This document shows positions 1-53,535 of a stretch of DNA of 53,535 nt, one piece after another. Below the pieces are notes generated by a model, which saw nothing but the letters and a program-made list of their open reading frames with translations, searched no databases and was not told where the DNA came from. The position numbers and the translations under genes were made by a program. Every line of letters starts with the position of its first letter. The stretch's first letter is position 1. Source of the DNA: Heminiphilus faecis. GTDB lineage: Bacteria > Bacteroidota > Bacteroidia > Bacteroidales > Muribaculaceae. Location: contig NZ_VSMC01000023.1 of the NCBI RefSeq assembly GCF_008728965.1, positions 1 to 53,535 on the forward strand, given 5' to 3'.

Positions 1-19
1 TCTGCTGCTGTCCGCTCTT

Positions 20-41
20 GGGGGCGGTTTAGGCCGCCCCC
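20..41. repeat. GC-rich hairpin at window edge
   Basis: Eight bases (GGGGGCGG) are repeated in inverted form (CCGCCCCC) around a six-base loop. The surrounding 1-110 is markedly more GC-rich than its neighbours and I recognise no gene in it. A minus-strand reading frame starting at an ATG at 52-54 (MPKRRGRPKPPPR..., AT-hook-like) runs off the window edge and cannot be judged. It could be an intergenic repeat or the end of an RNA gene. Confidence 0.3.
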
Positions 42-130
42 GCCGCTTGGGCATCCCCTCGCCAGAAGGAGAGAGGAGAATGACTAATGCCCATCTCAAA
101 GTTTTGCACTTCGATTTGGAATCTTCAGAA

Positions 131-172
131 TAATAAAAAAATCGCCGTCCCGGGAAGGGGCAGCGATTTTTC
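131..172 (-). terminator. Terminator of the ribosomal protein operon
   Basis: An inverted repeat, AAAAATCGC (137-145) with GCGATTTTT (163-171), encloses a GC-rich inner part and ends in a U-tract when read on the minus strand. It begins 23 bases downstream of the rplQ stop codon, where the long ribosomal locus should end. Confidence 0.75.
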
Positions 173-194
173 ATTATAAGATGTGTTCTGAAAA

Positions 195-701
195 TTATTC
201 AGCGGCAGGAGCTTCGGCTTCGGGAGCTGCATTGTCGGCAACAGGAGCCTGTTCAGGAGCGGCAGCAGCCTTGTCAGCAGCGCTCTTGCGCGAGCGGCGA
301 GTGCGGGTAGCTTTCTTAGCTGTAGTGTCCTTAAGCATGTTCTCGTTGTAGTCAACCAACTCAATGAAGCAGGTCTTGGCATTGTCACCAAGACGGTTTC
401 CGGTTTTAAGTATGCGGGTGTAGCCACCGTTGCGGTCGGCAATCTTCTGCGCAACTTCGCGGAAAAGCTCAGTGACAGCATACTTGTTCTGAAGATGGCT
501 GAATACCAAGCGGCGGTTGGGAGTGTTATCCTCTTTGGCGCGGTTGATCAGGGGCTCGGCATACATGCGGAGAGCTTTAGCCTTGGCAAGCGTAGTGAAA
601 ATGCGCTTGTGCATGATGAGGGAAACAGTCATGTTAGCGAGCAAGGCATCGCGGTGAGCCTTTTTGCGACCAAGATGGTTAAATTTTTTATTGTGTCTCA
701 T
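195..701 (-). CDS. rplQ: 50S ribosomal protein L17
   Basis: L17 is a large-subunit protein that lines the area near the exit tunnel. The start [20 protein letters not shown] is the family signature, and the L17 fold fills about residues 1-118. The remaining 50 residues are a low-complexity tail, first basic (Lys/Arg) and then rich in Ala, Pro and Glu. Such tails are usual in Bacteroidetes L17 and explain the 168-residue length against about 127 in E. coli. It is the last gene of the alpha-operon part, 6 bases after rpoA, and is followed by a terminator. Confidence 0.97.
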
Positions 702-707
702 CGTTTA

Positions 708-1700
708 TTACTCTTTATCTAATTTATATTTTGAAATGTCCATTCCGAACGACAGGTTAAGATTGGCGAGGAGCTCATCAAGCTCCGTGAGCGATTTCTT
801 ACCGAAGTTACGGAATTTCAAGAGGTCGGTCTTGTTGAAGACCACGAGTTCGCCAAGGGTTTCCACTTCAGCGCTCTTCAAGCAGTTAAGAGCACGGACC
901 GAGAGGTCCATGTCCACGAGCTTCGACTTAAGCAACTGACGCATGCGGAGAACTTCTTCATCAAACTCTTCGTTGCTGTCAGTCTCGGTTGTCTCGAGAG
1001 TTATCTTCTCATCGGAGAATAGCATGAAGTGATAAATCAGTATCTTCGCAGCCTCTTTAAGGGCGTCTTTGGGAAGTATAGAACCGTTGGTAGTGATCTC
1101 AATAATCAATTTTTCGTAGTCGGTCTTTTGGTCAACACGGAAGTTTTCAACCGTATACTTCACATTTTTGATTGGAGTATAGATCGAGTCAATAGCGATA
1201 ACATCGATCGCATCGGCGGGAGAGCTGTTTTCTTCAGCGGGGACCCAACCGCGTCCTTTGTTTATAGTGATGTCGAGCTGAAAACTTGCACCGGGATCCA
1301 AATGACAAATGACTTGGTCGGGATTGAGAACCTCGAATCCGCTAAGCGCCTTGCCAATGTCACCGGCCTTGAACACCTCCTGACCTGACACCGTGATTGT
1401 AGCCTTTTCGTTTTCGGTATCTTCGACAATCTGCTTGAGGTCAACTTTCTTCAGGTTGAGGATGATGTTTGTGACATCTTCTTTCACACCGGGAATAGTG
1501 TCAAACTCATGCTTCACGCCATCGATGCGGATTGAAGATATGGCGTATCCTTCAAGAGAGGAGAGGAGAATGCGTCGCAGCGCATTGCCCACAGTTATGC
1601 CATATCCGGGCTCCAATGGCTTGAACTCGAACTTACCGAAGAAATTATCGGCTTCCAACATGACGACTTTGTCAGGTTTCTGAAATGCTAAAATAGCCAT
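708..1700 (-). CDS. rpoA: RNA polymerase alpha subunit
   Basis: At 330 residues it has the normal length for the alpha subunit, which nucleates RNA polymerase assembly. The N-terminal dimerisation domain (about 1-230) contains the typical [20 protein letters not shown] stretch. The C-terminal domain (about 250-315) contains [20 protein letters not shown] and the [16 protein letters not shown] helix-hairpin-helix, which contacts upstream DNA and activators. It lies between rpsD (20-base gap) and rplQ (6-base gap), as in the alpha operon of most bacteria. Confidence 0.98.
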
Positions 1701-1720
1701 GGATCTACGTTTTAAAATGA

Positions 1721-2326
1721 TTATTTAGAATACAACTCGACGATCAACTGCTCCTTGATGTTTTCAGGAATATCTTCGCGAGTGGGAACGTGGAGGAACT
1801 TGCCGGCCTTCTGAGCCTCGTCCCATTCGATCCACGGATACTTGCTGTGGTTGAAACCAGCGAGAGCATCAGCTATCACCTCGAGCGACTTAGAGCGCTC
1901 ACGCACACCGATAACGTCGCCGGGCAGTACGTGATAAGAGGCGATATTTACTACATCACCGTTGACAGTGATGTGACGATGGAGCACCAGCTGACGTGCG
2001 GCCGCACGAGTGGGAGCGATGCCCAAACGGTAAACCACGTTGTCAAGGCGTGCCTCGAGAAGCTGAAGCAGCACCTCACCAGTGATGCCTTTAGTGCGAG
2101 AAGCACGAACGAACAGGTTATGGAACTGTTTTTCGAGCACACCGTAGGTGTATTTAGCCTTTTGTTTTTCGCGGAGCTGTACGCCGTACTCAGAAGACTT
2201 ACGGCGTTTGTTAACGCCATGCTGTCCCGGAGGATAGTTTTTACGCGAGAGAACTTTGTCAGCGCCGAAGATAGGCTCGCCAAATTTGCGGGCAATCTTA
2301 GTTTTTGGTCCGGTATATCTTGCCAT
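1721..2326 (-). CDS. rpsD: 30S ribosomal protein S4
   Basis: S4 is a primary 16S rRNA-binding protein and, in several phyla, the repressor of its own operon. The sequence has the N-terminal [20 protein letters not shown] and an S4 RNA-binding domain around residues 94-155 ([42 protein letters not shown]). The N-terminus lacks the four zinc-binding cysteines found in some species. A 168-base gap separates it from rpsK, the largest gap between genes in this part of the locus and a possible control region. Confidence 0.98.
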
Positions 2327-2494
2327 TATAATAATCTTAATTAGGGTTTTGACTATGGGTCGTCATCTTAGTGCAGCCGCGACCACAGAGAGGTGATAAA
2401 AATTGTGGTCTATTCACATTCAATGCCGCTTCACAGTCAAGAGCCTCGGTTGATATATGTTCGTGAAAGTAATTAATGATGATAAAATCCCGAC
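2327..2494 (-). promoter_or_regulatory. Possible S4 leader between rpsK and rpsD
   Basis: Most genes in this locus are separated by fewer than 50 bases, but here 168 bases hold no gene. On the minus strand GACCACA and TGTGGTC can pair across about 16 bases (plus-strand 2385-2414), a short stem shortly before the rpsD start. S4 often represses translation of its own operon by binding such a leader, and Bacteroidia are reported to have one as far as I remember. I see no Bacteroidetes-type promoter inside the gap. Function is inferred. Confidence 0.35.
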
Positions 2495-2884
2495 TTATAC
2501 GCGACGACGCTTGGGAGGACGACAACCATTGTGGGGCAGCGGAGTAACGTCAACGATTTCGGTAACTTCGATGCCGGCACCGTGTATGGTACGAATAGCT
2601 GATTCGCGACCGTTACCGGGACCCTTTACATAAGCCTTTACTTTACGGAGACCAAGGTCGTAAGCGACCTTAGCGCAATCCTGCGCTGCCATCTGAGCAG
2701 CGTAAGGGGTATTTTTCTTTGAGCCACGGAAGCCCATCTTACCGGCGCTTGACCAAGAGATCACCTGACCTTCAGAGTTGGCTAAGCACACGATAATGTT
2801 GTTGAAAGATGAGTGAACATGCAGCTGACCGTTAGCGTCAACCTTGACATTTCTCTTCTTTGCTGCGACTGTCTTTTTTGCCAT
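2495..2884 (-). CDS. rpsK: 30S ribosomal protein S11
   Basis: S11 forms part of the small-subunit platform near the E site. The 129-residue length is normal. Typical segments are [20 protein letters not shown], the [19 protein letters not shown] stretch and the C-terminal [15 protein letters not shown]. It follows rpsM by 9 bases. Confidence 0.98.
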
Positions 2885-2893
2885 ATTAATTTA

Positions 2894-3274
2894 TTATTTT
2901 GTAGCTTTCTTCTTGTTAGCGACTGTTTTCTTGCGGCCTTTGCGTGTACGGGCGTTGTTTTTTGTGCTCTGTCCACGTACGGGCAAACCGATACGGTGAC
3001 GTATACCACGGTAGCAACCAATGTCCATAAGACGCTTGATATTGAGCTGGATCTCGCTACGGAGATCGCCCTCTACCTTATGGTCACGTCCGATAACCTC
3101 ACGCACGGCGGCAGCCTGAGCGTCGGTCCAGTCTTTTACTTTGATATTTTTATCAACTCCGGCTTTCTCAAGGATAGAGTTAGCGGCGCTACGTCCGATG
3201 CCGAATATATAAGTCAAGGCGATTTCACCTCTTTTATTTTGGGGGAGATCCACTCCCACGATTCTAACTGCCAT
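2894..3274 (-). CDS. rpsM: 30S ribosomal protein S13
   Basis: S13 sits in the small-subunit head and contacts 5S-side bridges and tRNA. The start [20 protein letters not shown], the helix-hairpin-helix [20 protein letters not shown] and the [20 protein letters not shown] motif are diagnostic. The C-terminus ends in a lysine-rich tail that reaches the P-site tRNA in known structures. Length (126) is normal. Confidence 0.98.
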
Positions 3275-3310
3275 ATTGATTGACTAAATTTTCTGCAAAA
3301 ATAACAAAAA

Positions 3311-3427
3311 TTATCCTTGACGCTGTTTATACTTTGGATTTTTCTTATTGATCACATACAAGCGACCCTTGCGACGCACGATTTTGCTGTCGGGAGTGCG
3401 CTTTTTAATTGAGGCTCTTACTTTCAT
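3311..3427 (-). CDS. rpmJ: 50S ribosomal protein L36
   Basis: This 38-residue gene was read directly: [20 protein letters not shown], then [18 protein letters not shown] and a TAA stop. The usual L36 zinc ligands (three Cys and one His in zinc-binding forms) are missing, so this is the zinc-independent form. It lies between infA (17-base gap) and rpsM, the expected position in the alpha operon. Confidence 0.95.
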
Positions 3428-3444
3428 ATCTATGGTTGTTTTTA

Positions 3445-3663
3445 TTATTTATATCTAAACGCAATTCTGCCTTTGGACAAGTCGTAGGGAGACATCTCGA
3501 CACGAACTTTATCACCGGGTAGGATGCGGATGTAGTGCATGCGCATCTTTCCTGATATGTGGGCCGTAATTTCATGCCCGTTTTCCAATTCGACGCGAAA
3601 CATCGCGTTACTTAATGCCTCGACGATAGTACCGTCTTGTTCTATTGCAGCCTGTTTTGCCAT
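3445..3663 (-). CDS. infA: Translation initiation factor IF-1
   Basis: IF-1 occupies the A site during initiation. The 72-residue protein is a single OB fold with the hallmark stretches [36 protein letters not shown] and the C-terminal [12 protein letters not shown]. It lies 9 bases after map and before rpmJ, a standard order. Confidence 0.98.
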
Positions 3664-3672
3664 ATAATAAAT

Positions 3673-4455
3673 TTAAATTGCTTTGTCGCCTAATGCCTGT
3701 TCAATGTAGTCGAACGTTGTTAAAATCTCTGTTTCGCCATTAATCACGGCCACCGTATGCTCGAAATGGGCCGATGGCTGACGGTCACGGGTGCGGCACT
3801 GCCATCCGTCTTTTTCGATGACAATGTTGCGTTTTCCCAAGTTTACCATGGGCTCAATGGCTATGCACATGCCGTTTTTAATGATTGGTCCAGCTCCTTT
3901 ACGTCCGTAATTCGGGACTTCAGGGTCCTCATGCATGGATCGGCCTATGCCGTGGCCACACATCTCACGGACTATAGAGTAGCCATGACGCTCGCAAAAT
4001 GACTGGATGGCATTTGATATGTCGCCTATGCGATTACCGTCTTTGCATGCGGCTATACCGCGGTACAAAGATTCTTTAGTCACTTTAAGGAGCTGCATGA
4101 CTTCGGAAGCCACGTCGCCTACGGGGAATGTGTAGCATTGGTCGCCGTTGTAACCGTTGAGTTCCACTACACAATCCAATCCGATTATGTCGCCCTCACG
4201 CAGTGCGTAATTGGAAGGGAATCCATGGACGACAACCTCGTTTACCTCAATACACAGAGTTCCGGGAAACCCTCCGTAACCAAGACAGGCGGGCTTACCA
4301 CCGTTGTCGAGAATAAATTCACGGGCAATGGTGTCGAGCTTATGTGTAGTAACCCCGGGAGCCACCCACTTGGCGACTTCGCCAAGTGTGCGGCTTACGA
4401 GTTTAGAAGCCTCGCGCATCAAGATTATTTCTTCAGATGTCTTGAGATATATCAT
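3673..4455 (-). CDS. map: Type I methionine aminopeptidase
   Basis: The enzyme removes the initiator methionine from nascent proteins. At 260 residues it has the pita-bread fold with metal ligands visible in order: Asp in IGLDCVVELNGYNGDQCYTF (two Asp), His in the GHGIGRSMHEDP segment, Glu in MCIAIEPMVN and Glu in the C-terminal HFEHTVAV. The SPS-like substrate histidine is in VVHGFPS. It follows secY by 34 bases, the usual secY-map-infA order. Confidence 0.96.
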   Translation of the reverse strand: MIYLKTSEEIILMREASKLVSRTLGEVAKWVAPGVTTHKLDTIAREFILDNGGKPACLGYGGFPGTLCIEVNEVVVHGFPSNYALREGDIIGLDCVVELNGYNGDQCYTFPVGDVASEVMQLLKVTKESLYRGIAACKDGNRIGDISNAIQSFCERHGYSIVREMCGHGIGRSMHEDPEVPNYGRKGAGPIIKNGMCIAIEPMVNLGKRNIVIEKDGWQCRTRDRQPSAHFEHTVAVINGETEILTTFDYIEQALGDKAI

Positions 4456-4489
4456 TATTGACGATTTCCAGCTTGTTTATTCAACTTTA

Positions 4490-5839
4490 TCAATAAGCAC
4501 TACCGGTTGTGCGGCCCTTAATCTTACCGTTCTTCATCAGCCCGTCGTAGTGGTGCATCATGAGATGAGACTCGATCTGCTGAAGAGTGTCGAGCACAAC
4601 ACCCACGAGGATGAGCAACGAAGTACCACCGAAGAACTGGGCGAAGTTCTGGCTGACGCCAAACAGACGCGCAAACGCAGGCATAACAGCCACAATGCCC
4701 AAGAAAAGAGATCCGGGCAATGTGATGCGCGACATGATCGAGTCAAGATACTCCACAGTCTTCTTTCCGGGTTTGACACCGGGGATGAATCCGTTGTTGC
4801 GTTTCATGTCTTCAGCCATCTGTGCAGGGCGCACGGTGATAGCGGTATAGAAGTATGTGAACGCTACGATGAGGATGAAGTAGGTAATATTGTAAGCTAA
4901 TCCGTTAATATCGGAGAATTTTGCAAAAATGCTGTTTTCGCGGGCTCCGAAACCGGCAAGGGTGATGGGTATAAACATTATTGCCTGAGCAAAGATGATA
5001 GGCATCACACCTGCGGCATTAACTTTCAGGGGTATGTATTGGCGTGCGCCGCCATACTGCTTGTTGCCGACAATGCGCTTTGCATATTGCACGGGTACTT
5101 TACGCGTACCCTGCACAAGCAATACGGCGCCTACCGTAACGGCGAATAGCAGAACGAGCTCGACGATAAACATGACAAGGCCACCTTCTGAGCCGGTTGA
5201 ACCGGGAAGACGGCTTACAAATTCATAGTAGAGCGACTGGGGCAGACGGGCGATAATACCCACCAAGATGATGAAAGAGATACCGTTGCCAATACCACGA
5301 TCGGTAATGCGCTCGCCGAGCCACATGATGAACATGGATCCAGCAGCCAGAATGACCGAGAGATAAAGTACAGTCCAAAATCCCATTACTGCATGGCCAC
5401 CTGCGCTGTTAACCTGTACCTGAAGGTTTATAAGGTATGCGGGGCCCTGAAGCATCAGGATAATCACGGTAAGATAACGAGTGTACTGGTTCAGTTTCTG
5501 ACGACCGCTTTCACCTTCGCGCTGCATCTTCTGGAATGAAGGGAGGACCATGCCGAGAAGCTGTATCACGATGGATGCCGTGATATATGGCATGATACCG
5601 AGTGCAAAGATAGAGGCTTGCGAGAAAGCGCCGCCCGAGAACATATCAAGGAGCTGCATCAAGCCGCTGCCGGCAGTAAAATTGGCCAGCGCGTCAAGAT
5701 CGTCGGGATGTATACCCGGAAGCACCACGTAACATCCCAGTCGATATACGAATACCAACAGGAATGTCACGAGGAGACGCTTGCGGAGCTCTTCGATTGT
5801 CCAAATGTTTTTAAGGGTTTGAACAAATCTCATTATCAT
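4490..5839 (-). CDS. secY: Preprotein translocase subunit SecY
   Basis: SecY is the channel of the general secretion pathway in the inner membrane. The 449-residue protein shows ten hydrophobic segments, the plug-region stretch LGIMPYITASIVIQLLGMVL, the cytoplasmic loops with ESGRQKLNQYTRYLT and GNKQYGGARQYIPLKVNAAG, and the C-terminal half typical of the family. The start codon shares one base with the rplO stop; a second ATG two codons later (5831-5833) is an equally good start. Confidence 0.97.
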   Translation of the reverse strand: MIMRFVQTLKNIWTIEELRKRLLVTFLLVFVYRLGCYVVLPGIHPDDLDALANFTAGSGLMQLLDMFSGGAFSQASIFALGIMPYITASIVIQLLGMVLPSFQKMQREGESGRQKLNQYTRYLTVIILMLQGPAYLINLQVQVNSAGGHAVMGFWTVLYLSVILAAGSMFIMWLGERITDRGIGNGISFIILVGIIARLPQSLYYEFVSRLPGSTGSEGGLVMFIVELVLLFAVTVGAVLLVQGTRKVPVQYAKRIVGNKQYGGARQYIPLKVNAAGVMPIIFAQAIMFIPITLAGFGARENSIFAKFSDINGLAYNITYFILIVAFTYFYTAITVRPAQMAEDMKRNNGFIPGVKPGKKTVEYLDSIMSRITLPGSLFLGIVAVMPAFARLFGVSQNFAQFFGGTSLLILVGVVLDTLQQIESHLMMHHYDGLMKNGKIKGRTTGSAY

Positions 5840-6285
5840 TAAACTTTAGCGATTGAACCACCGGCAGCCTCGATAGCCTTCTGAGCGGCTTCAGAGAATG
5901 CGTTGGCTTCAACAGCGATTGCACGAGTGATAGTGCCGGAAGCAAGAATCTTCACCAGCTGATTGCGCGAGATGAAACCGGCAGCACGAAGTTCTTCGAT
6001 GCCGACCTTCTCGAGGCCTTTAGCTGCGGCGAGAGTCTCAAGATCGCCGATGTTGATGGCTTTGTATTCAACACGGTTGAAGTTCTTGAAACCGAATTTA
6101 GGAAGACGACGCTGCAAAGGCATCTGACCACCCTCGAAGCCCACCTTGCGGCTGTAGCCCGAACGGGATTTAGCACCCTTGTGACCACGAGTTGAAGTAC
6201 CGCCTTTACCAGAACCTGCACCGCGACCGATGCGGGTCTTCTTTGTATTGGATCCTACGGCAGGATGAATTGTATTTAATTCCAT
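5839..6285 (-). CDS. rplO: 50S ribosomal protein L15
   Basis: L15 assembles late into the large subunit. The N-terminal glycine-rich, basic arm ([40 protein letters not shown]) and the globular C-terminal half are characteristic, and the length (148) is normal. Its stop codon overlaps the first base of secY, so the two are probably translationally coupled. Confidence 0.98.
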
Positions 6286-6301
6286 AACTGTAAGCCTTGA
6301 A

Positions 6302-6481
6302 TTATGCGTTGGTCACTTCAACGAGGTGACGAACACGGTTAACCATACCCATCACGCTGGGAGTGTCTTCTTTGACAACCGAGTGATGCATTTTCTTCAA
6401 GCCGAGAGCATCCAAGGTGAGTTTCTGAACCTTGGGAGCGTTGATGCGGCTCTTTATCTGAGTGATTTTAATTTTTGCCAT
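6302..6481 (-). CDS. rpmD: 50S ribosomal protein L30
   Basis: This 59-residue gene was read directly from the sequence. It begins [20 protein letters not shown], continues with [16 protein letters not shown] and ends [16 protein letters not shown] before TAA. These are the L30 hallmarks, and it sits between rpsE and rplO as in the spc operon. It has 13 bases to rpsE and 16 to rplO. Confidence 0.96.
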
Positions 6482-6494
6482 TTTTCAAGTCGAA

Positions 6495-7013
6495 TTAACC
6501 GTTATATACTTTTTCGAGTGATATACCACGATTTTGAGCTACTTGAAGCGGGCTTCTCATTTCGCCGAGGGCCTCTATTGTAGCCTTCACAAGGTTGTGG
6601 GGGTTGGAAGAGCCCTTAGACTTTGCAAGGACGTCGGTTATACCCACGCTCTCAAGCACGGCACGCATAGCACCACCGGCCTTAACACCGGTACCGTGGG
6701 ATGCGGGCTTGAGGATAACGCGAGAGCCGCCGAACTTCGCTTCCTGTTCGTGAGGGATAGTGCCTTTGTGAACGGGCACGCGGATAAGATTTTTCTTAGC
6801 CGCTTCCACACCCTTGGCGATAGCCGCGGTAACTTCATTAGCTTTACCGAGTCCCCATCCTACTATGCCGTCTTCGTTACCTACAACGACGATAGCGGCG
6901 AAAGTAAAGGTGCGACCACCCTTAGTAACCTTGGTAACACGGTTTATAGCCACAAGGCGGTCCTTCAATTCGAGATCGTTGGTCGATTTTACTCTGTTAT
7001 TCTTATTTGCCAT
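6495..7013 (-). CDS. rpsE: 30S ribosomal protein S5
   Basis: S5 lines the mRNA entry channel and affects decoding fidelity. The N-terminal double-stranded-RNA-binding domain carries [20 protein letters not shown] and [17 protein letters not shown]. The C-terminal domain has the [20 protein letters not shown] stretch. Length 172 is normal. Confidence 0.98.
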
Positions 7014-7018
7014 GATTC

Positions 7019-7360
7019 TTAAAATTTAAGTCCGCCTTCGCGAGCTGCGTCAGCCAATGATTTTACTCGGCCATGGAAAAGATAGCCGTTACGGTCAAAC
7101 ACGACCTCGGTTATGCCTGCGGCGAGAGCCTTTTCGGCAATGGCCTTTCCGACTTTGGCAGCCACCTCAGTCTTGGTGCCTCCTTCGAGGCCCTTCGATG
7201 AAGTTGCAACAAGAGTCTTGCCTTCGAGATCGTCAACAAGCTGTACATAGATCTGCTTGTTGCTACGGAACACCGTCATGCGAGGACGAGAAGCGGTGCC
7301 TGACACTTTACCACGGATACGTGTCTTGATTTTATTTCTTCTTTGTATCTTTGATATCAT
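7019..7360 (-). CDS. rplR: 50S ribosomal protein L18
   Basis: L18 binds 5S rRNA with L5. The 113-residue protein has the basic N-terminus ([20 protein letters not shown]), the [14 protein letters not shown] strand and the C-terminal [28 protein letters not shown] region. It lies between rplF and rpsE. Confidence 0.98.
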
Positions 7361-7377
7361 GATTCTGTCTTCTTTAA

Positions 7378-7932
7378 TTATTTAGCACCTGCCGACTTAC
7401 CCGACTTACGACGGATAACCTCGCCGACAAACTTGATACCTTTACCCTTGTAGGGCTCGGGCTTGCGGAGCGAACGTATCTTGGCGCACACCTGACCGAG
7501 GAGCTGCTTGTCATCGCTCTCAAGAATGATGAGCGGGTTTTTGTTACGTTCGGTCTTAGCCTCTACCTTAATCTCTTTGGGCAACTTGATGAATATAGCG
7601 TGAGAGAAGCCGAGAGCAAGTTCAAGAACCTGACCTTCTGAAGTGGCGCGATAACCGACACCTACCAACTCCATCTCCTTGCGGTAACCCTGCGACACAC
7701 CAACCACCATATTGTGGATAAGTGCGCGATACAGACCGTGCTGTGCACGATGCTCGCGGTCATCGGAAGGACGAGTCAAAGTCACATGACCGTCTTCGAC
7801 ATTCACTGTCAAATCGGGATTTATTTTTTGCGAGAGTTCACCCTTGGGGCCTTTTACGGTAACTTCGTCACCTTTAACGGTCACGGTTACGCCGGCAGGT
7901 ATTTCAATGGGAGCTTTACCTATTCTTGACAT
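7378..7932 (-). CDS. rplF: 50S ribosomal protein L6
   Basis: L6 lies at the base of the factor-binding stalk. The 184-residue protein has the two tandem repeats of the family. The start is [17 protein letters not shown], and the C-terminal domain ends with the [20 protein letters not shown] signature. It follows rpsH by 20 bases. Confidence 0.98.
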
Positions 7933-7952
7933 TGTTATTTCCTCCTATTAAA

Positions 7953-8351
7953 TTAGTATACATAACACAATACCTCACCACCGACTTTGAGTTCGCGAGC
8001 CTTTTTGTTGGTCATCACGCCTTTCGAAGTCGAAAGTATGGCAATACCTAAACCGTTTAACACTCTCGGCATATCTTTGTAACCGGTGTACTGACGAAGA
8101 CCGGGACGAGATACACGCTTAAGATTTTTGATAGCGTTAACCTTGTCAACGGGGTCGTACTTCAAGGCGATCTTGATAGTACCGGCTGGGTTTTCACCCT
8201 CTACAAACTTGTAGTTAAGAATGTAGCCTTGTTCAAAAAGAATCTTGGTGATCTCTTTTTTCAAGTTTGAGGCAGGGATCTCCACAACTCTGTGCTGAGC
8301 TTTGATGGCATTCCTCAATCTTGTTAAATAATCTGCTATTGGATCAGTCAT
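7953..8351 (-). CDS. rpsH: 30S ribosomal protein S8
   Basis: S8 binds helix 21 of 16S rRNA early in assembly and, in E. coli, represses the spc operon. The sequence begins [20 protein letters not shown] and ends with [28 protein letters not shown], both diagnostic. Length 132 is normal. A 76-base gap separates it from rpsN. Confidence 0.98.
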
Positions 8352-8427
8352 TTTATTGATTTGTTTAAATTGATTCGGGATTATCCGAACAATATTTAAT
8401 ACTCACTTATAATATCGGTCCCGTAAA

Positions 8428-8697
8428 TTACCAGCTTGCTTTCTTTACACCGGGAATAAGGCCTGCCGATGCCATTTCACGGAACTGTATACGTGAAATA
8501 CCGAACTGGCGCATATAACCTTTAGGACGGCCAGTGATGCTGCAACGGTTGTGCAGACGCACTGAAGAAGCATTTTTGGGAAGTTTCTGGAGGCCTTCGT
8601 AGTCGCCGGCAGCTTTGAGGGCAGCCTTTTTAGCGGCGTATTTAGCTACGAGTTTGGCTCTCTTCACTTCACGAGCCTTCATTGATTCTTTAGCCAT
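8428..8697 (-). CDS. rpsN: 30S ribosomal protein S14, zinc-free form
   Basis: S14 helps fold the small-subunit head. At 89 residues, with no CxxC pairs, this is the long zinc-independent form. The C-terminal half has [20 protein letters not shown] and [18 protein letters not shown], the usual signature. Together with the cysteine-free L36 it suggests ribosomal proteins with low zinc demand. Confidence 0.98.
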
Positions 8698-8706
8698 AGT
8701 ATAATC

Positions 8707-9258
8707 TTAGTTTTTAGCGTTCTTGAACGGGAGTCCGAAGTGTTTCAACAATGCATATCCTTCTTCGTCAGTCTTTGCAGATGTAACGAAAGTGATATTC
8801 ATACCCATCATCTTAGAAATAGAATCGATGTTTATTTCGGGGAAGATGATCTGCTCGGTGATACCGAGAGTATAGTTACCGCGTCCGTCAAGCTTGCCTT
8901 CAATACCTTTGAAGTCGCGTATACGGGGCAAAGCCACACGGATAAGGCGCTCCAAGAACTCGTACATTCTCTCGCGACGCAGAGTAACGCGTGCTCCGAT
9001 GGGGTTCTTTTTACGCACCTTGAAGTTAGAAATGTCTTTCTTAGACAAGGTAGCTACGGCTTTCTGGCCAGTAATAGCAGTAAGCTCGTTGATAGCGGTC
9101 TCGATGATCTTCTTGTCCTGAGTGGCCGCACCCAGACCCTGATTGATGACAATCTTCTCAAGGCGGGGCACCTGCATAACGGTTGTATAGTTAAATTCTT
9201 TTTCAAGAGCGGGGACAATGCGCTCCTTGTAATCATTCTTAAGAGTGGCTGTGCTCAT
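8707..9258 (-). CDS. rplE: 50S ribosomal protein L5
   Basis: L5 binds 5S rRNA and contacts P-site tRNA. Typical stretches in the 183-residue protein are [40 protein letters not shown] and [15 protein letters not shown]. Its start codon shares a base with the rplX stop, which suggests coupling. Confidence 0.98.
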
Positions 9259-9578
9259 TACTTAATCTCCTCTCCTGATTTTTTAGAATAACGTACTGAT
9301 TTACCCTCCTCGTTTTTACGACGAGCCACACGACAGGGCTTGCCTGTCTTAGGGTCGAGAAGCGCGAGGTTGGAAATGTGCACCGGAGCTTCGATCTTTA
9401 TGATGCCGCCCTGCGGATGCTTAGCATTTGGCTTGGTACTCTTGGATACCATGTTGATACCTTCAACGATAGCGCGACACTTGGATACCTGCACGGAGAG
9501 CACGCGGCCAGTCTTGCCGCGGTCATCACCGGCGAGCACATATACGTTGTCGCCCTTTTTAATATTTAATTTGCTCAT
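9258..9578 (-). CDS. rplX: 50S ribosomal protein L24
   Basis: L24 starts large-subunit assembly. The KOW motif ([20 protein letters not shown]) and the [20 protein letters not shown] segment are clear in this 106-residue protein. It overlaps rplE by one base and follows rplN by 25 bases. Confidence 0.98.
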
Positions 9579-9603
9579 TGTGGTTTACTTCTTTTACTAT
9601 GGA

Positions 9604-9969
9604 TTAAAGTACTTCAGGGGCAAGTGAAACAATCTTCATGTTGGTGGCGCGAAGTTCACGGGCCACGGGGCCGAAGATACGTGTTCCGCGGAGTTCACCG
9701 GCATTGTTGAGCAACACGCAAGCGTTGTCATCAAAGCGGATGTAAGAACCGTCGGCACGACGCACCTCTTTTTTAGTGCGCACTACCACTGCCTTAGATA
9801 CAGTACCCTTCTTTACGTCTGAGGAGGGGATGACGTTCTTTACCGACACTACGATAATGTCACCCACCGAAGCGTAACGACGACCTGTACCGCCAAGAAC
9901 ATGGATGCAAAGGGCTTCCTTGGCACCACTGTTGTCTGCAACAGTTAAACGGGATTCTGTCTGTATCAT
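9604..9969 (-). CDS. rplN: 50S ribosomal protein L14
   Basis: L14 forms bridges to the small subunit and interacts with L19. The 121-residue protein begins [20 protein letters not shown] and carries [20 protein letters not shown] and the C-terminal [20 protein letters not shown]. It lies two bases after rpsQ. Confidence 0.98.
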
Positions 9970-9971
9970 AA

Positions 9972-10232
9972 TTATTTAACTTTTTCGATTATTTCTACCA
10001 ATCTCCATCTTTTGGTTTTGCTCAAAGGACGGGTTTCCATCAGGCGCACTGTATCGCCTACGCTGCACTCGTTGTTTTCATCATGAGCGTGATACTTCTT
10101 TGTCTTGTTGACAAATTTACCGTAGATGGGGTGTTTTTCTTTCCATTTCACCATTACAGTGATGGTTTTGTCACCCTTGTTGGACGATACAACCCCAATG
10201 CGCTCTTTTCTTAAGTTTCTCTTTTCTTCCAT
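9972..10232 (-). CDS. rpsQ: 30S ribosomal protein S17
   Basis: S17 is an OB-fold primary binder of 16S rRNA. The 86-residue protein has [39 protein letters not shown] and the C-terminal [19 protein letters not shown]. It lies in the usual rpmC-rpsQ-rplN order. Confidence 0.98.
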
Positions 10233-10241
10233 TTCTTGGGA

Positions 10242-10439
10242 TTATTTATTGTTAAGTTCACGCTGACGCAACTCAGTCTTCATGCGTGCAATCATTTTAC
10301 GGTCACGTGTAATGGCTGCAGGATTATCAATGGGAGAAATTGCGTGATTGATCTTCATCTGAAGATAATCTTTTTGAGCTTGTTCAAGACGATCCTTGAG
10401 GTCCTGAGTGCCGAGTTCCTTTATTTCTTCTTTCTTCAT
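10242..10439 (-). CDS. rpmC: 50S ribosomal protein L29
   Basis: L29 is a small helical hairpin at the tunnel exit that helps dock the signal recognition particle and trigger factor. This 65-residue protein has IKELGTQDLKDRLEQAQKD and the conserved NPAAITRDRKMIARMKTELR. It follows rplP by 6 bases. Confidence 0.97.
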   Translation of the reverse strand: MKKEEIKELGTQDLKDRLEQAQKDYLQMKINHAISPIDNPAAITRDRKMIARMKTELRQRELNNK

Positions 10440-10445
10440 AATCTT

Positions 10446-10877
10446 TTACACGTTTTGAGTTGGGTCATAATCGCGACGCACAATAAACTTGGTGGTCACG
10501 GGGAGCTTCTGGGCTGCAAGGCGGAGAGCTTCCTTAGCTACATCGAAAGGCACACCCTCAAGCTCGATCAGTATACGTCCGGGAGTAACGGGCGCAACGA
10601 AACCTTCGGGATTACCTTTACCTTTACCCATACGCACTTCGGCAGGCTTCTTAGTGATGGGCTTGTCGGGGAATATGCGGATCCATACCTGACCCTGACG
10701 CTGCATGTAGCGGGTCACGGCGATACGTGCGGCCTCAATCTGACGGCCGGTGATCCACTTTGATTCCAAAGTCTTGATGCCAAACGAACCGAAAGCGAGC
10801 TGATTGCCACGCTGGGCATTGCCCTTCATACGGCCCTTTTGTTGACGGCGGAATTTAGTTTTCTTAGGTTGTAACAT
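10446..10877 (-). CDS. rplP: 50S ribosomal protein L16
   Basis: L16 helps form the A-site region of the large subunit. Diagnostic stretches in the 143-residue protein are [40 protein letters not shown] and [20 protein letters not shown]. It lies between rpsC and rpmC. Confidence 0.98.
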
Positions 10878-10897
10878 TGTTGTGTTGATTCAATTCG

Positions 10898-11629
10898 TTA
10901 ACGATTGTTTTTGGGCTTGCGGAAACGATTGCCACGGGGCGCTCCGTTGTTGCCTCCGCGACTTTCCTTGCCAGAGTTTGCGAATACGGGAGCAAGCTCG
11001 CGCTTGCCGTATACCTCACCGCGGCAAATCCAAACCTTCACACCTACCACACCTACCTTGGTGTGTGCTTCCACTAAAGCGTAGTCGATATCGGCGCGAA
11101 GTGTGTGGAGCGGTGTACGACCCTCCTTAAACATTTCGCTTCGGGCCATTTCGGCGCCGTTAAGACGGCCGCTGACCTGCACCTTGATACCTTCGGCACC
11201 GCTGCGCATAGTGCTCTGGACAGCCATTTTCACAGCACGGCGGTAAGCGATCTTACCTTCTATCTGACGGGCTATGTTGGCCGCTACGATCTGAGCGTCA
11301 AGCTCGGGACGTTTTACCTCGAAGATGTTGATCTGAACATCCTTGTCGGTAATCTTCATAAGCTCTTTCTTGAGCTTGTCCACATCGGCACCGCCTTTAC
11401 CGATAATAAGACCGGGACGCGAAGTGCAGATAGTGATGGTGATGAGCTTGAGTGTACGCTCGATAACGATGCGCGATACACTTGATTTGGCGAGACGGAC
11501 TTCAAGATATTTGCGGAGCTTTGCATCCTCGAGCAAATTATCGCCGTACTTTTTGCCACCATACCAGTTAGAGTCCCAACCACGGATGACACCTAAACGG
11601 TTGCTTATTGGATTAACTTTCTGTCCCAT
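10898..11629 (-). CDS. rpsC: 30S ribosomal protein S3
   Basis: S3 lines the mRNA entry pore and has helicase-related activity. The KH domain is visible in [20 protein letters not shown], and the C-terminal domain has [20 protein letters not shown] and [16 protein letters not shown]. The end is a basic, Arg/Asn-rich tail. Length 243 is normal. It is 3 bases from rplV. Confidence 0.98.
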
Positions 11630-11632
11630 CTC

Positions 11633-12040
11633 TTATTCTTTAGTAGATTTATCAATTGTGTCTACAAACAATGTCACATGATTGGCACGTTTGCGAATTC
11701 TGTAACCACGACCTTGGGGGGCCGGACGGAGACGCTTGAGCATGGGAGCGGGTCCCACAAAGATTGTGCTTATATAAAGCTCGCCGTTTTCGGCTTTGCG
11801 CTCGTTTTTGGCTTCCCAGTTGGCGATAGCTGAACGCAGGCATTTTTCCAAACGCGCTGCAGCTTCTTTATTTGAGAATTTAAGGATACCCAGCGCGCGG
11901 AACACTTCCTTGCCACGTATCATGTCGACTACCAAACGCATCTTGCGAGGCGACGAGGGCACGTCGAGAAGCTTGGCAAAAGCCTGCGACTTCTTGGCTT
12001 CCTTAATCAATTCGGCTGATTGTCTTTTTCTTACACCCAT
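11633..12040 (-). CDS. rplV: 50S ribosomal protein L22
   Basis: L22 lines the peptide exit tunnel; changes in its beta-hairpin can alter macrolide response. The 135-residue protein has [20 protein letters not shown] and the hairpin end [20 protein letters not shown]. No deletion is apparent in the hairpin. It lies between rpsS and rpsC. Confidence 0.98.
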
Positions 12041-12089
12041 TGTATTTAATTTCTTTTTTTGTCAAAAATTTTTATATCAATGGCCCAAT

Positions 12090-12359
12090 TTATTTTTTCT
12101 TATTGCCGCCGTGTCCACGGAAGTTACGAGTGGGGGCAAATTCGCCCAACTTGTGACCTACCATATTTTCGGTGACATAAACGGGAATAAACTTATTACC
12201 ATTGTGCACTGCAAAAGTGTGTCCTACAAAGTCAGGAGAAATCATTGAAGCGCGGCTCCAAGTCTTTATGACTGATTTCTTGCCGCTTTCCTCCATGGCC
12301 GACACTTTCTTCTCCAGCTTCACGCTGATATATGGGCCTTTTTTTAATGAACGACTCAT
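12090..12359 (-). CDS. rpsS: 30S ribosomal protein S19
   Basis: S19 binds the small-subunit head with S13. The 89-residue protein begins [19 protein letters not shown] and carries the signatures [19 protein letters not shown] and [20 protein letters not shown]. It lies between rplB and rplV. Confidence 0.98.
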
Positions 12360-12378
12360 AGTTACTTAATTAATCAGA

Positions 12379-13206
12379 TTACTTTTTTCTTCTTTCAATA
12401 ATGTACTTTGAAGAATGCTTCTTCGGTGCACGTGTCTTGAGACCCTTTGAGTACAATCCCTTGCGTGAGCGCGGATGGCCTCCAGAGGCGCGTCCTTCAC
12501 CACCACCCATGGGGTGATCCACAGGGTTCATAACGACGCCGCGGTTGCGCGGACGACGACCGAGCCAACGTGAGCGTCCGGCCTTACCTGAACGCTCGAG
12601 AGAGTGTTCGCTGTTGCCTACGACGCCGATAGTTGCCTTGCAAGCCGAGAGCACTTTACGGGTTTCACCCGAAGGTAATTTGATAATTGCGTAATCTCCT
12701 TCGCGCGACACAAGCTGAGCGAATGTGCCGGCCGAACGAGCCATGAACGCTCCCTGTCCGGGACGCAACTCGATGTTGTGGATAACGGTACCTACGGGTA
12801 TAGCGTTCAGCGGAAGGGCATTGCCCAACTCTGGAGCTACATCAGGACCGCTCACAACAGTCGCGCCCACTTCAAGGCCATTGGGTGCAATTATGTAAGC
12901 CTTTGCTCCGTCTACGTAGTAAAGAAGAGCGATACGGGCCGAACGGTTAGGATCGTACTCGATCGATTTTACTACTGCGGGTACACCGTCTTTGTTTCTC
13001 TTAAAGTCTATCACACGGTATTTGCGTTTGTGACCACCGCCAAGGTAACGAGAGGTCAGGTGGCCTTCGGAGTTACGTCCTCCGCTTGACTTTTTACCGA
13101 CTGTAAGAGATTTCTCTGGCGTCCGGGCAGTGATCGTACCTTTGAACACGCCAATAACTTTGTGTCTTTGCCCCGGTGTTGTGGGCTTGAATTTTCTTAC
13201 TGCCAT
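12379..13206 (-). CDS. rplB: 50S ribosomal protein L2
   Basis: L2 is needed for peptidyl-transferase function and subunit joining. The 275-residue protein carries the [20 protein letters not shown] region, [20 protein letters not shown] and the conserved C-terminal [20 protein letters not shown], which includes the histidine important for activity. It follows rplW by 5 bases. Confidence 0.98.
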
Positions 13207-13211
13207 TTCTG

Positions 13212-13502
13212 TTATATATTGCTATAGAAGTCGATAGTTTCACCATCAGCTACAGTGATGATGGCTTTCTTGTAGTCAGATGTGCCTCCTTTGATGATGC
13301 CGCTACGGGTGTAACGCGACTTGTTTTTGCCGCGTACAATCATAGTGTTGACTCTAACAACGTGTACGCCATAGAGCTTCTCAACCATGTCTTGGATCTG
13401 AAACTTGTTGGCCTCGGGAGAAACACGGAAAGTGTAGCGATTACGCTTTTCGGTAAGCATAGTCGCTTTTTCAGTTACGATAGGTGTTATTTGAAATTCC
13501 AT
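13212..13502 (-). CDS. rplW: 50S ribosomal protein L23
   Basis: L23 is the docking site for trigger factor and SRP at the tunnel exit. The 96-residue protein has [20 protein letters not shown] and [20 protein letters not shown]. It lies in the order rplD-rplW-rplB. Confidence 0.97.
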
Positions 13503-13521
13503 TTCTATATCCTCCTGTGTA

Positions 13522-14142
13522 TTATATGTTGTTAATTACATCAAGGCTACCTTCGGTCAAGATGATAGCTTTATTATTGAGCAAAGCATAAGTGTTTACA
13601 TCGCAAGCACTTATTATTTTTGCTCCGGGCACATTTCGAGCCGACAAAAATACATTTTTATTTTGGTCCTTCAAAATCAGAAGGATTTTTTCGTCTGCAA
13701 CTTTAAGATTTTTAGTAAAATTTACAAAATCTTTAGTTTTCGGGGCCTCGAAAGTGAAGTCTTCAACAACGATTATCTGGTTGTCCTGCGCCTTGTAGGT
13801 CAGTGCCGAACGACGGGCGAGGGCCTTGAGTTTTTTGTTGAGTTTGAAGCGATAGTCACGGGGACGGGGACCGAATACGCGTCCACCGCCTACGAGTACG
13901 GGCGAGTTGATGTCACCGATACGGCTACCGCCGCCACCCTTCTGCTTGTGGAGCTTGCGGGTAGAACCGGACACTTCACTTCTTTCCTTGGACTTGTGAG
14001 TACCCTGACGCTGATTGGCGAGATACTGCTTCACATCGAGATAAACGGCTTGCTCGTTAGCTTCGATTGCAAACACCTCGTCGTTAAGCTGAGCCTTACG
14101 GCCGGTGTCTTCTCCTTTTATATTATAAATTGCGAGTTCCAT
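13522..14142 (-). CDS. rplD: 50S ribosomal protein L4
   Basis: L4 lines the exit tunnel and, in E. coli, controls the S10 operon. The tunnel loop is visible ([40 protein letters not shown]). At 206 residues it has normal length. It shares a base with the end of rplC, a TAATG-type overlap that suggests coupling. Confidence 0.98.
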
Positions 14143-14759
14143 TATTTCTCAATTAATAAGATTGAACCTTTAGATCCGGGGACCGAACCCTTTATCATCA
14201 GCAGATTGTGTTCGGGGATCACTTTGATCACCTGAAGGTTTTGCACTGTGACGCGCTCGTTGCCCATCTGACCGGCCATGCGCATACCCTTGAATACTTT
14301 TGCGGGATACGAGCAGGCACCGATTGAACCGGGCTTGCGAAGACGATTGTGCTGACCATGGGTAGCCTGACCTACACCGCCGAAGCCGTGACGCTTCACA
14401 ACACCTTGGTAACCTTTACCTTTGGAGGTGCCGACGATGTCGACAAAGTCGCTTTCAGAGAAGAAGTCCACGGCGATAGTATCACCGAGATTGTACTCTC
14501 CTTCAAATCCTTTGAACTCGGCCAAGTGTCGCTTGGGAGTCACTCCGGCCTTTTTGAAATGGCCCTGCATCGGACAAGTGGTGTGCTTCTCCTTCTTGTC
14601 CTCGAAACCGAGCTGAAGGGCTGCATAACCATCGTTCTCAACAGTCTTTACTTGAGTAACTACACAAGGACCAACTTCGATAACAGTGCACGGTATGTTC
14701 TTACCGTCGGCACTGAAAACGGATGTCATTCCGATTTTCTTTCCTAATAATCCTGGCAT
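14142..14759 (-). CDS. rplC: 50S ribosomal protein L3
   Basis: L3 starts large-subunit assembly and reaches the peptidyl-transferase centre. The 205-residue protein has [20 protein letters not shown], the central loop [20 protein letters not shown] with the glutamine that is methylated in E. coli, and [20 protein letters not shown]. It follows rpsJ by 44 bases. Confidence 0.98.
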
Positions 14760-14803
14760 TTCTCTTGATTGTTAAAATGTTGACTTTTATTAAACTTAAA
14801 ATC

Positions 14804-15109
14804 TTATACTTTGACTTCAACCTGCACACCGCTGGGAAGCTCGAGCTTCATCAGTGCGTCCACAGTCTTGGCGCTTGAATTGTAGATATCGATCAGGCGC
14901 TTGAACGAAGAGAGCTGAAACTGCTCGCGCGACTTCTTGTTGACGAAAGTCGAACGATTGACAGTGAAGATGCGCTTGTGGGTGGGCAGAGGTATAGGAC
15001 CGCTTATCACCGCACCTGTAGCCTTTACAGTCTTTACAATCTTCTCGGCCGACTTGTCGAGCAAGTTGTGATCGTAAGATTTTAGCTTGATTCTGATTTT
15101 TTGGTTCAT
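14804..15109 (-). CDS. rpsJ: 30S ribosomal protein S10
   Basis: S10 is a small-subunit protein that also acts in transcription antitermination as NusE. The 101-residue protein has [20 protein letters not shown] and the loop [20 protein letters not shown]. It lies only 18 bases after fusA, so the str and S10 operons are joined here without a tuf gene between them. Confidence 0.98.
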
Positions 15110-15127
15110 ATCTTTTTGTATAAAATA

Positions 15128-17254
15128 TTATTTCAATAAATCCACACGGCCTTGGCACTCGGTGAGCACGTTCTTGGCGATCGAGCTGCTTACCTCGGCA
15201 TAGTGAGAGAACGTCATGGTGCTTGTGGCACGTCCTGAAGTGATTGTGCGGAGTGCGGTAACATAACCGAACATCTCGGCAAGAGGAGCCTTGGCTTTTA
15301 CCACACGGGCACCGCTGCGGCTTGTCTCCATACCTTCAACCTGACCGCGACGCTTGTTAAGGTCACCGATCACGTCACCCATGCTCTCCTCGGGAGTAAC
15401 CACTTCAATCTTCATAATCGGCTCAAGAAGCACGGGATTGGCTTTTTCAGAAGCTTTCTTGAATGCCTGTATAGCGCAAAGCTCAAACGAAAGCTGATCG
15501 GAGTCAACCGGGTGGAACGAACCGTCGATAAGAGTGACCTTGAGGTGTTCTACGGGGAAGCCGGCAAGAACACCGTTCTTCATAGCGGCTTGGAAACCTT
15601 TCTGGATAGAGGGAATAAATTCCTTGGGAATGTTACCGCCCTTAACCTCGTCTACAAACTGAAGATTGCCTTCGAAGCCTTCGTCAACGGGCTCTACGCG
15701 TACAATGATGTCGGCAAATTTACCACGACCACCGGTCTGCTTCTTGAATACTTCACGAAGTTCGACAGGCTTGGTGATAGCTTCCTTGTAAGTAACCTGA
15801 GGACGACCTTGATTACACTCTACCTTGAACTCACGACGCAGACGGTCGATGATTATATCAAGATGAAGCTCACCCATACCGGATATAACGGTCTGACCGG
15901 TCTCTTCATTAGTCTCTACACGGAAAGTAGGATCCTCCTCGGCGAGTTTCTGAAGACCCACTCCGAGTTTGTCAAGGTCTTTCTGAGTTTTGGGCTCTAC
16001 CGCGATACCGATTACAGGATCGGGGAACTCCATTGCCTCGAGTACGATAGGAGCATCCTCGGCACAAAGAGTATCACCGGTACGGATATCCTTAAAACCT
16101 ACTCCGGCACCTATATCGCCGCAACCGATCTCTTCTTTCGGGTTCTGCTTGTTGGAGTGCATCTGGAAAAGACGCGATATACGCTCTTTCTTTCCTGAAC
16201 GGCTGTTAAACACATAGCTTCCTGCGGGGATAGCACCCGAATAAACGCGGAAGAAGCACAGACGTCCTACATAGGGGTCAGTAGCGATCTTGAACGCGAG
16301 GGCACACATCGGCGACTCGAAGTTGGGCTCACGAGTAAGCACTTCGTCAGGATTGCCTACGGCATGGCCTTCAACAGCACCAGAGTCAACAGGGCTGGGA
16401 AGATAAGCGCAGACAGAGTCAAGCAGACACTGAACGCCCTTGTTCTTGAACGAGCTACCGCATATCATCGGCACAACCGACATAGAAAGAGTGGCGGCAC
16501 GCAAAGCCTTGCGTATCTCGTCCTCGGTGATAGTAGCGGGATCGTCAAAATATTTAGCCATGAGATCGTCGTCAAATTCAGCGATCTTTTCAAGCATTTT
16601 GTCGCGCCATTCCTCAGCCTCGGCAAGGAGGTTGGCAGGTATCTCTTCTACGGTGTAATCGGCACCCATAGTCTCGTCATGCCAATAGATGGCCTTCATG
16701 GTCACGAGGTCAATGACACCCTTGAATGTCTCTTCAGCCCCGATAGGAACCTGAATAGGACAAGGGTTAGCACCAAGTATCTCCTTAAGCTGGCGCACAA
16801 CCTCAAAGAAGTTGGCACCCGAACGGTCCATTTTGTTTACGTAACCGATACGGGGAACATTGTACTTATCAGCCTGACGCCATACGGTCTCTGACTGGGG
16901 TTCAACACCGCCCACGGCGCAGAACGTAGCCACAGCACCGTCAAGCACACGCAGTGAACGCTCGACCTCAACAGTGAAGTCAACGTGTCCCGGAGTGTCT
17001 ATCAGGTTGATTTTGTACTTCTCGCCGACATAGTTCCAGAAAGTGGTGGTAGCGGCCGAAGTGATTGTAATACCGCGTTCCTGCTCCTGCTCCATCCAGT
17101 CCATAGTAGCGGCGCCGTCATGCACCTCTCCGATCTTGTGAGTAAGACCGGTATAGAACAGGATACGCTCCGATGTGGTAGTCTTACCGGCATCGATGTG
17201 AGCCATAATTCCGATATTACGGGTATATTTTAAAAGTTCGTCTTTGGTTGCCAT
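15128..17254 (-). CDS. fusA: Translation elongation factor G
   Basis: EF-G drives translocation using GTP. The 708-residue protein shows all GTPase motifs: G1 (AHIDAGKTT), G2 region ([12 protein letters not shown]), G3 (DTPGHVDF), G4 (NKMD) and G5 ([11 protein letters not shown]). Domains II-V follow, with the domain IV loop region around the [20 protein letters not shown] stretch. Bacteroidetes often carry a second EF-G elsewhere; this one, in the str operon, is the likely canonical copy. No obvious fusidic-acid-resistance change can be judged by eye. Confidence 0.97.
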
Positions 17255-17285
17255 TATCGAAATGATATTAGTGAATCATATTTAA

Positions 17286-17762
17286 TTAGAAACGGAAGTG
17301 AGCAAATGCGCGGTTGGCTTCGGCCATCTTATGCATGTCCTCCTTGCGCTTGAATGCGCCTCCCTGCTCGTTATATGCGTCTACAATTTCAGCTGCGAGT
17401 TTGTCGGCCATAGTCTTGCCGCCGCGCTTACGTGCATAGATAATAAGATTTTTCATTGAAATCGACTCTTTGCGGTCGGGACGTATCTCGGTAGGTACTT
17501 GGAATGTAGCACCACCTACACGACGTGATTTCACCTCCACCTGAGGAGTCACGTTTTCGAGAGCCTTCTTCCAGATTTCGAGGGCTGTCTTCTCTTCATT
17601 AGGCAACTTCGACTTCACAGTCTCGAGCGCCGAATAAAATATAGTATAAGAGGTATTTTTTTTGCCGTCATACATCAGATGATTGACGAACTTTGACACT
17701 CTTACGTCATGAAAAACGGGATCAGGCAATACGACCCGCTTTTTAGGCTTTGCTTTTCTCAT
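17286..17762 (-). CDS. rpsG: 30S ribosomal protein S7
   Basis: S7 starts assembly of the small-subunit head. The 158-residue protein has [40 protein letters not shown] and [21 protein letters not shown] 168-base gap with no gene separates it from rpsL. In E. coli S7 binds the rpsL-rpsG junction to repress its own synthesis, and this longer gap could serve the same purpose, but I see no clear fold in it. Confidence 0.98.
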
Positions 17763-17930
17763 TTTGTTTTTAAAATTGGCGTTTTTGGTTGCTTGGCTGC
17801 TTTTTAATCTTCAACTCGGCTCTCTCGCCTCGTTTACTCAACCTAAATTGCTGTCCAATAAATCAAAAACGAAGTTGTAATTAACTGGGTTTTGTTTATC
17901 TCCTGCAAGAATTTCGGCTATAGGTCAAAA

Positions 17931-18335
17931 TTACTTCTTGCCTTTTGCCGCGGGTGCTGCTCCCGGTTTCGGACGTTTTGCTCCATATTTCGAGCGACGC
18001 TGTGTACGATCCTTCACTCCGCTCGTATCAAGAGTACCGCGCACAATGTGATAACGCACACCGGGAAGGTCTTTTACACGACCGCCACGAACGAGTACGA
18101 TAGAGTGCTCCTGAAGGTTATGACCTTCACCGGGTATATAGGAGTTAACCTCCTTACCGTTGGTCAGTCTCACACGGGCTACTTTACGCATTGCAGAGTT
18201 AGGCTTCTTGGGAGTAGTGGTATAAACTCTCACACACACACCACGACGCTGGGGACAGCTGTCAAGTGCCGGAGATTTACTCTTATCCTCAAGAGCTACA
18301 CGTCCTTTTCTTACTAATTGCTGAATTGTAGGCAT
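17931..18335 (-). CDS. rpsL: 30S ribosomal protein S12
   Basis: S12 lies at the decoding centre and sets accuracy. The 134-residue protein begins [20 protein letters not shown] and has [20 protein letters not shown] and the [20 protein letters not shown] stretch. Lysines at the two positions (equivalent to E. coli 42/43 and 87/88) where changes give streptomycin resistance are both present, so it looks wild-type. It is the first gene of the long ribosomal locus. Confidence 0.98.
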
Positions 18336-18466
18336 CTTAGTTCTTGTTTTTACTTTAAAGTTATTATCGTTTAAATTGTCTTCTTTACGTAGAGCTACGC
18401 GCCGCTATCGAGCTGAAATTCAATTTCATAGACAGCAATGCACGCATACAGCGCTCAAAAACTTCG

Positions 18467-18498
18467 CAAAGTTACTCACTAAATCGCTATTTTCCAAA
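18467..18498 (-). promoter_or_regulatory. Promoter of the rpsL operon
   Basis: On the minus strand there is TTTG (18498-18495), a 20-base spacer and TAACTTTG (18474-18467). This fits the Bacteroidetes primary sigma consensus exactly. Transcription should begin near 18460, giving a 5' leader of about 125 bases before rpsL. The leader contains a near-palindrome TGAAATTCAATTTCA (18414-18428) of unknown meaning. Confidence 0.75.
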
Positions 18499-18661
18499 TA
18501 TTTCCGTTCTAAAAAATTAGTATTTGGCTTTTTAAACCCTTAATTGTTCAACTGAAACGGGATTTTACATAATTTTAACACTTTTCAAGACCTTTAATAT
18601 CTTTTAACCACATCTCAACCGTTTTATTCGCTCTTTTCTTCGCGCTCAACGCGTTTTTCGC

Positions 18662-18669
18662 TATTTTTG
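18662..18669 (+). promoter_or_regulatory. -7 box of the GlmU-like gene
   Basis: TATTTTTG matches the Bacteroidetes -7 element TAnnTTTG and lies 37 bases before the first ATG. No clear TTTG is seen about 20 bases upstream. The rest of the 371-base space between the divergent rpsL and GlmU-like genes (18336-18706) holds the rpsL promoter and AT-rich sequence; I see no further gene there. Confidence 0.5.
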
Positions 18670-18706
18670 CAGCTCTTCACATTTCATCTAAAACAAAAAA
18701 GACAAA

Positions 18707-19894
18707 ATGCCCATGGCACGCAACATCATCCTATACGACGATCCCGAATTAAGAGAAAACCTGCTCCCGATAACATTTACCCGCCCGATAGCCGACATAC
18801 GCTTCGGCATATTCACCATACGCCGCAAGTGGCAACGCGCGTTTCCCGGCGACTACTCATACCTTACGGCCGACTATCTGCAGCCCAAATATCCGGCGCA
18901 CGAAGTCAACACCCTCGACGACTTCTACATCGCCGGCAATATATGCCCCAACCCCTCGCTGATTAAAGCCATTGAAAAACTCCCATCCGGAGCCGCTCTT
19001 ACTTGCAAAGGTGTCACTCTGGCACGACACGGCAAAAATACCGATACCGTTGTCGAAATCGACGAAATGCCCCTTGCAGTCAACTCACTCACTGACATAT
19101 TCATGCTCAACGAGCAGGCTCTCATTGACGACTATATGACAATAGCCCGTACTGCTACATCCGCCCCATTAAGCAAAACCTGCACACTCATAGGCGACCC
19201 GTGTTTCCCCGACGGCACACCAAAGATATTCATCCACCCCGAAGCCACGGTCGAGGCCGCGACGCTCAACGTCACCAAAGGACCCATATACGTAGGTCCC
19301 AATGCAGAGATAATGGAAGGCACCTGTGTACGCGGCCCTCTTGCCCTGTGCGAGCACTCATATATAAATATGGGTTCAAAAATATACGGAGCCACTACCA
19401 TCGGTCCGTATTGCAAAGTAGGCGGCGAAATCAACAATGTGGTCATGATAGGCTACAGCAACAAAGGCCATGATGGCTTCCTCGGCAATGCGGTCATAGG
19501 CGAATGGTGCAATCTCGGCGCAAACTGCGTGGCGTCCAACCTCAAAAACGACTACTCGGAAATTAAGCTGTGGAATTATCCGGCTCACCGCTTCCTACGT
19601 ACAGGCCTGCAATTCTGCGGGCTGATCATGGGCGACCACACCAAAGCCGGCATCAACACAATGTTCAACACAGCCACCGTGGTAGGCGTAGGATGCAACA
19701 TCCACGGCTCCGGATTCCCGCGCAATTTCGTGGCCTCTTTCAGCGAAGGCGGAGCCTCGGGCTTCAGCGATGTATCACTTAATAAATTCTTTGATATAGC
19801 ACGTCGCGTCATGGCGCGCCGGCATGTCGAGCTCACCGACATAGACATCGACATATTCAACTCAATCTATGCCATAGCGGAGACGTATAAATAA
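18707..19894 (+). CDS. GlmU-like sugar nucleotidyltransferase/acyltransferase
   Basis: The N-terminal part (MARNIILYDDPELRENLLPI TFTRPIADIR) is like the nucleotidyltransferase-type domain of the Bacteroidetes alternative GlmU family, and residues about 180-340 are a left-handed beta-helix of hexapeptide repeats (IYVGPNAEIMEGTCVRGPLA, IYGATTIGPYCKVGGEINNV, AGINTMFNTATVVGVGCNIH). Such proteins are annotated as UDP-N-acetylglucosamine or glucose-1-phosphate thymidylyl-type transferases and probably work in cell-wall or sugar-nucleotide supply. The true start may be the second ATG (18713, MARN). It is divergent from the rpsL operon. Confidence 0.8.
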   Translation: MPMARNIILYDDPELRENLLPITFTRPIADIRFGIFTIRRKWQRAFPGDYSYLTADYLQPKYPAHEVNTLDDFYIAGNICPNPSLIKAIEKLPSGAALTCKGVTLARHGKNTDTVVEIDEMPLAVNSLTDIFMLNEQALIDDYMTIARTATSAPLSKTCTLIGDPCFPDGTPKIFIHPEATVEAATLNVTKGPIYVGPNAEIMEGTCVRGPLALCEHSYINMGSKIYGATTIGPYCKVGGEINNVVMIGYSNKGHDGFLGNAVIGEWCNLGANCVASNLKNDYSEIKLWNYPAHRFLRTGLQFCGLIMGDHTKAGINTMFNTATVVGVGCNIHGSGFPRNFVASFSEGGASGFSDVSLNKFFDIARRVMARRHVELTDIDIDIFNSIYAIAETYK

Positions 19895-19939
19895 TAATGT
19901 CCCGCCGCTTTCGCAGTTCAGTTAATGCAGCGACCTAAA

Positions 19940-22105
19940 CTATAGGTCTATCTTCTTCACCTTATTGCGCTGCGTAAAACGCTTGCGAAGCAGTATCAGA
20001 CGTCGATAATATCCGGCCACACGGAGCCACAGTTCACTCGGTGTGGCCGTAATGTCACTTGCGAGCGGATCAATCGAAGATGTTGTAGCGGCTCCTGCGC
20101 CGAACTGTTCGGGATATATGACAATAAGATTATTCCGCGAAAAGTATTTCTGAAGAAACGCCGGAAGCTGATCCATCGACGAGTCAAACGACACCGACGC
20201 GCGACGGGCATTAACCACCACAAACAGATCATCGTCAAGCACCTTGTTGGCCAGCAATACGAAGTCATCCCATTCCTCCACATCACGATATTCGCTCCTT
20301 ATCTCGAAACCGTCACGTTTGAGCACCGCGCGAATGTACGACTGCACCTCAACCGGACAACAGAATATTATTCTGCACCCGAGCTGCCGGGCAAGATTGC
20401 CCAAAGCCGCAACCCATCCGGTAAAACCGGTTTCATACTGCGACTTGGGAGGCACTGACACAACTATGCGTGTAATTGTACTTACCGGGATAAAACAGCG
20501 GGTTATCACAAGCATCTTGTGGGTGGAAGCCAGAAGCTGCTCTATTTTTGAACCAAAAAACGAGTCTATTATGGTAGCCTTGCGGTGCATACCCAATATC
20601 ACTTCCGACACATCGCGTTCTTCTATCGTATTCACAAGACCGGTAACAAAGTTAAGGTCATAACGTTCTATCGGAGTAAGTCGCGTGTCAACACTCGCCG
20701 CAGCCTGAACGGCAAGCTCAAGCGAGTTACGCCCGATGGCTCTCGAACCTTCCGAATTGTCATTGCGCACATGCAACGCATACATTTTACCCGAACGGGC
20801 AAACGGGTTGCGCATGAGCATGGCCAAGTCCACGAGAGCTCCTGCAGTTATAGGATTGGCTACGGATATGAGCGTATTGCGGCTCCGCGCCACTTTATCG
20901 ACACTACCCTCCCCCTTACTTTGCATCTGCTGCAACTTCATCTTGGCCGCCGCCTGCTCAGTAACGATGGACGATACCGTACAGGTGACAAGTATCATGA
21001 CAATAGTACCGTTCAGTACCGACTCGTCAAACATGCCTATATTGAAGCCTATCATCACGGCGGCAAGGGTAGCGGCAGCCTGAGCGTTTGACAGACCGAA
21101 TATCATCCTCCGGTCAAGGCCCGACATATGGTAAGTCAGTTGCGTCATCCATGCCGCAATCCACTTGCACAAAGTAGCCACTACCGACATTATCACCGCT
21201 ACATAAAGTACATCCCATCCCTTCACTATAACCTCTACATTTATAAGCATGCCCACTCCTATAAGGAAGTAAGGTATGAATATGGCATTGCCCACAAACT
21301 CAATACGGTTCATCAGAGGCGACATATTGGGGATATACCGGTTAAGCACAAGTCCGGCGAAGAATGCACCGAGCACACTTTCAAGCCCTATCATCTTGGC
21401 CGAATAACTCGCCAGAAACACCATAGCGAGCACATAGACAAACTGGGTTATATTGTCATTATACTTCTTGAAAAACCACCTTGTCACCCGCGGAAAAGCA
21501 TATACCACGACTACACAGTACACCACAAGACGCAAAAGCAGCATCAGTACCGTACCGGGATTAAATGCCCCGTCGACATGTATGCCCACACACACGGCAA
21601 GCACAATAAGAGCGCCCAGTACCGTCACTATCGTACCCGCTATGGTTATTATCACGGTCGATGACTTAGTAAGACCGAAGCGCGATATGACCGGATAAGC
21701 GATAAGCGTATGCGAAGCGTACATCGACGCAAGAAGTATCGACGTAAGCCAGTCAAGATGCAGCATGTAATAAGACGTGACAGTACCGATTATCATCGGC
21801 ACAAAAAACGTGTAAGCACCAAAGCTCATACCCTTGCCCAGATTCTTCTTCAGGTGATACATGTCTATCTCTATTCCGGCAAGAAACATCAGATATAAAA
21901 TACCTACCTGTCCGAAAATCTCGAAACTGGCATCACGGGCCAGCAGGTCAATGCCGTAAGGGCCCACAACGACACCGGCCACAATCATACCTATGATGTG
22001 GGGTATCTTCAAGCGGTTCAGAAGTACGGGAGCAAGCAGAATTATCACCAGCACTATAAAAAAAATCAGCACGGGATCGGTCACTATGGCTGTGGCATTC
22101 TGCAT
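19940..22105 (-). CDS. CPA2-type cation/proton antiporter
   Basis: The 721-residue protein has about 12 hydrophobic segments in residues 10-385 with the family stretches NRLKIPHIIGMIVAGVVVGP, FLAGIEIDMYHLKKNLGKG and a half resembling GLSNAQAAATLAAVMIGFNI, as in Na+/H+ or K+/H+ exchangers (KefB/NapA-like). After residue 420 comes a soluble part that resembles two tandem universal-stress-protein-like folds rather than a TrkA-N domain. It probably exchanges Na+ or K+ for protons at the inner membrane; the ion cannot be told from sequence. It appears to be a single-gene unit. Confidence 0.85.
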   Translation of the reverse strand: MQNATAIVTDPVLIFFIVLVIILLAPVLLNRLKIPHIIGMIVAGVVVGPYGIDLLARDASFEIFGQVGILYLMFLAGIEIDMYHLKKNLGKGMSFGAYTFFVPMIIGTVTSYYMLHLDWLTSILLASMYASHTLIAYPVISRFGLTKSSTVIITIAGTIVTVLGALIVLAVCVGIHVDGAFNPGTVLMLLLRLVVYCVVVVYAFPRVTRWFFKKYNDNITQFVYVLAMVFLASYSAKMIGLESVLGAFFAGLVLNRYIPNMSPLMNRIEFVGNAIFIPYFLIGVGMLINVEVIVKGWDVLYVAVIMSVVATLCKWIAAWMTQLTYHMSGLDRRMIFGLSNAQAAATLAAVMIGFNIGMFDESVLNGTIVMILVTCTVSSIVTEQAAAKMKLQQMQSKGEGSVDKVARSRNTLISVANPITAGALVDLAMLMRNPFARSGKMYALHVRNDNSEGSRAIGRNSLELAVQAAASVDTRLTPIERYDLNFVTGLVNTIEERDVSEVILGMHRKATIIDSFFGSKIEQLLASTHKMLVITRCFIPVSTITRIVVSVPPKSQYETGFTGWVAALGNLARQLGCRIIFCCPVEVQSYIRAVLKRDGFEIRSEYRDVEEWDDFVLLANKVLDDDLFVVVNARRASVSFDSSMDQLPAFLQKYFSRNNLIVIYPEQFGAGAATTSSIDPLASDITATPSELWLRVAGYYRRLILLRKRFTQRNKVKKIDL

Positions 22106-22134
22106 CGTTTCAAGTGTTTTTTAGGAATCCGACA

Positions 22135-22142
22135 CAAATTTA
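22135..22142 (-). promoter_or_regulatory. -7 box of the antiporter gene
   Basis: On the minus strand TAAATTTG (22142-22135) fits TAnnTTTG and ends 29 bases before the antiporter start codon. The upstream -33 element is not well matched. Confidence 0.4.
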
Positions 22143-22177
22143 CAACTTTTTCATTTAACACCGTACCATACGGTCAT

Positions 22178-22210
22178 AAAAAAAGGAGGCGGCTCTCGCC
22201 GACCCCTTTT
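22178..22210 (-). terminator. Terminator after asd
   Basis: AAAAGG and GGCG pair with CGCC and CCCCTTTT around a short loop, and on the minus strand a run of seven T follows. It lies about 80 bases after the asd stop codon and before the antiporter promoter. Confidence 0.65.
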
Positions 22211-22285
22211 CACACACATAAAATAAAGGCTTAAAAAGAATAAATCTTATTTGTACAGAGGTTTCTTTATAGGGATATTATTCCT

Positions 22286-23299
22286 TTAAAACTTTTTGCC
22301 GTGGGCTATCATGTACTGGGCTATCTGAACCGCATTGAGGGCGGCACCCTTCTTAATCTGATCGCCGACCACCCAGAATGAAAGACCATTGTCGCACGTT
22401 ATATCTTTTCTGATACGCCCCACATACACCGGATCTTCATCGGCTACATGCAGGGGCATAGGATATTTTTTATCGGCCGGAGCGTCAAACACAACCACCC
22501 CTTCTGCTTTCGACAGTGCCTCACGGGCCTCTTCGACCGATACGGGGCTCTCCGTCTCAAGCCATATCGACTCGGAGTGAGCGCGCATCACAGGCACACG
22601 CACACATGTGGCGCTGACATCAAGACCGGGAGCATGCATTATCTTCTTTGTTTCGTTATACATCTTCATCTCCTCCTTGGTATAACCGTTGTCGGTAAAT
22701 ACATCTACCTGAGGGATGACATTATATGCAAGTTGATAGGCAAACTTTTCTATCGTAGGCTTCTCGCCGCGTCCGAGCTGGGCATATTGTTCGACAAGTT
22801 CGTCCATGGCGGCGGCACCGGCACCGCTTGCAGCCTGATAAGTGGCCACATGTACGCGCTTTATGGGCGATATGTCATTGATGGGCTTCAGGGCCACTAC
22901 CATCTGTATGGTAGTGCAATTCGGATTGGCTATGATATTGCGGGGAGTGTTGAATGCATCGTCACCGTTTACTTCCGGTACAACGAGGGGCACGTCATCA
23001 TCCATGCGGAAAGCGCTGGAGTTGTCTATCATAAGAGCACCGTGCTTGGTGATGGTGTCGGCAAATTCACGCGAAGTGCCAGCTCCGGCCGAGGTAAACG
23101 CTATGTCTACGTCTTTGAAGTCGTCATTATGCTTCAATTCCTTGACCTCTACCTCTTTGCCGCGAAAAGTATATTTACACCCCGCGCTTCGGCTTGAGCC
23201 GAAGAGCAACAACTCATCAATAGGGAAATTTTGTTGGTCAAGCACACGCAGAAACTCCTGTCCTACGGCACCGCTTGCACCCACGATAGCAACTTTCAT
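22286..23299 (-). CDS. asd: Aspartate-semialdehyde dehydrogenase
   Basis: The enzyme reduces aspartyl phosphate with NADPH to aspartate semialdehyde, the branch point to lysine/diaminopimelate, threonine and methionine. The 337-residue protein has the N-terminal NADP-binding [18 protein letters not shown], the catalytic cysteine in [10 protein letters not shown] (about residue 128) and the active-site histidine region [11 protein letters not shown]. It has its own promoter and terminator. Confidence 0.95.
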
Positions 23300-23320
23300 A
23301 ATTTTCCTGATTTTTCGCTA

Positions 23321-23352
23321 CAAAAGTAGCGCATTAATTTCATTTTTCCAAA
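23321..23352 (-). promoter_or_regulatory. Promoter of asd
   Basis: On the minus strand TTTG (23352-23349), a 20-base spacer and TACTTTTG (23328-23321) fit the Bacteroidetes consensus. Transcription should start near 23314, about 15 bases before the asd start codon. Confidence 0.75.
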
Positions 23353-23358
23353 ATAATG

Positions 23359-24141
23359 CTAAATTTTCGCTACTATGTGCGTACCGGATGTCATATTGCC
23401 TATTTCCGATGCCTTGGTTATAATCACTTTTCCGACACCGAGGTCGATGGCATCAAGAGCATTTTCAAGTTTGGGAAGCATACCGCCTCCTACCACTCCG
23501 TCTTCTTTCAGCCTGCCATACAATGCCCTGTCAATAAACGGTATCACCGAAGCGTCGTCATTCTCGTCACGCAATACGCCGGGTTTTTCAAAGCAGTACA
23601 CCAACTCCACATCAAAATAAGGAGCAAGACCTTTGGCTGTCTCTCCCGCCATAGTATCGGCATTGGTATTGAGCAGATGGCCTTGCTTATCATGTGTAAG
23701 CGGAGCTATCACAGGCACAATGCCGGCGCGCAGCAAAGAGGCGAGAGCCTCGCCGTTCACACTCTCCACATCGCCTACCCAGCCGTAATCGACCTCTTTA
23801 ACCGCACGCTTGCGGCTGCGCAGTATATTCATGTCGGCGCCGGTCATTCCGAGCGCATCGACATCAAGAGCCTGAAGTCCGGCCACGATATTCTTGTTTA
23901 CCAGACCTCCGTATACCATAGTTACAATACGGAGCATCTCGTCATCGGTCACCCTGCGGCCGTCGATCATCTTGGTCTCCACACCCATATCGGCTGCGAG
24001 CTTCGTTGCCGACCTGCCGCCGCCATGTACCAGCAGCTTGAATCCACCGATACCGGCAAAGTCGGCGAGCAAGGCTTTCAAGGATGCTTCCTCCTCTACT
24101 ATTTTGCCGCCGACCTTTATTATTGTCAGTTTATCTTTCAT
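23359..24141 (-). CDS. argB: Acetylglutamate kinase family (ArgB)
   Basis: The 260-residue amino-acid-kinase-fold protein has the ATP site IIKVGGKIVEEE, the substrate loop LVHGGGRSATKLA, NTNADTMAGETAKGL and the C-terminal GGMLPKLENALDAIDLGVGK. It phosphorylates an N-acylated glutamate in arginine biosynthesis. Bacteroidetes are known to use N-succinyl intermediates, so succinylglutamate is a likely natural substrate. It starts two bases after prfB, so the two are co-transcribed, and no other arginine genes are nearby. Confidence 0.9.
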   Translation of the reverse strand: MKDKLTIIKVGGKIVEEEASLKALLADFAGIGGFKLLVHGGGRSATKLAADMGVETKMIDGRRVTDDEMLRIVTMVYGGLVNKNIVAGLQALDVDALGMTGADMNILRSRKRAVKEVDYGWVGDVESVNGEALASLLRAGIVPVIAPLTHDKQGHLLNTNADTMAGETAKGLAPYFDVELVYCFEKPGVLRDENDDASVIPFIDRALYGRLKEDGVVGGGMLPKLENALDAIDLGVGKVIITKASEIGNMTSGTHIVAKI

Positions 24142-24143
24142 TG

Positions 24144-25266
24144 TCAGTTATTGTCGTTCTCTCCGGCAAACTCCATCAGATATGCCTTGATAAACCCGTC
24201 AAGATCACCGTCCATGACTCCGTTGACATCACTTGTCTGCCAGTTGGTGCGATGGTCCTTCACGCGCCTGTCGTCAAAGACATAACTTCTTATCTGCGAG
24301 CCCCACTCGATTTTCATCTTGCCGTCCTCAATTTTGCGCTGCTCGGCAAGCCGGTGCTGGAGTTCCTTGTCATAAAGTATCGAGCGCAACTGCCTCATCG
24401 CATTTTCCTTGTTCTTAGGCTGGTCGCGGGTCTCGGTATTCTCGATAAGTATCTCCTCTTTCTCACCGGTATACGGGTCGGTAAACTGATAGCGTAGTCG
24501 TACCCCCGACTCCACCTTGTTGACGTTCTGACCGCCTGCACCGCCGCTTCGGAACGTATCCCACGACAACAGCGCCGGGTCCACTTTAACCTCGATAGTA
24601 TCATCGACAAGCGGCGTCACAAATACTGACGCAAACGACGTCATGCGCTTTCCCTGCGCATTGTACGGCGACACACGCACAAGACGGTGTACTCCGTTCT
24701 CGCTCTTCAGATAACCGTAGGCAAAGGCACCGTCCACCTCGATGGTCACAGACTTTATGCCGGCTTCATCGCCTTCGAGTATATTGGCTATGGATGTCTT
24801 GTAGCCCTTGGCCTCACACCAGCGAAGATACATGCGCATCAGCATCGACGCCCAATCCTGACTCTCCGTGCCACCGGCACCGGAATTTATTTTAAGCACC
24901 GCACCAAGCGAGTCCTCTTCACGGCGCAGCATATTGCGCAGTTCAAGAGCCTCGAGTTTAGTCATGATGTCGCTGTACATGGCGTCAAGCTCACTCTCCT
25001 CCACAAGACCCTCTTTGAGAAAATCCCATGCAAGCTGAAGCTCGCCCACCGCTTTGTCAAGCTCATCGTAACCGTCAATCCACTGATGCAGTTCCTTTAC
25101 TTTCTTCATCTGGGCCTGCGCCTCCTTCTGATGTTCCCAGAAATCCGGTACATGAGTGCGCAGTTCCTCCTCTTCTACCTCGACACGCTTACTGTCGATG
25201 TCAAAGATACCTCCCCAGCGCATCCTTGCGCTCTATCGTCTCTTTTAGCTGCTCAAACGTAATCAT
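24144..25266 (-). CDS. prfB: Peptide chain release factor 2 (programmed +1 frameshift)
   Basis: The gene is read in two frames. Frame one begins at ATG 25266-25264 (MITFEQLKETIERKDALGRYL, 21 codons) and meets an in-frame UGA (25203-25201) in the context GGGGAGGTATCTTTGAC. A +1 slip on CTT yields ...YL-DIDSKRVEVEE and a product of about 373 residues, matching E. coli RF2 (365). The internal GGQ of SGGAGGQNVNK (about residue 255) triggers hydrolysis. The stop-codon-recognition tripeptide is SPY rather than SPF. This is the usual RF2 autoregulation: scarce RF2 lets the ribosome frameshift. It appears to follow a fadD-like gene in one operon. Confidence 0.93.
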
Positions 25267-25316
25267 AGCAATATGGTTAAAATTTTATAGTATTTGAATT
25301 AATAGTCTGTCATCAA

Positions 25317-27125
25317 TCACTGTGCGTACATAGCCTCTATCTCGCGGGCATACCGGTTGTTGATGACCGGACGGCGTATCTTAAGCGTATTGGTCAACTC
25401 GCCCGACTCCATCGTGAACTCCTTGGGAAGAAGCACAAATTTCTTCACCTTCTCATAGTTGGCGAATCCATTCTGCAACTTGTCGATACGCTCCTGTATA
25501 AGACGACGTATCTCACTGTTGTTCACAAGATCGACAAGCGACTTATATTGAATATGCTTTTTCCGGGCATACTCTTTCAACGCCTCAAAAGCAGGTATTA
25601 TTATAGCTGTCACATACTTGCGCTGATCGCCGATCACAGCCACCTGCTCGATGTATTCGTCCTCTCCGAGACGGCTCTCTATAGCCTGCGGAGCTATGTA
25701 TTTGCCATTGGAGGTCTTGAACAGGTCTTTCAGTCGCTCGGTAAGCACAAGCGCTCCGGTATCATCTATTTTTCCGGCATCGCCTGTACGGAACCATCCG
25801 TCCTCGGTAAACGCAGCGGCGGTCTCCTCGGGCTTGTTGAAATAGCCGGCCATAACTGTCGGACCCTTCACAAGCACTTCATTCTCATTTCCGAGTTTGA
25901 TCTGTATACGGGGCATGACAGTACCTACCGTGCCTATCTCATAACCAAGAGAAGGATAACAAGTCACCGTAGCGGTAGTTTCCGACAGTCCGTATCCGAC
26001 CACGATATTGATACCGCACGTATGCAGAAACTCCACTATCGTATCAGACAGAGGCGCTCCGGCCGTGGGAAATATATTTCCGTTCTCTATGCCTATGACC
26101 TTGCGCATAGGCAGAAACACATGTCTGTCATAAAAGCGATATTGCATCTCAAGTATGCGAGGTGCCTGACGGCCCATACGCACATAATCAAGATTGCGCC
26201 GCCGCCCCACTGCAATAGCACGCTTAACCATAAACTTCTGCACGGCATTCATGCGCGAGATTTTGGACTGCACGGCAGAATAGACTTTCTCCCAGAAGCG
26301 AGGCACACTGCACATGCATGTAGGACGCACCTGACGTATCGAAGTCTGTATGTCATGAGGGTCAAGATTTATGTACACCTTCATACCGCTATAAAGGCAG
26401 AAATAAGTCCATGCTTTCTCGAAGATGTGGCTCATCGGCAGGAAGCTTATGGACGTATCGCGGTCACTAAGCATGACAAGGCGCTCCCTGTGCACATCCA
26501 TAGCAGCGTCAAAGCACGAATGGAGCAGCATGGCTCCTTTCGGCTCGCCGGTAGTACCCGATGTATAAAGAAGAGTGGCAAGGTCAGCCGGACGGGCCGC
26601 CTTACGGCGTTTTTTCACTTCTTCGCGACAGTTCTCGCCGGCAGCACGTCCCAGCTTAAGAAACGACGAAAAAGTCATCGTTGTAGTGTCATCGGCATCA
26701 AGAATTATATCTTCATATACTATGACCTGCATCAGACCTCTGCACGAAACTGCGGCCTCACGGGCTATAAGGTATTGCTGACGGTCCCCGACAAAAAGCA
26801 GTTTTACCCGGGCATCGTTCACTATATATTCAACCTGTTCGCGACTGCTCGTGGCATATATGGATACAGGCACGGCGCGATTGGCAAATGCACCGAAATC
26901 TGTCATAAGTATTTCAGGACGATTTCCGGAGAAAACACCCACGGTATCGCCCGGCTCCACGCCCATTATCTCAAGGGCGCATGCGGCAGCCTCCACCTGA
27001 CCGGCAAAATCGGACCATGTGGTATCGACCCATGCTCCTTGCGGGGTAGCCTTGAAACTGAAGGCTATTCGATCCCCGTATTTTAATGATTGCGTACCGA
27101 CCAGATTTGTCAATATATTTGGCAT
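25317..27125 (-). CDS. Long-chain acyl-CoA synthetase (AMP-binding)
   Basis: The 602-residue protein is an ANL-superfamily adenylating enzyme, which activates a fatty acid to acyl-CoA via an acyl-AMP intermediate. It has the AMP-binding signature LLYTSGTTGEPKGAML (about 175-190), the A5 motif VVGYGLSETTATVTCY and the A7/A8 region GWFRTGDAGKIDDTGALVLT followed by ERLKDLFKTSNGKYIAP. This resembles the FadD/FAA1-like ligases of Bacteroidales. It stands 50 bases upstream of prfB with no promoter visible in that gap, so prfB and argB are probably expressed with it. Confidence 0.88.
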   Translation of the reverse strand: MPNILTNLVGTQSLKYGDRIAFSFKATPQGAWVDTTWSDFAGQVEAAACALEIMGVEPGDTVGVFSGNRPEILMTDFGAFANRAVPVSIYATSSREQVEYIVNDARVKLLFVGDRQQYLIAREAAVSCRGLMQVIVYEDIILDADDTTTMTFSSFLKLGRAAGENCREEVKKRRKAARPADLATLLYTSGTTGEPKGAMLLHSCFDAAMDVHRERLVMLSDRDTSISFLPMSHIFEKAWTYFCLYSGMKVYINLDPHDIQTSIRQVRPTCMCSVPRFWEKVYSAVQSKISRMNAVQKFMVKRAIAVGRRRNLDYVRMGRQAPRILEMQYRFYDRHVFLPMRKVIGIENGNIFPTAGAPLSDTIVEFLHTCGINIVVGYGLSETTATVTCYPSLGYEIGTVGTVMPRIQIKLGNENEVLVKGPTVMAGYFNKPEETAAAFTEDGWFRTGDAGKIDDTGALVLTERLKDLFKTSNGKYIAPQAIESRLGEDEYIEQVAVIGDQRKYVTAIIIPAFEALKEYARKKHIQYKSLVDLVNNSEIRRLIQERIDKLQNGFANYEKVKKFVLLPKEFTMESGELTNTLKIRRPVINNRYAREIEAMYAQ

Positions 27126-27144
27126 AAATCAGTATTTTACTTGA

Positions 27145-27175
27145 CAAAGTTAAAGCCTTAGCCTTACTAAACAAC
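27145..27175 (-). promoter_or_regulatory. Promoter of the acyl-CoA synthetase operon
   Basis: On the minus strand GTTG (27175-27172), a 19-base spacer and TAACTTTG (27152-27145) fit the consensus except for one base. Transcription should begin about 12 bases before the start codon. Confidence 0.6.
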
Positions 27176-27267
27176 ACTATAGGCGCTCTTTTCTGCCGAA
27201 GCGTTAACATTCATTTACAATCTCTTCAGGAATACATATGACAATTAATATATATTAAGAAAGCAAA

Positions 27268-27298
27268 CAGGCGCGACGAACCAATGTCATCACGCCTG
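27268..27298 (-). terminator. Hairpin after the outer-membrane protein gene
   Basis: CAGGCG (27268-27273) pairs with CGCCTG (27293-27298); further bases of the inner part can pair. On the minus strand it is followed by a T-rich stretch (TTTGCTTTCTTAA). It lies about 70 bases after the 27367 stop codon. A second small inverted repeat, GTTGCA/TGCAAC, lies at about 27340-27358. Confidence 0.45.
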
Positions 27299-27366
27299 AA
27301 AACCATACTATATAAAATAAAAAAATAAGTCGGCAGCTGTTGCAAAACACCCTGCAACTACCTTTT

Positions 27367-27885
27367 TCAGAGATGTATCTTGAAGCCTACCTGTATAAGA
27401 CCCTGCGCACCGAAACCGGCCTCGCCAAATATAGACACAGTATTGCTCAGACCCACCTGTGCGCCTACCGGAGTCAGCTGAAACGCGAAGTAGCCTTTGT
27501 TTTCCGATTCGTCATCATAGGTCTCGTGGGTGATAATTGAGCCGATACCTACTTTACCGTACACGGTTACAATCGAGTTGCGATAATAATTGTAACGGCC
27601 GTTGAGCATAATGGCGTGATAATAAAACTTATTATCGGAGTGATGCTTACGCGAAGTACTGGAGAAAGTATAGGAGGGACCTATCCAGAAATTGGGTGCG
27701 ATATTGAAATTGGCTCCCAAGTTCAAGGCTCCCCATGCGGTGTTGACGTCACCGCCGCCGTCATGACAGTCCATGGCATCCATCTGAGTATAACCGCCGT
27801 AACTTGCAGTCAATTCGGCGCGCTGGGCGCTGGCAGTTGTGAAAAAGGCGACAACGGCCGCGATAATAAGTAAATACCTCTTCAT
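27367..27885 (-). CDS. Small outer-membrane beta-barrel protein
   Basis: The 172-residue product has a signal peptide (MKRYLLIIAAVVAFFTTASA, then Q) and alternating polar/aromatic strands such as AWGALNLGANFNIAPNFWIG, YTFSSTSRKHHSD and the C-terminal VGLSNTVSIFGEAGFGAQGL. Such a pattern, ending in a strand with a final hydrophobic residue (IHL), is typical of small OmpX/OmpW-like barrels of the outer membrane. I cannot assign a specific function. It seems to be transcribed alone. Confidence 0.7.
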   Translation of the reverse strand: MKRYLLIIAAVVAFFTTASAQRAELTASYGGYTQMDAMDCHDGGGDVNTAWGALNLGANFNIAPNFWIGPSYTFSSTSRKHHSDNKFYYHAIMLNGRYNYYRNSIVTVYGKVGIGSIITHETYDDESENKGYFAFQLTPVGAQVGLSNTVSIFGEAGFGAQGLIQVGFKIHL

Positions 27886-28043
27886 AATAATCGTTTTTAG
27901 TTAGATTAACGTGAAATTAAATTACAATTAATTAAACAACATTAAACGACGAAAGTTGAACAGCTATTTATTTTTTATCACAAAATCCTAAAACAGGGGC
28001 TAATAACAACACTGTTTTATATCGGCCCAACCCGAAAGGCCAC

Positions 28044-28781
28044 TTAGGGAGCAAGCGCTTTCGCCACAACAGGAAATGACTCCGACTCAAGCGCCCGCCG
28101 CAGCCTTGAAGCCATGACCCGGAAAGTCCGATAAGTTATGGCCGCCGATACAGGCGCACCAATGAAAGGCACTACTTTTGACACTCCGCGCCCTAAGGCA
28201 TCCTTTGACAACTTCACCCCTGTAGTCTTGATAACGTACTCCAACGCCCGGTCCACGGCAACCTGTACCGCGGCATTCTGAGGCAGTCTTATCGCAGCCT
28301 GCTTGACAGCGGCTTCGGCTATCTCTCCGGCAAGAGCCGAAACTATTCCCGCACCCATCATCTCACCGAGAAAAAGGGTCACTATACGTCGCGACTCGTC
28401 GTCCATGCTCCCCGACCGGCCTGTAAGCTGGGGCCAACCGTAAAGATACAGCATCTTCTGAAGCAGGACTATGGCATGAGAATAAAACTGAAGTATGTCG
28501 GCGGGAATAGTGCCCAGCAACAGCCATCCCCCACCAAGACCGGCCCCGGCCGAAGCAAGGCATGCCAGCCTCATATGATAATCGACACTCTTCCTTACAA
28601 ACCGGTCGAAGTCGCGTTTGTCCAACACATGCCGGGGCGATATCACCTCGGCCGCATCCCGGTCAATGCCGGGCATGCAGTGCGACATCTGCTCCCTGAT
28701 AAAATCAGCCCTGTCCACCCGTAGGATGTCTGAAGACAGAGCGGTGACTATAATCTTATTCCATATCGTTTTATCGGCCAT
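28044..28781 (-). CDS. EcsC-like protein, function unknown
   Basis: The 245-residue product has a glycine-rich hydrophobic stretch (ASAGAGLGGGWLLLGTIPAD) followed by ILQFYSHAIVLLQKMLYLYG, a pattern seen in the EcsC family, whose members are associated with membranes but lack a settled function. A second hydrophobic area follows (GAGIVSALAGEIAEAAVKQA, VVPFIGAPVSAAITYRTFR). It lies 65 bases after the histidine kinase gene and could be read with it. Family assignment is by pattern only. Confidence 0.5.
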   Translation of the reverse strand: MADKTIWNKIIVTALSSDILRVDRADFIREQMSHCMPGIDRDAAEVISPRHVLDKRDFDRFVRKSVDYHMRLACLASAGAGLGGGWLLLGTIPADILQFYSHAIVLLQKMLYLYGWPQLTGRSGSMDDESRRIVTLFLGEMMGAGIVSALAGEIAEAAVKQAAIRLPQNAAVQVAVDRALEYVIKTTGVKLSKDALGRGVSKVVPFIGAPVSAAITYRTFRVMASRLRRALESESFPVVAKALAP

Positions 28782-28846
28782 ATCGTTTATTTATATTTTG
28801 TAGTTATAACAAATATCGGGCCGATATGTCAGCATACACGTTTCAA

Positions 28847-30145
28847 TCAGCGGGGAAATATCACAGAAAACCGTGTAAGACCGTCATCGCCGGTACGCAA
28901 CGAGAATGTACACTTATGCTTGTTAAGAACATCGCTGATAAACAACAGTCCTATGCCTTGCCCGTCGGGTTTTGTCGAGAAGAACGGGCTGAACAGCTTA
29001 TTCTCCACCTCATCGCTTATACCCGGACCGTTGTCAATCACGGCAAGAGTGGGCGGTGAAGCCGAGGTGACTATTGTCACGTCGCCTCCGCTCACAAGAC
29101 TCTCCGTAGAATTCTTTACCATGTTTATAAGCGCCTGCTCCATCAGCACACGGTCCAACATTACAGGCACCTCTTCCTCACACAACTCCATATGCAACTT
29201 CACGTCACGAAGCCCGCACATGCTTTCGAGCAATACTTTGGCCGCACCCACACACTCATTCAGGTCACAGACACACAGCACCGCATCGGGTATCTTAACA
29301 ACAGCGGCAAACGACGTTATAAATCTACTCATCGACATACAACGCTGCTCGCACACCTTTATGAGTTCCAGCAGATCATCGTCGCCGATATCCTCGACCG
29401 CCGCCGACACACTGTCAAGCATGGAATTTACCCCCGCCATAGAGTTGTTGACCTCATGAGCTATCATTCTTATGACTTTTTCGTAAGCCTTGCGCTCGGC
29501 TTTCATCACTTCGGTGGTAAGCTTCTCTATCATTACGAACTGATGGGCATAACCCTTGTCCATAAACGACAGTCGCGAGCACCTGTATATCATTGAGTCG
29601 CTGAGGCGCATAGTCTCCACTCCCCCATATGGCATACGCGCCACAACGCGCCCTAAGGCCGAACCGCTATCCTCTACAGGACGGCCTACCAAAGCGTCCA
29701 CGGAGCTGCAGCCGAGAAATTTGGCCGCCGCACCATTGCACATGCTCACGCAGCCTTTACTGTCAAAAATCACTATACCCATAGGCGAAGCGGCTATCAG
29801 AAGATCCATGAAGTGGTTCTGCTCCCTGACATGAAGACGCTCCTCCTTTAACTGGGCCATTATGCGGTTAAACATATCCACTATACGGTCGGCCTCGTGC
29901 TGCCCAACCGGCGAAAGCCGGCTGCTGAAGTCCTGCTCACGCAGCAGGTCTATACCGTTAGCTATAGTGTCAAACGATTTTATAATTTTACCATAAAAGA
30001 AAAACAGGAGCAACATACTCAAGAAAACGACTCCTTCGGTAATATAGAACGCAAGATTGCCACTCCCGGCCAGAATCCACATAAGCGCTATGTTGGCACC
30101 GAAGAACACGACTGAAAGAGCGATGAATATACGCCTAAACTTCAT
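28847..30145 (-). CDS. Membrane sensor histidine kinase (NtrY-like)
   Basis: The 432-residue protein has two N-terminal membrane segments (about 7-27 and 32-52), a HAMP-like linker, a PAS domain (MDLLIAASPMGIVIFDSKGC, NGAAAKFLG) and a kinase core. The phosphoacceptor is in MIAHEVNNSMAGV (about residue 230). The N box is NMVKNSTES, the G boxes are VIDNGPGIS and DGQGIGL, with FFSTKP between. There is hardly any periplasmic domain, so it likely senses something in the membrane or cytoplasm. It overlaps the response-regulator gene by 11 bases and should phosphorylate it. Confidence 0.88.
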   Translation of the reverse strand: MKFRRIFIALSVVFFGANIALMWILAGSGNLAFYITEGVVFLSMLLLFFFYGKIIKSFDTIANGIDLLREQDFSSRLSPVGQHEADRIVDMFNRIMAQLKEERLHVREQNHFMDLLIAASPMGIVIFDSKGCVSMCNGAAAKFLGCSSVDALVGRPVEDSGSALGRVVARMPYGGVETMRLSDSMIYRCSRLSFMDKGYAHQFVMIEKLTTEVMKAERKAYEKVIRMIAHEVNNSMAGVNSMLDSVSAAVEDIGDDDLLELIKVCEQRCMSMSRFITSFAAVVKIPDAVLCVCDLNECVGAAKVLLESMCGLRDVKLHMELCEEEVPVMLDRVLMEQALINMVKNSTESLVSGGDVTIVTSASPPTLAVIDNGPGISDEVENKLFSPFFSTKPDGQGIGLLFISDVLNKHKCTFSLRTGDDGLTRFSVIFPR

Positions 30146-31475
30146 AATCTATGCCGAACTTGTCCATGCGCCTGTACAGAGTCTGACGCGATATACCCAA
30201 AGCCGCCGCCGTCCGCGACATATTGTAATTATGCTTTACAAGCATGTTCATTATCGTCCGGCGCTCCACATCCTCAAGTTTTTCCGATGACTGCAGCTGC
30301 ACCGCAGGGTCGTGAGGCAACTGAAGGTACAGCTCCTCGAAGTGGCGCCGGTCATACACGTCGGTACCGCCCACGATAAGAGTTCGCTCCACAATATTTT
30401 TAAGTTCCCTTATGTTGCCCGGATAAGGCAGCGATGCGAGATACGCCATGGCACCTGACGTTATCTCTACTTTAGGGAGCCTGCACGACCGGCAATACTC
30501 GTCGGCGAAGTGCCGTACAAGCAGCGGTATGTCTTCAGGCCGTTCCCTGAGAGCCGGAAGCACGGCCGTAATAAGATTTATACGATAAAACAGATCCTCA
30601 CGGAAAGTACGGTCGGCAACCATCTTGTTCAGGTCGGCATTGGTGGCGCACACCACCCGTATGTCGACCTTCCGCGGACGACTGTCGCCGAGCACCTCGA
30701 ATGTGTGTTCCTGAAGCACTCTCAGCAATTTCACCTGACTACCGAGATCCAGATCGCCTATCTCGTCAAGAAATATCGTGCCTCCGTCGGCAAGAGCGAA
30801 ACGCCCGGTCCTGTCAGCCACAGCTCCGGTAAATGCGCCCTTTTTATGTCCGAACATCTCGCTTTCGAAAAGCGACTGCGATATGCCGCCGAGATTGACC
30901 TTTACAAACGGTTTGCCGGCACGCAGACTGTTGCGGTGTATGGCCTCGGCTATCAGCTCCTTACCCGTACCGTTCTCACCCATAATAAGCACAGATGCGT
31001 CGGTCCGGGCCACGCGCCGTATGGTGTCAAGCACCTTGTTCAAGGAAGGGCTGTCACCGATTATACCCGACCGGTCAAACTCTTTGGTCACGACTCCGTC
31101 ATTATGCCCTGCAATGTCAAGGGCCGCTTTGACATGCTCAAGCACATTGCGGTTGTCCCACGGCTTGGTTATAAAATCGAAAGCCCCTGCATGTATGCCC
31201 TCAACCGCAAGAGGTATGCTGCCCCACGCCGTCATAAGTATGACCGGCATGTCGGGACGGAAAATCTTCATCTGTTTAAGTAGCGTAAGCCCTTCATCGC
31301 CCGAAGTGGCCCGCGAAAAGTTCATGTCAAGCAACACAAGCTGCGGAGCTGTCGACCTGACCACATCCATGGCCTCGACCGGACCGGCTACGGACACAAC
31401 CTCATATCCTGCCCGCTGCAGAAGCATCTTAAGCGACAGCCTTATGGCATTATCATCATCAACTACCAATATCAT
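30135..31475 (-). CDS. Sigma-54-dependent response regulator (NtrC family)
   Basis: The protein has three domains. The receiver (1-120) has Asp6-8, the phosphoacceptor Asp50 (LLDMNFS), MTAW and TKPWD. The AAA+ domain (about 135-370) has Walker A GENGTGKE, the sigma-54-contact loop GAFTGA, Walker B GGTIFLDEIGDL and an arginine-finger region. The C-terminal Fis-type helix-turn-helix (NYNMSRTAAALGISRQTLYR) binds DNA. The start at 31475 (MILVVDDDN) is preferred over an upstream ATG because the receiver begins there. It should activate the sigma-54 promoter found upstream of the adaptor gene at 39471. Confidence 0.9.
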   Translation of the reverse strand: MILVVDDDNAIRLSLKMLLQRAGYEVVSVAGPVEAMDVVRSTAPQLVLLDMNFSRATSGDEGLTLLKQMKIFRPDMPVILMTAWGSIPLAVEGIHAGAFDFITKPWDNRNVLEHVKAALDIAGHNDGVVTKEFDRSGIIGDSPSLNKVLDTIRRVARTDASVLIMGENGTGKELIAEAIHRNSLRAGKPFVKVNLGGISQSLFESEMFGHKKGAFTGAVADRTGRFALADGGTIFLDEIGDLDLGSQVKLLRVLQEHTFEVLGDSRPRKVDIRVVCATNADLNKMVADRTFREDLFYRINLITAVLPALRERPEDIPLLVRHFADEYCRSCRLPKVEITSGAMAYLASLPYPGNIRELKNIVERTLIVGGTDVYDRRHFEELYLQLPHDPAVQLQSSEKLEDVERRTIMNMLVKHNYNMSRTAAALGISRQTLYRRMDKFGIDYEV

Positions 31476-31480
31476 GACTA

Positions 31481-31488
31481 CAAATGTA
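31481..31488 (-). promoter_or_regulatory. -7 box of the response regulator gene
   Basis: On the minus strand TACATTTG (31488-31481) fits TAnnTTTG. It ends only 6 bases before the preferred start codon, so the message would be leaderless or nearly so. The -33 box is weak. Confidence 0.4.
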
Positions 31489-31537
31489 CTATTTTTAAGG
31501 AACAATCTAAAAGTTAGGGTGTTAAATTTTCATTGAA

Positions 31538-31567
31538 TACGGGCGCCGTAGAAACACGGCGCCCGTA
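31538..31567 (-). terminator. Strong hairpin after the TolC-type gene
   Basis: An 11-base perfect stem (TACGGGCGCCG with CGGCGCCCGTA) around an eight-base loop lies 57 bases after the TolC-type stop codon. On the minus strand the following sequence is only moderately T-rich (TTCAATGAAAATTT), so it may terminate partly and let some reading into the regulator genes. Confidence 0.55.
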
Positions 31568-31623
31568 AGACCCTGATGAACTTCAACAATACGACCGGGA
31601 CTGCTGATTATTTTTTTGTAACA

Positions 31624-33111
31624 CTACTGCCTGATCACAGCCTCGATATCGGCGTCAATGCTTTTTCCCGCACCGAAATCCCATAATGTAAGGCTGCGCA
31701 ACTGGTAGTAATAATGCCAATACGTATAGAGCTGATTGATATAAGCCTGACGTGAAGCGTCTTTTTTTGCCTGTGAGTCATTAAGGTCAAGTGTAGATAT
31801 TTTGCCTATCAGAAATGTCTCGACATTGGTGTCGTAGCGCTTCTGCGCTATGTTATCGGCGGTGATGGCTATATCGAGCTGTCGCTGCTGGTTGTTGAAG
31901 CGCTCCACAAGAATGAATATGTCCTGATTGAAGTTCATGGTCTCCTGACGCAGACGGCTCTCGACAACGTCACGGTTACTTTCGGCCACTTTCACTTTGC
32001 CTCGGCGTTTTCCCCAGTCGAGCAGCGGTATACGGAAGCCGATCTCCACCACCTGATTGTCTTTCAAATTGTCATAAGCCGGACCGAACTTGTCGGCAGT
32101 GCCTGTATAACCGATCTGCGCAAAAAGAGTTATCTCGCGCATGTTGCCTTTGGCTTTGGCCACTTCGTAATCGGCTTCGAGCTGACGTCGCCTTATATTC
32201 TTTGCAAAAGAATTGTTGGCCAACGCCTTGTCAAGAACATCGTCATAGCCCACCACAGCCTTAGGTATATCAGAAGGTATCACAGGTTCAAGGTCGACAT
32301 TCTCCTCAAGCGACAGAAACGAACGCAATTTAAACATGTCGCTCTTGAACTGACTCTCGCAGTTGGTGAGCGACGACACAGCGTTAAGTTTATTCAACTC
32401 AAGCTGCAGCAAGTCATTCTCGCTTATCTGGCCCATTGAACGTTTTGCCTTTGCCACCTCATAGAGTTTATTGGCATTGGTCAGATTCTGACGTGCTATC
32501 AACAAGTTTTCCTTTGACATCAGTAGATTGAAAAAGTAGTTGATGGTCGACATGGCCACCTGCTCCGTGGCACTCATGAACCGTGCTTTGGCCTCCTCAT
32601 AGCGTACCGGCTCGATGCGCCGGTTCCACTTTATATGATTTACGCCGAATATGGGCTGACTCAGAGTCAGAGCCACCGGCACCGACATGAAGCGATTGTA
32701 TTTATTTCCTTCAAGCTGCTTGAGAAAGTCTATCGAAGTGTTGAGCGACAGCGTACCTCCGGTCAGCCATATGTTCTGGTCGACCGACACCGTACCGCTC
32801 ATCTGCATATAGTTGTTACGGACAAAAGTGTACGAACCGTCTTCAAGCTGATACGAGTTGTAACTCTTGCGATAGCTCGGCGCGGTAGCCTGAAAGTTTA
32901 TCTCCGGAAGCAGGTCGGCACGGAAAGTGCGATACTCCCAATAAGCGGTCTTAAGTTCGTTAAGTGCCACCGCCGCATCAACGCTCTGCGCACGGGCTAT
33001 GGCTATGGCTTCGTCAAGAGTTATCGAGCGCTTCAGGTCCTCCGCTCCCGACACAAGCGGAAGCATAAGCACCGCTATGGTAAAAAGTCTGTTAAGTATC
33101 ATATCTGTCAT
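31624..33111 (-). CDS. TolC-family outer-membrane channel
   Basis: The 495-residue protein starts with a signal peptide (MILNRLFTIAVLMLPLVSGA, if the ATG at 33102 is used) and is a typical OEP protein with two repeated halves, long helices and strands such as QPIFGVNHIKWNRRIEPVRY and FRIPLLDWGKRRGKVKVAES. It provides the outer-membrane exit duct for the adaptor/permease system encoded just upstream in the same operon. It ends 118 bases before the upstream ATG of the regulator gene. Confidence 0.9.
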   Translation of the reverse strand: MTDMILNRLFTIAVLMLPLVSGAEDLKRSITLDEAIAIARAQSVDAAVALNELKTAYWEYRTFRADLLPEINFQATAPSYRKSYNSYQLEDGSYTFVRNNYMQMSGTVSVDQNIWLTGGTLSLNTSIDFLKQLEGNKYNRFMSVPVALTLSQPIFGVNHIKWNRRIEPVRYEEAKARFMSATEQVAMSTINYFFNLLMSKENLLIARQNLTNANKLYEVAKAKRSMGQISENDLLQLELNKLNAVSSLTNCESQFKSDMFKLRSFLSLEENVDLEPVIPSDIPKAVVGYDDVLDKALANNSFAKNIRRRQLEADYEVAKAKGNMREITLFAQIGYTGTADKFGPAYDNLKDNQVVEIGFRIPLLDWGKRRGKVKVAESNRDVVESRLRQETMNFNQDIFILVERFNNQQRQLDIAITADNIAQKRYDTNVETFLIGKISTLDLNDSQAKKDASRQAYINQLYTYWHYYYQLRSLTLWDFGAGKSIDADIEAVIRQ

Positions 33112-33141
33112 ATCTTTATTTTCGGATTATATATAAGTCTG

Positions 33142-33498
33142 TCACTCATCATGCAGCGCCACTGCCGGTGACACCCTCATTGACGAGCGGGCGGCAGGCC
33201 ATATCGCGATTACGAAAAGAACCACGGTAAACAAAAAAACGCTATCACACCATAAAGAGTGCACACATAGCTCACCGTACCGTGAGTGAGGTCGTAGTCA
33301 TCCTTCATGTCGGAAAGCGCCCTCGCGCCGGGCTATCTCGCACCCCACCATATCGGCGGCATAGGCTTTCGACAATCGCCGTACGGCCGCCATGACAAAT
33401 GTCATGGTAACCGCCGTGCCGACAATCACAATCACTGCGTGAAGGCGATTGTCGGACACAAGGCGATACAACTGCTTAAAAAGCATACCATAAACCAA
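33142..33498 (-). pseudogene. Broken MacB/FtsX-type permease
   Basis: This stretch is the wreck of a permease like its neighbours. From 33498 the frame reads MVYGMLFKQLYRLVSDNRLH, then a first membrane segment (VIVIVGTAVTMTFVMAAVRR). It then loses frame near the GAF/ALSDM position (about 33310), continues in a second frame (MKDDYDLTHGTVSYVCTLYG), and loses frame again in a run of seven T (about 33233-33239). The third frame gives FLFTVVLFVIAIWPAARSSM RVSPAVALHDE, the canonical end of the family. Only about 360 bases remain of some 1,250, so a large internal part is missing. Confidence 0.8.
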
Positions 33499-33521
33499 TA
33501 TTTCAAAATTAAAATCGCTTG

Positions 33522-34766
33522 CTATTCGTCATGTAGCGCTACAGCAGGAGGCATCTTCATGGCACGGAATGCGGGAATGGCGATACCGAGCGATATCATG
33601 AGAGCCATAATCACATAGGTCACCGCAGTGCATATCACAAACCGCATGACCGTGAAATATCCGTCGAACCAAGAGGTCATCTCCAGCTTAGCTATATTGA
33701 AATCGGCCACCAAAGCCAGCGGCGTTATCACAGTCAGCAGCAACAGCCCCTCCCCGATAAGCCGGCGGAACACGTCACCGCGTGTGGCGCCGCTTACCTT
33801 ACGTATGGCAATCTCGCTCACCCTCTGCTGCGCACGGAACCAGAATGTACCGAACAGACCGAGGAATATGTTGAGCAGCAGGAAGCCCATGCCCACACAG
33901 TTATTACGCATTTCATTGGTGATATAGACCTGATAGTTGCGCCGTATGTCATCAAACGACCTGACATTTGTCACATAAAGGTTGCCCACACGGTACTGCC
34001 GGTCGGCATCGGCCATGAAGTTCTCTATGAAATCGCGGTCCTTGTCATCGTAGACTCTCACACACCATTCGTTTCCGTTGAGAGGATTTTCTATCGAGCC
34101 TACCATGCTAAAATCGTGTCCCCAGCCTCCGAAGTCGTTATACTTGACCTCGTTAATGGCCGCGCCTATACGGTAGGTCATCGTAGTGTCACGATTCAGG
34201 TAGAGACCCTCACCCACTATGTCGGTCACGCGTATGTCGTCGTACATGAACACATTGTCAGAGAGCAGCACTTCGCCGCGACGGAGTATTTCGGCAAGCT
34301 GTTCGGAGGTTTCGCCGCGTGTGCCTTCGTAACGAAACACATTGACAAAATCAGGTGTGACGTTGCGGTATACGCAGTAGCCCTTGCACATTATAGTGTC
34401 GTAACTGAACCATCTGCCGCTGTTGCTGCCGTTATAGGGATATGAGTTGGTGCTCACGGCCACATACTCTACTTCGGGACGGCGTTTTATGCGGTCGAAA
34501 AGCTCCTGACGGTCCGCCATGCGCTCTTCCATCGTCTGATTTGGAATATAGTCGGCACTGTTTTCTGAAAGAGACTTTACTCCTATCCTGTAACAGTGCT
34601 CGATATTAAAACCGCGCGGACAAGTGTACGAGTTTATCTTTACATAAAAATAGTCTACTACGTACCACAGCACAACGCTCACCACAAGTAGTTCCAAGGC
34701 AAGCCACAGATTGCTGCGCCATTCGTTTTTTATCTGTTTAAGCAATTTTCGTTCCATAGCGCTCAA
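33522..34766 (-). CDS. MacB/FtsX-type ABC permease
   Basis: The 414-residue protein has an N-terminal membrane segment (LWLALELLVVSVVLWYVVDY), a large periplasmic MacB_PCD-like domain and three C-terminal membrane segments with the linking ISEIAIRKVSGATRGDVFRR type sequence (VSEIAIRKVSGATRGDVFRR here) and the end AFRAMKMPPAVALHDE. It overlaps the next upstream permease by 4 bases. With its partner and the ATPase it should form an exporter that pushes substrate through the adaptor and TolC channel. The substrate is unknown. Confidence 0.85.
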   Translation of the reverse strand: MSAMERKLLKQIKNEWRSNLWLALELLVVSVVLWYVVDYFYVKINSYTCPRGFNIEHCYRIGVKSLSENSADYIPNQTMEERMADRQELFDRIKRRPEVEYVAVSTNSYPYNGSNSGRWFSYDTIMCKGYCVYRNVTPDFVNVFRYEGTRGETSEQLAEILRRGEVLLSDNVFMYDDIRVTDIVGEGLYLNRDTTMTYRIGAAINEVKYNDFGGWGHDFSMVGSIENPLNGNEWCVRVYDDKDRDFIENFMADADRQYRVGNLYVTNVRSFDDIRRNYQVYITNEMRNNCVGMGFLLLNIFLGLFGTFWFRAQQRVSEIAIRKVSGATRGDVFRRLIGEGLLLLTVITPLALVADFNIAKLEMTSWFDGYFTVMRFVICTAVTYVIMALMISLGIAIPAFRAMKMPPAVALHDE

Positions 34767-36052
34767 TGTTTATTGCCGTTGAGGGCGGTTACTATTTTGG
34801 TACGCGACGCACGCCACGAGGGTATGCCGCTGCTCAGCAGGTTAAGGATGAAGCAGAACAGCAATGCCCATAAAAATGTAGATCCTTGAATCAACATCGA
34901 CACATCGACCGAAGGAGGATTAAGCGTCGCGCTGAACGGCTGAGTGAAGAGCATGGAGCCGCACAGGTACGCAAAAACCACACTCATGAGCCAGCCCAAA
35001 GCTCCGGCAAAGAGTGTTATAATCAGACTTTCGCTTATGATCTGAAGAGCGATTTCGCTACGCAGACAGCCGAAAGCGCGACGGACACCGATTTCCGACA
35101 CACGCTGCCGCATACGGCTGTCGGTCATACTGCTAAGATTGATGGCCGGCACAATAAGGAGTATCAGATACACTACAAAGCGCTTACGACGTGAAATCGT
35201 CACATCGGGCTCGCTGCTGGCATCAAAACATATCGAAGCCGTCTCCTGATCATATGGGCGACCGAATGGCACGAATTTCCATCCGGTAGGCACTATCTCT
35301 TCATTATACTTGGCATAATTATGCTCGACCTCCTTCTTTATGGCATCAAAATCATCGCGCGACTTGGCGAGTAATGTAGCCCGCATAGAGCCCATAAGAC
35401 CGCTGTTCCACGTCTCGACAGGCGATGAGGTATAAGGTATCCACACCTGTGCGTAAGCTGCGGAGGCGAGTGTCGACACATCCTCGACCACTCCGGCCAC
35501 GGAGTAGGCTGTATAATCAAGCTTGAACTCACGTCCCACAACATCTTCGGTGCCAAATACCGCACGCGCCACGCTACGGGTTATCACCGCCTGCTTCAGT
35601 CCCGCGTCAAAAGCGGCTTTGTCATATGGTTTGCCGTGAATGAAGCGGAAGTCAAATACCTTCCAGAAGTCATCATCGGTTTTGGACAGATCGACCTCAA
35701 CAGGTGTCCCTCCGGGAATCACCGCCGATGAAGTTTCAAGAAATGCCTGATGTATAGTCACAGCCTCGGGAGTGTCAAGCGATTTATAGAGCGCTTTGGC
35801 CGATTTTTCAGAAATGGGGCCGTTGGACGACCACCCGTCACTCTCGTTTAAAGCCTTGATCGATCCGTACTGCGCATGCAACAACCTGTCGCGGTTGCTC
35901 TCCGGCGAAAATGGCGCCACCATGACCTGCTGCATCATAACCACTACCATAATGAGAAATATGGCGAGTGCCGTACCGGTCACGGCTACAATGCTAAGTA
36001 CAGGTTGCTGCCTGACAGAAGCCAGTGTCTGTTTAAAAATATTGGTATTCAT
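34763..36052 (-). CDS. MacB/FtsX-type ABC permease
   Basis: The 429-residue protein has one N-terminal membrane segment (VLSIVAVTGTALAIFLIMVV), a periplasmic domain and three C-terminal membrane segments with RQRVSEIGVRRAFGCLRSEI. It forms an overlapping pair with the 33522 gene. The pair seems to be a copy of the pair at 36817/38155. Confidence 0.87.
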   Translation of the reverse strand: MNTNIFKQTLASVRQQPVLSIVAVTGTALAIFLIMVVVMMQQVMVAPFSPESNRDRLLHAQYGSIKALNESDGWSSNGPISEKSAKALYKSLDTPEAVTIHQAFLETSSAVIPGGTPVEVDLSKTDDDFWKVFDFRFIHGKPYDKAAFDAGLKQAVITRSVARAVFGTEDVVGREFKLDYTAYSVAGVVEDVSTLASAAYAQVWIPYTSSPVETWNSGLMGSMRATLLAKSRDDFDAIKKEVEHNYAKYNEEIVPTGWKFVPFGRPYDQETASICFDASSEPDVTISRRKRFVVYLILLIVPAINLSSMTDSRMRQRVSEIGVRRAFGCLRSEIALQIISESLIITLFAGALGWLMSVVFAYLCGSMLFTQPFSATLNPPSVDVSMLIQGSTFLWALLFCFILNLLSSGIPSWRASRTKIVTALNGNKH

Positions 36053-36092
36053 TATCTGACAATGGATTGGTTATATTTTCAACACGACTTCA

Positions 36093-36764
36093 TCACTGTA
36101 TCTGACGTCCGTCGAAGAAACGCATTATACGATCGGTCATCTTGGCCTGCTCCTCGTTGTGAGTCACCATGACTATGGTGCGGTTGTCTTCTTTGTTGAG
36201 ATTGTGAAGCAGCTCCATCACCTCGGCACCCATCTTTGAGTCGAGGTTACCGGTCGGTTCATCGGCAAGTATTATCTCCGGATTGCCTACTATGGCGCGG
36301 GCTATGGCCACACGCTGGCACTGACCACCCGAGAGCTGCGACGGCATGTGGCGCATACGGTGGCTCAGTCCCACACGCTCGAGCACCTCCTTGGCAAGAC
36401 GGGTGCGCTCACTTCCGCGCATCTTGCGGTAGAGCAGAGGAAGTTCCACATTGTCTACAACGTTGAGCGAGTTGATCAGATGGAAACTCTGGAATACAAA
36501 ACCGAGATTGGCATTACGGAACTCGGCAAGCTGCTTGTCCTTCATTTTTCCGATGACAGTGCCGGCCATCTCGATAGTGCCGCTTGTAGGCTCGTCGAAC
36601 AACCCGATGACATTGAGCAATGTCGATTTACCACAGCCCGAAGGGCCCATGATGCTTACAAACTCGCCTTGATCGACGGTAAGATTCACATTTTCCAGTG
36701 CAAGAGTCTCAATTTCGTCAGTACGGTATATCTTATTTATACCGCTAAGTTTAATCATTGTCAT
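36093..36764 (-). CDS. ABC transporter ATPase (LolD/MacB-type)
   Basis: The 223-residue protein has all ABC motifs: Walker A GPSGCGKST, the Q-loop, the signature LSGGQCQRVAIARA, Walker B IILADEPTGNLD and the switch His in MVTHNEEQAK. It is the only ATPase for four intact permeases, so it is likely to energise both pairs. It lies between the two pairs. Confidence 0.95.
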   Translation of the reverse strand: MTMIKLSGINKIYRTDEIETLALENVNLTVDQGEFVSIMGPSGCGKSTLLNVIGLFDEPTSGTIEMAGTVIGKMKDKQLAEFRNANLGFVFQSFHLINSLNVVDNVELPLLYRKMRGSERTRLAKEVLERVGLSHRMRHMPSQLSGGQCQRVAIARAIVGNPEIILADEPTGNLDSKMGAEVMELLHNLNKEDNRTIVMVTHNEEQAKMTDRIMRFFDGRQIQ

Positions 36765-36816
36765 AATGTTTGTTTATTTTATTTTGAACTATATTTCACA
36801 AAAATTTATCACAGTG

Positions 36817-38148
36817 TCATTCGTCACGTAACGCGTCGACCGGGCTCACCCGGCTTATGCGCCTTGCCGGCAGGTATACACCGGCACTAACCACCGCTAT
36901 CAGTATCACATATATGATAAGCGACACGATGGTGAAATGCAGCATGAAGCTATCGGTCCAGTCGGGCATGTAAGCGGCAAGAGTGGCTCCATTAAAACCT
37001 CCTATAATCTCAAGGCCCTCCTTAAGGGCATACTGCATATATGCAAGACATCCGACGAGCCATGCCAGAGTGGCAAGTACCCATACCTCTCCGAGCATCT
37101 CGCGCATTATATATCCGGGAGTGGCCCCGAATGAACGCATCACGCCGGCATCCTCGCTTCGCTTGCGTGTCTGGAGATAGAATGTGCCTATAACGCCCAG
37201 ACACAGGTTGACAAGGAAAAATACGGCGAGAGCGGTCTTAAGACGCAATTCGTTAGTCTCGCCCTGCGACAGGCCGAGGTCCTCTTTTATCGACTCATAA
37301 GACTTTATGTCATACGCCTTGACATTGCCTGATTTCAATTCCGTATTAATGAGCGGACGAAAATCGTTTAGAAACGAGGCCATATTTACATTGGGTTTAA
37401 TGCGTACTACCAGTTCAATATTGCCGGCATCATTAGATACAAGTCCGGCAAGAGTCGATGACGTGTAGGTAATCATGCTACGGCCCATGGAACTTCGTAT
37501 CACGGCGTCATTGACAACTCCGACAATCCTGCGGTCATTGTCGGCAGCAGATGCCTCATCGAAATCATGAGTGTTTTCCAGCATATAGTGTCCTAAAGCT
37601 TTACCATCAGGAAACAGAGCCCTCGCAAGTGACTCGCTTATCACAATCTCGCCGGGACCGGGAGTCATGCCGTCAAGTTGAGCCGCCGAAGGACCTCCGG
37701 CCACTCCTTCAAGACCAAATGTCTCGAAAAACGGCGTGCCGCCGACATAATCGATCCTCGACACACTTAGGCTTACCGAGTCATTTGGATTTACGACTTC
37801 CCAAGAACTTCCCTGACTTTCAAAAGTCGCCCATCTAAGCACAGGCACCACCTTATCGACGCATGGATGTCCGGCTATAGAACCGATTATGCGTGTAATA
37901 GCCTCCGTCCTTGCCTCGGGAGTGGCGGCTGCGGCGTCATACCGCGACGACATAGGCGATATTTCAAACAGGCTTATACGTGCAAGCCTTTCGGCGTCAT
38001 AGCCGGGAGAGCAATGGGCCACATAAGTCTTCACAATGACGGGGTCGAGAATAATCCACGCAAGCACAGTGACTATGACAAGCTCTGCAAGAAGCCAGCC
38101 GTTACGCTTGCGGCGGCTCCACAGATTTTTTATTATTAGTCGAAACAT
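36817..38148 (-). CDS. MacB/FtsX-type ABC permease
   Basis: The 443-residue protein has one N-terminal membrane segment (WLLAELVIVTVLAWIILDPV), a periplasmic domain and C-terminal membrane segments, with TRKRSEDAGVMRSFGATPGY as the coupling region. It ends ARRISRVSPVDALRDE, the usual close of the family. It lies 6 bases after the 38155 permease. Confidence 0.87.
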   Translation of the reverse strand: MFRLIIKNLWSRRKRNGWLLAELVIVTVLAWIILDPVIVKTYVAHCSPGYDAERLARISLFEISPMSSRYDAAAATPEARTEAITRIIGSIAGHPCVDKVVPVLRWATFESQGSSWEVVNPNDSVSLSVSRIDYVGGTPFFETFGLEGVAGGPSAAQLDGMTPGPGEIVISESLARALFPDGKALGHYMLENTHDFDEASAADNDRRIVGVVNDAVIRSSMGRSMITYTSSTLAGLVSNDAGNIELVVRIKPNVNMASFLNDFRPLINTELKSGNVKAYDIKSYESIKEDLGLSQGETNELRLKTALAVFFLVNLCLGVIGTFYLQTRKRSEDAGVMRSFGATPGYIMREMLGEVWVLATLAWLVGCLAYMQYALKEGLEIIGGFNGATLAAYMPDWTDSFMLHFTIVSLIIYVILIAVVSAGVYLPARRISRVSPVDALRDE

Positions 38149-38154
38149 AACAGT

Positions 38155-39474
38155 CTATCTTTTTTCATTAAGCGATGATACTATAGGGCGTCTGAGCGAC
38201 CACCATACAGGCAACAGGGCCGAGGCAAGGTTCAGGACTACACACAGAAGCAATGTGGCAATAAATACGGCAGGAGCAAAAAGCATCTCGCCCGATACTT
38301 GGGTTGTCACCGTATCGACGTGTAAATTCGAATACTTCGTCATGATGCCGTAGATCCAACTGCGGTTGGCAAACATCATGACCCAAGCAACCACAAGGCC
38401 GAGCAGTCCACCGGCGAGAGTCATATAAAGGTTCTCGGCAAGGACCTGCGAAAGCAGACGGCGGCGTGTGGCGCCAAACGATTTACGGATACCCATCTCC
38501 GCGAGGCGCGCCTCCATGCGTCCGGCTATCATGCCGCTGAGATTCATAGCCGGCACAAGCAACAGCACCAGAAGTATCACGGCATATTTCTTAGCCACTG
38601 TCATCCAAGAAAACTCCTCATTATTAGAATCCATGAATGCCGTCTGATAATGCGTCACGAGCGGATTGGGCATTGACACGACACCGGTTGTATCGGCGGC
38701 ATTTACACGACGCACGATCTCGTTTAGCTCAGCACGCAAAGCGGCTTCCTGCTCATTGTCTTTTACAAAATAGCTCACACCCACACTTCCTACCCAAGGC
38801 ACACCACACGGACTTACACGGTCATAACCGGGTACAGTTGTATAAGGACAATAAACCTGTGCAAACGACGCCGGGGTAAGTACACTACCCTCCTTGACAA
38901 CCCCGGTCACACGTGACCTTACGTCATTATAATCAACATACTTGCCCACGGCATCCTCCGGATTGCCGAAAAGCCTCTCTGCCATACGATGACTTATGAC
39001 ACATACCGGAAGCGCACTGTTAAGGTCGGCCTCATCAAACGGTTTGCCCGCTATAAAGCGGAACCCATAAAGCTCAAAAAATGCAGGGTCGACACCTTTT
39101 GCCTCCACTTCAAACTGCTTGGCCCCGTCTACTGTGCCGATAAACGAGCAGCTGCTTGCATTGGGGGTGACATGAGCCGATACAATCTCCGCATTCTCAA
39201 CCTGCGACAGGTAATCGCGGAAAAAAGGATAGCCTACAAGCGACATACAGGACATGTTTTTTGCCTCATCTTTATATGACACACTGTTGACATACAATGT
39301 GCCGCCACGATTGTATTCGGGATAGACAGGAGCAAGTTTCACATAATATATCATGGCGAATATCATGGTGAAAGCTATGGCAAGAGCCACACCGCCCACA
39401 TAGAGCGCGGCAAAGGCCGGTTGCTTCCGGGCATCGGCCCAAGTCTGAGTCAGCGATTGTCGGAAGTCTTTCAT
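38155..39474 (-). CDS. MacB/FtsX-type ABC permease
   Basis: The 439-residue protein has one N-terminal membrane segment (FAALYVGGVALAIAFTMIFA), a MacB_PCD-like periplasmic domain, and C-terminal segments with the coupling sequence EARLAEMGIRKSFGATRRRL. It starts 4 bases inside the end of the adaptor gene (ATGA overlap), which suggests translational coupling. Confidence 0.88.
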   Translation of the reverse strand: MKDFRQSLTQTWADARKQPAFAALYVGGVALAIAFTMIFAMIYYVKLAPVYPEYNRGGTLYVNSVSYKDEAKNMSCMSLVGYPFFRDYLSQVENAEIVSAHVTPNASSCSFIGTVDGAKQFEVEAKGVDPAFFELYGFRFIAGKPFDEADLNSALPVCVISHRMAERLFGNPEDAVGKYVDYNDVRSRVTGVVKEGSVLTPASFAQVYCPYTTVPGYDRVSPCGVPWVGSVGVSYFVKDNEQEAALRAELNEIVRRVNAADTTGVVSMPNPLVTHYQTAFMDSNNEEFSWMTVAKKYAVILLVLLLVPAMNLSGMIAGRMEARLAEMGIRKSFGATRRRLLSQVLAENLYMTLAGGLLGLVVAWVMMFANRSWIYGIMTKYSNLHVDTVTTQVSGEMLFAPAVFIATLLLCVVLNLASALLPVWWSLRRPIVSSLNEKR

Positions 39475-40718
39475 TTCAGTTTGAGTTTATTGCTGTTCTT
39501 GTACTGGCTCATGTCACTTATCACCACCTGTTCGCCGGGACTGATGCCGCGTACCACCTCGACATTCTCGAAGTTGCTGTCGCCAAGACGCACTTTACGC
39601 TTAACAAGCTCGTTCTCGCCGTCGAGGACAAACAGTTCATACTCTCCCGGGCCGGTGTAGAAGGAGCCGTTGGCTATACGCGTCACGTCCTCCACCACAT
39701 CGCACATGACATATACGTCGGTCTTGAGTCCCGAGCGCAGACGACGGTGATTGTCCTCGTCGAGCTGTACGTTAAACGATATGACTCCGTTGCGCGACAG
39801 AGGAGTGACGTTCGTCACAGTGCCGCTTAGTTTCTCCTTGCCTATCTTGACAACAGCCTTGCCGCCTACGCTCACGCGGTCGCCGTACGAGTCGGCTATC
39901 TCCCCTTCGACTTTGAAGTGGCTGAGATCCGATATCACAGCTATACGCTCGCCTTCGCTTACCTTCTGGCCTATCTGATTGTTTATATATGTAAGTGTGG
40001 CGGCGCGAGGAGCCTTGATACGGGCGTCATCAAGAGTACGCTTCATCTCTCCGAGATTTTTTCCGAATATGTTTAGCTCCAGATCTTTTACTTTAAGGTC
40101 GGCATCAGTGACCTTGCGCTCGTTTTCGAGTTGCTGTTTCATCTGCTCCAGCTCCAGCTTGCCGGTATTGTAGGCGAGTTCTACCTGCTTCACACGGTCG
40201 CCGGTGCCCGAGCCGAGACTGTCAAGATAGCGTTCGTTGCGAAGCTCGACCTCCATACGGTTTACCGCCATAGCCTTGACCTTGATCTGCATGTCGAGGT
40301 CGCTCAAGCGTGTATCGTTATTTATACGCTGCTGCTCAAGCTCATACCGTTTCATCTCTATCTGGTCCATCAACTTGTTGAGCTCCGTCTCGGTACTCTG
40401 CAGATCAAGACGCAGCAGCGGAGTACCTGCCCCTACACTATCGCCGGCCTTACAGTAAATCTCCACTATGCGGGTGTTGATCGGTGAGTTTATAATCTCT
40501 TCAAATGCCGGAACAACCTTACCCGTGGCGCTGACGGTAGTCTCAATGCTGCCCTGATCGGCGGTGACTATGATGACATCCTTGCGCGTAAGGCTCGTAC
40601 GCATCAAAGATGTAAGCACAACTACAACGGCAATCACAGCCGCAGCTATGGCTCCGTAAGTGATGAATGTCTTACGACGTGCCCGTGCACGCACTTCTTT
40701 AGGAATTTCTCTATCCAT
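39471..40718 (-). CDS. HlyD-type periplasmic efflux adaptor
   Basis: The adaptor links the inner-membrane permeases to the TolC-type channel. From the ATG at 40718 (MDREIPKEVRARARRKTF) there is one N-terminal membrane segment (YGAIAAAVIAVVVVLTSLM), a split lipoyl domain (GTPLLRLDLQSTE and the APRAATLTYINNQIGQKVSEGERIAVI part), a long alpha-hairpin between them and a beta-barrel. An upstream ATG would add about 108 residues with no sense, so the later start is chosen; its length is then 415. A sigma-54 promoter lies directly upstream. Confidence 0.9.
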   Translation of the reverse strand: MDREIPKEVRARARRKTFITYGAIAAAVIAVVVVLTSLMRTSLTRKDVIIVTADQGSIETTVSATGKVVPAFEEIINSPINTRIVEIYCKAGDSVGAGTPLLRLDLQSTETELNKLMDQIEMKRYELEQQRINNDTRLSDLDMQIKVKAMAVNRMEVELRNERYLDSLGSGTGDRVKQVELAYNTGKLELEQMKQQLENERKVTDADLKVKDLELNIFGKNLGEMKRTLDDARIKAPRAATLTYINNQIGQKVSEGERIAVISDLSHFKVEGEIADSYGDRVSVGGKAVVKIGKEKLSGTVTNVTPLSRNGVISFNVQLDEDNHRRLRSGLKTDVYVMCDVVEDVTRIANGSFYTGPGEYELFVLDGENELVKRKVRLGDSNFENVEVVRGISPGEQVVISDMSQYKNSNKLKLK

Positions 40719-40750
40719 TGTAAAAAACTTTGTATTATATGACAATAATA

Positions 40751-40768
40751 GTACATTAACCGTGCCAA
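40751..40768 (-). promoter_or_regulatory. Sigma-54 (-24/-12) promoter of the export operon
   Basis: On the minus strand TTGGCACGGTTAATGTA matches the consensus YTGGCACGrnnnTTGCW in 14 of 17 positions. The GG of the -24 element and the G of the -12 element are present at the right spacing, with GT instead of GC. Transcription would start near 40742, 24 bases before the adaptor start codon. An NtrC-type regulator encoded downstream in the operon is the obvious activator. Confidence 0.65.
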
Positions 40769-40811
40769 AAACGCATCTCTTTGATAACCAGCATAGTCTC
40801 ATTTCAAGAAC

Positions 40812-40837
40812 TGTCCGATATCGGACAATTGTGTCCG
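40812..40837. promoter_or_regulatory. Palindromic operator, candidate enhancer site
   Basis: TGTCCGATATCGGACA (40812-40827) is a perfect 16-base palindrome, and a further TGTCC half-site lies at 40831-40835, giving TGTCC-6-GGACA-4-TGTCC. It begins about 58 bases upstream of the predicted sigma-54 transcription start (70-85 from the start site), the usual place for NtrC-type activators. It also sits just upstream of the divergent 40867 gene's -7 box. Binding by the 30135 regulator is an inference from position. Confidence 0.6.
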
Positions 40838-40853
40838 TTTGCAAGATTTTGTG

Positions 40854-40861
40854 TAACTTTG
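40854..40861 (+). promoter_or_regulatory. -7 box of the divergent membrane protein gene
   Basis: TAACTTTG fits TAnnTTTG. It ends 5 bases before the ATG at 40867, so transcription would begin at or just after that codon. Confidence 0.45.
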
Positions 40862-40866
40862 GTGCC

Positions 40867-41412
40867 ATGACAACCGCCCGATTCAAAGTTTCACCCTCAT
40901 GCCTTATCGCAAGTATAACTAAACGATGGCTCGCCGACAACTGGTGGATGCTTGCCATAGCGCCCGCAATAAGCCTCATGCTTGCCGCGATGGGCGACAT
41001 ACGCTTTATGTTTGTGGCTCTGATCATGATATTCACAGTCATTCCTCCAGCCGTATTTATAATATACTTTTACTACGGTGTGACGCCGGCCGCCCGCTAC
41101 TCAATACTCTTACACTACATCACGGCTGACAACTCCGGACTGCATATAACATACATTGCCGAATATGAAAACACGAACGTGCCTGAGCCCGAACTGATCG
41201 GCTGGACCGATATAACCGATGCAAGTGCTGATGACAAAAATATGTACTTGTATCTCCGCAATCCCAGATACTCACTTATCATAGTACCTGTAGACAAACT
41301 ATCGCCCGTCGAGACGGCGTCCGGTGTAGAACTTTCGGCAATAACCGGAGACTGGCTCAAATTTTCGCGAAAAAACATAAAATTACTTGCACAAACCAAA
41401 AAAAGTATCTAA
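40867..41412 (+). CDS. Small membrane protein (YcxB-like), function unknown
   Basis: The product has two membrane segments (WWMLAIAPAISLMLAAMGDI and FMFVALIMIFTVIPPAVFII) followed by a soluble part with ITYIAEYENTNVPEPELIGW and a conserved-looking beta-rich end, a layout seen in the YcxB-like family. It is not a recognised enzyme. The start at 40867 (MTTARFKV) gives 181 residues; the ATG positions upstream lie outside the natural gene. If transcription begins at the -7 box above, the message is leaderless or a later ATG is used. It is divergent from the export operon. Confidence 0.6.
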   Translation: MTTARFKVSPSCLIASITKRWLADNWWMLAIAPAISLMLAAMGDIRFMFVALIMIFTVIPPAVFIIYFYYGVTPAARYSILLHYITADNSGLHITYIAEYENTNVPEPELIGWTDITDASADDKNMYLYLRNPRYSLIIVPVDKLSPVETASGVELSAITGDWLKFSRKNIKLLAQTKKSI

Positions 41413-41417
41413 CTTTG
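41386..41417 (+). promoter_or_regulatory. Promoter of tRNA-Ser
   Basis: CTTG (41386-41389), a 20-base spacer and TAACTTTG (41410-41417) fit the Bacteroidetes consensus. The -7 box overlaps the stop codon of the upstream gene. Transcription would begin near 41424, 8 bases before the tRNA. Confidence 0.65.
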
Positions 41418-41431
41418 CACCCGTCATCCAT

Positions 41432-41516
41432 GGAGAGGTGGCAGAGTGGTCGATTGCGGCGGTCTTGAAAACCGTTGAGGGTCACACCTCCGGGGGTTCG
41501 AATCCCTCTCTCTCCG
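41432..41516 (+). tRNA. tRNA-Ser (anticodon UGA)
   Basis: A class II tRNA of 85 bases: acceptor GGAGAGG pairs with TCTCTCC (with one G-U pair), anticodon stem-loop GCGGT-CTTGAAA-ACCGT gives the anticodon TGA (reads UCN, serine), a long variable arm follows (TGAGGGTCACACCTC), and the T-arm is GGGGG-TTCGAAT-CCCTC. The CCA end is not encoded. The 3' end of the gene is the attachment site of the integrated element. Confidence 0.93.
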
Positions 41517-41517
41517 C
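41495..41517 (+). other. Left attachment site (attL core)
   Basis: The 3' end of the tRNA gene, GGTTCG-AATC-CCTCTCTCTCCGC, is repeated at 53235-53257 with four differing bases in the middle. The identical 13-base part CCTCTCTCTCCGC (41505-41517 and 53245-53257) is the probable crossover core. The offset is 11,740 bases. Confidence 0.8.
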
Positions 41518-41549
41518 AATAAATGCTGAAAATCAGCAAATTGCAAAAT

Positions 41550-41594
41550 GAACACCCAATTTTACACCCAAGAATGTAAAATTGGGTGTTTTTG
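41550..41594. terminator. Bidirectional terminator next to tRNA-Ser
   Basis: A 16-base perfect inverted repeat, AACACCCAATTTTACA (41551-41566) with its complement at 41575-41590, and then T-run, form a strong terminator. Read from the tRNA side it can end the tRNA transcript, whose own terminator was pushed to 53293; read from the cargo side the complement can end the cargo operon. The hairpin arms contain ACACCCAA copies that are also candidate integrase arm sites. Confidence 0.7.
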
Positions 41595-41788
41595 TATTAT
41601 TTAAGAAAACTGCCGAGCGACTATGCATTGATCAGTGATTCTTTCCATTTTCAATCACCTTATGAAGCCTAAAACAATATCATACACACAGCCATGTCGC
41701 TGCGCTCTGCTGCAAAACGAGCAATCGCCAAGGGTAAATTACTGCAACTGTGATACACAATCAATAAATATGTTTCTTATCACAACGG

Positions 41789-42241
41789 CTATTTCCTTTT
41801 GCTGAATTTCTCTTTTGCATATTCATAAGATTCGAGGATATATGGCTTCAATGATTCAAAAGTCGTTTCGGATGGGCTCAAAGCGCAAATCCAACCCATC
41901 CACGCATAGACCGGATGCGGCATAATGACATTCTTTGCACTAAAGTTATATGGCATATCCACAATACTGCCTTTGCATGGACGTTTGGGCAATTCTCCGA
42001 ACAAAGTGCGGAATGTCTGTTTTCGGACACCTATATTCACTCGCCACGCTCCCTCACGGTCTAGTCGGGAAGCTCGGTCATTGTCACCATCCTTTTCTTT
42101 GATTGTCAAGACATATACGCCACGTTTCAGTACGCTACTGGGATTATAGAAAATACCACGCTCGCCCCAGCTACGAACTTCGACAACTCCTTCAAGGTTG
42201 TCAAGGCAATATTTCAGAATGTTGTCAGGTGTAATAGCCAT
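41789..42241 (-). CDS. DUF6194-like protein
   Basis: The 150-residue product resembles DUF6194 proteins by pattern (VVEVRSWGERGIFYNPSS, ASRLDREGAWRVNIGVRKQT, YAWMGWICALSPS). No catalytic role is established for the family; MmcQ/YjbR-like proteins look similar. It is the last gene of the six-gene cargo operon, 7 bases after the 42249 gene. Confidence 0.55.
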   Translation of the reverse strand: MAITPDNILKYCLDNLEGVVEVRSWGERGIFYNPSSVLKRGVYVLTIKEKDGDNDRASRLDREGAWRVNIGVRKQTFRTLFGELPKRPCKGSIVDMPYNFSAKNVIMPHPVYAWMGWICALSPSETTFESLKPYILESYEYAKEKFSKRK

Positions 42242-42248
42242 ATTGTAA

Positions 42249-42848
42249 TCATGATTCTTTAATTAACCGGTGCATCGTTGCAATATCCTCCGATGCCATT
42301 TCAAATTTTGATTTCTCAATCAGGATATTTTGCCCCGTCATTATATAGGATGGAAGGATACGAATACCGTTGTATAAAATCTCGGTATTGCGCAATTTAT
42401 AGGTAGATATGCTTGGGACAGCATTCTTCCCGGTCGCCTTCTTGCTTATCATATTAAAGGCTTTCTTTGCCACATCCCCCATAAGCATAATGACCCTGAC
42501 ATTGGGAAACAATGCAAGTTCTCTTTCCAGATAAGGCAGATTTTCCTCTATGTTCTCTTTTGAAACGGCATATTCGGTTTTGGGCATCTTAACAGCGTTG
42601 GTGATGTAAATCCCTTTGTTCAGGATATCCGGTGCGGAATTCACCTCTATCCCGGCTTTTCGGAACAATGGAATTGTCGTTGACATATATGCGGCATCCG
42701 GCTTTCCATAGAAATCATCTTCCGGGCATGAGGGGACAACCTCATTTATCATGATTGCCCGTATGATTTCCGGATTAACCTCTACATTGTTGAAGTGCAT
42801 ATCTGTTTCCCTTTCGGATAATCGCCGTAGTTGTTCCTCGATATTCAT
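42249..42848 (-). CDS. Uracil-DNA glycosylase-like protein
   Basis: The 199-residue product has the superfamily pattern IMINEVVPSCPEDDFYG near the N-terminus (a substrate-pocket-like stretch), a middle segment ITNAVKMPKTE, a central VRVIMLMGDVAKKAF strand-helix and ILPSYIMTG near the end, where the HPS/catalytic histidine loop would be (no His is seen there). It may repair or bind DNA or cleave a nucleoside. It belongs to the cargo operon, 4 bases after the tautomerase. Confidence 0.6.
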   Translation of the reverse strand: MNIEEQLRRLSERETDMHFNNVEVNPEIIRAIMINEVVPSCPEDDFYGKPDAAYMSTTIPLFRKAGIEVNSAPDILNKGIYITNAVKMPKTEYAVSKENIEENLPYLERELALFPNVRVIMLMGDVAKKAFNMISKKATGKNAVPSISTYKLRNTEILYNGIRILPSYIMTGQNILIEKSKFEMASEDIATMHRLIKES

Positions 42849-42852
42849 AATA

Positions 42853-43053
42853 CTATCCTTTATAGCTACGTTTTATTTCATCAATCGACTTGCCGCCGAT
42901 ACCAAAGTTCTCATCCGGCAATTCCTTAATGGTTACGGTGAAGAATTGCGCCGGGATATGGGTTATTTCGGCAGCTGTTGCTGTCAGCCGCTCAATAAGT
43001 TCTTTCTTCTGTTCGGAGGTCAAAGCCCCGCTTTCAACTGAAATGTACGGCAT
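42853..43053 (-). CDS. 4-oxalocrotonate tautomerase family protein
   Basis: The 66-residue product begins with the essential proline (MPYISVESGALTSEQKKEL), the general base of the family after Met removal, and ends with the usual NFGIGGKSIDEIKRSYKG. These enzymes tautomerise or dehalogenate small unsaturated acids. It lies 6 bases after the reductase. Confidence 0.85.
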   Translation of the reverse strand: MPYISVESGALTSEQKKELIERLTATAAEITHIPAQFFTVTIKELPDENFGIGGKSIDEIKRSYKG

Positions 43054-43059
43054 AATATA

Positions 43060-43629
43060 TTATAATTTTAATTTAGACAGAATTAGAGCCATGTTCTGAC
43101 CAAGATTGCGCATATTGGCAATTCCCTCGTCATCTTTAAGGACATCGCCAATTTCTCGCCCATAAACCATGTTCCAATATGTCGAGCCTATGACAATCAT
43201 CTCTTTATTGAGAAAGAAATGATTCATAGTGTCAACGGCTGTCATCCCCCCGGCACGACGAACGGCGGCAACTGCCACGCCCAATTTATGTTTCAATATT
43301 CCCGGATTGACAGCAGCGACAACGCCACCTCTGTCCAACAATGCTTTCATTCGAGAGGAAACATCTGCTGAATAAACCGGCGAACCGAGAATTATCCCGT
43401 CAGCTCTAACCATTTTGCTAAATACATCGGAAAAACCGTCTTTGCGGAATACACAATTACCTTTACCTTTACAGGCAAAACAAGCACGGCATGGCTCTAT
43501 ATCGACATCGGCCAATTGGATAAACTCGGTTTCAATACCTCTCTTATTCAGTTCCTCAAATATCGTGCGGATTATGATAGCTGTATTACCATCTTTCCGT
43601 GAGCTGCCGTTAATTCCAATTACTTTCAT
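43060..43629 (-). CDS. Flavodoxin-fold FMN reductase / iron-sulfur flavoprotein
   Basis: The 189-residue product has the FMN phosphate loop GINGSSRKDGNTA, a cysteine cluster (CRACFACKGKGNCVF) of the compact Fe-S flavoprotein type and the flavin-contact stretch GIILGSPVYSADVSSRMKAL. It probably reduces quinones or other small molecules with NAD(P)H. It overlaps the acetyltransferase gene by 4 bases (ATGA). Confidence 0.8.
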   Translation of the reverse strand: MKVIGINGSSRKDGNTAIIIRTIFEELNKRGIETEFIQLADVDIEPCRACFACKGKGNCVFRKDGFSDVFSKMVRADGIILGSPVYSADVSSRMKALLDRGGVVAAVNPGILKHKLGVAVAAVRRAGGMTAVDTMNHFFLNKEMIVIGSTYWNMVYGREIGDVLKDDEGIANMRNLGQNMALILSKLKL

Positions 43630-44141
43630 AGTCCTTTGTATTGTTCCATTTCAATGCAATTCCAAGTTTCGCCCAAGCAAGAATAGCTTTCTGTTGTTGG
43701 AACAATCACGCGCCTGAATCCGACAGACTTATAGCAATGGATGGCTGACGGATTATTTTCAAAGACACCGAGTGATACTTTCGTAGCACCAAGCGTCTCA
43801 AAAGCATATTTGACTGCCATTGAAACAAGAGTTTTACCAAAACCTTGACCACGTTTTGAATCATCGACAATGACGAATCCCAAGCGTTGTTCCGATGAAT
43901 CATCTGCCGGAGTGCGCAGGGTGATATATCCCACAATGTTATTGCCATTCAACATTGTCAGGGCGCGTTGACTTTGTCCGTCAATATACCGCTCGTGATA
44001 GATATTCATATCTTCTGGTGTGACCGGGTAACACTCATATCTGTCAGCGCACCATTGGCGCATAAGATATTCGTTTTTTAGCCAAGTAGTAATTACATTG
44101 GCATCTGTGGGCTGATATGGTCTAAGACTAAGGCGCATCAT
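43626..44141 (-). CDS. GNAT-family acetyltransferase
   Basis: The 171-residue product has the GNAT acetyl-CoA loop KRGQGFGKTLVSMAVKYAFE (pattern R/Q-x-x-G-x-G/A), preceded by LGFVIVDDS and followed by SLGVFENNPSAIHCYKSVGF. It resembles RimJ/RimL-type enzymes that acetylate proteins or antibiotics; the substrate is unknown. It shares one base with the 44141 gene end. Confidence 0.85.
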   Translation of the reverse strand: MMRLSLRPYQPTDANVITTWLKNEYLMRQWCADRYECYPVTPEDMNIYHERYIDGQSQRALTMLNGNNIVGYITLRTPADDSSEQRLGFVIVDDSKRGQGFGKTLVSMAVKYAFETLGATKVSLGVFENNPSAIHCYKSVGFRRVIVPTTESYSCLGETWNCIEMEQYKGL

Positions 44142-44704
44142 TATAGAATTGTTTTCAACTCTTCATTGCAAAACATTGTCGGGGTAAATTCCACAATCTG
44201 ATAGTTGGCAATGTCGTTGATGTGGAACGGATCTTCGGAAATAATAGCATCAACCGCTTCGCGGTTGTTGGCTTTTATCATTATCACGCCACCAATGCGA
44301 GGGATCTGTGGCCCAGATGTTATGAAATCTCCGATGGCATAATGTTTGGCGAGATATTCACGGTGCGCACTCAGATAGTTATCAACCTCGCTCAACGGCT
44401 TTTTGTATGTGAGAATTGCAATAAACATAACGAGTCTATTTTTCCAGCGTTTAAGGTGAGGGAAGAATTGACGCATCATGTCTTTAGCCTGTTCCTGTGT
44501 CAAGTTCTGTCCTGACTGTTTGTTTATCTCATCAGTGAATTGGGCGCAGTGGTCAATCATCTGCTCCATAGTCATATCCTGCGCAAACTTGCCATCTTTG
44601 TAGCAGTAGATGCAATAATCTTCATTGAGTGTGCCATCGGTATTCGTACCGAGGATTTCGTTTGTTAGCGGCATTCCGCAGCTTTGACAGAATTTTTGTT
44701 CCAT
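44141..44704 (-). CDS. Zinc-ribbon and YCII-domain fusion protein
   Basis: From the ATG at 44704 (MEQKFCQSCGMPL) the product has 187 residues in two parts. The N-terminal part is a small zinc ribbon with CQSC and YCIYC pairs, followed by a helix pair. The C-terminal part (from about residue 90) is a YCII-related domain with KKPLSEVDNYLSAHREYLAK and IGGVIMIKANNREAVDAIIS, FHINDIANYQIVEFTP. A start 17 codons upstream would add only MYLITYPVGLMGEKEND; the chosen ATG follows AAAAGGAAAA. It is the first gene of the cargo operon and follows a structured leader of about 250 bases. Confidence 0.75.
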   Translation of the reverse strand: MEQKFCQSCGMPLTNEILGTNTDGTLNEDYCIYCYKDGKFAQDMTMEQMIDHCAQFTDEINKQSGQNLTQEQAKDMMRQFFPHLKRWKNRLVMFIAILTYKKPLSEVDNYLSAHREYLAKHYAIGDFITSGPQIPRIGGVIMIKANNREAVDAIISEDPFHINDIANYQIVEFTPTMFCNEELKTIL

Positions 44705-44779
44705 ATCGTTTTCCTTTTCGCCCATCAGTCCAACAGGGTAGGTTATTAAATACAAAAGCGTGGACTACCTATGTCAATC

Positions 44780-44902
44780 TAACTTGACGGCCCTGAGAAA
44801 GCCTATGATGCAGATACAACGATAGCAGCCCACGCTATATGCGTGAGAACCACTATGCTATCTCTTGCATCAAATTTGAAAGGCTCTCAGGTTTTCAAGT
44901 TA
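44780..44902 (-). ncRNA. Structured leader of the cargo operon
   Basis: In the RNA of the minus strand a long nested hairpin of about 123 bases can form. Its pairs are TAACTTGA/TCAAGTTA (outermost), CCTGAG/CTCAGG with AGGC/GCCT, TGATGCA/TGCATCA, GATAGCA/TGCTATC and CACGC/GCGTG at the tip, all in order. A tiny open frame (ATG CTC ATC TTG TAA, 44914-44900) ends on the first bases of the outermost stem. The first cargo gene begins 76 bases later. It could be an attenuator, a riboswitch or a recombination site. No known class is recognised. Confidence 0.6.
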
Positions 44903-44962
44903 CAAGATGAGCATAACGCTTCTTTTTCTTATGTCTTGGAAAGAGTTGCCCCTATCCGAATG

Positions 44963-44970
44963 CAAAATTA
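44963..44970 (-). promoter_or_regulatory. -7 box of the cargo operon
   Basis: TAATTTTG on the minus strand fits TAnnTTTG; no good -33 element is seen. If it is used, the transcript begins near 44957 and the structured leader lies between it and the first cargo gene. Confidence 0.4.
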
Positions 44971-45007
44971 GTTATTTTATTGATGTTTTGCATTATATAG
45001 AGCGGAA

Positions 45008-46411
45008 TTATAGCTTGAATCCTCTACTTTTTCTTGGCTCTTCCGCTGATTGTCGTAAACCTTGCCGGAGTTTCTCCCATTGCTCTTTGAACCATTCGCC
45101 TATCGGTTGCCTGTTTATTGTAAGCACCAATTTATTATTATCAACCGAACTTTTCTCAATCTTGAAAATATCGTTCTTTATGTCAAACTTTCGTCTATGC
45201 TCTTCGGAATAGATTTTCCCATTGCATCTGATTGCTTCTTTTTTTGTCAAAAGATTGTTTACCATATCTTTGGTAAATCCGATGGCATAGCAGAATTTTT
45301 CCATTCTAAACATCTCTTTGAGTAAAGGGAACCAGTTGAACGCTTTTTCAAGAATGGTGTTCAATCGTGATATTTCCTTGTCTTTGATTTCAAGCTCTTG
45401 ATTATGTATTCCTTGTAGGTTACGAATCTGCTTGCCGTGCTGTTCCTGCATTTGTTGCATCTTGGCTTTTAATTCATCAATACCCTTGTCACGCTTGGCA
45501 ATTTCATGACGTAAATTCTCATTGGTTTGTTCCAAATCTTTCAATTTTCCGCTTCCGAAAAGAGAACCGACACCGCTTGCTATGGCTGTGGCTGCATCGG
45601 TAGCTGCGCTTTTGAGTTTGTCGGTGCGTATTTCCGATTTTACCTGTTTGAGTTCTTGCTCAGCAAGAGTTACCTGCTGCTTCTTGTGCCTTTGTGTTTC
45701 CTCTATACGTTGCAGTTCGGCTTTCTGTTTCTTTATGATGAAATCGTTACGTTCCAGATGTTCCTTGCCTGTTTCGGTTTTAGATTGTCCTCGTTCCATC
45801 AGGAGAATGTCAGAAGCCAAACTTTGCATTTCGGTCATATCCTCGTCATTGAGTTTACAGCTTTTTCCTGTATCGTGGTTCATCCAATCGAAAACGATAT
45901 GAGCGTGATAATTCGGCTTGAACCACTTTCCATCAATTTGGAAACTCTCTCTGTCTTCAGCTTCGGGTTGTCCGCTCAGCCAATGTCCTTCATCTTTGTG
46001 CAGGAAGATTTGCAGCGGAGTAATACCCCAGCGTTGTTTGCACTCCTCGCCAAATTTATGCACATCTGCCAATGTGGTGTCCGCTCTGATGAGCAACACC
46101 CCCTCACGGATAGGTGAACACCCTGCCACCTTGATGATTTTTCCGTTCTTGCCTTTGCGTTCACGTTCTTTCTCCTGCATGGCACGTCCGGTCTTTTCCT
46201 TGACCATCCGTTTGATGTTGTCGTAATGTGTCCGCAATTCGGTAGTGCCGAAGTTAGGATTTACCCACTGCTCGTTATCGGTGGAAAGTTTGGAAACGAC
46301 ATAGATTCTGGACTCTCCGATGTTGCGTATGTACTCGGCAGTCCTTCGGTTGTGTGCCTCGCTCGATGCGATGTTGCAAGGCTTGATATGTATGCTTGAT
46401 TTTGTTGCCAT
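45008..46411 (-). CDS. MobV-type relaxase
   Basis: Relaxases nick the transferred strand at oriT. The 467-residue protein has the Pre/MobV family features: an N-terminal domain (ICNIASSEAHN-like, with SRIYVV), an acidic segment (LFLHKDEGHWLSG-like: LQIFLHKDEGHWLSG) and the metal site NYHAHIVFDWMN (HxH). From about residue 215 a long coiled coil (KKQKAELQRIEETQRHKKQQ, ENLRHEIAKRDKGIDELKA) follows, with a small basic C-terminal part. It ends about 30 bases from the start of the oriT-like hairpin region upstream. Confidence 0.88.
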   Translation of the reverse strand: MATKSSIHIKPCNIASSEAHNRRTAEYIRNIGESRIYVVSKLSTDNEQWVNPNFGTTELRTHYDNIKRMVKEKTGRAMQEKERERKGKNGKIIKVAGCSPIREGVLLIRADTTLADVHKFGEECKQRWGITPLQIFLHKDEGHWLSGQPEAEDRESFQIDGKWFKPNYHAHIVFDWMNHDTGKSCKLNDEDMTEMQSLASDILLMERGQSKTETGKEHLERNDFIIKKQKAELQRIEETQRHKKQQVTLAEQELKQVKSEIRTDKLKSAATDAATAIASGVGSLFGSGKLKDLEQTNENLRHEIAKRDKGIDELKAKMQQMQEQHGKQIRNLQGIHNQELEIKDKEISRLNTILEKAFNWFPLLKEMFRMEKFCYAIGFTKDMVNNLLTKKEAIRCNGKIYSEEHRRKFDIKNDIFKIEKSSVDNNKLVLTINRQPIGEWFKEQWEKLRQGLRQSAEEPRKSRGFKL

Positions 46412-46440
46412 AGTTTTTTTGTTTACATTAGATTACTTTG

Positions 46441-46620
46441 TTCGCTTCCGCAGTGGGGTTCTTAGGGGTGCAACCCATAAGCGGTGATTGCAAAGAGAGG
46501 GTCACTCTTTGCTCGGGGTTCTCAGGGGTGAACGCCCTGAGTGGGTTATTAGGGCAAAGCCCTAATCCCCTCGGGAGAGCCCACAACTACGAAAGCGGAG
46601 CGTGTAGTTATAGTGGGCTA
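46441..46620. other. Candidate oriT, cluster of five hairpins
   Basis: The space between the relaxase and primase genes contains five successive inverted repeats: CTTA-GGG/CCC-TAAG (46461-46481), GCAAAGAG/CTCTTTGC (46490-46512), CTCAGGG/CCCTGAG (46521-46541), ATTAGGGC/GCCCTAAT (46548-46566) and AGCCCAC with ACTAC / GTAGT with GTGGGCT (46578-46619). It is much more GC-rich than its surroundings. The position upstream of the relaxase gene is where Bacteroides mobilizable elements carry oriT. The last hairpin overlaps the stop codon of the primase gene. Confidence 0.6.
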
Positions 46621-47574
46621 TAACCGAAAGCCGTTCTTCTTTTTCGGTGGCTGGGTGTGCGTCTCTCTTACGGACTGGACTTGCCTGTTTCTTTCAGCCT
46701 GTTTCTGTAAGTATTCGTTCAAGTCCTTGCATCCGCTGTAGGTTTGCGAAGCGTCACGGATGTATAAATCCCTGCCGTATTCCATACGAATTTGCCGGAG
46801 TGCTTCCATCCCTGCACGGTCATTGTCAAAGAAACAATGGATGCGCTCGTAGCTACCCAAAGGATAGAGAGCCTTGCTCACATTCGATACAGAGTTCAAT
46901 ACCATATAATCTTGTCTGTCCAGTTCGGGAAATTTTGGGCAATTTTCCAATCTCAAAGTAAGAAATGAAAGATAGTCCATAAATCCCTCGAACACATAAC
47001 ACGTTTCCCTCGCTTTTCCCGCCTGTCTGATGTGGGAGATTTCCTTAGGGGCAATACAGCCCTTGAAATAACGGTTGCGAATCTCATAGCCGCCCGATAT
47101 GTTTGGAAAGGCAATGGCGAAATACCGTTTGCTGTTGTTGGTGAAATGAGCTTCGCGGCATTCTCTTTTCGCCAGTTCCGTGTTTATTCCCCTTTCCTGC
47201 AAATATGAGAGTAGGGCAGGCGAAGAAAGCGGTACAATCTCCAGTTGTTGAAAACGTGGCTCGGAAGATGACTGCTTGCCAAAAGAGAAAGAAACAGGAC
47301 GGATATGTGGTGTCTGTTCCGCTATGCGTTCCAATATATAAGGTAGATGGTCGGTAGCATATAAGTGTGAAGCCAGTTCGATGATGCCGCCGCCTTTGCC
47401 GAGTGCAAAATCATACCATTGGTTGCGCTCGGTATTTACCTTGAACGAGGATTCAGTTTCTTCCCTTAACGGTGATTTATACCATAGGTTGATACCCTGT
47501 TGTTTGACGGGAGAATATCCCAAACTGTGAAGATAATCTGCTATCCTGATTTGCTTGGCTGTCTGTATATCCAT
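46618..47574 (-). CDS. Toprim primase of the element
   Basis: The 318-residue protein starts with a CHC2-zinc-finger-like domain (SLGYSPVKQQGINLWYKSPL, FKVNTERNQWYDFALGKGGG). In this protein the metal cysteines of that fold are absent (aromatic and other residues stand in their places), a common variant in Bacteroides elements. A Toprim domain follows, with the metal-site motifs VFEGFMDYLSF and CFFDNDRAG. It likely makes primers for replication of the element after transfer. Confidence 0.85.
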   Translation of the reverse strand: MDIQTAKQIRIADYLHSLGYSPVKQQGINLWYKSPLREETESSFKVNTERNQWYDFALGKGGGIIELASHLYATDHLPYILERIAEQTPHIRPVSFSFGKQSSSEPRFQQLEIVPLSSPALLSYLQERGINTELAKRECREAHFTNNSKRYFAIAFPNISGGYEIRNRYFKGCIAPKEISHIRQAGKARETCYVFEGFMDYLSFLTLRLENCPKFPELDRQDYMVLNSVSNVSKALYPLGSYERIHCFFDNDRAGMEALRQIRMEYGRDLYIRDASQTYSGCKDLNEYLQKQAERNRQVQSVRETHTQPPKKKNGFRL

Positions 47575-47654
47575 AAGATAATTGTTTGAGTAGTTGGTGA
47601 ATTAATTTATTTTTCTTTTCGCCCGTACCATTTTAAGAAGTACGGTCTGTATAA

Positions 47655-47773
47655 CCACTTCACTAAATTGTCGTATATATAGAGTACGGTAATAAAGTGA
47701 AGCGGTTTATCCATTCCTTGCATCACTTCGCTTTATCCTTAATATATAGACACACAGAATAAAGTGAAGCGAT
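47655..47773. repeat. Iteron-like repeats, candidate origin
   Basis: AATAAAGTGAAGCG occurs twice in the same orientation (47691-47704 and 47758-47771), and CACTTC(A/G)CT copies occur inverted at 47656-47664 and 47724-47732. The larger units TATATAGA...AATAAAGTGAAGCG (about 30 bases, 67 bases apart) make a duplicated block in which each copy can form an inverted pair. It lies in the 212-base gap between the RepA-like ATPase and the primase, a natural place for a replication origin or promoter with operator sites. Confidence 0.55.
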
Positions 47774-47786
47774 TACAAGCAACAGG

Positions 47787-48869
47787 CTAATAGTGGAAGT
47801 CGGGCATGAATGTGTATTTTCTGCCGTTCTCCTGCACTATCATCCGTTTGTTGCGAAGCATGGTGATGAGCGGTACCGCCTTTTGATGGTTCAGCTTTAC
47901 ACCTATTGACGTATAGCTTTTGATTAAAGCATCTTCCAGTTCCTTGTAACCGTATTCCTCTTTCAGCCCGAAAACGGCTTCCAATGCGATACGGTGCTGC
48001 TGTTCGGTGATATGTCTGTAAGGGTCGAACTTTTCCTCTTCCGGTCTTCCCGGTTTTTTCGCTTCGGGTTTGTAGCCCTCTATGAGTTCAGGCAGGGCAT
48101 TGTCATTGATGCGGAATGAAAAAGGCTCGAAATCCATTGCCCGGATGTGCATGGCTGAAACATTGCTTATATCTCCGTTGCTTTTGTCCTTTTCCACCAG
48201 CAATACGGTTTCCGCCTTATTGTTCAACTCCGTGCCGATATGCCCTCTCGCATTCTCATCCCCTTTGTTCTGGTGCAGTATCGTATGGATATGTATCTGC
48301 CTGTCGTCCGTCCACTGCATCAGTTTGGATATGATGCGTGTGGATTCGCCGGGGCTGTTGATATCATATACCATGTCACGGATACCATCTATGATTACAA
48401 GCCCAATGTCGGGCGTATTATAGATAGCCTGTTCGACAATCTTTATACGCTGCTCAGGTGTGTATTTTCTCAAAGCGAGAAATTCAAGGTTCTCATTGTC
48501 CCTGTCATCAGGCAAGCCTGCCATCCGTAAAATACGTTTCATGACTTTCAGGCAATGATAAGGACTTTGCTCCGTATCAACATAAAGCACTTTCCGCTTC
48601 CCGCCGGAGAGCTCCGCTACATACCGCAACACTGTGCCATTCTTCAATGCAGCGGCTACGATAGCCGAAACATTGAATGTCTTTTTACTTTTGGCTTTGC
48701 CGATGGATGCACTGAAATTGCCCAATGTCCCAATGACAGAACCATGTACTTTGAGGATTTCAGGTGCTTTCTCATAACTTTTCGACAGACTCAAACGTGA
48801 GGCTTGCCAAAGGATTACGGCTTCTTCTGCCGATATGTCCTTAAACTCTTTCATATAGTCCATAGCCAT
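47787..48869 (-). CDS. RepA-like RecA-fold ATPase
   Basis: The 360-residue protein resembles the RecA-like replication helicases/ATPases of mobilizable elements. The ATP site is around SIGKAKSKKTFNVSAIV (a variant of GxxxxGKT with Lys in place of the second Gly), the Walker B strand is IGLVIIDGIRDMVY, and sensor-like HTILHQNKG follows. The C-terminal 100 residues are a probable DNA-binding winged helix (KELEDALIKSYTSIGVKLNH). The start at the second ATG (MDYMKEF) is also possible. It is 8 bases from the DUF3853 gene. Confidence 0.75.
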   Translation of the reverse strand: MAMDYMKEFKDISAEEAVILWQASRLSLSKSYEKAPEILKVHGSVIGTLGNFSASIGKAKSKKTFNVSAIVAAALKNGTVLRYVAELSGGKRKVLYVDTEQSPYHCLKVMKRILRMAGLPDDRDNENLEFLALRKYTPEQRIKIVEQAIYNTPDIGLVIIDGIRDMVYDINSPGESTRIISKLMQWTDDRQIHIHTILHQNKGDENARGHIGTELNNKAETVLLVEKDKSNGDISNVSAMHIRAMDFEPFSFRINDNALPELIEGYKPEAKKPGRPEEEKFDPYRHITEQQHRIALEAVFGLKEEYGYKELEDALIKSYTSIGVKLNHQKAVPLITMLRNKRMIVQENGRKYTFMPDFHY

Positions 48870-48877
48870 TCCTCCCG

Positions 48878-49186
48878 TTATTTCCGTCCTCCGGTTTTCT
48901 TTCCTGCCAGTTCAAGGGCAAGCTCCACATCCACGATAATCTTGCGTCCTATCTGGGTGATGGCTTTGTCAATCTTTCCGCTTTTCTTGATGCGGTTGGC
49001 GGTGGGCAGGCTGCACCCGAACAGTTTGGCTATGCCCAGTATTCCGTACACATACTTTCTTTCTGTGTCCGTAACGGGTCGTGGTTGCACTTCCGTTTGA
49101 CCGGAAGCGTGCTTGCTCAGGAATATGAACTCTTCGCCTGTCATCTGCCAGACGGGTTTTAATAATAACTCTTGAAGATTTGTCAT
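48878..49186 (-). CDS. DUF3853 protein with helix-turn-helix
   Basis: The 102-residue product begins TNLQELLLKPVWQMTGEEFI and has a helix-turn-helix-like part (YGILGIAKLFGCSLPTANRI) followed by KKSGKIDKAITQIGRKIIVD, which fits the excisionase-like DUF3853 family found in Bacteroides mobile elements. It may regulate replication or excision. It heads a run with the ATPase. Confidence 0.75.
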   Translation of the reverse strand: MTNLQELLLKPVWQMTGEEFIFLSKHASGQTEVQPRPVTDTERKYVYGILGIAKLFGCSLPTANRIKKSGKIDKAITQIGRKIIVDVELALELAGKKTGGRK

Positions 49187-49255
49187 AGTTCAATCTATTT
49201 AGCCGTTAAACAATCAGCCCTGCGCACTGGCTGTTATCTCTGTTCTCGAACGATG

Positions 49256-49263
49256 CAAAATTA
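49256..49263 (-). promoter_or_regulatory. -7 box of the DUF3853-ATPase run
   Basis: TAATTTTG on the minus strand fits TAnnTTTG; no clear -33 element is seen. It lies about 70 bases before the DUF3853 start codon. Confidence 0.4.
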
Positions 49264-49342
49264 GATAGGGGAGTGAGTGGAAAGGATGTGGTTGGTATAA
49301 ATGGAATATTTTATTATTTCTCTGAATATCAGATAATAAAAA

Positions 49343-49370
49343 TACCACTCAAAAATTAATTTGAGTGGTA
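49343..49370 (-). terminator. Terminator of the 49410 gene
   Basis: ACCACTCAAA (49344-49353) and TTTGAGTGGT (49360-49369) form a perfect 10-base stem. On the minus strand it is followed by ATTTTTATTAT. It lies 40 bases after the stop codon of the gene at 49410. Confidence 0.75.
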
Positions 49371-49409
49371 AAAGTGGTAATTTCGTAAAATATCAGGGTG
49401 TATCACGGA

Positions 49410-50435
49410 TTATCGGAATATTGCGTCCATTTCTTTGGCGAACTTCTGGTTACTGTCACTTGGAAAATCCGACACCGGTTCCTTGTACTTTGACTTGTAG
49501 TAGTTCTCGTCAATATCCAACTGTTTCAGGATTATATTCTTCCATTTATCCCTGTCTTGTTTGGGCAGTCTTTCACTCATCAGGAATATCAGGTAACACA
49601 CCCGTATTTTTTCTCGTGCCTTGATTTTTAATTCCTTTTTACAGGAGTAGAGGTTCATGTTGGCATAAAAGTCCTGCGTTGCAATATCTTCAAACTGTTC
49701 CCCCACACAGACTTTATGAATAAGCGAAAGTAATTCTGCATCGAAATATTCGGGTTGCTCCTTTAGCGCATCCTGCTGTTTCTCTTGCTTGCTCGTTTCA
49801 TCCGGCTTGTCTTTTGCTACGGGAATATATTTTGCCAATATTTCCATAAAATGAAAACTCAGTTTATAAATATCTCCGCAACAGTTCTCTATATATTGGA
49901 AAGCTTCTTTTCTTGCCTGCCTTTCCAATTCATAAAGCCTGTCCAGTTCTTCTTTTTCCTTCTCATATTCAGCCTTGCAGCGTTCATACTCCTTTTCGGC
50001 TTGTTTTTCTTCTGCTGCCGTATGTACCCTGTAGCCAATGGAATCATACCTGTTGTATGCTTCATTCAAAGGCTTGCTTAATTTTTGTGTAACCTCCAGT
50101 TGCGCCTTTATATCAATATCATGTCTGCCTGCGAAGTTGTAGCATACACGAGAAATTACCTCGTTATCAAACAATGGATGTTTTTCGTAAATCAGTATGT
50201 TTTTCTCTATCTCGGTTCTCAGGCTGTTGAGAACCAGAGTATATTGTTCCTTCGGTTTGTCAAGCACCAGTTCAAGGATGGCGGCTTCAAAAGCTTTTGT
50301 GTCATTGTATTGCTTGTAGAAGTCCGTGATGAATTTCTGCCTGTCAAAAGAGAAAGTATGGCTGATTAAAAAGTCGTTGTATATCCGATTGAGTTCGCCA
50401 TATTGGGGAATCATGATCTGTATTTCTCCTGCCAT
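49410..50435 (-). CDS. Conserved-looking protein of unknown function
   Basis: I do not recognise this 341-residue protein. It is soluble and charged, with a strong coiled coil at about residues 140-175 (EEKQAEKEYERCKAEYEKEK) and helical flanks. A cysteine pair (NCCGD) and a long C-terminal helical part (KELKIKAREKIRVCYLIFLM) are visible. It follows the DUF1016-type nuclease gene by 11 bases and shares its promoter and terminator, so the two probably work together or form a small module. A second ATG (MIPQYG) could be the start. Confidence 0.6.
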   Translation of the reverse strand: MAGEIQIMIPQYGELNRIYNDFLISHTFSFDRQKFITDFYKQYNDTKAFEAAILELVLDKPKEQYTLVLNSLRTEIEKNILIYEKHPLFDNEVISRVCYNFAGRHDIDIKAQLEVTQKLSKPLNEAYNRYDSIGYRVHTAAEEKQAEKEYERCKAEYEKEKEELDRLYELERQARKEAFQYIENCCGDIYKLSFHFMEILAKYIPVAKDKPDETSKQEKQQDALKEQPEYFDAELLSLIHKVCVGEQFEDIATQDFYANMNLYSCKKELKIKAREKIRVCYLIFLMSERLPKQDRDKWKNIILKQLDIDENYYKSKYKEPVSDFPSDSNQKFAKEMDAIFR

Positions 50436-50446
50436 ATACGCTTGGT

Positions 50447-51736
50447 TTACGGGTTCTTATCTTTATCAAGGAAGGAAGTCAGTTCTTCCTCCACTTCTTC
50501 TATACTTGGCAGAGCCGATTTTAAGTTTTCAGGTATAGCCTTGCTCAACTGGTAATCGCTGATGCCTATCGGCTGGTCGTAGCCTGTCAATGCGTATTGC
50601 GCTACAACTTCGTCTTTCCCCTTGCACAGCAACAATCCGATAGTCTTGTTGTCATTCTCTCCCCTCAGTTTGTCGTCCACCACATTGATGTAGAAGTTCA
50701 GTTGTCCTGCATACTCCGGTTTGAATGGGGTTGCTTTCAATTCCACTACGATGTATGCGTGCAGGGGGATTGAATACAGAATCAGGTCGGCAAAGAAATC
50801 GCTGTTGCCAATTTGAAAGTGTTTTTGTCGGGCAACGAAAGCAAAGCCATTTCCCATTTCCAACAAGTAACGGGTGACGTGCTTAACCAGTTGTTCTTCT
50901 ATGTCCCTTTCGTCTGCCTTTTCCTTCGTTCCAGCCAAGTCAAAGATGTATGGGTCTTTCAGAAGGTAATTGGCAAGGTCGCTTTGCGGTGCAGGAAGCG
51001 TGGCTGTGAAATTATTAACCTTGTTGTTGCTGATTTGTCTGCTATACAGATTGGTTTCAATTTGTATTTTAAGAACATTGCTGCTCCAGCCCATTTCTAC
51101 GGACTGTTTCATGTACCAATAGCTTACACCCAATGGAAGCGAACTGTTAAGCATAATCACATGGCTCGCCCAATTGGTTTTTGCAACAGGTGATGCCATA
51201 AATATGTTTTCTATATCCTTAATTTCCATACGGTAAATGTCGGATACGGTTTTGGCAACATTATGAATTTGTGCAAGAGGTTCTTGCGTGATTGTAATTT
51301 CCTTGTTACCAGTAGATTGAATTTGCGCAAGAGGCTCTTGCGTAAATTGCACATTGTTTAAGTAGCGTACTTCGTCTGCAATTTTCTCCACGCTTGGAGC
51401 TATCAGCTTTGCGTCCGTTTCAATGAAATTCTGTAATGTCCTTAAAGAATATGCCTTTGCAAACTGACACATATAGGTAAGGTTGCGTTCCGAATAGCCT
51501 TTCTTTTCAGGAAAATTCAGCCGGATAGCCTTTGCCAGCTGTTTGATGGTTTTGCTTCCCCATCCGTGCAATTGCTGATGATAGAGAATATAGTTGCCCA
51601 TTTTCCAGTAATGGAACAACATTTGCGCATTGGCTGCGGTAATCAGCCGGACTTGCGCCTGCTGTATTTCCGAACCGATCGCATTTATAAATGCGTCAAA
51701 GTTCGTCTTTTCTATGTTATGTCCGTTGTTAATCAT
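50447..51736 (-). CDS. DUF1016/YhcG-type PD-(D/E)XK nuclease
   Basis: The 429-residue protein has an N-terminal DUF1016 domain (QMLFHYWKMGNYILYHQQLH, LNFPEKKGYSERNLTYMCQF) and a C-terminal YhcG-type PD-(D/E)XK nuclease domain with the metal/catalytic residues in FFADLILYSIPLHAYIVVEL KATPFKPEYAGQLNFYI (Asp, then Glu-Leu-Lys). An internal octapeptide TQEPLAQI occurs twice, about 20 residues apart (residues about 131-160), a small duplication that most family members seem to lack. Family members occur in mobile elements and near restriction systems; action on foreign DNA is likely but unproven. Confidence 0.8.
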   Translation of the reverse strand: MINNGHNIEKTNFDAFINAIGSEIQQAQVRLITAANAQMLFHYWKMGNYILYHQQLHGWGSKTIKQLAKAIRLNFPEKKGYSERNLTYMCQFAKAYSLRTLQNFIETDAKLIAPSVEKIADEVRYLNNVQFTQEPLAQIQSTGNKEITITQEPLAQIHNVAKTVSDIYRMEIKDIENIFMASPVAKTNWASHVIMLNSSLPLGVSYWYMKQSVEMGWSSNVLKIQIETNLYSRQISNNKVNNFTATLPAPQSDLANYLLKDPYIFDLAGTKEKADERDIEEQLVKHVTRYLLEMGNGFAFVARQKHFQIGNSDFFADLILYSIPLHAYIVVELKATPFKPEYAGQLNFYINVVDDKLRGENDNKTIGLLLCKGKDEVVAQYALTGYDQPIGISDYQLSKAIPENLKSALPSIEEVEEELTSFLDKDKNP

Positions 51737-51756
51737 CTTATGATATTTTCAGAATA

Positions 51757-51788
51757 CAAATATACTTCAATGGTGGTAATCTATGAAA
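51757..51788 (-). promoter_or_regulatory. Promoter of the DUF1016 gene
   Basis: On the minus strand TTTC (51788-51785), a 20-base spacer and TATATTTG (51764-51757) fit the consensus with one mismatch. Transcription should begin near 51750, about 14 bases before the start codon. The gene pair thus has its own promoter, separate from the integrase. Confidence 0.6.
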
Positions 51789-51801
51789 CTAATTGATACT
51801 T

Positions 51802-53085
51802 TTATAGTTGATTAAACTTGTTCATGGCGTTTGCTCTAATGTCATCCGCTATGTCAATATAGGGCTTCATGGCTTTGTAATCACTGTGTCCAGTCCATTT
51901 CATAACCACCGGTGCCGGAATTCCGAGTGCCAACGCATTACAGATGAAAGTCTTTCTTCCGGCATGGGTGCTTAACAATGCGTATTTGGGTGTGACTTCA
52001 TCTATGCGCTCATTTCCCTTATAGTAGGTTTCCCGTACAGGTTCGTTGATTTCCGCCAGCTCACCCAGTTCTTTCAGATAATCGTTCATCTTCTGATTGC
52101 TGATGACGGGCAATGCCATATGGTTCTCAAAATGAACATCCTTGTATTTTTCAAGAATGGCTTTGCTGTGGTCGTTCAGTTCGATTATCAGGCTGTCCGC
52201 AGTCTTGACTGTGGTGACTTCAATGTGGTCGGGCTTAATATCACTTCTTTTAAGGTTACGAACATCCGAATATCGTAAACTCGTGAAGCAGCAGAACAGA
52301 AAGACATCCCTGACACGTTCCAAATACTGCTTGTCATGCGGTATCTGATAATCTTTCAGCTTGTTCAGTTCATCCCATGTCAGGAATATCACCTTTTTAG
52401 GGGTTGTTTTCAATTTGGGTTTGAATGCGTCGTATGCAATGTTCTGATGATGCCCTTTTTTGAAGCTCCAACGCAGGAACCATTTGAGAAATCCCATCTG
52501 TTTGCCGATGGTGCTGTTTCTCATGTCCTTTTTGTCACGCAAGAAATTGACATACTCATTTAGCCCGAATTCGTTGAAGTATTCAAAGGTTACATCCTCC
52601 TTGAACTCTTTGATGTGATTTCTCACCGCTGCAAATTTCTCGTATGTGGATGCCGTCCAATTATTCTGGTTGCCACACTCTTTTACAAACTCATCGAACA
52701 CTTCCCAAAAACTTATCTGCGCTTCTTCCGGCTGTTCTTCACTGCTGTCTTTCATCCGCAGATTGAATGCATCCTTTAGCTGTTGGGTGGTGGGCATGGT
52801 TTCCTGTACCTCAAACTCCTTGAACACGTTTTGCATTTCGGCATAGTATTTCAGCAAGTCCGCATTGATTTCGGATGCGCTTTGTTTCAGCTTGTTGGTG
52901 CAACCGTTCTTTACCCGTTGTTTGTCGGCATCCCATTTGGCTACGTCAATCCGGTAGCCTGTTGTAAACTCGATGCGTTGGCTTGCGTATATGACACGCA
53001 TACGGATAGGCACGTTCTCTACGATTGGCACACCGTTCTTCTTCCGGCTCTCCAATGCAAAAATGATGTTACGTTTGATATTCAT
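51802..53085 (-). CDS. Tyrosine recombinase (integrase)
   Basis: The 427-residue protein carries an N-terminal arm-binding part (VENVPIRMRVIYASQRIEFT, typical of Bacteroides integrases), a SAM-like core-binding domain, and the catalytic domain with Arg in CFTSLRYSDVRNL, HAGR (H-x-x-R), GHSD and the nucleophile Tyr in MKPYIDIADD. The start at 53085 (MNIKRNIIFALESRKKNG) is preferred over one 19 codons upstream. It catalyses insertion and excision at the tRNA-Ser end. Its promoter overlaps two candidate arm sites. Confidence 0.9.
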   Translation of the reverse strand: MNIKRNIIFALESRKKNGVPIVENVPIRMRVIYASQRIEFTTGYRIDVAKWDADKQRVKNGCTNKLKQSASEINADLLKYYAEMQNVFKEFEVQETMPTTQQLKDAFNLRMKDSSEEQPEEAQISFWEVFDEFVKECGNQNNWTASTYEKFAAVRNHIKEFKEDVTFEYFNEFGLNEYVNFLRDKKDMRNSTIGKQMGFLKWFLRWSFKKGHHQNIAYDAFKPKLKTTPKKVIFLTWDELNKLKDYQIPHDKQYLERVRDVFLFCCFTSLRYSDVRNLKRSDIKPDHIEVTTVKTADSLIIELNDHSKAILEKYKDVHFENHMALPVISNQKMNDYLKELGELAEINEPVRETYYKGNERIDEVTPKYALLSTHAGRKTFICNALALGIPAPVVMKWTGHSDYKAMKPYIDIADDIRANAMNKFNQL

Positions 53086-53106
53086 AATTAGGTGCGTTTG
53101 AAATTC

Positions 53107-53127
53107 TACACCCAAATATACACCCAA
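53107..53127. repeat. Tandem TACACCCAA arm-type sites
   Basis: TACACCCAA occurs at 53107-53115 and 53119-53127, 12 bases apart. The same word occurs at the other end at 41563-41571, with ACACCCAA at 41552-41559 (11 bases apart). These are good candidates for arm-type binding sites of the integrase. A second word, ATCAGTGATT, is also shared between the ends (41631-41640 and 53195-53204). Confidence 0.55.
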
Positions 53128-53143
53128 AAATTGAAATAGCAAA
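53113..53143 (-). promoter_or_regulatory. Integrase promoter
   Basis: On the minus strand TTTG (53143-53140), a 19-base spacer and TATATTTG (53120-53113) fit the Bacteroidetes consensus. The -7 box sits between and within the TACACCCAA repeats, so integrase binding could block its own transcription. Confidence 0.6.
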
Positions 53144-53234
53144 AGGTATTTAGAAAGATTTAGATTTACTCTGCATTGTAGATAATGTATGATTATCAGT
53201 GATTTGCAATTTTATGATATTTTCTGAAAGCGTA

Positions 53235-53257
53235 GGTTCGGGAGCCTCTCTCTCCGC
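53235..53257 (+). other. Right attachment site (attR core)
   Basis: GGTTCG-GGAG-CCTCTCTCTCCGC repeats the tRNA-Ser 3' end except for four bases in what would be the T-arm. The 13-base core matches exactly. It lies 150 bases upstream of the integrase start. Confidence 0.8.
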
Positions 53258-53292
53258 TGAACTTACTGGACAGAAATGGTCAGTAAGCGGAC

Positions 53293-53326
53293 AAAAAGCT
53301 ACAAATCAATGATTTGTGGCTTTTTT
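53293..53326. terminator. Terminator right of the element
   Basis: AAAAAGC-T-ACAAATCA and TGATTTGT-G-GCTTTTT form a nearly perfect 16-base stem followed by a T-run on the plus strand. It lies 36 bases after the attR core, the distance at which the tRNA-Ser terminator would be in an uninserted chromosome. Confidence 0.7.
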
Positions 53327-53374
53327 TATTGCCCGAAAGTCCAGCTTCCAAGACTTCTGGAAAAGCCACTCTAC

Positions 53375-53446
53375 TTTGACCCTTTTGGCCAAACAGAATT
53401 TACCCACCTTGGCCATAATATGATTGACCCTTTTGGCCCAAATAAC
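53375..53446. repeat. 24-base tandem repeats (three copies)
   Basis: Units at 53375, 53399 and 53423 begin TTTGACCCTTTTGGCC, TTTACCCACCTTGGCC and ATTGACCCTTTTGGCC, with a strict 24-base period. The next 24 bases (ATTAACCGCTTAAC...) may be a degenerate fourth copy. A reading frame on the plus strand (53276-53515) turns this into an eight-residue repeat (FDPFGQTE-like), but it is probably not a protein gene. The remaining 280 bases of the window hold no other recognisable feature. Confidence 0.6.
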
Positions 53447-53535
53447 ATTAACCGCTTAACACAAGAGTTATTAGAGATTTTTTGTGTAGATTTAAGAACC
53501 CGAGTCCTGGTGTAAGGGGTAATAATAAAATCTAT

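Follow-up and report, generated by a model that had tools for sequence, protein, structure and literature searches.

Comparison across the Bacteroidota leads us to propose that the leader of a cargo operon in Heminiphilus faecis, a member of an RNA family outside Rfam 15, probably functions as a conditional transcription terminator, that is, an attenuator. The leader lies on the minus strand of contig NZ_VSMC01000023.1, of which positions 1 to 53,535 were analyzed as a single stretch (the window). Its central strand, C, would pair either with the preceding strand B in a long hairpin or with the following strand D in a terminator-like helix, and an earlier strand, A, would compete for B. We regard it as near certain that the leader represents a real, widespread and structured RNA family. 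As judged from sequence, comparison establishes the long hairpin, the C:D pairing in divergent homologues, the pairing of D with a downstream hairpin (P7), the promoter and a spacing to the start codon that hardly varies. Termination at C:D, the identity of the default state and the factor that selects between the states are inferred.

Organization of the leader and its operon

On the minus strand of the window, 44720-44970 comprises, in this order, a -7 box, a hairpin at the start site, a nested-repeat hairpin of 119 nt and a pseudoknotted hairpin (all leader coordinates refer to this strand). The -7 box TAATTTTG (TAnnTTTG; 44963-44970), read directly from the sequence, begins at 44970. The start-site hairpin GGATAGGGGCAACTCTTTCC (44938-44957) was recognized from its sequence and predicted fold and, by eye, is retained with altered stems in many other copies. 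A small hairpin, AAGC-GTTAT-GCTC (44909-44921), forms three pairs in the window copy and overlaps strand A (44901-44916), which is predicted to pair with B in the nascent transcript; the AAGC:GCUU pairing of this small hairpin is complete in eight of nine divergent homologues. The mini-frame ATG CTC ATC TTG TAA (MLIL and stop; 44900-44914), also read directly, coincides with strand A.

The long hairpin (119 nt, 44782-44900), identified by fold and covariation, consists of five nested repeats: the outer stem, CCTGAGAGCC/GGCTTTCTCAGG, GATGCA/TGCATC, GATAGC/GCTATC and TCACGC/GCGTGGG. Strand B (44841-44871), placed by duplex comparison and sequence, belongs to its 5′ arm, and strand C (44807-44836), common to the rival helices B:C and C:D, to its 3′ arm. 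Strand D (44757-44775; GACATAGGTAGTCCACGC plus T) has three potential partners, namely C, the loop of P7, and the 5′ sequence GAAGCGT (44916-44922), which shares the first bases of the small hairpin and whose pairing with D, called P2, shows a two-sided change in one of seven pairs. The U-rich tract TTTTGTATTT (44748-44757) comes directly after D. Hairpin P7 (44720-44739) ends 15 nt ahead of the first cargo gene, which starts at 44704; TGGACT in its loop and AGTCCA in strand D pair to form a pseudoknot.

The initial annotation had described a structured leader of five nested inverted repeats between a -7 box and the first cargo gene, as well as a Met-Leu-Ile-Leu mini-gene ending on the outer stem. 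The sequence bears out both points, with the last base of the mini-frame (44900) also opening the outer stem; the hairpin itself also stands, but its length is 119 nt (44900-44782) rather than about 123 bases. The start-site hairpin, the downstream pseudoknot hairpin and two further pairings rivaling the long hairpin extend that description. The fold of the 276-nt leader has a predicted energy of -81.8 kcal/mol (z -3.2); 200 dinucleotide-shuffled sequences averaged -66.7 (sd 4.7), and one of them was as good.

The first cargo gene encodes a protein with Zn_ribbon_2 and YCII matches (44141-44704) and is accompanied by genes for a GNAT acetyltransferase (43626-44141), an NADPH-dependent FMN reductase (43060-43629), a uracil-DNA-glycosylase superfamily protein (42249-42848) and a DUF6194 protein (41789-42241), all on the minus strand and assigned by Pfam match. 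Upstream of the leader, a minus-strand gene without a Pfam match (45008-46411) occupies the place that mobV holds in a related element (L003), and its position suggests a mobV-like role. A 13-bp direct repeat, CCTCTCTCTCCGC, is found at 41505-41517, overlapping the 3′ end of a tRNA (RF00005, 41432-41516), and at 53245-53257, about 100 bp past the integrase; the two copies probably delimit an element of about 11.75 kb. Just after the tRNA, 41551-41590 holds a perfect 16-bp inverted repeat with an 8-nt loop. Beyond the integrase, an 18-bp direct repeat, TTGACCCTTTTGGCC(A/C)AA, occurs at 53376-53393 and 53424-53441, 48 bp apart.

Covariation and strand conservation in the long hairpin

The long hairpin was evaluated in an alignment of 33 copies (33 of the 36 listed references, near-duplicates omitted; L009 and L021 had been dropped earlier), which gave stronger evidence than the folding energy. 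Standard pairs filled 98.8% of 1249 pair cells, compared with 38-41% when the partners were slid. Two-sided changes occurred in 10 of 38 pairs (5.6 in shuffled alignments; 0/500 as high) and in 83 cells (26.3 shuffled), and the covariation score was 0.249 compared with 0.145 (0/500); because the copies are related, the shuffle counts here and below overstate significance, and the scored structure is that of RNAalifold from the same alignment, which biases the scores in its favor. The number of further pair types in the long hairpin showed no excess (37 compared with 36.1 shuffled, 180/500 as high). Among the copies, the stem CGTAGGAAA/TTTCCTACG alternates with CCTGAGAAA/TTTCTCAGG. The long hairpin thus contains the covarying pairs on which the initial annotation had made its reading depend. 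Over 34 pairs of the long fold in the 33 copies, G-U combinations filled 128 cells and A-C combinations filled 5, and this large excess indicates that the gene-sense RNA strand is what is conserved.

Competing pairings and the U-rich tract

Strand D is complementary to C, the 3′ arm of the long hairpin, and strand A, ahead of the hairpin, is complementary to B, the 5′ arm. Nine divergent homologues (L041-L049) come from the same class, outside the order Bacteroidales, and a best-duplex search found long A:B, B:C and C:D helices in every one of them. Over the 12 pairs of C:D in these nine, all 103 of 103 cells were standard and four pairs change on both sides. The C:D score, calculated for a structure taken from one of the nine rows, was 0.343 compared with 0.215 after shuffling (0/500), and 36-57% of cells were paired when slid. 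Across 103 copies, C:D had a mean of 8.8 contiguous pairs, or 12.0 allowing one bulge, with matched changes in L004, L020 and L026.

Duplex energies of each copy's own strands were compared with those of strands from other copies in the nine divergent rows and 94 others (of 106 rows; L053, L054 and L096 were omitted). A similarity filter reduced 130 copies to 97, with L009, L055, L166 and rows containing N left out beforehand. In the nine divergent homologues, own and other-copy partners gave -13.5 and -9.5 for A:B, -23.9 and -20.5 for B:C, -25.9 and -19.5 for C:D, and -12.2 and -9.5 for D:P7. The advantage of own partners was reached in 0 or 1 of 2000 permutations for each pairing in this set and in 0/2000 for each in the 94 other rows; in the stem E1:E2, own strands also outperformed other-copy strands in both sets. 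Among the non-partner controls, A:D was low in the 94 rows (0/500) by a small difference (-8.4 compared with -8.0). The other controls gave, per 500 permutations, 12 and 17 for A:P7, 30 and 51 for C:P7, 37 for A:C, 36 for B:P7, 44 for A:D and 53 for B:D.

A second set comprised 20 newly fetched copies, of which 18 were scored and 17 permuted (L196, L200 and L201 omitted). In these 17, B:C and E1:E2 held (0/5000 each), as did D:P7 (14/5000); C:D was weak, with 154/5000 permutations as low, and A:B was not supported as co-varying (726/5000 as low; own partner better in 8/17). The control A:D gave 0/5000 in this set, in which the segments as cut contain both sides of the outer stem. Nine of the 17 copies come from one genome and are alike in the strands concerned, so the test may be limited.

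The eight bases after D contain a mean of 5.1 T, compared with a background of 31%. Of the 18 new copies scored, 15 have runs of U5-7, and two genomes supply 12 of the 15; runs of U6-7 are found in copies from genomes G134 and G130, and the window copy has only UUUU, followed by G. When folded up to the end of B, the predicted nascent RNA forms A:B in the window copy and in three copies. The minimum-energy fold of the complete window copy contains the long hairpin, at -81.7 kcal/mol compared with -71.5 kcal/mol when C:D is enforced, loop-loop pairing being uncounted. In three copies followed as growing predicted transcripts, C:D never won.

Placement between promoter and gene

Of the 138 copies whose upstream sequence was long enough, 106 have a TAnnTTTG box 40-44 nt ahead of the core. 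On the other side, the first ATG frame of 45 or more codons begins 40-56 nt past the core in 86 of 140 (median 47). The leader is thus placed between promoter and start codon, as would be an attenuator. An inverted repeat, TCCGTGAT...ATCACGGA, surrounds the promoter upstream of the -7 box in L003, L022, L029 and L143, and in this subgroup it is a possible operator.

The genes behind the leaders are diverse. The 96 first proteins scanned, out of 131 listed, match 90 Pfam families, the commonest of which (cNMP_binding) occurs in six, and these downstream genes have no common function pointing to a signal. Single cases include ErmF, the MUN beta-lactamase (MUN-1), DarT and DUF6088, and the beginnings of many other downstream proteins resemble, by eye, those of secreted proteins or lipoproteins. 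Among the families listed by name (25 of 90 and 25 of 209), resistance genes are represented by ErmF and one beta-lactamase, and the rest are unrelated. With downstream genes so unrelated, the antibiotic-specific sensor that the initial annotation had entertained is unlikely. A full leader copy precedes the ErmF gene at L143:225-393. The upstream neighbors also vary: 82 proteins were scanned (of 97 listed), 7 of them Mob_Pre relaxases, and we accordingly rejected a link with mobilization genes only.

Distribution of the family

At gathering score, no Rfam 15 family covered the leader or occurred in 14 further loci (best weak match, E 2.5), in agreement with the earlier view of a control leader without a matching class. 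The two Rfam 15 matches of the window, a tRNA and an S4 leader, are located outside the leader. We found no description of the leader family in the titles and abstract openings of the open-access literature; an earlier unnamed listing in supplements is possible.

By DNA similarity, the leader sequence is present at two places in its own genome, window copy included, and in seven plasmid records and one phage record. The second copy in this genome (L002, contig C35) stands before an unrelated gene and has an ATG frame open for 54 codons through the leader. The family was found in 86 of 198 related genomes, own included. A first covariance model, R1, gave matches in 22 of 41 relatives (own included) and in 11 of 395 genomes of the phylum. 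A second model, R2, was derived from divergent copies and built partly from the phylum finds of R1; it gave matches in 53 of the 395 phylum genomes (own included), of which at least 10 contributed sequences to R2, and the genomes of named loci may add to these. The covariance-model search across Bacteroidales genomes envisaged at the outset was productive, with R2 matches in 56 of 149 genomes of the order (own included) and as many as 18 per genome. Matches of both models near the threshold were counted without individual inspection, and a weak match can be a shadow cast by the reverse strand. Scanning named genomes for a sequence pattern returned at least 118 stretches, and the 80 matches listed are Bacteroidales by name, among them Bacteroides, Parabacteroides, Phocaeicola, Alistipes and Muribaculaceae; the pattern is also present in 10 contigs of a viral collection.

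One genome, G134, has 18 matches (contigs L184-L192), many of them lying no more than a few hundred bases from a contig end, as would be expected if neighboring repeats had broken the assembly. At each of L234-L240, two leader copies lie within about 2 kb of each other, in tandem or divergent, and several have a small accessory gene close behind each copy; in L234, two similar genes each begin about 48 nt behind their own leader.

Discussion

We provide a putative mechanism for conditional termination by the leader. In state I, A would pair with B and C with D, and C:D, abutting the U-rich tract, is the presumed intrinsic terminator; here A:B would be the element that keeps B from C. In state II, B:C would form within the long hairpin as an antiterminator, C:D would be precluded and polymerase would proceed into the gene, with D predicted to be held by the 5′ end through P2. 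P7 would be produced only by read-through, and the pairing of its loop with D could lock the open state. A ribosome occupying the mini-frame in the Bacteroidales would mask A, favoring B:C and hence the open state. With the complete window leader predicted to favor B:C by about 10 kcal/mol (loop-loop pairing uncounted) and C:D never winning in the growing transcripts, energy alone should make the open state the default, and closing would then need speed, a ligand, a protein or a stabilized A:B.

Other readings of the leader have to be weighed against this one. A post-transcriptional role is rather unlikely: the long hairpin and the P7 pseudoknot would govern how translation starts or how stable the mRNA is, without C:D being a terminator. 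This would suit the predicted stability of the long hairpin and the position of P7 and its pseudoknot a short way ahead of the start codon, but it leaves unexplained why C:D is retained beside B:C and why a U tract, U6-7 in other lineages, is there at all. We also think it unlikely that the switch is ribosome-coupled by trp-type logic, in which a ribosome translating the short frame, or stalled on it, covers A and frees B to pair with C, allowing expression of the operon. Frame and strand A do coincide, and among the 134 of 149 copies tallied, 129 have an ATG at the mini-frame site, 118 of these 129 have a stop within nine codons and 56 encode MLIL. However, the stop moves, 11 of the 129 frames continue for 12 to 57 codons, and the nucleotides of the mini-frame would be conserved for pairing in any case. 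Moreover, none of the nine divergent homologues has an ATG at the aligned site (in L044 it lies six bases further on, in a frame without a stop at the usual places), and they nevertheless keep A:B, B:C and C:D. The mini-frame is therefore too poorly conserved to be the general trigger. We rejected leader-peptide conservation as a general mechanism, and the initial suggestion that ribosome position decides folding is not supported as a general rule for the four-codon gene; among the 134 copies, with 118 of 129 frames short, the mini-frame may still have a role.

If the leader were an independent small RNA, terminated at the U tract and active in trans, with only an incidental gene following, this would account for its own promoter and terminator-like end. 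We consider such an RNA improbable, since a same-strand start codon follows at a near-constant distance (40-56 nt in 86/140) and D co-varies with P7, a hairpin located past the U tract. Highly improbable is a DNA element, whether a recombination site, a transposon end or a cassette hotspot, with the hairpin acting as single-stranded DNA. The leader is indeed quasi-palindromic, 24 of 124 model matches corresponding to a copy read on its reverse strand; some copies form close pairs, and core alleles move between flanks. The window leader (L001) and L013, for example, have flanks that are 94-98% identical and core halves of 81% and 61% identity, and L001 and L010 have core halves of 100% and 93% with an upstream identity of 47-59%. 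As these mosaics indicate, leaders exchange alleles, but homologous exchange between repeated leaders would account for this. The 128 G-U compared with 5 A-C cells, the spacing to promoter and start codon, and the diverse upstream neighbors all argue against a DNA element. On strand asymmetry and spacing, we rejected a DNA-end or transposon explanation as the main reading; the leader is not merely the duplicated DNA end of a mobile element, which would have counted against the initial annotation. Conditional termination remains the reading that we prefer.

Trp-type attenuators consist of successive strands that form competing 1:2, 2:3 and 3:4 pairings, with a U tract after 3:4, and they lie between promoter and gene. 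The leader resembles them in having consecutive strands in competing pairings, in its U tract, which immediately follows the presumed terminator stem (UUUU alone in the window copy), and in its placement between promoter and gene. Its conserved helices B:C and C:D share C and are mutually exclusive, C:D being weak in the second set. Unlike trp-type attenuators, it has no generally conserved leader peptide, it has a pseudoknot past the presumed terminator, and a single family stands before unrelated genes. Antibiotic-inducible attenuators of the ermK kind have a leader in which terminator and antiterminator compete (PMC5418344). The present family has such a rivalry and one copy (L143) preceding ErmF, but no conserved stalling peptide was seen. 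The tetQ leader of CTnDOT from Bacteroides is classed in the same source as translational control (PMC5418344), whereas transcriptional attenuation is proposed here; compared by description only, both are structured leaders of mobile elements, that of tetQ from Bacteroides.

The copies have neither a conserved short frame of the trp, erm and tetQ kind nor the shared downstream pathway expected of a metabolite riboswitch (96 proteins, 90 Pfam families, the commonest in six). Therefore, we file the leader as a new attenuator-type RNA family and not as a member of the tetQ or erm group or as a metabolite riboswitch. A 2021 catalogue (PMC8040213) presents HMP2_4078 and HMP2_4205 as palindromic candidate structured RNAs, mostly from Bacteroidetes, of 109 and 132 bp, and HMP2_4205 as a predicted Rho-independent terminator. 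Palindromic and from Bacteroidetes, these two resemble the leader family, with which they were compared by description only, and they may or may not be the same family. We regard the leader as representing a new RNA family and a known kind of device.

More tentatively, we speculate that the copies may all belong to a single family of four-strand switches, spread across the phylum and equipped with a read-through lock, and serve as a shared, exchangeable module that gates unrelated accessory or acquired genes by one physiological signal. If the proposed mechanism is right, many Bacteroidota genomes would carry copies of one undescribed RNA regulator of cargo genes, including some resistance and putative defense genes, and the family would show how newly acquired genes become plugged into common control.
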